The notes under the pieces: model-generated | Databases searched by the model: none | Told to the model about the DNA's origin: nothing | The model's input: only the letters and a program-made list of their open reading frames with translations | Origin: Methylobacter sp. | Lineage (GTDB): Bacteria; Pseudomonadota; Gammaproteobacteria; Methylococcales; Methylomonadaceae | DNA: 32,587 nucleotides | Assembly: GCA_030684815.1 (NCBI GenBank) | Contig: JAUXXQ010000147.1 | Span: 1-32,587 of the forward strand | Direction: 5' to 3' | Position numbers and translations under genes: made by a program | Part shown: positions 1 through 32,587 of the stretch, piece by piece | Numbering within the stretch: position 1 is the first letter of the stretch | Layout: each line of letters begins with the position of its first letter

Positions 1-290
1 TTTTTGCGCGAGATACCCCGTCCTTTAGGGCGGGGAGGGATAGCGCGTCGGCGGTAGCCGACTCCTGTTCTCGCATCCTCTTTAGTTAGGCTATCCTGTT
101 AAAATTAGATGCCGGTCTTTCCCGGCTGTCAGCCTGTTAAGGCATCCCCCGCACAAATACGGGGTCAAGTCTTGCATTGTGCATTACATAGAGAAGCCAG
201 GGTGGCAACGCTTTTTTGCCCACGCGGAAAATAACACTAAATTTAGCTTTGGTTAAGTTTAGATAGGTTTATTGGGGCGGCTTGCATTCA
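1..290. other. Non-coding edge region with IS200/IS605-like hairpins
   Basis: I see no convincing gene here. A hairpin at 16-35 (CCCCGTCC, loop TTTA, GGGCGGGG) followed by GGAGGGAT resembles the right-end palindromes of IS200/IS605-type elements. A second palindrome lies at 147-164 (CCCCG ... CGGGG) followed by TCAAG. The stretch lies downstream of the leftward nasA operon. An element whose body lies outside the window is possible; the assignment is by resemblance only. Confidence 0.35.
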
Positions 291-602
291 TTAACTAAGC
301 TTATTAACCAGCAGCGTGTACCGATTGAAAGAACGCCCGTTGTTTTTCTGCTCTTTGCCGTGAAACGTCACGGTTACCAAATCCCCCGGCATGGCGTTAT
401 TTTGTTTCAGGCTGTGTATCAAATAACGGTTGAGGACAACACCCACAACCGAGCCATCATCATCCTGTAAAAGCATGGTTTTCTGTTCGTCATAGACTGG
501 GTTGTTAAAAGTGCCGCTGCTTTGGATGACGCCTGCAATGGTTTCGCCTGCCGACGGTTGCCAGTAGGTCAGTTTGTTTGTTGCGGGTAAGTTTTCGGTC
601 AT
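291..602 (-). CDS. Conserved-looking hypothetical protein, last gene of the nitrate operon
   Basis: I do not recognise this 103-residue protein. It has no signal peptide or membrane segment. It is rich in short beta-type stretches (ETIAGVIQSSG, DGSVVGVVLN, GDLVTVTFHG), which would fit a small OB-fold or beta-barrel domain, but that is a guess from pattern alone. The start at 602 (residues MTENLPATNKL) is preferred over the in-frame ATG at 638 because AGGA lies just upstream. It begins 70 bp after the nasA stop on the same strand, so it is probably co-transcribed and may assist nitrate reductase maturation or electron transfer. That role is inference from position only. Confidence 0.6.
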   Translation of the reverse strand: MTENLPATNKLTYWQPSAGETIAGVIQSSGTFNNPVYDEQKTMLLQDDDGSVVGVVLNRYLIHSLKQNNAMPGDLVTVTFHGKEQKNNGRSFNRYTLLVNKLS

Positions 603-672
603 TTTTATCCTGTGTGTTAATGGGGCGGCAGGGTGCAATTGTACTGCTAAATCGATACTGTTTTAATAAATG

Positions 673-3324
673 TCACCCCTTGTACAACAACGCCTTAATT
701 TCCGGTACGCAAGAGCCGCAGTTGGTTCCGGCTTTTAGGCAATGGCCGACTTCCTGATGGGTTTTTAGGCCTTTTTCCTTGATCGCGGCCTGAATCGTTT
801 TTTCGCCGACATTAAAACAGGCGCAAACGAGGATGCCGACATCGGCAATGCCTACGGGCGATTTGCCGGTCAATAGCGCCATGCGTTCGGCTTTGTCCAA
901 TTCCGCTTTTGTAAACAGGCCACTGAGCCAGTTGCGCTCCGGTAACATGGATTCTTTGGCGATAAACACTACGCTTTCCAGTCGATTGTCCACGAACCGC
1001 GCCGCCCGGTAATTGCCCAAGCCGGGGTCTTGATATTCCTGCCACTGCGGCGTTGCGCCCTCATTGTCGCAGAGACTGTTTTTCGCCCAATCCTGCCAGT
1101 TGTCAGGCAAACTAAGCCCAGCCACTTCATAACGGTAAAAATGTTCGCCTTTGATTTTTACCCAATACTCCGGCGTGTTGATGGCCAATTCTCGGCGGGA
1201 CAGGATAAAACCCTGCCAGCTAGGTTGATAGGCTTTGATGCGCGCCGGTGTGTGCTTGCTTTCCGGCTGTTTGGAAATCGGATCGACTATCGGATTGACC
1301 AACGCACCCATACGTCCCCGGCTGGCGTATTGTTCAGTCCAATGCATCGGCACGAAGATATTGCCCGGAAGCTGGCTGTCGGTAATCTGCACCCGCGCAA
1401 GCATTGATCCTAACCGGCTTTCAATCATTGCCAGACTGTTTGCAACCAAGCCGTAACTTTGAGCATCAAGCGGATGCAACTCAACAAACGGCTCGGGCTT
1501 ATGCTGGTTTAACTGCGCCGCAATGGCCGTGCGCGTCATGGTGTGCCACTGATCGCGCAAACGGCCTGTATTTAAAATCAGCGGATAATCCTGATTTGGC
1601 CGGTTGACCGGCGGGCGCGGCGTAACTGCAATAAATTGCGCTTTGCCGGATTGGGTAAAAAATCGCCCGTCATCGAACAGCCTGGCCCGGCCTTGCGGAT
1701 AGGCCGGATTGACCGGCCATTGGGTCGGCTGCAGTTGCTCGTAATCTTGTTGGGTGATGTTCGCAAACGCCGATAGATCAAAATCGCGTGTCCCGTCATT
1801 TTCAAAACCGGACAGTGCGGCATGTTCGCGAAAAATCTCCACCGGGCTTTGATAATGAAAAGCCTGCTCAAAACCCATACGCCGCGCCACTTGGGTGATA
1901 ATCCACCAATCGGCTTTGGCGCTGCCAGCCGGTTGAAATAACGCCCGTTGCCGTGAAATGCGCCGTTCGGAATTGGTCACCGTGCCGTCTTTTTCGCTCC
2001 AGCCTTGCGCGGGTAACAGCACATGCGCCAGCGCGGTGGTATCGGTGTTTTCTATGCAATCGGACACCACGACAAACTCGCAGCGCTGCAAGGCGCGTTT
2101 AACTTTGTCGGCATCGGGCAAGCTGACTACGGGGTTGGTGCCCATAATCCATACCGCTTTGATTTTGCCGTCGTAAATCGCGTCGAATAATTCCACGGCG
2201 GGATAACCCGGCTTTTGGGCAATGTTTGGGCTGTCCCAAAAGCGTGCGACCCGTTCTATATCAGCGGCATTGGAAAAATCCATGTGCGCCGCCAGCTGAT
2301 GCGACAAGCCGCCGACTTCGCGCCCGCCCATCGCATTGGGTTGGCCGGTCAGCGAGAACGGCCCGCATCCCGGCTTGCCGATTTTGCCGGTCGCCAAATG
2401 GCAGTTGATAATTGCATTAACCTTGTCGGTGCCGGATGACGATTGGTTGATGCCTTGGCTGTACAGGCTAACGACTTTGTCATGACTGGCGAACCATTGA
2501 TAGAAGCGTTGTACGTCGCCTTTGTTCAGGGCACAAAGCGCTGCAACCTGTTCAGTATCGATATTGGCGCTGCTCAGGGCTGATTTAAACCCTTCGGTAT
2601 GGGCTAATATATAAGCCGAATCCAGCGCGTTTTTCTCGCTTAAAAAATGCAACAGACCGTTAAACAAGACCGCGTCGCTGCCGCTTGTCAACGGTAAATG
2701 CAAATCGGCAATGTCGCAACTGACGGTGCGGCGCGGGTCTATCACCACGATTTTTAACGAAGGACTGGCTTCCTTGGCGGCGCGTATGCGCTGAAAACTG
2801 ACCGGATGGCACCATGCGGCATTCGAGCCTATTAATACGATCATCTCGGCCTGTTCAAAATCGGCATAGCAACCCGGCACGGTGTCCGAGCCGAACGCAC
2901 GTTTATGCCCGGCGACCGACGACGACATGCACAGCCGGCTGTTGGTATCCATATTGCCGCTGCCGATAAAGCCTTTCATCAGCTTGTTGGCGACATAATA
3001 ATCTTCGGTCAGCAATTGCCCCGAGCCGTAAATCGCCACTGCGTCCTGGCCGTATTTTTTGAGGGTGCTGGTGAAAGAATCGGCAACTAGATCAAGTGCT
3101 TCCGCCCAACTGGTTTCACGCCCGTAAACTTTCGGCTGCAACAATCGGCCTTTGAGTTCTATGGTTTCGCCGAGTGCCGAACCTTTCGAGCAAAGCCGCC
3201 CGAAATTGGCCGGATGTGCGGTGTCGCCGCTGATTTTAAGATGATGCTGTGCTTCATCGGCTTTAGCGCTGATGCCGCAGCCTACGCCGCAGTAGGGGCA
3301 AGTGGTTTGTATCGTTTTAGTCAT
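673..3324 (-). CDS. nasA: Assimilatory nitrate reductase, molybdopterin catalytic subunit
   Basis: This 883-residue cytoplasmic enzyme reduces nitrate to nitrite. The N-terminus carries the [4Fe-4S] motif CPYCGVGCG followed by LCSKG, typical of NasA/NapA-type molybdopterin-guanine-dinucleotide oxidoreductases. Residues around 100-690 match the molybdopterin-binding core (GSGQLLTEDYY, NSRLCMSS, GSNAAWCHP, SQGINQSSSGTD, MGTNPVVS, NTGRLRDQWHTMTR). The last ~60 residues form a BFD-like [2Fe-2S] domain (CACFNVG ... GTNCGSC), as in the longer NasA enzymes. There is no Tat signal, so it is assimilatory and not periplasmic Nap. An in-frame ATG at 3363 would add 13 residues running toward a repeat element; 3324 fits the family start better. 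It is separated from the upstream oxidoreductase gene by about 560 bp of inserted elements. Confidence 0.95.
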   Translation of the reverse strand: MTKTIQTTCPYCGVGCGISAKADEAQHHLKISGDTAHPANFGRLCSKGSALGETIELKGRLLQPKVYGRETSWAEALDLVADSFTSTLKKYGQDAVAIYGSGQLLTEDYYVANKLMKGFIGSGNMDTNSRLCMSSSVAGHKRAFGSDTVPGCYADFEQAEMIVLIGSNAAWCHPVSFQRIRAAKEASPSLKIVVIDPRRTVSCDIADLHLPLTSGSDAVLFNGLLHFLSEKNALDSAYILAHTEGFKSALSSANIDTEQVAALCALNKGDVQRFYQWFASHDKVVSLYSQGINQSSSGTDKVNAIINCHLATGKIGKPGCGPFSLTGQPNAMGGREVGGLSHQLAAHMDFSNAADIERVARFWDSPNIAQKPGYPAVELFDAIYDGKIKAVWIMGTNPVVSLPDADKVKRALQRCEFVVVSDCIENTDTTALAHVLLPAQGWSEKDGTVTNSERRISRQRALFQPAGSAKADWWIITQVARRMGFEQAFHYQSPVEIFREHAALSGFENDGTRDFDLSAFANITQQDYEQLQPTQWPVNPAYPQGRARLFDDGRFFTQSGKAQFIAVTPRPPVNRPNQDYPLILNTGRLRDQWHTMTRTAIAAQLNQHKPEPFVELHPLDAQSYGLVANSLAMIESRLGSMLARVQITDSQLPGNIFVPMHWTEQYASRGRMGALVNPIVDPISKQPESKHTPARIKAYQPSWQGFILSRRELAINTPEYWVKIKGEHFYRYEVAGLSLPDNWQDWAKNSLCDNEGATPQWQEYQDPGLGNYRAARFVDNRLESVVFIAKESMLPERNWLSGLFTKAELDKAERMALLTGKSPVGIADVGILVCACFNVGEKTIQAAIKEKGLKTHQEVGHCLKAGTNCGSCVPEIKALLYKG

Positions 3325-3363
3325 TAGAAATAGGTCGTTAGGGATAGGGAACACGGATGACAC

Positions 3364-3644
3364 ATCGTTCCCATGCTCCAGCGTGGGAATGCAGCCATGG
3401 ACGCTCCGCGTCCCTTATCACTGCAGTGACTATTTCCGTCCAAAATAATTCCTTCTTTCGGGCTACCAACTTAAGCCGGGACAAACTGGGAACGCCAAGC
3501 CCCAGCTTGGCGCGAACACTCGCCAAGCTGGGGCTTGGCGTTCCCGGCCACCCATTTAAAACTGTCCCGGCTTAAGTTGGTAGCCTTCTTTCGCAACGCT
3601 GGAGCGTTGCCGGATGCATTCCCACGCCGGAGCGTGGGAACGAT
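3364..3644. repeat. Palindromic interspersed repeat, interrupted by a MITE
   Basis: The ends are inverted copies of each other: ATCGTTCCCATGCTCCAGCG at the left and CGTGGGAACGAT at the right, with CGCTGGAGCG and GGAGCGTGGG motifs inside. This looks like the class of short extragenic palindromes built on GTTCCCACGCTCCAGCGTGG. The 125-bp MITE at 3461-3585 lies within it, so the palindrome is the older insertion. Confidence 0.6.
3461..3585 (+). mobile_element. 125-bp MITE, copy A
   Basis: The element has 23-bp terminal inverted repeats starting GGCTACCAACTTAAGCCGGG. Inside is a perfect 25-bp stem (3488-3512 with 3521-3545) around an 8-nt loop. It is flanked by an 8-bp direct repeat TTCTTTCG (3453-3460 and 3586-3593), a clear target-site duplication. 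Nothing is encoded in it. The same unit recurs at 17214-17338 (inverted) and 31942-32066. An 8-bp duplication and GG-starting ends would suit mobilisation by an ISL3-like transposase, but no autonomous partner is visible here. Confidence 0.85.
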
Positions 3645-3689
3645 ACATGTTCAATGTTGAAATCACGTATTACAGGCATCTTGCACATA

Positions 3690-3928
3690 AGCTTTACCAA
3701 AAAAGTCCGTAAAGCCCCTTCATTCAGGTGGGGGATGTAAGGATGCTCTTGATTTATTTTGTTTGTTCATCTAGTGTTCTCTCCGTTGGGTACGCTGTTG
3801 CTGCGTATCTCCTGCCATCAGGTTCACACTGAGATGGTGTGAAGTAAGACGATTTTCAGAGTCGTCCCCTTCGGGCATGAAGGGCTACACTAAGGAATCC
3901 CCTTGCTTTAGCTGGGGGAGGATGTCAA
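3690..3928 (+). mobile_element. IS200/IS605-derived element without tnpB (possible omega-RNA remnant)
   Basis: The left part (about 3710-3740) has the palindrome CCCCTTCATTCAGGTGGGGG followed by ATGTAAGG, which looks like an IS200/IS605 left end. The right part (about 3780-3928) contains GACGATTTTCAGAGTCGTCC, CCCTTCGGGCATGAAGGG and finally the hairpin CCCCTTGCTTTAGCTGGGGG followed by AGGATGTCAA. That string is characteristic of the 3' end of tnpB elements, where the omega RNA is made. No transposase gene lies between the ends, so it is a non-autonomous derivative. The right end lies inside the 3' end of the leftward oxidoreductase gene. Confidence 0.65.
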
Positions 3929-5126
3929 CAAAAACCAGACTATCCCTTATCCCGGAAATGTTTTCTCCTTGCTCTAGTAATTGCTGATACCAGCTGCCAG
4001 CCGCGGTGTCGCCGTACAGCACCGCGCCAATCAGCTTGTCGGCTTTAATCACCAGCTTCTTATAAATGCCCAAAGCCGGGTCGGTAAAACAGATGCTTTC
4101 GCTATGTTCATCGCCCTGAAAATCGCCGACCGAAAACAGGTTGATGCCGGTTACTTTGAGCTTGGTCGCGGTCGGTAAAGTGACATATTCCGCCGCGCCA
4201 TGCGCGCTGAGATGGTTGGCGCAAACTTTGGCCTGTTCAAACAGCGGCGCGACCAAGCCAAAAGTGGCGCCGCGATGCTGAATACATTCGCCGACCGCGT
4301 AAATGCAGGGATCGTAACTTTGCAAGGTATCATTGACCACGATGCCGCGTTGGCAATAAATCCCTGCTTGCTGAGCCAGTTCCATGTTGGGGCGCACGCC
4401 GATGGCGGTAATGAACAGGTCGCATTCCAGCTGGCTGCCATCGTCAAAGTTGACCGCCGTGATATGGCCGTTTTCATCGCCCAATAATTGCTTGAGCTTA
4501 GCGCCCATTTTAAATTTCAGGCCGCGCTGTTCCAGCTCTGTTTGCAGCATTTTTGCTGCCGGCCTATCCAGCTGCCGATTCAGCAAGACTTCATGGTTAT
4601 GGATCACGGTCACCGCCATGCCCCTTAACACTAGCCCGTTAGCGGCTTCCAAACCGAGCAAGCCGCCGCCCAACACCACGGCTTTATTATGGCTACGGCT
4701 GTAGCTCAGCATTTTATTGACATCGACTATGTCCCGAAAGCTGATGACGCCAGCCAAGTCATTCCCCGGAACTTCGGGTATTACGGCTTTGGAACCGGTT
4801 GCAATCAGCAAGCGGTCATAGCCTGCAATCGTACCGTCTTGGGCATAGACATTGCGCTTTTTCCTGTCGATGTACACCACGGTTTTGCCTTCGCCCGCAT
4901 ACAGTTTTATGCCGTTGTCGAGGTACCATTGGCGGTCATTGATCACAATATCTTCGATGGTTTTCTCGCCGCACAGCACCGAGGACAACATGATACGGTT
5001 GTAGTTGCCGTAAGGTTCGGCGCCGAATACGGTAATATCGTATTTGTCCGGCGCGGCGGATAGCAATTCTTCGACGGTACGCATACCCGCCATGCCGTTG
5101 CCGACCACGACCAAGCGTTGTTTCAT
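3885..5126 (-). CDS. FAD/NAD(P)H-dependent oxidoreductase, probable electron donor to nitrate reductase (C-terminus altered by insertion)
   Basis: This 413-residue protein resembles the N-terminal half of NirB and the separate NAD(P)H-oxidising subunits of assimilatory nitrate reductases (NasB in Bacillus, NasC in Klebsiella; naming varies). It has an N-terminal FAD Rossmann motif (VVVGNGMAGMRTVEELL), a central NAD(P) motif (VVLGGGLLGLEAANGL) and the second FAD motif region IYAVGECIQHRG. It lacks the [2Fe-2S] and siroheme domains of full NirB, so it is a pure flavin reductase module. The last ~14 residues (VDILPQLKQGDSLV) are translated from the right end of the IS200/IS605-type element, so the native C-terminus has been replaced. 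Residues up to about 399 look intact. It lies in the leftward nitrate operon between the porin gene and nasA. Confidence 0.85.
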   Translation of the reverse strand: MKQRLVVVGNGMAGMRTVEELLSAAPDKYDITVFGAEPYGNYNRIMLSSVLCGEKTIEDIVINDRQWYLDNGIKLYAGEGKTVVYIDRKKRNVYAQDGTIAGYDRLLIATGSKAVIPEVPGNDLAGVISFRDIVDVNKMLSYSRSHNKAVVLGGGLLGLEAANGLVLRGMAVTVIHNHEVLLNRQLDRPAAKMLQTELEQRGLKFKMGAKLKQLLGDENGHITAVNFDDGSQLECDLFITAIGVRPNMELAQQAGIYCQRGIVVNDTLQSYDPCIYAVGECIQHRGATFGLVAPLFEQAKVCANHLSAHGAAEYVTLPTATKLKVTGINLFSVGDFQGDEHSESICFTDPALGIYKKLVIKADKLIGAVLYGDTAAGSWYQQLLEQGENISGIRDSLVFVDILPQLKQGDSLV

Positions 5127-5320
5127 CAGTATTCCTTATGATTGAATGCCCTCAAATCAGGCCATTTGCAATTCAAAAGCAAACTACATGCCGACTTTAA
5201 CCCGCAGTCTGCAATAAGCTTGTTTGGCCTGTTCTCAGTTTGTCGAGGGCGTAAACCAAGACGTCCTGAAATAAGAAGCACCCTAATGCCGGTTGCATCA
5301 TTACGGTGTTGCGTAAGGGC

Positions 5321-6571
5321 TTAAAAACTGATATTCCCCTGCACCCAGATTCTTTGGGTATCGGTGCCAAATTGGTCGGCATCGTAATACGCGTATTTGG
5401 CCAGCAGCGAATAATGCTTGCCGAATTTTTTGGTGGCCTGAAAATCCCATTCCTTGCCGTAATGGAGGCTGCCGCTGTCATCGGTAAAATCATGGTAAAC
5501 ACCGGTTAATACGACATCGCCTCTATCCAGTACGGTATGCACTGCACCGGATACATCGCGGATGCCGTCTTTTGGCGTAATCAAAAATAAGTCCGCCCAG
5601 CCCTGGAACGCGTGGTTGGTGCCTAGCGGCGTATCAAAGGTTTTATTGAGCCCTTTGCCGTCAAGCTGTTCAACCGCTCCTTGGAAAGTGAAGTTATAGG
5701 CGGTAATGCCGCCCATTAGGTTGATGCGGCTCGCGTCATAGCGGGTCGCGCCGTGGCCGTAATCTTCCTGATAAGCCCATTCGGCGGTATAGACCACGCC
5801 GTAGTTGTCGCTCAACTTTAGCGAATCCCCCGGTTTTTTAAAATTGCTCATGCGCAAGCCGTAGGTTTGGCTGGATTTTTCGTAATTTTCGCGCTCGGTG
5901 TAATCCAGCCAGTAGCCGTAAGCAATCAGATTGCCGTAATCGCCGACTTTGTAACTGATGTTCAAAATCGGGGCTTCGATGTGCTCATTGGTGGCGGTAA
6001 AGGTTTGTACGTTGCCGATGTAGCCTGCATTGATGGTCAGGCCGAACAGCTGCTGGTTGTTGTGGGTGACCAGCACCGAATCGAAGGTGGTTTCCATTTG
6101 CCGCCAGCCGACGTTGCCGATAAAACGGTCGTCATCCAATTTAATGCGTTGCCGCCCGCCTTTAATCACGGTATCGGGGATGCCGTCATAGCTGATCCAC
6201 AGTTGGTTGAGTTCGCTTTTTTCCGGATCGGCCACCGTTGAATAAGCAGTATTACCGTTGCGTGTGCTGTTGAAATCCTCCTGCATCGCCAGGTTGCCTT
6301 CGTATTCGGCATAGCCTTGGAAACCGTAGAAGGTCGGTGACAGCAAACCTGCCCGCAGCCGTACGGTATTGGCATTGGCGGTTTTTTGCGGCCCCCGGTC
6401 TTGGTCGACATTTTCGTAACGGTAGTTCAGGTCGATTTTGACCGCGCCGTTTTTACCGTAATGATAAAAATTGAGCGCGTCTTCAACTTGCTTGGTCAAG
6501 TCGGCCATCGCCGAGCCGCTGATGACAGAGAGCGCCAGCAGCGATGCTGAAGATAATTTTTTCTGCGGCAT
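5321..6571 (-). CDS. Outer-membrane beta-barrel porin, alginate-export/OprD-like type
   Basis: The 416-residue product has a signal peptide (MPQKKLSSASLLALSVISGS, ending AMA) and a body of alternating amphipathic strands rich in Tyr, Gly and Asp. It ends with a C-terminal Phe (GNISF), the usual BAM recognition residue. Motifs such as DLNYRYENVDQD, GRQRIKLDDDRFIGNVGWRQ and YDADQFGTDTQR resemble the alginate-export porin family found in many gammaproteobacteria. It has a strong AGGAGG ribosome-binding site. Its place between nrtCD and the oxidoreductase gene suggests it lets nitrate or nitrite cross the outer membrane. That substrate is inferred from context only. Confidence 0.8.
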   Translation of the reverse strand: MPQKKLSSASLLALSVISGSAMADLTKQVEDALNFYHYGKNGAVKIDLNYRYENVDQDRGPQKTANANTVRLRAGLLSPTFYGFQGYAEYEGNLAMQEDFNSTRNGNTAYSTVADPEKSELNQLWISYDGIPDTVIKGGRQRIKLDDDRFIGNVGWRQMETTFDSVLVTHNNQQLFGLTINAGYIGNVQTFTATNEHIEAPILNISYKVGDYGNLIAYGYWLDYTERENYEKSSQTYGLRMSNFKKPGDSLKLSDNYGVVYTAEWAYQEDYGHGATRYDASRINLMGGITAYNFTFQGAVEQLDGKGLNKTFDTPLGTNHAFQGWADLFLITPKDGIRDVSGAVHTVLDRGDVVLTGVYHDFTDDSGSLHYGKEWDFQATKKFGKHYSLLAKYAYYDADQFGTDTQRIWVQGNISF

Positions 6572-6604
6572 AAAGCCTCCTGATATATTGATTTTTAAAG
6601 GTTA

Positions 6605-8395
6605 TTAATGCGTATGGTCGCATTCGGTCAGGAAGCTCAAGATGCTTTCCCGGTATTTGTAGTAATCGGGATGTTCCAGCAAGGCTTTGCGGCTGCGCGG
6701 CCTTGGCAGATCAATCTCTTGGATTTTACCGATTTTAGCATGCGGGCCGTTGGTCATCATCACTACCCGGTCGGCCAGCAATATGGCCTCGTCAACATCA
6801 TGGGTGACCACAATCGCGGTGACCTGGGTCCGCTCCCAGACTTCCATCAACACTTCCTGCAATTCCCAGCGGGTCAACGAATCCAGCATCCCGAACGGCT
6901 CATCCAATAACAGCAGCTTGGGTGACAAGGCAAAGGCGCGGGCAATGCCGACGCGCTGGCGCATACCGTTGGACAGATCGGCGGCTTTTTTGCGCAACGA
7001 GCCGCCCAAGCCGACGCGGGTCAAATAGTATTCAGCGATGCCGTTGCGTTCGCCTTCGGACGCATGGGGATAAACCTTATCGACGCCCAACATCACATTT
7101 TCAAACGCAGTCAGCCAAGGAAACAAACTGGGTGATTGGAACACCACGCCGCGATCGGGGCCGGCACTGTCTATTTCCTTGTTGTCCAGGATAATGACGC
7201 CCTCGGATATGCTGTTTAAACCGGCTGTCATCGACAACACGGTGGATTTGCCGCAGCCGGAGTGGCCGATGATAGAGATGAATTCGCCTTTTTTCATCTT
7301 CAGGTCAAAACCGTCGACAACCTTGACCGAGCTGTTGCCGTCGGGTGTCGGGTAGGTTTTGCATAATTTTGAAAACTCCAGATAACGCGGGCGGGGCAAA
7401 CTCTCTGCCCAGGGTTTTATCGCCAGGGAGGGTGTGTATGCCGCTAGCCTGTCGGGAACAGGCGCGGCGATAACCGAATAAGTACGATTCCAATCCACGT
7501 CAGTGTTCGGCTTTACTTTAGGCAAAATGATTTTATTGCTCGCCGTCCCTGTATTTTTCTCGATGCCGATGTCCATCAAATAACGGGTAATTTCGGCGCG
7601 CAAGCGTTTAAATTCAGGGTTATGGTTGAGCGCAGTGCGGTCTCGGGGACGTTCGATATTGACGGCAAAATCCGGGCCGAAAGTCGCATCGGGGCCGGGA
7701 TTCAGCGGGATGACCCGGTCTGCCATGTAGATGGCTTCGTCGACATCGTTGGTGATCAGGATGACGGTTTTCTTTTCCTGCGCCCAGATTTGCAAAATCT
7801 CATCCTGCAAATTGCCGCGCGTCAACGCATCCAGTGCGCTAAGCGGTTCGTCGAGCAATAAAATATCTGGGCTGGCGGCCAAGGCGCGGGCGACATTGAC
7901 CCGTTGTCTCATGCCGCCGGACAGTTCGGCCGGTTTTTTGTCCATCGCCGCGCCAAGGTTGACCATCCTGACGTATTTTTCGGTATGCGCCCGACGCTGT
8001 TCGGCTGGCCAGTGTTTAAAAATCTGATCGACCGCCAACGCCACGTTTTCAAACACGGTCAGCCACGGCATCAGCGAATAGTTCTGGAACACCACGCCGC
8101 GATCCGGCCCCGGTTCGGTAATCGGCGATCCTTGTTTCAGCACTTCGCCGCTGTCGGCCTGTATCAAACCGGCAATGGTTGAAATCAGCGTGGTTTTGCC
8201 GCTGCCGGAAAAACCGACGATGGCAACAAACTCGCCTTCTTTTATACTCAGGTTGATGTTGCTCAGAATCGAATTCGCGCCATAGCTTTTGCAGACCGCT
8301 TTTAATTCCAGCAAAGGCTGATAGGCGTCATTCGAGGGCTCTGTTGGGTTGTTAGTCATGCGTTTATTGACAATGTTAAGGTTTACGACTGACAT
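6605..8395 (-). CDS. nrtCD: Nitrate ABC transporter ATP-binding protein, NrtC-NrtD fusion
   Basis: This 596-residue protein contains two complete ABC ATPase domains. Domain 1 (about residues 27-265) has Walker [10 protein letters not shown], signature LSGGMRQRV, Walker B ILLLDEP and a TND in place of the usual H-loop THD. It is followed by [14 protein letters not shown] and IERPRDR, features I associate with the cyanobacterial NrtC/CmpC ATPase. Domain 2 (about 345-590) has [25 protein letters not shown] and an intact THD, as in NrtD. A linker of about 80 residues joins them. The NrtA-like solute-binding domain that ends cyanobacterial NrtC is absent. The start at 8395 has AGGAG six bases upstream, and the gene follows nrtB by 13 bp. 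It energises nitrate import through NrtB. Confidence 0.9.
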
Positions 8396-8408
8396 CTTCG
8401 GCTCCTAA

Positions 8409-9425
8409 TTAAAGTGCTCTACCGAAAGAGAACAGGTTTTGTAACGATTGCATGATGCGATCCAAGGCAAAACCAATCAGCCCGATGGTAAACACCGCGA
8501 CCATGATCCGACCCAAGGAATTGGAACTGCCGTTCTGGAATTCATCCCAGACGAATTTGCCCAACCCCGGATTTTGCGCCAGCATTTCCGCCGCAATCAG
8601 CACCATCCAGCCCACGCCCAGCGACAAACGCATCCCGGTAAAAATGTAAGGCAAGGCGGACGGCAACACGATTTTCTTAATTTGTGTGCTCCAGCTAAGC
8701 CGCAACACCTTGCCGACATTGATCAAATCTTTGTCTATCGAGGACACGCCGATGGCGGTATTAATCAACGTCGGCCACAGCGAACACAAGGTGACGGTCA
8801 CCGCTGAAGTCAGGAACGACTTTTCAAACCAGGCATCGTCGCCGCTCACATACACCGCACTGACCACCAACGTGACGATAGGCAGCCAAGCCAACGGCGA
8901 TACCGGCTTGAAAATCTGCACCAGCGGGTTGATCGCGGTGTTGAACACCGGGCTCATACCGCAGAACAGGCCGAGCGGCACAGCGATCAAGGTCGCAATG
9001 ATAAAGCCTGCAAACACCGTGTACAGGCTGGTGTAAATCTTATCCAGGTAGGTGGCTTGGCCGTTATAGGGGCGGATTTTGATTTCAGCCGCCGGGTCTT
9101 CCGCGAGCTTTTGCTCATTACGCGCTTGCTGGCGTTGGTAATATTCGGCCTCTTTAGTGCGTTCGGCGAAATGATCGTGCAGCAACCCGCCTGCCTCGTG
9201 CCAGACCGCGACCGGGCCGGGGATAGTGCCCAGGCTGGTGTTGACTTTCGATGCGGAAAAACTCCAAAGCCCCAGAAAGACCATGAATGCAAGAATAGGC
9301 ACGCCCATAATCAGCCACAACTGGCGGATTTGCAGCGTGGGGTTTTCACCGGCAGCTATTTTTACCAGCGGGACAAACCAGGTCAGTCCGGTTATGTTTA
9401 AAAACTTTATCAGTTGCTTATGCAT
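8409..9425 (-). CDS. nrtB: Nitrate ABC transporter permease
   Basis: The product (338 residues) is an inner-membrane permease of the NrtB/SsuC/TauC type. It has several hydrophobic segments and the EAA-like cytoplasmic loop DLINVGKVLRLSWSTQIKKI followed by VLPSALPYIFTGMRLSLGVGWM. One long hydrophobic helix lies near residues 35-60. It is followed by a charged stretch (ERTKEAEYYQRQQARNEQKL) of about 50 residues before the core, longer than in minimal SsuC-like permeases. The start at 9425 (MHKQLIKFLN) is chosen because AAGGT precedes it; an upstream ATG at 9494 would fall in a repeat. It lies between nrtA and nrtCD and partners both. Confidence 0.92.
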   Translation of the reverse strand: MHKQLIKFLNITGLTWFVPLVKIAAGENPTLQIRQLWLIMGVPILAFMVFLGLWSFSASKVNTSLGTIPGPVAVWHEAGGLLHDHFAERTKEAEYYQRQQARNEQKLAEDPAAEIKIRPYNGQATYLDKIYTSLYTVFAGFIIATLIAVPLGLFCGMSPVFNTAINPLVQIFKPVSPLAWLPIVTLVVSAVYVSGDDAWFEKSFLTSAVTVTLCSLWPTLINTAIGVSSIDKDLINVGKVLRLSWSTQIKKIVLPSALPYIFTGMRLSLGVGWMVLIAAEMLAQNPGLGKFVWDEFQNGSSNSLGRIMVAVFTIGLIGFALDRIMQSLQNLFSFGRAL

Positions 9426-9496
9426 GGTCGGTACCTTTGAGAGCAGGTGAAAGGTGAAAAGGATAAGCCTGGTGGGCAATGCTTTTCTGGTCATGA

Positions 9497-9602
9497 TTTT
9501 TAACCGCAGAGTTACGCAGAGTTCGGCGCAAAGTTTCGCAGAGTTTTCTTGATGTTACTTTGCGTGACTCTGCGCCAACCTTTGCGTTACTCTGCGGTTA
9601 AA
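9497..9602. repeat. Inverted repeat built on TTTAACCGCAGAGT
   Basis: The left side starts TTTTTAACCGCAGAGTTACG and the right side ends CGTTACTCTGCGGTTAAA, with internal CGCAGAGT/ACTCTGCG copies, forming an imperfect long palindrome. A further fragment TTTTTAACCGCAGAG lies at about 9620-9634. It fills most of the 265-bp gap between nrtA and nrtB, so transcript folding there could set the ratio of binding protein to permease. The rest of the gap shows nothing else. Confidence 0.65.
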
Positions 9603-9690
9603 TAATGCCTACCCAGTTATTTTTAACCGCAGAGCCCGGTAGATACTTGTGTATAACGATGAGCGCTGGAACTTGGGAACAATGGCATGA

Positions 9691-11088
9691 CTATCCGTCA
9701 ACCACCTTGCCGCCGACCACTTTTTGTTTGCCTTTAAGACCGATAGGAAATTGGGTCAGATAATCGTTAGGCTTGGTGGCATCAAAAGTCACACCGTCAA
9801 TAAAGTCAGCGTTGGGCGGCTTGATGCCGGTTTCGCTGTCAGCCGGAAAATCGCTGGCTTTCGCTTTGCCTTCGGCAATCAGTGCATTGGCCGCCGCCCT
9901 GTAGATGTCAGGGCGATACACTTTTTTAGCGGTTTCCAGATACCACTCATCCGGTTTGTATTCGTTAATTTGTCCCCAGCGGCGCATTTGGGTCAGGCTC
10001 CAGACCGCATCGCTGTAATAAGGGTAAGAACCGTTATGACGGAAAAAAACGTTGAAATCGGGCAAGTCGCGCTTGTCGCCTTTTTCATATTCGAAAGTGC
10101 CGTTCATGCTATTGGCGATGACTTCGTAATCAGCGCCGACATATTGTTTTTGCGACAGCATTTCCACGCCTTCGTTGCGATTTTTGTTGTTTTCCGCATC
10201 CAGCCACATTGAAGCGCGGATCAAGGCTTTGATGACCGCTTTGTGGGTATTGGGGTTTTTCTCCGCCCATTCTTTGTTCACGCCGAAGATTTTTTCCGCG
10301 CTGTTTTTCATCAATTCATAATCGCTGATCACCGGTACGCCGATGCCTTTAATCACCGCTTGCTGGTTCCACGGTTCGCCGACGCAGTAGCCGACAATCG
10401 TGCCCGAATCCATAGTCGAGGGCATTTGCGGCGGCGGCGTGACTGACAAAATGGCTTCGGCATCAATATTGCCGGAGGTATCTTCAGGCGGCGCATAAAA
10501 GCCGGGCTTAATGCCGCCAGCCGCCAGCCAGTAACGCAGTTTCATATTGTGGGTACCGACCGGAAAGGTCATCGCCATGTTAAACGGCTTTCCTGCCGCT
10601 TTGTATTTTTCCAGCACCGGCTTTAAGGTATCGGCGCTGATCGGATGCACCGGCTTGCCGTCTTTGACCGGAATCTGCGGCTTCATTTGATTCCAGACAT
10701 CGTTGGATACCGTTATCGCATCGCCGTTTAAGGTCATAGTGAATGCGCTGACAATATCGGCCTTGGTGCCGTAACCGATGGCCGCGCCAAAAGGTAGCGT
10801 TGCCAGCATGTGCGCGCCGTCCAGTTCGCCGCTGACCACACGATCCAATAACACTTTCCAGTTGGCTTGCGCCTCGACTTGTACGGAAAGGCCTTCGTCT
10901 TCGAAATAACCTTTTTCCAAAGCAACCGCCAACGGCGCCATATCGGTTAGTTTAATGAAGCCGAGTTTAAGGCTGTCTTTTTCCAGCTTTTCAGCGGAAT
11001 AAACGGTGACTGAAAAGGTTAACAGCGACGCCGCTACAACCAGTGCCGTAATCCGTTTTTTAATAGTAAATCGTCCGGTTTGTTTCAT
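9691..11088 (-). CDS. nrtA: Nitrate ABC transporter substrate-binding protein
   Basis: This 465-residue protein is of the NrtA/CmpA family and binds nitrate in the periplasm for NrtB-NrtCD. It has an N-terminal signal peptide (basic KKR then a hydrophobic run, cleavage probably after VYSA). The mature part begins with LKLGFIKLTDMAPLAVALEK, and typical family segments follow: VSGELDGAHMLATLPFGAAI, TFPVGTHNMKLRYWLAAGGI, YCVGEPWNQQAV. The signal peptide separates it from NasS, the cytoplasmic NrtA-like sensor. GAGGT precedes the start. It is the first gene of the leftward operon, about 30 bp after the leader terminator, so its expression should depend directly on antitermination. Confidence 0.93.
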   Translation of the reverse strand: MKQTGRFTIKKRITALVVAASLLTFSVTVYSAEKLEKDSLKLGFIKLTDMAPLAVALEKGYFEDEGLSVQVEAQANWKVLLDRVVSGELDGAHMLATLPFGAAIGYGTKADIVSAFTMTLNGDAITVSNDVWNQMKPQIPVKDGKPVHPISADTLKPVLEKYKAAGKPFNMAMTFPVGTHNMKLRYWLAAGGIKPGFYAPPEDTSGNIDAEAILSVTPPPQMPSTMDSGTIVGYCVGEPWNQQAVIKGIGVPVISDYELMKNSAEKIFGVNKEWAEKNPNTHKAVIKALIRASMWLDAENNKNRNEGVEMLSQKQYVGADYEVIANSMNGTFEYEKGDKRDLPDFNVFFRHNGSYPYYSDAVWSLTQMRRWGQINEYKPDEWYLETAKKVYRPDIYRAAANALIAEGKAKASDFPADSETGIKPPNADFIDGVTFDATKPNDYLTQFPIGLKGKQKVVGGKVVDG

Positions 11089-11117
11089 ATTGACCTCAAC
11101 ACATCTGAAAAATCAGT

Positions 11118-11170
11118 AAAAAAAAAGCGTCACCCTACGGAATACGCACTGTACTCAGCCGGGTAGACGC
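11118..11170 (-). terminator. Intrinsic terminator in the nrtA leader
   Basis: Read on the minus strand, GCGTCTACCC pairs with GGGTGACGC (one bulged T), enclosing further pairing, and is directly followed by nine T residues (A-run at 11118-11126 on the plus strand). It lies between the two-hairpin ANTAR target and the nrtA start, in the position expected for a regulated attenuator. Confidence 0.85.
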
Positions 11171-11181
11171 CTTTGTCTGTT

Positions 11182-11228
11182 TTGGTCCAGCATTGGACCA
11201 AGATTTTTTAGTGCTCCGCCATTGGAGC
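11182..11228 (-). promoter_or_regulatory. ANTAR target: two hexaloop hairpins (P1 and P2)
   Basis: On the minus strand P1 (11228-11213) is GCTCC, loop AATGGC, GGAGC. P2 (11201-11182) is TTGGTCC, loop AATGCT, GGACCAA. Both loops are six bases with A at position 1 and G at position 4, which is the known ANTAR recognition pattern, and 11 nt separate the hairpins. The terminator follows P2 by 11 nt. A nasT-type ANTAR gene lies about 1.2 kb away. Known nas leaders of Klebsiella and Azotobacter work in this way: regulator binding prevents termination when nitrate is present. Confidence 0.88.
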
Positions 11229-11243
11229 CTCTGTTGGATTAAA

Positions 11244-11259
11244 AGCAATCGTTATGCCA
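11244..11259 (-). promoter_or_regulatory. Sigma-54 (-24/-12) promoter for the nrtA operon
   Basis: The minus strand reads TGGCATAACGATTGCT, a full match to TGGCAYRNNNNTTGCW with the required ten bases between GG and GC. Transcription would begin near 11233, just upstream of hairpin P1, so the whole antitermination leader is transcribed. This implies NtrC-type nitrogen control of initiation. Confidence 0.8.
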
Positions 11260-11457
11260 AAATTGCCTGCTGGCTTTTTTATGTAAATTATCTAATAAAT
11301 ACAGTAATTTAAAATCATGCTCTTGAGGCGCAATAAGAGCGAGCAACTGAAAACTATGCATCGAATGGGTGCGCGTTTTCTGCAAATTGCACCAATTAAG
11401 TTCTTCTGACCTGCGCACCATGAGGACGCAGCCGCCGTCCTGAGCATTACTGACATT

Positions 11458-11473
11458 CGGCATAAAACCTGCT
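11458..11473 (+). promoter_or_regulatory. Candidate sigma-54 promoter for the GAF gene
   Basis: CGGCATAAAACCTGCT keeps GG-N10-GC but differs from consensus at two positions (CGG, CTGC). It would start transcripts near 11484, upstream of the ATG at 11509 but downstream of the TTG at 11479. Tentative. Confidence 0.35.
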
Positions 11474-11508
11474 GTTGCTTGAACAACGCCACTAAAACAA
11501 ACAATTTG

Positions 11509-12426
11509 ATGAAAACATTTATTAAAGTCACGGAAATATGGATACCGACAAAAGACCGCACCCGTTTGGAGTTTAGCGCCGGGCTGTATGGCTCTTTGCA
11601 TGAATTTCGCGTCGCCAGCGAAAAGGAATCTTTCGCTTATGATGAAGGTTTGCCCGGCAAAGCGTGGGCTGCCGGTCATCCTGTGGTATTGACCGAATTC
11701 GATCAGTCTTATTTCAAGCGGACAACATCGGCTAAAAAAGCCGGTTTAACTTGCGCGATTGCCATGCCGATTTTTTCCGGCGAATTTTTAATGGCCGTGG
11801 TGGTTTTTTTGTGCGGGGACGACCAGCATCATGCCGGAGCCATAGAAGTGTGGAGTAACAGTTCGGGGAACAATGCCGATTTGGCGGTTGTTGACGGCTA
11901 TTACGGCACGCTGGATGATTTTGCCAGCCTATCCAGAAGCATGACCTTCTGCAAAGGTGCCGGTTTGCCGGGGCAAGTATGGCAACAAGGTATGCCGATG
12001 CTGATAGAAGACCTGGGCGTGTCGCCGACATTCATCCGTAGCGCAGAGGCCAAAAAGGCCGGAATCACGACGGCGCTTGGCATCCCGATTTCGGTTGCGG
12101 CACAGCAAGTTTATATTATGACTTTCCTGTCGGCTAAAGCCACGCCGATTGCCCGGCGCATACAAATATGGGCGCCGGATGCCAGCGGTCAGAATCTGGT
12201 ATGCCGTTCGGGATATAGCAAACAAAATGATGAATTGGCGGAAATCTTTGAGGCTGTTTCATTCCGCAAAGGTGAAGGGCTATTGGGCCGAGTCTGGTTG
12301 ACCGGCGTCCCGCTTATCAGGAATAACGCAAAAACGGTTCTAGGGGAGGGCGGGGTCAATTCCATGCTTGCCCTGCCTGTTATAGAAGGCGGGACGTTAA
12401 AAGCCGTGGTTGCTTTTTTATTTTAG
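11509..12426 (+). CDS. Tandem GAF-domain protein, probable nitrate/nitrogen sensor partner
   Basis: This 305-residue soluble protein appears to be two diverged GAF-like repeats. The first (about 1-145) contains EIWIPTKDRTRLEF, GLPGKAWAAGHPVVL, SAKKAGLTCAIAMPIF and AVVVFLCG. The second (about 190-305) contains IQIWAPDASGQNLVCRSGY, KGEGLLGRVWLTGVPLI, LALPVIEGGTLKAVVAFLF. A middle segment (GLPGQVWQQGMPMLI, EAKKAGITTALGIPI) repeats the same theme, so there may be two and a half units. There is no output domain. An in-frame TTG at 11479 is an alternative start; neither start has a clear ribosome site. It is divergent from nrtA and its 3' end overlaps the ANTAR regulator gene by 9 bp. A role as the signal-sensing partner of NasT, replacing NasS, is inferred from position. 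Confidence 0.75.
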   Translation: MKTFIKVTEIWIPTKDRTRLEFSAGLYGSLHEFRVASEKESFAYDEGLPGKAWAAGHPVVLTEFDQSYFKRTTSAKKAGLTCAIAMPIFSGEFLMAVVVFLCGDDQHHAGAIEVWSNSSGNNADLAVVDGYYGTLDDFASLSRSMTFCKGAGLPGQVWQQGMPMLIEDLGVSPTFIRSAEAKKAGITTALGIPISVAAQQVYIMTFLSAKATPIARRIQIWAPDASGQNLVCRSGYSKQNDELAEIFEAVSFRKGEGLLGRVWLTGVPLIRNNAKTVLGEGGVNSMLALPVIEGGTLKAVVAFLF

Positions 12427-12993
12427 CAGCTCGGCCATGGCGATAACGTTTTTCGCCATTTCGCCGATGGTAATCGTGCGATCCATCGCCAGTTTTCTCA
12501 GGGTGTGATAAGCATCGTCTTCGCTAAAACCTCGGGTTTTGATCAAGATGCCTTTTGCCCGGTCGATGAGTTTGCGTTCTTCCAGCCGGGCTTTGGTTTT
12601 TTCCAATTCGTTGTTAAGCCGCTGTTGCCGGTTAAATCTGGCCACGGCGACCTTGATAATACTGTCAATACGGCTGATTTCCAGGCCGTTAATAAGATAG
12701 GCGCTAACGTCGGTATCAATAACCTGATTAATGCTATCTAGGCTATCGTCGGCGGTAAACATAATAATGGGTAGCGGATGGTTCTGTTTAATAAAATGAA
12801 GCTGGTGTAAATATTTTTGCGGACTGTCGATCTGATAAATAATCAGGTTTGGGTTGTGCTTGGTTATTAATGTATCAATATCAACTTCAGGCGTTGTCGC
12901 ACAGACGACCGCATAGCCGTTACTGAGCAATTGTTTTGCTAATAACGGCTTAGTCGCTTCATCTTCGATAAGTAATATATTGAGTGCGTTCAT
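12418..12993 (-). CDS. nasT: ANTAR-domain response regulator, NasT-type antiterminator
   Basis: This 191-residue protein has an N-terminal receiver-like domain (ILLIEDE, LPIIMFTADDS) and a C-terminal ANTAR RNA-binding domain (ARLEERKLIDRAKGILIKTRG, DDAYHTLRKLAMDRTITIGEMA), joined by a coiled coil (NRQQRLNNELEKTK). The usual phosphoacceptor Asp is absent: the strand reads NLIIYQID, with Gln at that position, so it is probably not phosphorylated. The start at 12993 gives a standard receiver N-terminus; the upstream ATG at 13053 would add 20 unlikely residues. Expected role: bind the two hexaloop hairpins in the nrtA leader and allow read-through. NasT is normally held by NasS, which I do not find here. 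Confidence 0.88.
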   Translation of the reverse strand: MNALNILLIEDEATKPLLAKQLLSNGYAVVCATTPEVDIDTLITKHNPNLIIYQIDSPQKYLHQLHFIKQNHPLPIIMFTADDSLDSINQVIDTDVSAYLINGLEISRIDSIIKVAVARFNRQQRLNNELEKTKARLEERKLIDRAKGILIKTRGFSEDDAYHTLRKLAMDRTITIGEMAKNVIAMAELLK

Positions 12994-13071
12994 TTCAAAT
13001 GTAAAAGCACAATCTGCGCCATTTATTACAACACAGACATCTAAGTCGGCCACGATAAAAAATACAATCAG

Positions 13072-13109
13072 TTACGCACAATTATCGAGCGTTATTTTTC
13101 ATTACGCAC
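13072..13109 (+). promoter_or_regulatory. Paired direct repeats upstream of the nirB promoter (candidate activator sites)
   Basis: TTACGCAC occurs at 13072-13079 and 13102-13109, exactly 30 bp apart (about three helical turns), and about 80-110 bp upstream of the sigma-54 -24 element. That is where enhancer sites for an NtrC-like activator would be expected. They are not a good match to the known NtrC palindrome, so the identity is open. Confidence 0.3.
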
Positions 13110-13186
13110 CACTCTAGCCCGGCAGCAAACTGAATGACTCAAGCGGATAAGGCATCAAGCCTTTAAATCCAGAGCTTTATCTGTTC

Positions 13187-13202
13187 TGGCATAGCCATTG
13201 CT
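13187..13202 (+). promoter_or_regulatory. Sigma-54 (-24/-12) promoter for nirBD-phzF
   Basis: TGGCATAGCCATTGCT fully matches TGGCAYRNNNNTTGCW and is nearly identical to the nrtA promoter (TGGCATAACGATTGCT). Transcription should begin about 13213, leaving a leader of some 30 nt with no room for an antitermination structure. A small hairpin AAGGCATCAAGCCTT lies upstream at about 13150-13164. Confidence 0.78.
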
Positions 13203-13242
13203 CTACAACTCCAAACAACAAACAACGCTATCGGGGTTTTAC

Positions 13243-15780
13243 ATGAGCGAAAAACAAACATTGGTTGTCATTGGCAACGGCATGGTTGGCCAGCATTTTC
13301 TGGCTAACTTGGTCGACAGCCCCCTTAAAGAGCAGTACGAAATCATCACTTTTTGCGAAGAGCCTAGGGCGGCATACGACCGGGTGCATTTGTCGTCTTT
13401 TTTCACCGGCACCACAGCACAGGAATTGTCATTAGTCGAAGACGGTTTTTTTGAGCGGCACGGCATTACCCTTCACTTAGGCGACAAGGCCGCCAGCATC
13501 GACCGGACGGCCAAAACCGTGACCTCGGCAAAAGGTGTCAATATTGCTTACGACAAGCTGGTGTTGGCGACCGGTTCTTATCCATTCGTGCCGCCCGTTC
13601 CTGGGCATGACCGGGCGCAATGTCTGGTTTACCGCACCATTGAGGATCTGGAAGCCATGGCCGCTGCGGCCAAAACCGGCAAGATCGGCACCGTGGTCGG
13701 CGGCGGCTTGTTGGGGCTTGAAGCGGCCAAGGCGTTAATGGATTTAGGTTTAAAAACTCATGTGGTCGAATTTGCGCCGCGCTTAATGGCGGTGCAGCTC
13801 GATGACGCAGGCGGCGCGATGCTGCGGCTCAAGATTGAAAATCTGGGCGTGACCGTGCATACCGGCAAAAATACCAGCATCATTACCGACGGCGAGCACT
13901 GCGTGAACAAGATGTGTTTTGCCGACGGCGAAGAATTGGAAACCGACATTGTGCTGTTTTCGGCGGGGATTCGTCCACGCGACGAACTGGCCAGGGCTTG
14001 CGGGTTGGAAGTCGGACAGCGCGGCGGTATCATCATCGATAACCAATGCCGCACCTCCGACCCCAGCATTTATGCTATCGGCGAATGCGCCTTGTGGAAT
14101 GGCATGATTTACGGATTGGTCGCGCCGGGTTATACGATGGCGCGCACCGTCGTGGCCGATTTGGCAGGCAATGACGCCAGTTTTACCGGCGCGGACATGA
14201 GCACCAAGCTGAAACTGATGGGCGTTGATGTTGCCAGCATCGGCGACGCACACGCCAAAACCCAGGGCGCGATGGTTTACACTTACCAAAATGGTGCAAG
14301 CGAAGTGTATAAACGCCTGGTAGTCAGCCAGGATAAAAAGCAACTGCTCGGCGCGGTGCTGGTCGGCGATGCGTCGGGTTACAGCACTTTATTGCAATAT
14401 TGTCTGAACGGCATCGAGCTGCCGGAGAATCCCGATGCACTGATATTACCGCACCGTTCCGACGAATCGGTCGGCTTAGGCCCGGATGCGTTGCCCGCTT
14501 CGGCGCAAATTTGTTCCTGTTACGACGTGACCAAAGGCGCGATTTGTTCGGCGATTGAAGGCGGCTGCATGACCATGGGCGCGTTAAAAGCCGAAACCAA
14601 AGCCGCAACCGGTTGCGGCGGCTGTTCCGCGTTGCTTAAGTCGGTGCTGGATTCGGAATTGTCGAAACAGGGCTTTGAAGTCAATACCGATATTTGCGAG
14701 CATTTTGCCTATACCCGGCAGGATCTTCATAACTTGATTCGGGTTGAAGGGATTAAAACTTTTGCCGACTTGCTGCACAAACACGGCAAAGGCCACGGCT
14801 GCGAAATCTGCAAACCGACTATCGGTAATATCCTCGCTTCGCAATGGAATGAGCATATCTTGGAAAAAGACCATTTAGGCCTACAAGACACCAACGACAC
14901 CTATTTAGCCAATATGCAAAAAGATGGCACTTATTCGGTCGTGCCGCGCATCACCGGCGGCGAAATCAGCCCCGACATGCTGATTGCGTTGGGGCAGGTC
15001 GGGAAAAAATACAAGCTGTACACCAAAATCACCGGCGGCCAGCGCGTGGACTTATTTGGTGCGCGGGTCGATCAATTGCCGCATATCTGGAAAGAATTGA
15101 TAGACGCCGGTTTTGAATCAGGCCATGCTTACGGCAAATCCTTGCGCACGGTTAAATCCTGCGTCGGCAGCACTTGGTGCCGTTATGGCATCGATGACAG
15201 CGTGGGGCTGGCAATAGAACTGGAAAACCGCTACAAAGGCCTGCGCTCCCCGCATAAAATCAAATTCGCGGTCTCCGGTTGCACAAGGGAATGCGCCGAA
15301 GCGCAAGGCAAAGATGTTGGCGTTATCGCCACTGAAAACGGTTGGAACCTGTATGTCTGCGGCAACGGCGGCATGAAACCGCGCCATGCGGATTTATTCG
15401 CCACCGGTTTGGACAAGCCTACTTTGATTAAAACTATCGACCGCTTTTTGAGCTTTTATGTGCGCACCGCCGACCGTCTGCAACGCACCTCGGTTTGGAT
15501 GGAAAACATGGAAGGCGGCTTGGATTATTTAAAATCGGTAGTCATTGAAGATAAACTGGGGCTGTGCGATCAACTGGAGCAGCAAATGCAGTATGTGATC
15601 GACACCTATCAATGCGAATGGAAGACCGCGATTGAAGATGAAGCCAAACTCAAACGCTTCCGGCATTTCATTAACAGCGACCAGCCCGATGACAATATTG
15701 TTTTTGTTGAAGAGCGCGGCCAGATTAGACCTGCCGACGAAACCGAGCGGAAACATTTTAAACTGATGGAGATTGCATAA
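13243..15780 (+). CDS. nirB: Nitrite reductase (NADH), large subunit
   Basis: This 845-residue cytoplasmic enzyme reduces nitrite to ammonium. Domains in order: FAD Rossmann fold (VVIGNGMVGQHF), NAD fold (VVGGGLLGLEAAKAL), FAD region IYAIGECALWNG, BFD-like [2Fe-2S] domain (CSCYDV ... ATGCGGC at about residues 425-470), then the ferredoxin-like and siroheme/[4Fe-4S] domains. The cluster ligands are in CVGSTWC and SGCTRECAEAQGKD. The length fits the family. The start at 13243 has GGGG upstream; the in-frame TTG at 13198 falls inside the sigma-54 promoter and is rejected. nirD begins at the base after the nirB stop, so the two are coupled. Confidence 0.97.
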   Translation: MSEKQTLVVIGNGMVGQHFLANLVDSPLKEQYEIITFCEEPRAAYDRVHLSSFFTGTTAQELSLVEDGFFERHGITLHLGDKAASIDRTAKTVTSAKGVNIAYDKLVLATGSYPFVPPVPGHDRAQCLVYRTIEDLEAMAAAAKTGKIGTVVGGGLLGLEAAKALMDLGLKTHVVEFAPRLMAVQLDDAGGAMLRLKIENLGVTVHTGKNTSIITDGEHCVNKMCFADGEELETDIVLFSAGIRPRDELARACGLEVGQRGGIIIDNQCRTSDPSIYAIGECALWNGMIYGLVAPGYTMARTVVADLAGNDASFTGADMSTKLKLMGVDVASIGDAHAKTQGAMVYTYQNGASEVYKRLVVSQDKKQLLGAVLVGDASGYSTLLQYCLNGIELPENPDALILPHRSDESVGLGPDALPASAQICSCYDVTKGAICSAIEGGCMTMGALKAETKAATGCGGCSALLKSVLDSELSKQGFEVNTDICEHFAYTRQDLHNLIRVEGIKTFADLLHKHGKGHGCEICKPTIGNILASQWNEHILEKDHLGLQDTNDTYLANMQKDGTYSVVPRITGGEISPDMLIALGQVGKKYKLYTKITGGQRVDLFGARVDQLPHIWKELIDAGFESGHAYGKSLRTVKSCVGSTWCRYGIDDSVGLAIELENRYKGLRSPHKIKFAVSGCTRECAEAQGKDVGVIATENGWNLYVCGNGGMKPRHADLFATGLDKPTLIKTIDRFLSFYVRTADRLQRTSVWMENMEGGLDYLKSVVIEDKLGLCDQLEQQMQYVIDTYQCEWKTAIEDEAKLKRFRHFINSDQPDDNIVFVEERGQIRPADETERKHFKLMEIA

Positions 15781-16167
15781 ATGGCTAAGTGGATAGACGT
15801 TTGCAGCGTTGATGACTTGCAGCCTGATTCCGGCGTTTGCGCATTGCTCGAAGGCGAACAGGTGGCGATTTTCTGGATGCCTGTCCTGAGCGGAGCCGAA
15901 GAGCCGGAAGCGGATGCAAAAGTGTATGCTGTCGGTAATTACGACCCATTCGGCAATGCCAATGTGCTGTCGCGCGGGTTAATCGGCGATATTGGCGGCC
16001 AGCCGGTGGTCGCATCGCCTTTATACAAACAACATTACAACCTGCAAACCGGCGTTTGCCTGGAAGATGAAACCGTGAAAATACCCGTTTATGCGATTCG
16101 TATAGAAAACGGCAGCGTTCAAGTCGACCTATCATCATTGCCGCAGAAAGGGGAGCCAGCGTTATGA
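15781..16167 (+). CDS. nirD: Nitrite reductase (NADH), small subunit, with repeat-derived insertion
   Basis: This 128-residue partner of NirB has the Rieske-like fold without cluster ligands. Family landmarks are WIDVCSVDDLQPDSGVCALL, QVAIF, VGNYDPF, NVLSRGLIGD and VASPLYKQHYNL. Compared with E. coli NirD as I remember it, about nine extra residues (within PVLSGAEEPEADAK) lie after QVAIF. Their DNA includes CTGTCCTGAGCGGAGCCGAA, which resembles a common interspersed repeat, so a repeat seems to have been accommodated in frame. The 3' end overlaps phzF by 4 bp (ATGA). Confidence 0.94.
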   Translation: MAKWIDVCSVDDLQPDSGVCALLEGEQVAIFWMPVLSGAEEPEADAKVYAVGNYDPFGNANVLSRGLIGDIGGQPVVASPLYKQHYNLQTGVCLEDETVKIPVYAIRIENGSVQVDLSSLPQKGEPAL

Positions 16168-17084
16168 AATACAACTACTACATCGCCGATGTATTCACCA
16201 AACAGATTTTCAGCGGCGCGCAAATAGCCGTGTTTCCGAATGCCGAAGGCTTAAGCAAACAGCAAATGCAGCTGGTCGCCAGGGAATTGAACCTGTCGGA
16301 AACGGTGTTTGTCTTTCATCCCGACAAACAAACCACCCGCCGCGTGATGCGGATTTTTTCGCCGCTCAGCGAAATCGATTTTGCCGGGCATCCGATTATC
16401 GCCACCGCTTTCGTGTTAGCGCATTGCGGCGATATTCAACTGACCGAGGCGATTACGCCGATGGTTTTCGAGCAAAACACCGGCCCGGTCAACGTCAACA
16501 TTACCGCTGAAAACGGCCAGCCCAGTTTTGTGCAGTTCACCCGCAAAGTGAGTTCCATCATCGACCGCTTCACCCCCAGCGATGACGAGTTGGCAAGCTT
16601 CCTGTCGCTCCAGCCGTCGGAATTCGACCATAAAAAATATGCCACACGTCTAGTGTCCTGCGGCTTTCCCTATCTGATCATCCCGGTTTGGCGTTACGAA
16701 AGCGTAAGAAAGGCAAAATTCAATTACGCGGCCTGGAGCCAATCGACCGCCCCGCAAACCGCCGCCCAGGAAATCCTGCTGTTTTCCCCGAAAACGCCGT
16801 ATGCAGATGCCGATTTTAACGCCCGCCTGCTCGGGCCGAGAATAGCCATGCACGAAGACCCGCCGGTCGGCAGCGCAATGCCTGCATTTGCCTCTTATTT
16901 ATGCTCATTTGAATTCATGCAAAAAGGCACTTATACCTTTACCGTAGATCGCGGCGATGAATATAACCGCCGCAGCGTGCTAAATCTGGAAATGGATCAT
17001 AAAGGAGGAAACACCTTAACCATTCGGGTCGGCGGCGCGGCGGTTATGGTGGCAGAAGGGGTTATGGCTATTCCTGAACTATAA
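16164..17084 (+). CDS. PhzF-family epimerase/isomerase
   Basis: This 306-residue protein belongs to the PhzF/DapF-like fold family. The start IADVFTKQIFSGAQIAVFPNA, the early catalytic-type Glu in ARELNLSETVFV, and the GHP and GSAMPAFASYL segments (phosphate/anion-binding loops) are typical. Substrates of most PhzF homologues are unknown, so I assign no reaction. It is translationally coupled to nirD through a 4-bp overlap and so made with nitrite reductase. That link suggests a nitrogen-responsive metabolite repair or amino-acid step, but this is inference. Confidence 0.88.
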   Translation: MKYNYYIADVFTKQIFSGAQIAVFPNAEGLSKQQMQLVARELNLSETVFVFHPDKQTTRRVMRIFSPLSEIDFAGHPIIATAFVLAHCGDIQLTEAITPMVFEQNTGPVNVNITAENGQPSFVQFTRKVSSIIDRFTPSDDELASFLSLQPSEFDHKKYATRLVSCGFPYLIIPVWRYESVRKAKFNYAAWSQSTAPQTAAQEILLFSPKTPYADADFNARLLGPRIAMHEDPPVGSAMPAFASYLCSFEFMQKGTYTFTVDRGDEYNRRSVLNLEMDHKGGNTLTIRVGGAAVMVAEGVMAIPEL

Positions 17085-17186
17085 GGATTGCACCGCCAAA
17101 TGCGTTAAAAACTGCTCGACCTCAGCGGCGTCCATATCACGGGGATGTTTCTTGCCAAAATACAGAATAAAACGTTTAATCGTAAC
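17079..17186 (-). pseudogene. Integron-integrase-like (tyrosine recombinase) N-terminal fragment
   Basis: The minus strand encodes VTIKRFILYFGKKHPRDM then DAAEVEQFLTHLAVQ before a stop. This matches the N-terminal core-binding region of IntI-type integrases (pattern IKRFI.FHGKRHP..M, then AEVE.FLTHLAV). Only about 35 codons survive. An in-frame stop lies just upstream, no catalytic domain is present, and the fragment overlaps the last bases of the phzF gene. Confidence 0.6.
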
Positions 17187-17213
17187 TTATCATTACCCGC
17201 TGGCAACATTTAA

Positions 17214-17338
17214 GGCTACCAACTTAAGCCGGGACAGTTTTAAATGGGTGGCCGGGAACGCCAAGCCCCAGCTTGGCGAGTGTTCGCGCCAAGCTGGGGC
17301 TTGGCGTTCCCAGTTTGTCCCGGCTTAAGTTGGTAGCC
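17214..17338 (-). mobile_element. 125-bp MITE, copy B (inverted)
   Basis: This is the reverse complement of copy A at 3461-3585, with the same GGCTACC ends and 25-bp internal stem. The flanks (ACATTTAA and GTGTATAG) show no target duplication, so a rearrangement may have followed insertion. It lies between phzF and the convergent rtcB gene, where its hairpin could stop transcripts from both sides. Confidence 0.85.
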
Positions 17339-17349
17339 GTGTATAGGCG

Positions 17350-18546
17350 TTACCCCTTGATGCAAACGACTTGCTTCAAGGTATGCAAAATATCCACCAG
17401 GTCACTCTGATTAAGCATAACTTGGTCAATGTCTTTATACGCGCCCGGAATCTCATCGATAACGCCCTTATCCTTACGGCAAATAACGCCAGCGGTTTGC
17501 TCGATTAAGTCCTTCTCGGTAAAGCATTTCTCTGCGGCGGTTCGGCTCATTTTACGGCCCGCGCCATGCGAACAGGAGCAAAAGCTTTCCGGGTTACCGC
17601 GCCCGCTCACGATGAAGCTGCGGGCGCCCATGCTGCCTGGAATGATGCCCAGATCACCGGCGCGGGCACGAATCGCGCCTTTACGCGTGACAAACACATT
17701 GGCGCCGTAATGGTGTTCTATCGCCACATAATTATGGTGGCAGTTCACCACTTCACTGGTTACCTCAAACGGCGGCAGGTGTCGGCGCATGGCGCTAAGA
17801 ACCAATTCAACCATGCACTGCCGATTGCGTGCCGCGTATTCCTGCGCCCACATAACAGCAGCGACATAATCATCGAAATGCTCGGTGCCTTCAGGGAAGT
17901 AAGCCAAATCCCTATCCGGCAGGTTGATCATCCAACGTTCCATATCCTGGCGCGCCAGCTTAATAAAATAATCCGCCAGTGCATTACCAATGCCCCGGCT
18001 GCCGGAATGCAGCATCACCCAAACGCGCTGTTCTTCATCCAGGCAGATTTCGATGAAGTGATTGCCGCCGCCCAACGTGCCCATTTGATTGACCCATTTG
18101 GAGAATTTACCGAAAGCCTTGAGCAATTGCGGATGTTTTTGCGTCATCACATCAAGCCTGGCCGCGAACGGTTTGGCGCTTTCAATTAAAGCCCGCTTAT
18201 CGTCATGCTGGTCACGTCCGACCGGCACATCGCGGCTAATTTGGTCGAAAACCTTTTTCAAGTTGAGTTCATCAAGTTCATTGGCGGTCAGCGATAATCG
18301 GCAAGCCAACATGCCGCAGCCCAAATCGACACCGACGGCAGCCGGGATAATGGCTTTATGGGTGGCAATTACCGAGCCGATAGTGGCGCCAATACCCAAA
18401 TGCACATCCGGCATGGCGGCAACGTGATGATGGATGAACGGCATACTGGCAATATTGCTCAGTTGTTCGATTGAACGCTCATCAACGTCGTCAGTCCAGA
18501 TTTTGACCGGAACCCGTTGGCGGGTTATTTCTTGTTTAATAGGCAT
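17350..18546 (-). CDS. rtcB: RtcB-family RNA ligase
   Basis: This 398-residue protein is of the RtcB family, which joins 2',3'-cyclic-phosphate or 3'-phosphate RNA ends to 5'-OH ends using GTP and Mn. Conserved segments are present: VGVDLGCGMLACRL (metal-binding Cys), GTLGGGNHFIE, LHSGSRGIGN, and CSHGAGRKMSR with the His that carries GMP. The start at 18546 (MPIKQEITRQRVPVKIW) is chosen because AGGA precedes it. The reading frame continues upstream to 18702, but that extension is encoded by a MITE and is not native. No rtcA or rtcR is near. Family members of this length occur apart from the classic rtcBA operon, so the RNA target is unknown. Confidence 0.92.
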   Translation of the reverse strand: MPIKQEITRQRVPVKIWTDDVDERSIEQLSNIASMPFIHHHVAAMPDVHLGIGATIGSVIATHKAIIPAAVGVDLGCGMLACRLSLTANELDELNLKKVFDQISRDVPVGRDQHDDKRALIESAKPFAARLDVMTQKHPQLLKAFGKFSKWVNQMGTLGGGNHFIEICLDEEQRVWVMLHSGSRGIGNALADYFIKLARQDMERWMINLPDRDLAYFPEGTEHFDDYVAAVMWAQEYAARNRQCMVELVLSAMRRHLPPFEVTSEVVNCHHNYVAIEHHYGANVFVTRKGAIRARAGDLGIIPGSMGARSFIVSGRGNPESFCSCSHGAGRKMSRTAAEKCFTEKDLIEQTAGVICRKDKGVIDEIPGAYKDIDQVMLNQSDLVDILHTLKQVVCIKG

Positions 18547-18607
18547 GTTTGATCCGTTCCTGTTTTTAACGTGTGTTGCTGCAAAGCTGACCGGCTTGGG
18601 TCTTTGG

Positions 18608-18750
18608 GGCTTCCCATTTAAAGCGGGACAAGCAGGCCGAAGTAGACCTTCCAGGTTTTTACTGGAGCCGCTCCCGACGGCTCCAGCACTTCCGCCATCC
18701 ATGGTAGTCGTAAAACCTGGAAGGTCTGTCCCGCGTTAAGTTGATAGCCG
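18608..18750. mobile_element. Second, related MITE with target duplication
   Basis: The ends are similar to the 125-bp MITE: left GGCTTCCCATTTAAAGCGGG, right end the complement of GGCTATCAACTTAACGCGGG. Internal palindromes are AGACCTTCCAGGTTTT with AAAACCTGGAAGGTCT, and GGAGCCG with CGGCTCC. The 8-bp direct repeat GTCTTTGG flanks it (18600-18607 and 18751-18758). It lies just upstream of the rtcB start and within the rtcB/cas1 divergent region. Confidence 0.7.
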
Positions 18751-18770
18751 GTCTTTGGCAAGCCCAAAGC

Positions 18771-18882
18771 TTAGCCGTTCGCCCTGAGCTTGTCGAAGGG
18801 TGAATGGTTAAGCCGCTCATGCTTCGACAAGCTCACCACGAACGGCTTAACCATAAAACTGCCCCGTCTTAAATTGGTAGCC
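18771..18882. repeat. Inverted repeat followed by a MITE end fragment
   Basis: TTAGCCGTTCG with CTGAGCTTGTCGAAG (18771-18800) is mirrored by CTTCGACAAGCTCA and CGAACGGCTTAA (about 18821-18850). The TGAGCTTGTCGAAG type is a widespread bacterial interspersed repeat. Bases 18855-18882 (AAAACTGCCCCGTCTTAAAT then TGGTAGCC) match the right end of the 125-bp MITE with changes; its left end is missing. Confidence 0.6.
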
Positions 18883-18934
18883 AATAATTGCCCTTAACTT
18901 TCCCAGCCAAATTGTCAGCGGCGCTGAATGTAGA

Positions 18935-18943
18935 TGCTATAGT
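18935..18943 (+). promoter_or_regulatory. Possible extended -10 promoter for the cas operon
   Basis: TGCTATAGT fits an extended -10 element (TGN then TATAGT) 45 bp before the cas1 start. A TTGTCA at 18912-18917 is 20 bp away from the -10, too far for a good -35. It is the best candidate in the gap between the repeats and cas1. Confidence 0.4.
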
Positions 18944-18987
18944 TTAAACGCATTTATTCATTTTTTAATCGCAAAAGGGGAGGGGAC

Positions 18988-19935
18988 GTGGAACAACTGA
19001 CCGATTTAAAAGCCATACTGCATTCAAAACGCGCCAACATCTACTATCTGGAAAAATGCCGGGTCATGCAAAAAGATGGCCGCGTACTCTATCTGACAGA
19101 GGCCAAAGAGCAAAACACCTACTGGAACATCCCCATTGCCAACACCACCGTCATCCTGCTCGGCACCGGCACTTCCATTACGCAAGCCGCGATGCGCATG
19201 TTAGCCAGCGCCGGGGTGTTAGTGGGCTTTTGCGGCGGCGGAGGTTCGCCGCTGTTTTCCGGCAGCGAAATCGAATGGCTCAACCCGCAAAGCGAATACC
19301 GCCCCACCGAATACGTGCAAGGCTGGCTGCAATTCTGGTTTGATGACAGCAAACGACTTCATGTCGCCAAAACCTTTCAACAAGCCCGCATCACTTATTT
19401 GCAACGCATTTGGGACAAAGACCGCGACTTAAAAGCCGAGAATTTTTCAGCCGCCAACTTGGAAATAAGTTCCGCGTTAACCGGCTATAGCGCCCAAGTC
19501 GACAGCGCCGTAAAAGTCGGCGACCTGTTGCTTAGGGAAGCCGCACTCACCAAACAACTGTACCGCTACGCCGCCAAAACCAGCCAACTGGGCGACTTTG
19601 TCCGCGAACGCGAAGCCACCGACCTTGCCAACGGCTTTTTAAACCACGGCAACTATTTAGCCTACGGCCTTGCCGCCACCACGCTTTGGGTGCTGGGCAT
19701 ACCGCACGGGTTCGCCGTCATGCACGGCAAAACCCGGCGTGGCGCCTTGGTATTCGACATTGCCGATTTAATCAAAGACGCCATCGTACTGCCCTGGGCC
19801 TTTGTCTGCGCCAAAGAAAAAATGACCGAACAGGAATTCCGCCAGCAAATCCTGCAAAAATTCACCGAACACAAAGCGCTGGATTTCATGTTTGAACAAG
19901 TCAAACAACAAGCCACACGGGATGATTGGTCATGA
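18988..19935 (+). CDS. cas1: CRISPR-associated endonuclease Cas1, type I-F
   Basis: This 315-residue integrase captures new spacers together with the Cas2 part of the next gene. The sequence is of the I-F Cas1 type: LKAILHSKRANIYYLEKCRV at the N-terminus, ILLGTGTSITQAAMRMLASAG in the beta domain, then the alpha-helical metal-binding core with RREATDLANGFLNHGNYLAYG-like and GFAVMHGKTRRGALVFDIAD segments (Glu, His and Asp ligands). It starts with GTG at 18988 behind a strong GGGGAGGGG site. Its stop overlaps the cas3 start (ATGA). The gene is GC-rich with C-ending codons, like the chromosomal nas genes and unlike the rest of the cas operon. Confidence 0.96.
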   Translation: MEQLTDLKAILHSKRANIYYLEKCRVMQKDGRVLYLTEAKEQNTYWNIPIANTTVILLGTGTSITQAAMRMLASAGVLVGFCGGGGSPLFSGSEIEWLNPQSEYRPTEYVQGWLQFWFDDSKRLHVAKTFQQARITYLQRIWDKDRDLKAENFSAANLEISSALTGYSAQVDSAVKVGDLLLREAALTKQLYRYAAKTSQLGDFVREREATDLANGFLNHGNYLAYGLAATTLWVLGIPHGFAVMHGKTRRGALVFDIADLIKDAIVLPWAFVCAKEKMTEQEFRQQILQKFTEHKALDFMFEQVKQQATRDDWS

Positions 19936-22900
19936 TGGTCACCTTCGTCAGCCAATGTCAGAAAAAAGCCCTAAACCGCACCCGCCGCGTACTCGACGCC
20001 TTCGCCAACCGCATCGGCGACAACACCTGGCAAACCATCATCACCGAAGACGGCCTGATCGCCGTGAAAACCTTATTGCGCAAAACCGCCAGCAAGAATA
20101 CCGCCGTGTCCTGCCATTGGATTCGGTCGAGAAGCCGCAGCGAGTTGGTTTGGATTGTTGGCAATCGCAGGCGGTTTAATGCTGAGGGGATTGTGCCGGT
20201 GAATAGTACACGGATTAATTTCAGTCATCGTGAATGGGAGAAAGGTTGGCACACAACCGAAATTATTGCCATCGCTTCCGCTATTTCTGGTTTATTCCAT
20301 GACTTGGGCAAAGCCAATGATTTATTTCAAGATAAACTCAACCCAGAAATTAAGGGAAAAAGATTTGAGCCTTATCGACATGAGTGGGTGTCATTACGTT
20401 TATTTCAGGCTTTTGTTGCGGGACAGAGCGACCAAGAATGGCTAACGCAATTGGCACATGTTGACGACGCATTAGAAACACAAATACTACAAAAAATAGT
20501 GGTCGATAACCCTTTGTCGAATGAATTCAATAACCCTTTCGATGCATTGCCGGCGTTCGCAAAATTAGTAGCTTGGCTGGTGGTTTCACATCACCGCTTA
20601 CCGGTTTATCCAAAACAAGGCGAAACAGAACCAAGGCTTGACCAACCCAATACATGGATAAACCAGGCTTTTGATGATTCTTGGAATTCGCTCAATAGCC
20701 AGAATCATGAATGGGAGGAACGTATTTTAAAAGCCAATTGGACATTTTCCAATCACACACCGTTAATTAGCAAAACCTGGCAAAAAAAGGCCAGTGAACT
20801 ATCAAAACGGGCTTCGACTTGCCAAGGTTTGATGGAAATTGATTGGCTTAGCCTGCCATTTGTGATGCACTTGTCCCGTCTGGCATTGATGCTGGCTGAC
20901 CATCACTATTCTGCCAAAGATGCCCAAATCCATTGGCAAGATGCCAATTATCAGGCTTACGCCAATACCGACAAACAACATCAGCTCAAGCAAAAACTGG
21001 ATGAGCATAATGTCGGCGTAAGTCAGCACGCTTTTGAATTCACATTAAAATTAAGACGTTTACGCGAAGAAATGCCCCCGCTTTCCCCCAATAGAACCTT
21101 AGCCAAAGGCCTGAAAGAAGATAAAGAGCCTTGGCAAACCAAAGCTTATGAAGCGGCTCAACAGGTTCAAGGCCAAGTCAGAGAACAAGGTTTCTTCGGT
21201 ATCAATATGGCGTCGACCGGAAAAGGAAAAACCTTGGCGAATGCCAGAATTATGTATGGTTTAGCTGATGAGTTGGAAGGTTGCCGCTTTAGTGTCGCCT
21301 TGGGTTTGCGGACATTGACCTTGCAAACAGGTGAAGCGCTGCAAGAACGCTTGGAACTCGATAAAACTGAAATTGCCACGCTGATTGGTTCTCAGGCCAT
21401 TTTGCGCCTTAACCAAATTAACCAAGGCAAACAAATCAATGAGAACCCGTTTGCGGCACGAGGCAGCGAAAGTTTGGATATGGGCTTGGATGATGACGGT
21501 TTTGACGTGTTTTATGGCACGGAACTTTATGAAGGCCAACTAGAAAAGTGGTTTCCAGACAATCAGAAAGCCAAAAAACTGTTACACGCGCCCATATTGG
21601 TCAGCACAATCGACCATTTAACACCAGCAACCGAAGGTGTGCGTGGCGGCAGGCAGATTGTGCCGATGTTGCGTCTGCTTACATCCGATCTGGTTTTAGA
21701 TGAACCGGACGAGTTTGACTTGAACGACTTGCCAGCGTTGGCACGTTTGGTAAATTGGGCTGGCATGTTAGGTGCAAACGTGTTGGTGTCCACGGCAACC
21801 ATGCCACCCGCATTGGCTTATGCCTTGTTTGAAGCCTATCAAGAAGGACGAAAAGCATTTAATGCGGCCACTATTCAACCGGATGTACAAAAACCGGTTG
21901 TTTGCGCTTGGTTTGATGAATTCAGTGCGCAAACATCAGAACATCAAAATATACAAAGCTTTATTAAAGCGCATGATGAATTCATCCAAAAGCGTATTAC
22001 CAAGCTCAGTCAAGACAAATTGGTCTTCCGCAAAGCAAAATTACTGGAAATTGCCGCGACAACCGATTTATCACCACTCAACACCATGAGCAAGGTAATT
22101 CGGCAGGGCATGATCGCCTTGCACCAAGCCCATCACCAACAACACGTATCCGGTAAAAAAATCTCTATCGGCTTGGTACGCATAGCTAATATTAACCCTT
22201 TAGTGGCAATTGCCAGGTTGCTGTATGCCAATCCTGCGCCGGAAAACATCCGAATTCACTACTGCGTTTATCACAGCCAATACCCCCTGGCGCAACGGTC
22301 ATTTATTGAAAGCAAATTAGACCAAGTCCTCAACCGCAAAGACCAAGACGTCATTTGGTGTTTTCCCGAAATCCAACACGCCTTAAACAATTATCCAGAA
22401 CAAAACCAGCTTTTTGTGGTATTGGCAACGTCGGTGGCAGAAGTAGGGCGCGATCATGATTACGATTGGGCAATTGCCGAACCCAGTTCCATGCGCTCAA
22501 TCATTCAAATAGCCGGACGCATACAACGGCATCGAAAGCAAACACCTGAAACCGAGAATTTTTATATTCTGGCTAAAAACCATAAGGCTTTAAAAGGTAA
22601 AGAGATTGCTTATGAAAAACCAGGATTTGAGGCTAAAAACCGAAAACTAAGTAGCCACGATTTGCATGACATTCTGGAAGAAACTCAATTTTCAGTACCG
22701 AATGCTATTCCAAGTATTCAGCGACCTAAAAAATGGAAAGAAGCACCACCCTTTTCAAACTTAGTGACATTGGAACAAATAGCGTATCGTCAAAGGTTGT
22801 TTGAATATGCCGATGATAAAGGCCCAGCCAATCTATGGTGGAAAAATCAGGTGACATGGTGTGCCGAAATCCAGCGCAAACAACCTTTTAGGGCCTCAAT

Positions 22901-23219
22901 GCCTGATCAAGCGTACTGCCTTTATCTTGAAGAGGAAAACGATGAACCCGTTTGGCAAATCAAAAACGAGAACGCTAATCCCATTGAATATGAAACCGTA
23001 ACGGATATTACAAATATTGATTTAATGCCAGCCCAAGGCAATCAACCTTGGTTTGTCTTCGATATTCAAGCCCAATACGGGCATTTGGCAGAACAGATGG
23101 GGAAGCCTTTGAAATACATCAGTTATTGTTTTGGCGAAATACGCCTGCCTGATTATGAAAATCAAATAAATGAATGGTGTTACTCCCCAATGCTTGGGGT
23201 TTTTAAAGAAATTAAATAG
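19932..23219 (+). CDS. cas3: Cas2-Cas3 fusion nuclease-helicase, type I-F
   Basis: This 1095-residue protein is the hallmark I-F fusion. Residues 1-90 are Cas2-like (VTFVSQCQKKALNRTRRVLD, IGDNTWQTII, NTAVSCHWIRSRSRSELVWI). Then comes the HD nuclease (SGLFHDLGKANDLFQ). Then the SF2 helicase with Walker A-type MASTGKGKTLANARIMY, DEAD-box-like LVLDEPDEFD, VSTATMPPA, and motif VI-type AGRIQRHRK. It degrades Cascade-marked DNA and joins Cas1 in spacer capture. The start at 19932 overlaps the cas1 stop by 4 bp. GC content falls from about 65% in the row at 19981 to about 37% in the row at 20461, close to the end of the Cas2 domain. Confidence 0.96.
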   Translation: MMVTFVSQCQKKALNRTRRVLDAFANRIGDNTWQTIITEDGLIAVKTLLRKTASKNTAVSCHWIRSRSRSELVWIVGNRRRFNAEGIVPVNSTRINFSHREWEKGWHTTEIIAIASAISGLFHDLGKANDLFQDKLNPEIKGKRFEPYRHEWVSLRLFQAFVAGQSDQEWLTQLAHVDDALETQILQKIVVDNPLSNEFNNPFDALPAFAKLVAWLVVSHHRLPVYPKQGETEPRLDQPNTWINQAFDDSWNSLNSQNHEWEERILKANWTFSNHTPLISKTWQKKASELSKRASTCQGLMEIDWLSLPFVMHLSRLALMLADHHYSAKDAQIHWQDANYQAYANTDKQHQLKQKLDEHNVGVSQHAFEFTLKLRRLREEMPPLSPNRTLAKGLKEDKEPWQTKAYEAAQQVQGQVREQGFFGINMASTGKGKTLANARIMYGLADELEGCRFSVALGLRTLTLQTGEALQERLELDKTEIATLIGSQAILRLNQINQGKQINENPFAARGSESLDMGLDDDGFDVFYGTELYEGQLEKWFPDNQKAKKLLHAPILVSTIDHLTPATEGVRGGRQIVPMLRLLTSDLVLDEPDEFDLNDLPALARLVNWAGMLGANVLVSTATMPPALAYALFEAYQEGRKAFNAATIQPDVQKPVVCAWFDEFSAQTSEHQNIQSFIKAHDEFIQKRITKLSQDKLVFRKAKLLEIAATTDLSPLNTMSKVIRQGMIALHQAHHQQHVSGKKISIGLVRIANINPLVAIARLLYANPAPENIRIHYCVYHSQYPLAQRSFIESKLDQVLNRKDQDVIWCFPEIQHALNNYPEQNQLFVVLATSVAEVGRDHDYDWAIAEPSSMRSIIQIAGRIQRHRKQTPETENFYILAKNHKALKGKEIAYEKPGFEAKNRKLSSHDLHDILEETQFSVPNAIPSIQRPKKWKEAPPFSNLVTLEQIAYRQRLFEYADDKGPANLWWKNQVTWCAEIQRKQPFRASMPDQAYCLYLEEENDEPVWQIKNENANPIEYETVTDITNIDLMPAQGNQPWFVFDIQAQYGHLAEQMGKPLKYISYCFGEIRLPDYENQINEWCYSPMLGVFKEIK

Positions 23220-23228
23220 GAGTATTTA

Positions 23229-24905
23229 ATGGAAAATGTACAAAAAATAATTGAAGATTTTTTTGATGAAAAAATTCAAGAGTCGATTTCAACCGGTTAC
23301 GAAGAAATTCTTAAACCTATAAGGGATAGGAAAAAGAACCATCAGCACAAAGAATATTTAGAAAAATATGTTAAAGAAGAGGATATTCTTGAATCAAACC
23401 AATGGGCGCGTGAGAAACTCGATAAATTAGTAGTTCTCTTTGGCAGTGATGAAGAACTATATGAATTAATTGATAAAACGATAAATCTATATCAAGAGGC
23501 TTCTGACTCAAATGAGTTAAAAACAAATCTTGCCACGCAATTTAAAATCTTAAAAAAGGAAGTAAACAAATCCCAATTATCCGAACAAGATAAAAAGTCC
23601 TTTGAAAAAATTGAAACAGAGAAACTTCAATCGGATAAGTTTAAAAAAAATAAACGATTACTTGAACGATTGGCGCAGATTGATCCCGAAATCTCCATTG
23701 CGATGAGTGAGGCAAAAAAGGTCGCCAAAGAAAAATTTCAACGGAATACATGGATTAATAATGCGGCTCAAAAAGCCGGTGAAGTAAGCATAGAAATGAC
23801 CCATATTGCTAAGCTCACCCATTCCAGCGCGAGAGCATCAAATTTCAACGCGCTAGTATTTTCCATTCAACAACCTAAAACTTTATTAATTACTGCTGGT
23901 TTTAGAGGAAAGTTACCGACTGATTTTACGAGTTCATCAGCGGGATATTTGCCGTTTGCGGAATTGTTACAACTAACTGGAAATGAAATATATACGAATC
24001 CAACAATATTAAGACCTTATGCACAGAATGATGAGCAGCTTAAAGACTGGCAAGAGCAATTCAGCCAAGCCTTTAACGAAAAAAATAAATACAGCCATAT
24101 TTTGGCAAAACAGGTTTATTTTCCTTTGACTTCAGAAACCGAGTACCACTTATTAGCTCCATTGGTTTCTTCAAGTTTGGCGCAAGTTATTTATGACCGT
24201 ATTTGGGAGGCACGCCGAAAAGACACACCCGTAAATAAGGCTAGAACGGAAAAAACTTTCAGTTCAGAAGTCGTTCGCTTGTTCCGTAAAACCGCCGTAT
24301 TAAAAGCCACCCAAACCAACCATCAAAATGTTTCCAATTTGAATGGCAAGCGTTCTGGGCAATTAATTTTATTACCCGCCATCCCACCGCAATGGCAAAC
24401 CCAAGCCAAGCCGCCTATTCACTTAAAGGTCTTATTTAACAAACAACTCGCAGACCAAGCCAGAGAACCGCTAACAGAACTGAAAAACTTGCTGTTAGCT
24501 ATTAAGGCCAACAAGCTCAGTCTAAACCTACAACGCAAACAACTTATCCGCAGCCATATTACTGATATTAGTGATGTAGTGTTCGATTACGTAAGACAAA
24601 TTCAAAGATTGACAGAGTATGCAGGTTGGTCGAGAGAATCGCAATTACCGGCTCATCAACAATATTGGCTAGACCCTTTAAGGCCGGATGAAGAGTTTCA
24701 AACCGCCAAAGCTACGCTGGATTGGTCATCTGATTTGGTTATCGATTTTTCCAAATGGATAAACCGGCAAATCAAACACAAACAACTCACGCTTGGCATA
24801 GCACACGAAAAACAGTGGCAAAAATTGTTTACGCCCTTGCTGCGCGAATTTAACGCACTCGCCGAAGTGGATTTAGAAGCCAGCACAATGAAGGAAGACG
24901 CATGA
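23229..24905 (+). CDS. csy1: Csy1 (Cas8f), large Cascade subunit, with long N-terminal insertion
   Basis: This 558-residue protein is the PAM-recognising large subunit of the I-F Csy complex. The body from about residue 168 matches the family: RNTWINNAAQKAGEVSIEMT, HSSARASN, HILAKQVYFPL, YHLLAPLVSSSLAQVIY, NVSNLNGKRSGQLILLPAIPPQWQ, YWLDPLRPDEEF. The P. aeruginosa protein is near 430 residues. Here about 100-130 extra residues lie between the N-terminal helix (QKIIEDFFDEKIQE) and the body; they are Lys/Glu-rich and probably helical or coiled coil (KKNHQHKEYLEKYVKEED, LKKEVNKSQLSEQDKKS). The DNA of this part is AT-rich. It starts 9 bp after cas3 with AGGAG upstream and overlaps csy2 by 4 bp. 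Confidence 0.93.
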   Translation: MENVQKIIEDFFDEKIQESISTGYEEILKPIRDRKKNHQHKEYLEKYVKEEDILESNQWAREKLDKLVVLFGSDEELYELIDKTINLYQEASDSNELKTNLATQFKILKKEVNKSQLSEQDKKSFEKIETEKLQSDKFKKNKRLLERLAQIDPEISIAMSEAKKVAKEKFQRNTWINNAAQKAGEVSIEMTHIAKLTHSSARASNFNALVFSIQQPKTLLITAGFRGKLPTDFTSSSAGYLPFAELLQLTGNEIYTNPTILRPYAQNDEQLKDWQEQFSQAFNEKNKYSHILAKQVYFPLTSETEYHLLAPLVSSSLAQVIYDRIWEARRKDTPVNKARTEKTFSSEVVRLFRKTAVLKATQTNHQNVSNLNGKRSGQLILLPAIPPQWQTQAKPPIHLKVLFNKQLADQAREPLTELKNLLLAIKANKLSLNLQRKQLIRSHITDISDVVFDYVRQIQRLTEYAGWSRESQLPAHQQYWLDPLRPDEEFQTAKATLDWSSDLVIDFSKWINRQIKHKQLTLGIAHEKQWQKLFTPLLREFNALAEVDLEASTMKEDA

Positions 24906-25918
24906 GCAATGCCTACATCGTTTTTGAGCGCATCAGTGTCCAGGATGCCAATTGCATTGCCGGATTTACCTATGGATTTCCGGCTATAACTCATTTTTTA
25001 GGCTTTGGTCATGCCTTGTCCAGAAAACTGTCCATCAGTCAGCAATTGACTTTACAAGGTTGCGCAGTCATTTGCCATCAGCACCAAATACATGCCTATC
25101 AGCCCAAAGAACACCGTGATTATGTTTTTACCCAAAGCAAAAACCCTCCGACAACCAGAGCCAAAGCCAAAGAAACGCCACCTATTATCGAAGAAGGCAA
25201 AATGAATATGACGGTTTCCTTAGTCATGGCTTGTCCTGATTTAAACATAAGCCGAACATCTGAAATTAACGCCCTCAAACAAACTATCCTGAATTTAGCC
25301 CATCAACACCGTTTGGCGGGCGGATCTATTCAGAATATAGCCGCTATCCATGTGATCAATCAGGATGAGCAAAAACTGCTAAGAAAGCTTAAACGCCTGC
25401 TGCTGCCTGGATTTGTATTAATGGATCGCTCTGATTTGTTGGCTAACCATTACCAAACCGTAAAACAACAGCACCCCGATGCCGAGTTAATGGATGCTTG
25501 GTTGGATTTTTCCGCATTCAAATACCAAGCTAAACCCAAACTTAAAGAGGACGAACTTGAGCCTACCGATACAACCGAAGCCGAGTGGCTACGTATGGAC
25601 AAACCTGCCAAAGGTTGGTTTGTCCCCATCACCAACGGCTACAAAGCGATAAGCCCCATTTATCCAGCGGGCGACGTGGCGAACACACGCGATTCCATCA
25701 CTCCTGTTTGTTTTGTTGAAGCAGCGCACAGCATAGGCGAATGGCGTAGCTTGCACCGTATCCAAAACGTTTCAGACATGCTCTGGCATTACCGTTACGA
25801 ACAAGATTGGTATCTATGCCAGCAAGGCAAACAGGCGTATCCAGAAACCGCAGCAAATGAATTAGAAGACGCTGCTGACGATGATTTTAATGATGATTTT
25901 TTGAGTTCACTTAACTAG
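24902..25918 (+). CDS. csy2: Csy2 (Cas5f), Cascade subunit
   Basis: This 338-residue RAMP-type protein caps the 5' end of the crRNA and pairs with Csy1. The N-terminus AYIVFERISVQDANCIAGFT then YGFPAITHFLGFGHALSRKL is characteristic of Cas5f. Also typical are VSLVMACPDL, LAHQHRLAGGSI and the late LWHYRYEQDWYLCQQG. The C-terminus is acidic (ELEDAADDDFNDDF). The ATG overlaps the csy1 stop, giving translational coupling, and csy3 follows after 10 bp. Confidence 0.94.
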   Translation: MSNAYIVFERISVQDANCIAGFTYGFPAITHFLGFGHALSRKLSISQQLTLQGCAVICHQHQIHAYQPKEHRDYVFTQSKNPPTTRAKAKETPPIIEEGKMNMTVSLVMACPDLNISRTSEINALKQTILNLAHQHRLAGGSIQNIAAIHVINQDEQKLLRKLKRLLLPGFVLMDRSDLLANHYQTVKQQHPDAELMDAWLDFSAFKYQAKPKLKEDELEPTDTTEAEWLRMDKPAKGWFVPITNGYKAISPIYPAGDVANTRDSITPVCFVEAAHSIGEWRSLHRIQNVSDMLWHYRYEQDWYLCQQGKQAYPETAANELEDAADDDFNDDFLSSLN

Positions 25919-25928
25919 GAGAAAAACA

Positions 25929-26930
25929 ATGACCGCAAAACAAACTAAAACGACTGCATTGACCCTGCCATCGGTACTGGCATTTAGCCGAAAACTTGAA
26001 GTTTCCGACGCGCTGATGACATCGGGTTTATGGACTGACATCGACAAATCTGACCAATGGCAACCGATTACACTGCACGAGAAAAGAAATCGTGCCACTC
26101 ATAGTCAATATGGTGCAAAAGAAGAAGATAGACGAAAGCCCAATCTCTCTTGGGGCGATGATGCCACCTTGCCGCATGATACCGATACCTTGCGGGTTAA
26201 GTTTTCTTTAAAAATTTTAGGCCAGCTTGAAGAACCTACCGCTTGCAATACGCCACTGTTTGAAGAGAAAGTAGTTGAAATCGTGAAAGCTTACCGCACC
26301 GACCATCAATTTAAAGAACTGGCTACCCGTTATGCCAATAACATCGTAAATGGCCGATTTTTATGGCGCAATCGTGTTGGGGCAGAGTCTGTCGTCGTTA
26401 AGGTAAAGCATGGCGAACAAAACTGGCTATTTAACAACGCCTACGATTACAAGCTTGATGAATTTAGCCCAACACCGGCTGACGGAAACCATCCTTTCGC
26501 GCAATTGATTGCAGTGATTCAACGTGGTTTACAAGGCGATGGTTTTGAGTATTTAGAAATTACCGCATTCGCCAAACTCGGGTTAGGCCAGCATGTTTGG
26601 CCTTCACAAGAAATGGTGCTAGGTATTCCCAAAGGTGAAAAATCGAAAATATTATTTAAGTTGAATGATTGCGCCGCCATGCACTCTGAAAAAATCGGCA
26701 ATGCCTTGCGGACTATCGACACTTGGTACACCGATGACGCCAATGCAAAAGCCATTGCTGTTGAGCCTTATGGTTCGGTTACATCGCGGGGAGAAGCCTA
26801 CCGCATTGCAAAAAATGACTTTTATACCTTATTTCATAAATGGCTAAAAGACGGCGAGATTCCCGTCGAACAGCAGCATTATGTTATCGCTACTCTCATT
26901 CGTGGGGGTGTTTTTGGGGGGAATGAGTAA
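25929..26930 (+). CDS. csy3: Csy3 (Cas7f), Cascade backbone subunit
   Basis: This 333-residue protein is the six-copy backbone that coats the crRNA spacer. Family markers are LPSVLAFSRKLEVSDALMTS, RVKFSLKILG-like LRVKFSLKIL, RYANNIVNGRFLWRNRVGAE, LEITAFAKLGLGQHVWPSQE and a C-terminal HYVIATLIRGGVFGG. An AGGAG site precedes the ATG. The stop codon abuts the csy4 ATG (TAAATG). Length agrees with other I-F Cas7 proteins. Confidence 0.95.
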   Translation: MTAKQTKTTALTLPSVLAFSRKLEVSDALMTSGLWTDIDKSDQWQPITLHEKRNRATHSQYGAKEEDRRKPNLSWGDDATLPHDTDTLRVKFSLKILGQLEEPTACNTPLFEEKVVEIVKAYRTDHQFKELATRYANNIVNGRFLWRNRVGAESVVVKVKHGEQNWLFNNAYDYKLDEFSPTPADGNHPFAQLIAVIQRGLQGDGFEYLEITAFAKLGLGQHVWPSQEMVLGIPKGEKSKILFKLNDCAAMHSEKIGNALRTIDTWYTDDANAKAIAVEPYGSVTSRGEAYRIAKNDFYTLFHKWLKDGEIPVEQQHYVIATLIRGGVFGGNE

Positions 26931-27518
26931 ATGATCAATTATTATCAGGAACTATTGCTATTGCCCCAAGAAGAAATCCCCATTCATTTCCTCTGGTCAA
27001 AAGTCTTCCAACAAATCCATTTAGGCCTGGTTGAAATGCAGGACGAGCAAGGGAAAATACCGATTGGCGTGTCTTTTCCCGACTATGTAACCGGCGAAAA
27101 ATGCAGTTTGCTGGGCGGCAAATTGCGGTTGTTTGCACAGGACGAAACCACACTCAGCCGGTTTAATGCCAACCAATGGCTGGCGCGGCTGAGTGACTAT
27201 GTGCATTGCACCGGCATTCGGCCTGTGCCGGAAAAACTCACGGGTTACGCCATTTACCAACGTGAGCAACCCAAAACAAGTAACGAGCGCCTAGCCAGAC
27301 GTTATGCCAAAAGACATAATGAGGACTACGACACCGCGCTGGCACGCTATAGCGACAAGGCGCATAAAAGCATAGCAACGCCTTTTATTCGTTTAAAAAG
27401 TTTGAGCGGTAATCAAGAGTTTTGCTTATGGATAAAAAAAATTGTGGTCAAAGAGCGGCGGGGGGCGACATTCAGCAGTTATGGTTTAAGTGCCGAATCC
27501 AGCGTACCGGAATTTTGA
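26931..27518 (+). CDS. csy4: Csy4 (Cas6f), crRNA-processing endoribonuclease
   Basis: This 195-residue nuclease cuts the repeat hairpin of the pre-crRNA and stays bound to it. H30 (in KVFQQIHLGL) aligns with catalytic His29 of P. aeruginosa Csy4. IGVSFPDY, the Arg-rich helix (ERLARRYAKRH), the segment TPFIRLKSLSGNQEFCLWI with the conserved Ser, and the C-terminal SSYGLSAESSVPEF all fit the family. Its partner RNA hairpin (CTGCC, loop GCACA, GGCAG) is present in every repeat of the adjacent array. It is the last gene of the operon, 131 bp before the first repeat. Confidence 0.95.
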   Translation: MINYYQELLLLPQEEIPIHFLWSKVFQQIHLGLVEMQDEQGKIPIGVSFPDYVTGEKCSLLGGKLRLFAQDETTLSRFNANQWLARLSDYVHCTGIRPVPEKLTGYAIYQREQPKTSNERLARRYAKRHNEDYDTALARYSDKAHKSIATPFIRLKSLSGNQEFCLWIKKIVVKERRGATFSSYGLSAESSVPEF

Positions 27519-27649
27519 CCATTTTTTTTAACGCTTTTTAAAAACATAGAGAAAACAGCCAGTTGCATAATGTGCTTTTGGGGATGGTTAAATCAGGCTA
27601 AATCCCCTGTATACTCCTATGCAACTGGCTTTGAGGCTTTTCGTGGTCA
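27519..27649 (+). promoter_or_regulatory. CRISPR leader with nested inverted repeats
   Basis: The 131 bp between csy4 and the first repeat are AT-rich at the start (TTTTTTTTAACGC). AGCCAGTTGCATA at 27557-27569 and its exact complement TATGCAACTGGCT at 27618-27630 enclose a second pair, GGGGAT (27580-27585) and ATCCCC (27602-27607). Between these lies a tandem ten-base repeat GGTTAAATCA GGCTAAATCC. The leader should carry signals for Cas1-Cas2 integration and host-factor bending; the symmetrical layout suggests a folded integration complex. Confidence 0.75.
27588..27615 (+). promoter_or_regulatory. Possible pre-crRNA promoter in the leader
   Basis: TATACT at 27610-27615 (5 of 6 to the -10 consensus) has TTAAAT at 27588-27593 with a 16-bp spacer. 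Transcription would start about 28 bp before the first repeat. The -35 match is weak. Confidence 0.35.
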
Positions 27650-29522
27650 GTTCCCTGCCGCACAGGCAGCTTAGAAATAGCGAGCCGACACAACATGCTC
27701 CTGATGGACGTTCCCTGCCGCACAGGCAGCTTAGAAATTTTAAAGCGCGTAACTGCTTGACTGTAATCGGTTCCCTGCCGCACAGGCAGCTTAGAAAAAG
27801 TAGGAGAATGTTTGTCTATGGCTGGGCGGGTTCCCTGCCGCACAGGCAGCTTAGAAATCTTTGCGCTTACTGAGTAAAGCAGCGCCGAAGTTCCCTGCCG
27901 CACAGGCAGCTTAGAAAATTAAACCCTCGGCGACAGTCCAGGGCAACAGGTTCCCTGCCGCACAGGCAGCTTAGAAAGACTATCGAACCGGCTAGGGGCG
28001 AGGTGGCAAGTTCCCTGCCGCACAGGCAGCTTAGAAAAACACAAGCGGATGACGGTAACGTGCTACCAAGTTCCCTGCCGCACAGGCAGCTTAGAAAGCT
28101 GGAACAGGTGCATTGGCAGGCGCATTGGTGTTCCCTGCCGCACAGGCAGCTTAGAAAACAAAGACTTTAAATAACCAGCACTTAGCTGGGTTCCCTGCCG
28201 CACAGGCAGCTTAGAAATCGCCAATAAGCGGCAAAGAAGAACCGGCAAAGTTCCCTGCCGCACAGGCAGCTTAGAAAGGTATAGCAGACCGTTCAAAAAG
28301 CGGCTCTTGGTTCCCTGCCGCACAGGCAGCTTAGAAAAACTATCACCGTGGATTCGTCGGTGCAGGTGTGTTCCCTGCCGCACAGGCAGCTTAGAAATTG
28401 AGCCGTCCCGGCAACCTCCTTGTTTTCATGTTCCCTGCCGCACAGGCAGCTTAGAAACCGTTCCGGCAATTCAATCGCCGATGTGATGCGTTCCCTGCCG
28501 CACAGGCAGCTTAGAAAATTGGCGCGGGCGCTTGGGTTGCGGTGGATGGGTTCCCTGCCGCACAGGCAGCTTAGAAAACCTTGGGTAAGGTTTCGCGGTG
28601 GCTATGTTTGTTCCCTGCCGCACAGGCAGCTTAGAAATGTCGATAGCCTCGGTCACTGTCCATGGACCGGTTCCCTGCCGCACAGGCAGCTTAGAAAAGT
28701 ATTGTCAAAACCCAAAGCGCAAGACGTTAGTTCCCTGCCGCACAGGCAGCTTAGAAAGTATGCGGCCGGGCGCATGGACAAGGCGGCTTGTTCCCTGCCG
28801 CACAGGCAGCTTAGAAATTTGGGGGATAAATAGCGTTCGGCATCCGACCGTTCCCTGCCGCACAGGCAGCTTAGAAATGGACGCGATTTTGCAAACAAGG
28901 CACTGTTTCCGTTCCCTGCCGCACAGGCAGCTTAGAAATCTGGGCTAGTCGCTGTGGCTTGCTCATTTATGTTCCCTGCCGCACAGGCAGCTTAGAAATC
29001 TATCGGTACTTGGTGCCGGGGCTTGAGCCCGTTCCCTGCCGCACAGGCAGCTTAGAAAACAGAAACGATCGCAAATGAATTTCGCGAAAAGTTCCCTGCC
29101 GCACAGGCAGCTTAGAAAAGCCGCGTCCAAACGTGACCCAGCTTTTTAGGGTTCCCTGCCGCACAGGCAGCTTAGAAATGGCGCATGAAATCGACCTGAT
29201 GGATTGCAGCGTTCCCTGCCGCACAGGCAGCTTAGAAAAAAAGCCAGATTAACCACGCCCACATCGTATTGTTCCCTGCCGCACAGGCAGCTTAGAAAAT
29301 GCGCGTATAACTCTTTTCCATCGTCAATGTGTTCCCTGCCGCACAGGCAGCTTAGAAAATAAACAAGAGATAAATTTATGACACTCAGATGTTCCCTGCC
29401 GCACAGGCAGCTTAGAAAACATGCCAGTCGATGCGGGCGGTAATGTGCTGGTTCCCTGCCGCACAGGCAGCTTAGAAATGCATTTCAATGGCGACCGCTA
29501 TCCTTTCCAGGTTCCCTGCCGC
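27650..29522 (+). CRISPR. Type I-F CRISPR array: 31 full repeats, 31 spacers, truncated last repeat
   Basis: Repeats are 28 bp, start GTTCCCTGCCGCACAGGCAG and end CTTAGAAA, and appear identical throughout. They contain the Csy4 hairpin CTGCC-GCACA-GGCAG and the usual eight-base 5' handle. The fifth base is C where the common I-F repeat has A. The period is 60 bp (32-bp spacers) from 27650 to 28850; the spacer at 28878-28910 is 33 bp, shifting later repeats by one. The last full repeat starts at 29451. The final repeat at 29511 keeps only GTTCCCTGCCGC before phage-like DNA begins. The handle orientation puts the leader at the left and transcription rightward. Repeat uniformity suggests a recently active array. 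Confidence 0.98.
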
Positions 29523-30150
29523 TTCATGATGCTCAGTGAGTGGGCTTCCGGTTTTAATTGCAGATAAGCCGCCCAATAAATCGGTTCTTGAGTTAAAGCC
29601 ATTGTGCTCAACCTCGGCAAATTTAAAAACACCCTTGCCATCGGTTGCCATAAAAAAATCATCGGTCACTTCGGTGGCTAACACGGCTTTGACACCATAA
29701 GGCAAATGCTCAGGATAAAGCCGCGCATATTCCGTCAGTAAGGGCTGCAAATCCTTAATGTCATTGACCGCAATACGTTTTGCGATATTGGTTCCAGGCC
29801 AAGCTTTTAGCATTGTGTTGAAGGCGTCATTAAATAAAGGTGACAGTTTAGCCTGTTTTTGCGCAATAGCCCGATTAACCCCTTCCAACAAATCAGCCCC
29901 AGGATTGTAGTCAAAGCCTTTATCCGGCTGCATATCGCCATCAACCACAGCTTTATTCAAACCCGTGCCCGTACCTGAGCGCCGCTGTGCCTGTGCTTCT
30001 GACAGCGATATGACGCGGCAACGGCAACGATAGCCATTTAATAGGGCGTGGTCATTCCAGAAGGGGGGCATCAACTGGTCTAATGATGCCATGGTTGTCA
30101 TTGATCGCGTCATAAGTAGGCAAGCCTATTTCTTTTAACCTTTGCATTGG
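29511..30150 (-). pseudogene. Mu gpF-like phage head morphogenesis gene remnant
   Basis: The minus strand encodes FWNDHALLNGYRCRCRV, the motif at the end of the Mu gpF-like minor head domain, then about 170 residues (GTGLNKAVVDGDMQPDKGFD, LKAWPGTNIAKR, DDFFMATDGKGVFKF, GGLSAIKTGSPLT). Upstream in another frame is GLPTYDAINDNHGIIRPVDAP, which joins sensibly to FWNDH, so there is a frameshift at the six-G run 30063-30068. The N-terminal half is missing, cut by the hairpin repeats near 30154. At the other end the frame runs into the truncated CRISPR repeat and last spacer, with a stop in the repeat at 29472. It is a decayed prophage scrap. Confidence 0.7.
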
Positions 30151-30153
30151 AGT

Positions 30154-30203
30154 CCAATAGCTTTAGCTATTGGGAGTAAAACAGCTAAAGCTGTTTTACT
30201 CCC
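30154..30203. repeat. Two overlapping perfect hairpins sharing a GCTTTAGC-type core
   Basis: CCAATAGCT TT AGCTATTGG (30154-30173) overlaps by two bases a 15-bp stem hairpin, GGGAGTAAAACAGCT AA AGCTGTTTTACTCCC (30172-30203, written here in parts). Both centre on related AGCTTTAGCT/AGCTAAAGCT cores. They look like REP-type extragenic palindromes and mark the broken edge of the phage gene. The rest of 30204-30277 shows nothing. Confidence 0.75.
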
Positions 30204-30277
30204 AAGTTGTTTGTTAAGAAACGTTTGAATGACTACTTATCATCAAGGGATGTGATTTTTTCGAAATCACTTTAAAG

Positions 30278-30910
30278 CTATGCCTGCACAACAGGCTTGC
30301 TGTGGCAAACTTGTTGCCAGGCCGGATGCTGTTGCAGTATTGTCAGTGCCGATTCCAGCAGCGCAAGGCCGGGTTCAGTCCGGTGCCAAGTCGATGCCCC
30401 GGACGGGTGCGGCAGCGGGATCGCTTCGGTGTCATGGCCGTGGAAAGTGATTTGATGGACTTTACCGATGACTTCATTGAGCTTTTTGACCGGCATCAAC
30501 TGGCTAATCGCCAGTTTGCCGACCGGCAAGATTAACGCAGGTTTAAGCAAATCCATTTCCGCTTGCAGCCAGCCCGCGCAATTGCTGATTTCGGCGGGAC
30601 TCGGCACACGGTCGCCGCCCTTGGGGTTTTTGCCGGGGAAACAGCGGCACACCGCTGCCATGTAAACGCGTTGGCGAAAAGCCTCCTCATCAAGCCCGAT
30701 ATGCCCAAACCATTTAAACAGCGTTTTACCGGCCGTCCAGGCAAAAGGTTTGCCGAAACCGCCTTCCTTATCGCCGGGCGCTTGGCCGATCAGTAAAATC
30801 GGCGTTAGCACGGGACTTCCGCTGACCACCGGCCCGATCATTTCCGGGCATTTGCGGCACTTCGACAATGCGGCGCGATGGTTGTGCATTTGTTGTTCGC
30901 AGGCCGCCAT
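30278..30910 (-). CDS. Uracil-DNA glycosylase, family 4/5-like (Fe-S type)
   Basis: This 210-residue repair enzyme removes uracil from DNA. It has the family 4/5 motif GQAPGDKEGGFGKPFAWTAG and the C-terminal HPSGAS motif. Cysteines in CRKCPEM and the pair in CRCFPGKNPKGGDRVPSPAE then NC fit the four-Cys [4Fe-4S] site of these enzymes. The start at 30910 begins one base after the xthA stop; the open frame upstream to 31249 is a shadow inside xthA and is rejected. A second ATG seven codons in is possible. The very tight spacing means the two base-excision-repair genes are made together: one removes uracil, the other cuts the resulting abasic site. Confidence 0.88.
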   Translation of the reverse strand: MAACEQQMHNHRAALSKCRKCPEMIGPVVSGSPVLTPILLIGQAPGDKEGGFGKPFAWTAGKTLFKWFGHIGLDEEAFRQRVYMAAVCRCFPGKNPKGGDRVPSPAEISNCAGWLQAEMDLLKPALILPVGKLAISQLMPVKKLNEVIGKVHQITFHGHDTEAIPLPHPSGASTWHRTEPGLALLESALTILQQHPAWQQVCHSKPVVQA

Positions 30911-30911
30911 C

Positions 30912-31676
30912 TTAAAGATCAATCTCAATGCCGACCGGACAATGGTCTGAACCATGAATTTCCGGCAAAATAAAAGCCTGTTTGACCTTGTCGGCCAGTG
31001 TTGCGCTGGCCAGCACATAATCAATCCGCCAACCGATGTTTTTAGCCCGAGCGCCAGCCCGGTAGCTCCACCAACTATAAGCGACCGTATCAGGATGGAA
31101 ATGGCGGAAAGTGTCGACCAGACCGGCATCGAGAAAACGGCTGAAACCATCGATTTCGACTTGGGTGTAGCCAGCCGATTTATTGTAATTCGGCTTAGGG
31201 CGGGCAATATCGATGTCCCGGTGCGCGACATTAAAGTCGCCGCAAGCAATCAGCGGTTTTTTGCTTTGCAATTGCTGGCAATAAGCTAAAAATTCGGCAT
31301 CCCAGGTTTGGCGGTAATCCAGCCGCGCTAAAGCCTCGCCCGAATTCGGCACATACACGTCGAGCAGGAAAAAATGCTCAAACTCCGCGACGATCACGCG
31401 CCCCTCTTGATCATGCTCGGCAATGCCAATATCGCTGATGATTTGCAAAGGTGCTTGTTTGGATAAAATCGTAACCCCGGAATAGCCTTTGCGTTCGGCA
31501 CAGTTGGAATAAACGTGGTAGCCGTCAATGCCTTCCAGCGTTTTGTCAATCTGTTCGGCCTGCGCCTTGGTTTCCTGCAACAGAAGGCAATCGGCATCAA
31601 GCAGCGCCAGTGTTTCGGCAAAGCCTTTGTTTTGTACAGCGCGGATGCCGTTGACATTCCAAGAAATTATTTTCAT
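30912..31676 (-). CDS. xthA: Exodeoxyribonuclease III (AP endonuclease)
   Basis: This 254-residue enzyme of the ExoIII/APE1 family cuts DNA at abasic sites and degrades 3' ends. Motifs in order: ISWNVNGIRAV, LLLQETKA (metal-binding Glu), YVPNSGEALARLDYR, CGDFNVAHRDIDIARP (catalytic Asp and Asn), FRHFHPDTVAYSWWSYR, NIGWRIDYVLAS and GSDHCPVGIEI (catalytic Asp-His). The start at 31676 has AAGGAA upstream; a further 26 in-frame residues to 31754 run into an inverted repeat and are rejected. It is followed without gap by the uracil-DNA glycosylase gene. Confidence 0.95.
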   Translation of the reverse strand: MKIISWNVNGIRAVQNKGFAETLALLDADCLLLQETKAQAEQIDKTLEGIDGYHVYSNCAERKGYSGVTILSKQAPLQIISDIGIAEHDQEGRVIVAEFEHFFLLDVYVPNSGEALARLDYRQTWDAEFLAYCQQLQSKKPLIACGDFNVAHRDIDIARPKPNYNKSAGYTQVEIDGFSRFLDAGLVDTFRHFHPDTVAYSWWSYRAGARAKNIGWRIDYVLASATLADKVKQAFILPEIHGSDHCPVGIEIDL

Positions 31677-31728
31677 GCGGTATTCCTTTTGTTTGTTAGC
31701 AGATAGGATTGTACCAGTAAAAAGATTA

Positions 31729-31775
31729 TCACCACGGAGGGCACGAAGTTTCATTCTTCGCGCCCTCCGTGGTGA
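31729..31775. repeat. Inverted repeat with 14-bp arms upstream of xthA
   Basis: TCACCACGGAGGGC (31729-31742) pairs with GCCCTCCGTGGTGA (31762-31775), with inner ACGAAG and CTTCG also pairing. This resembles the widespread CACCACGGAGG interspersed repeat. Further right, 31776-31906 shows nothing I can name beyond an AT-rich stretch. Confidence 0.7.
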
Positions 31776-31941
31776 ATAAAATGCTTTCTTGTTGGTTTAA
31801 GGGCCTTGATGTTGCCTGCAGGTAATGAGAAATCGCCTTATTTGAATTTTCCGAATTACGTAATAACGCCTATTGATTGGATAAATTGTACAAATTACCC
31901 TATGGCTGTTTGCATAATATCCGACGCAAGGCCTTTAAGTT

Positions 31942-32066
31942 GGCTACCAACTTAAGCAGGGACAAACTGGGAACGCCAAGCCCCAGCTTGGCGCGAACAC
32001 TCGCCAAGCTGGGGCTTGGCGTTCCCGGCCACCCATTTAAAACTGTCCCGGCTTAAGTGGGTAGCC
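31942..32066 (+). mobile_element. 125-bp MITE, copy C, inside tnpB
   Basis: Same orientation as copy A, with two base changes seen in the terminal repeats (CAGGGACA at the left, TGGG at the right). The flanks TTTAAGTT (31934-31941) and TTTAAATT (32067-32074) agree at 7 of 8 positions, a target duplication that has acquired one change. It lies at about codon 5 of the tnpB remnant. Confidence 0.85.
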
Positions 32067-32216
32067 TTTAAATTTAAGCTCAAAGCAACACCCGAAGTTA
32101 GCCAACAACTCGCTAACTTTGCCGGTGGAAGCCGCTTTGTCTGGAATAATGCACTGGCGTTAGGCCATTTCCGAGAAATAACATCCCTTGATGATCATGA
32201 TCTATAAAAAATAGAG

Positions 32217-32253
32217 TCCACGCTTAGCACAAAATTTTCGTGCTAAGCGTGGA
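32217..32253. repeat. Near-perfect 37-bp palindrome within the tnpB remnant
   Basis: TCCACGCTTAGCAC (32217-32230) is complementary to GTGCTAAGCGTGGA (32240-32253) around AAAATTTTC. It sits at the internal deletion between the two tnpB fragments, so it may be a small inserted palindrome or the scar of one. Confidence 0.75.
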
Positions 32254-32437
32254 AAATCTTTGGTATGTCTTTTTCAGAAAATAGCCTTAGTGAAAACGCC
32301 GACCTTGTTGGTGCAATCAATGTGCTGGCTAAAGGCCATGTGCTTTTAGCGGGAAACCAACCGTCGGGCTGACGGGGCTAGTCTGTGAAGTGAACGGTGC
32401 AGTAAGGCCGTCATCAGCAGAAACCAGTGGGCAGTAG

Positions 32438-32587
32438 CGATACATACTAGGCTGTCGAAATCGAAGTAAATAAAATAGAAATATACATCAATTCAATATA
32501 TTACAAATCTTGATCCACTTAAAAACGCCTAAAAACAGCGTATTCAAAGTGCATTTACAGCTAACAATCAATAAGTTAGACAAAGTT
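32438..32587. other. AT-rich right edge without recognisable feature
   Basis: Downstream of the tnpB remnant the sequence becomes AT-rich (AAATAAAATAGAAATATACA and similar) with no open frame of note. It may include the former right end of the IS element, but I see no clear hairpin. Confidence 0.4.

Follow-up and report, generated by a model that had tools for sequence, protein, structure and literature searches.

How NasT is controlled in a genome where NasS cannot be found is the question raised by this locus. The NasS-NasT systems of Paracoccus denitrificans and other bacteria combine NasT, a receiver-like plus ANTAR protein, with a nitrate-operon leader RNA and a separate sensor protein. 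The excerpts of PMC3795266 describe the Paracoccus NasS-NasT complex as taken apart by nitrate or nitrite, and expression as constitutive when NasS is missing. The window, by which we mean the whole 32,587-nucleotide stretch of Methylobacter sp. DNA analyzed here, contains a NasT and a hairpin leader of this type but no detected NasS partner. The sensor described elsewhere is the NrtA-like NasS, whereas here a triple-GAF protein, GAF3, is encoded beside nasT. The evidence leans toward GAF3 being the sensory, and probably inhibitory, partner of this NasS-less NasT. What was computed here is the lack of a detected NasS, the linkage and shared inheritance of GAF3 and NasT, the leader element, and the changed receiver of NasT.

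The original prediction had placed a protein of repeated GAF-like units between nrtA and nasT, overlapping nasT tail to tail by 9 bp, and the coordinates agree (Table 1). The TTG start at 11479 of the open reading frame listed for it gives way to a conserved ATG at 11509. Since Pfam matched GAF_2 in three stretches of the protein (E value, 3.8e-22; 79.4 bits against a cutoff of 28.6), GAF3 consists of three units, with limits at about residues 1-107, 106-209, and 209-305. The GAF model (39.0 bits; cutoff, 22.4) and the plant-factor domain bHLH-MYC_N (41.7 bits; cutoff, 30.2) also matched, a fourth match fell under its cutoff, and no output domain was among the Pfam matches, as predicted. The closest homologue in a scan of named genomes was 97% identical and came from a Methylobacter MAG. 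The product of nrtA, which scored about 297.3-299 bits against NMT1_2 in profile searches, begins with a stretch that, judged by eye from the translation, resembles a secretion signal; this is in keeping with the earlier view that the sole NrtA-like protein here has a signal peptide.

TABLE 1 Features of the nrtA-GAF3-nasT-nirB region of the window and transporter-nasT stretches of three relatives
Feature	Coordinates	Strand	Description and basis
nrtA	9691..11088	-	Nitrate-binding-protein-like; first gene behind the leader; NMT1_2, translation
Intrinsic terminator	11118..11174	-	Run of nine U; folding
Leader hairpin P2	11165..11178	-	Hexaloop AAAGGC; 3' half doubles as 5' arm of the terminator
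Leader middle hairpin	11182..11201	-	Hexaloop AATGCT
Leader hairpin P1	11213..11228	-	Hexaloop AATGGC
GAF3 gene	11509..12426	+	305 aa, three GAF units; Pfam, 16-sequence alignment, AlphaFold2 model
GAF3/nasT overlap	12418..12426		Tail to tail, 9 bp; from sequence
nasT	12418..12993	-	191 aa, receiver-like domain plus ANTAR; Pfam, NasT alignment, tree
nirB	13243-15780	+	GAF3 gene and nasT sit between nrtA and nirB
Transporter-nasT stretch, L113	6193-8251		No GAF3 or NasS alongside
Transporter-nasT stretch, L112	2288-4397		No GAF3 or NasS alongside
Transporter-nasT stretch, L115	5968-8138		No GAF3 or NasS alongside

Elsewhere in the window are three near-identical copies (3470-3560, 17240-17330 on the opposite strand, and 31950-32042) of a 90-bp element that contains a long inverted repeat. 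A CRISPR array with 31 matches to CRISPR-DR4 repeats occupies 27650-29478, and the open reading frames at 18988-19935 and 19926-23219 look cas1- and cas3-like by eye.

We searched the whole genome from which the window comes (4.29 Mb in 235 contigs, 99.25% complete) for ANTAR proteins and for NasS. The only ANTAR match was the nasT product of the window. NMT1_2 gave two matches, the second of which lies on a different contig and, at 24.2 bits, falls under the cutoff of 24.7. Because nrtA is the only match above that cutoff, the genome has no detected NasS, and the prediction of a NasT without NasS stands. The same was true of all 21 genomes found to carry GAF3 among the relatives described below, this one included: no NMT1_2 match in them was NasS-like by score, size, and neighborhood. 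NMT1_2 matched nothing in two of the 21, the incomplete genomes G003 and G026, and a second match in G011 was 27% identical to a NasS and adjoins other ABC-transporter genes.

The NasT of the window matches ANTAR at 69.2 bits (cutoff, 27.3), its receiver scores 26.8 bits, under the cutoff of 30.2, and Pfam found no NIT domain in its 191 residues. We assembled 97 distinct NasT rows, set aside 8 that belong to a divergent ANTAR type, and built a tree from the remaining 89. Sixty-eight of these form one group (SH-aLRT, 95), composed of 3 transporter-linked rows and the 65 rows of the window NasT clade, which has a support value of 94 by itself. By this grouping, the NasT-GAF3 pairing has a single origin. 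Several relatives also encode a divergent second ANTAR protein (L110, L114, and L244-L249) in which the receiver-like Asp region is intact and which lies distant from nitrate genes in the stretches viewed.

The phospho-acceptor position of the receiver, which we assigned from the alignment by our own reading, is Gln in the window NasT. NasT rows linked to NasS have Asp there in 12 of 13 cases and the ensuing Arg-Asp in all 13. Asp is missing from 60 of the 61 rows linked to GAF3 without NasS (55 Asn, 2 Gln, and 3 other residues), which amounts to few events rather than sixty, since the rows are related. It is present in 3 and lacking in 9 of the 12 rows with neither NasS nor GAF3 as a neighbor, and the 3 transporter-linked rows all have Asn. 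The NasS-type signature is retained in the four rows whose operon contains NasS as well as GAF3. The receiver change therefore tracks the loss of NasS and not the presence of GAF3.

That a split GAF/ANTAR pair exists as a genetic module in Methylococcales is well supported. The scan of named genomes covered 76 loci, and most Methylococcales other than the Methylobacter clade have nasT followed on the same strand by the GAF3 gene, often with nrtA-nrtB-nrtC behind. The gap between the two genes is 11-43 bp in 57 locus entries, in which some genomes are counted twice; two further entries, both of them views of G411, have a 4-bp overlap. Counted as distinct NasT rows, 49 have a same-strand GAF3 pair, plus G411. 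The pair is separated in the Methylobacter clade, being convergent, several kilobases apart, or on different contigs, and both genes are nonetheless retained in every genome except G006.

We then looked across 61 genomes (this one and 60 relatives), 37 of them in the window's family. GAF3 was present in 21, ANTAR in 44, and NMT1_2 (E value, 1e-10) in 52. When the 37 family genomes were sorted by gene maps and the NasT tree, GAF3 was found in 21 of the 22 with the window NasT clade and in 0 of the remaining 15 (Fisher P = 1.7e-9, uncorrected for kinship). Those 15 comprise 2 genomes with a NasS-type NasT, 3 with a transporter-linked NasT, 6 with nrtA and no ANTAR, and 4 that lack both this NasT and nrtA, including one (G015) with the divergent second ANTAR type. 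The single exception among the 22, G006 (L111 and L240), has an intact three-hairpin leader; GAF3 was not found there, and a contig gap is possible.

Kinship was addressed with a tree of NrtA, NrtB, and NrtC from 30 of the 37 genomes, on which NasT presence differs in six independent pairs separated by supported branches. GAF3 follows NasT in 5.9 of the six (mean of 200 pairings) and never goes the opposite way (sign test, median P = 0.031; range, 0.031-0.063). Counting all branches raises the number of pairs to eight, and a tree of NrtA only is weak here, with just two supported contrasts (P = 0.5). In a distance test over 26 loci, NasT and GAF3 remained correlated given NrtA, NrtB, and NrtC (partial r = 0.49; 0 of 2,000 permutations), the values for GAF3-NrtC and NasT-NrtB being 0.41 and 0.25. 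These correlations fit co-inheritance of NasT and GAF3 and are no proof of contact. Part of the shared loss of the two genes may reflect linked deletion, which can mimic functional co-loss.

ANTAR targets, as published in the excerpts of PMC3369931, consist of two hexaloop hairpins with A at position 1 and G at position 4. The nrtA leader of the window folds into three hairpins and a terminator (z = -4.5). A tandem ANTAR-type pair was found in 48 of 60 distinct nrtA upstream stretches, against a mean of 0.06 in shuffles that preserved base composition only. No such target was found in the nirB leader of the window, and 3 of 36 nirB upstream stretches had a tandem pair. The Rfam narK RNA scored 24.6 bits on the nrtA leader (11164-11258), well under its gathering score of 43.2, so we make no claim from it, although a comparison of the narK family with ANTAR targets may be worthwhile.

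The number of hairpins varies with the type of NasT. All three are present in 17 of 20 readable family leaders with the window NasT clade (G018, G025, and G031 being the exceptions), in 1 of 2 transporter-linked family leaders, and in 13 of 16 further chosen loci. Neither of the two NasS-type family genomes has three; both have P1 and P2 only, and by eye the middle stem remains with its loop reduced to five and three bases. None of the six genomes with nrtA and no NasT has three either, five having none and G022 having P2 only. Inspection by eye showed that the element is gone from G002, G009, G016, and G017 and that loop and stem bases are altered in G022, evidence that the absence of nasT from these partly incomplete genomes is genuine. 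An alignment restricted to three-hairpin leaders, holding 29 of the 31 (L283 and L142 omitted), paired in 95.5% of cells and showed covariation, with 37 two-sided changes against 14.4 in shuffled alignments; sliding the partners by 1-3 columns lowered pairing to 44.3% or less.

GAF3 also extends beyond the window's family. It occurs in 5 of 369 Gammaproteobacteria and 11 of 398 Pseudomonadota, this genome being counted in both sets. All 11 of those Pseudomonadota have an ANTAR protein, compared with 155 of the 398, but this counts for little because six of the eleven belong to one genus. Among 18 GAF3 genomes tested outside Methylococcales, ANTAR was present in 14 and had no match in 4 (those of L191, L192, L193, and L196; completeness not given). 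Three loci of another class (G705, G731, and G798) have the order nasT-nasS-nrtA-nrtB-nrtC-GAF3-nirB-like, and G411 has a NasS-like stretch within the nrtC reading frame, followed by nasT and GAF3. These four operons, from three families, rule out a restriction of GAF3 to settings that lack NasS. A 754-residue frame at L251 (5861-8125) has an NrtC-like start and a NasS match of 50% identity over the matched part, and it is possibly an NrtC-NasS fusion ahead of nasT and GAF3.

Paralogues in Methylococcales (L174, L183, and L187) and copies in Campylobacterota (L191 and L193) also lie in nif clusters, and the copy at L192 lies within a nitrate cluster; the gene names around these copies are our reading of the proteins. 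The second GAF3 gene of L174, L183, and L187, around 7001-7906, sits between glutaredoxin-like and flavodoxin-like genes. One genome, G001, has both the nas-type and the nif-cluster copies, and in a genus with large genomes GAF3 was away from nitrate genes at the three loci viewed of six. On the GAF3 tree, the copies beside NasS-NasT branch off as a deep clade of their own, and the nas copies of Methylococcales group together with one unplaced relative, L186. The GAF3 family as a whole is not devoted to NasT. The predicted co-occurrence with nasT thus holds within the window's family, but homologues are also found in genomes without ANTAR, in nif clusters, and as lone copies, so that the objection that GAF homologues might occur free of nasT or nitrate genes is partly borne out.

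This distribution would also suit a different role, in which GAF3 is an accessory of nitrogen operons, serving for example a reductase, a kinase, or electron transfer independently of NasT, and NasT is controlled in some other way. The nif copies, the nitrate cluster of L192 without ANTAR, and the operons where GAF3 stands alongside an intact nasT-nasS pair would all fit such a role. So would the conservation of Arg71, Arg177, and Cys102 in at least 84 of 85 GAF3 sequences across all gene settings, which suggests that a core function is probably common to them. Set against this, GAF3 tracks the NasT clade and not nrtABC, since none of the six nrtA genomes without NasT has it, and it is missing from the two family genomes with a NasS-type NasT. 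We consider an accessory role unlikely. The original prediction that the GAF protein is the sensor for NasT gains from the lack of NasS, the tight pairing, and the six contrasts, and loses from a family that is not tied to NasT. The best reading of these comparisons is that one member of a wider nitrogen-linked GAF family may have become the sensory partner of a NasS-less NasT.

If GAF3 does act on NasT, its signal might be nitrogen or carbon status, for example 2-oxoglutarate, rather than nitrate. The AlphaFold2 model of GAF3 (pLDDT, 85.2; pTM, 0.88) matched GAF folds in Foldseek, with tandem-GAF phosphodiesterases and cyclases at the top and the nitrate receptor NreA (6k2h; rank 30) and NitrOFF1 (rank 33) among those further down. 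The solved structures closest to it in sequence are Nlh1 and Nlh2, which are NifA-like GAF domains. In NifA of Azotobacter the GAF domain is a binder of 2-oxoglutarate (PMC9866876, excerpts), which makes this ligand a real alternative, and the GAF3 paralogues in nif clusters would suit it. Generic GAF similarity, however, does not tell the ligand, and the NasS-NasT and NasR systems described in the excerpts of PMC3795266 answer to nitrate and nitrite; we judge the alternative distinctly improbable. Sequence searches of solved structures with GAF3 found NreA weakly (E values, 0.82 and 0.26) or not at all. Membership of GAF3 in the NreA family was rejected on the NF038250 model (24.6 bits against a cutoff of 175), and no match to the nitrate site was demonstrable.

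By gene maps, 8 of the 61 genomes have a NasT with neither NasS nor GAF3 detected (G006, G027, G032, G033, G043, G048, G053, and G056), and in three of them (G027, G032, and G033) nasT follows, at a distance of 1-2 bp, a transporter gene that we read as MFS nitrate transporter-like. A transporter beside nasT is possibly a further kind of NasT partner. Although these genomes would suit the idea that GAF3 is a passenger kept by linkage while NasT works alone or with another partner such as a transporter, that idea is very unlikely, given that Methylobacter keeps both genes even when they lie several kilobases from each other or on separate contigs and that a NasT of the same kind left without a partner would escape regulation, as the constitutive expression upon NasS loss in Paracoccus indicates.

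Returning to GAF3 as the partner of NasT, we infer direct GAF3-NasT binding, the sign of control, and the ligand, and the system, by analogy with NasS-NasT of Paracoccus, might work as follows. When the signal is absent, GAF3 would hold NasT through its pseudo-receiver; when it is present, NasT would be released. Nitrate or nitrite is our first guess for the signal, since the systems described so far respond to these ions and NreA provides a precedent for a GAF protein as nitrate receptor (PMC9310391 and PMC8139620, excerpts). Freed NasT would bind the nrtA leader at its A1/G4 hexaloop hairpins, and this would stabilize P2 against the terminator and allow transcription of nrtA and the genes behind it.

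Four known systems come closest to this scheme. NasS-NasT differs not only in its sensor but also in that the NasT described here has lost the receiver Asp and the Arg-Asp motif and that the leader in most of its clade has three hairpins instead of two. NasR of Klebsiella likewise acts by ANTAR antitermination of a nitrate operon on a hairpin leader, but its NIT nitrate-sensing domain and its ANTAR domain belong to a single polypeptide (PMC3795266, excerpts). Staphylococcal NreA is a free-standing protein that has the GAF fold in common with GAF3 and keeps its partner kinase, NreB, in check when nitrate is absent (PMC8139620, excerpts), although it is a single GAF unit and its partner is a kinase. 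In AmiC-AmiR, a separate small-molecule binder holds an ANTAR protein until the ligand comes; there the signal is amides, and the excerpts of PMC3795266 do not describe AmiC as a GAF protein. According to the excerpts of PMC3369931, from 2012, combinations of ANTAR with a GAF or PAS domain were at that time uncharacterized, and no publication describing a GAF protein as partner of NasT turned up in our search of a library with few subscription journals.

More tentatively, this locus may represent a third architecture of nitrate-responsive antitermination, with a free triple-GAF sensor, a separate ANTAR protein whose receiver lacks the Asp, and a three-hairpin leader, all of which would have changed together upon the loss of NasS, one sensor family then serving both nitrate use and nitrogen fixation, as the paralogue in nif clusters suggests. 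It would be a natural case, common in methanotrophs, of a GAF sensor that is a separate protein and comes with the RNA target of its ANTAR partner. Some close relatives have NasS-NasT in its place and others no longer possess the system, so the role of the partner can be tested directly by comparing sister strains. Nitrate control of this kind bears on how methanotrophs acquire nitrogen.
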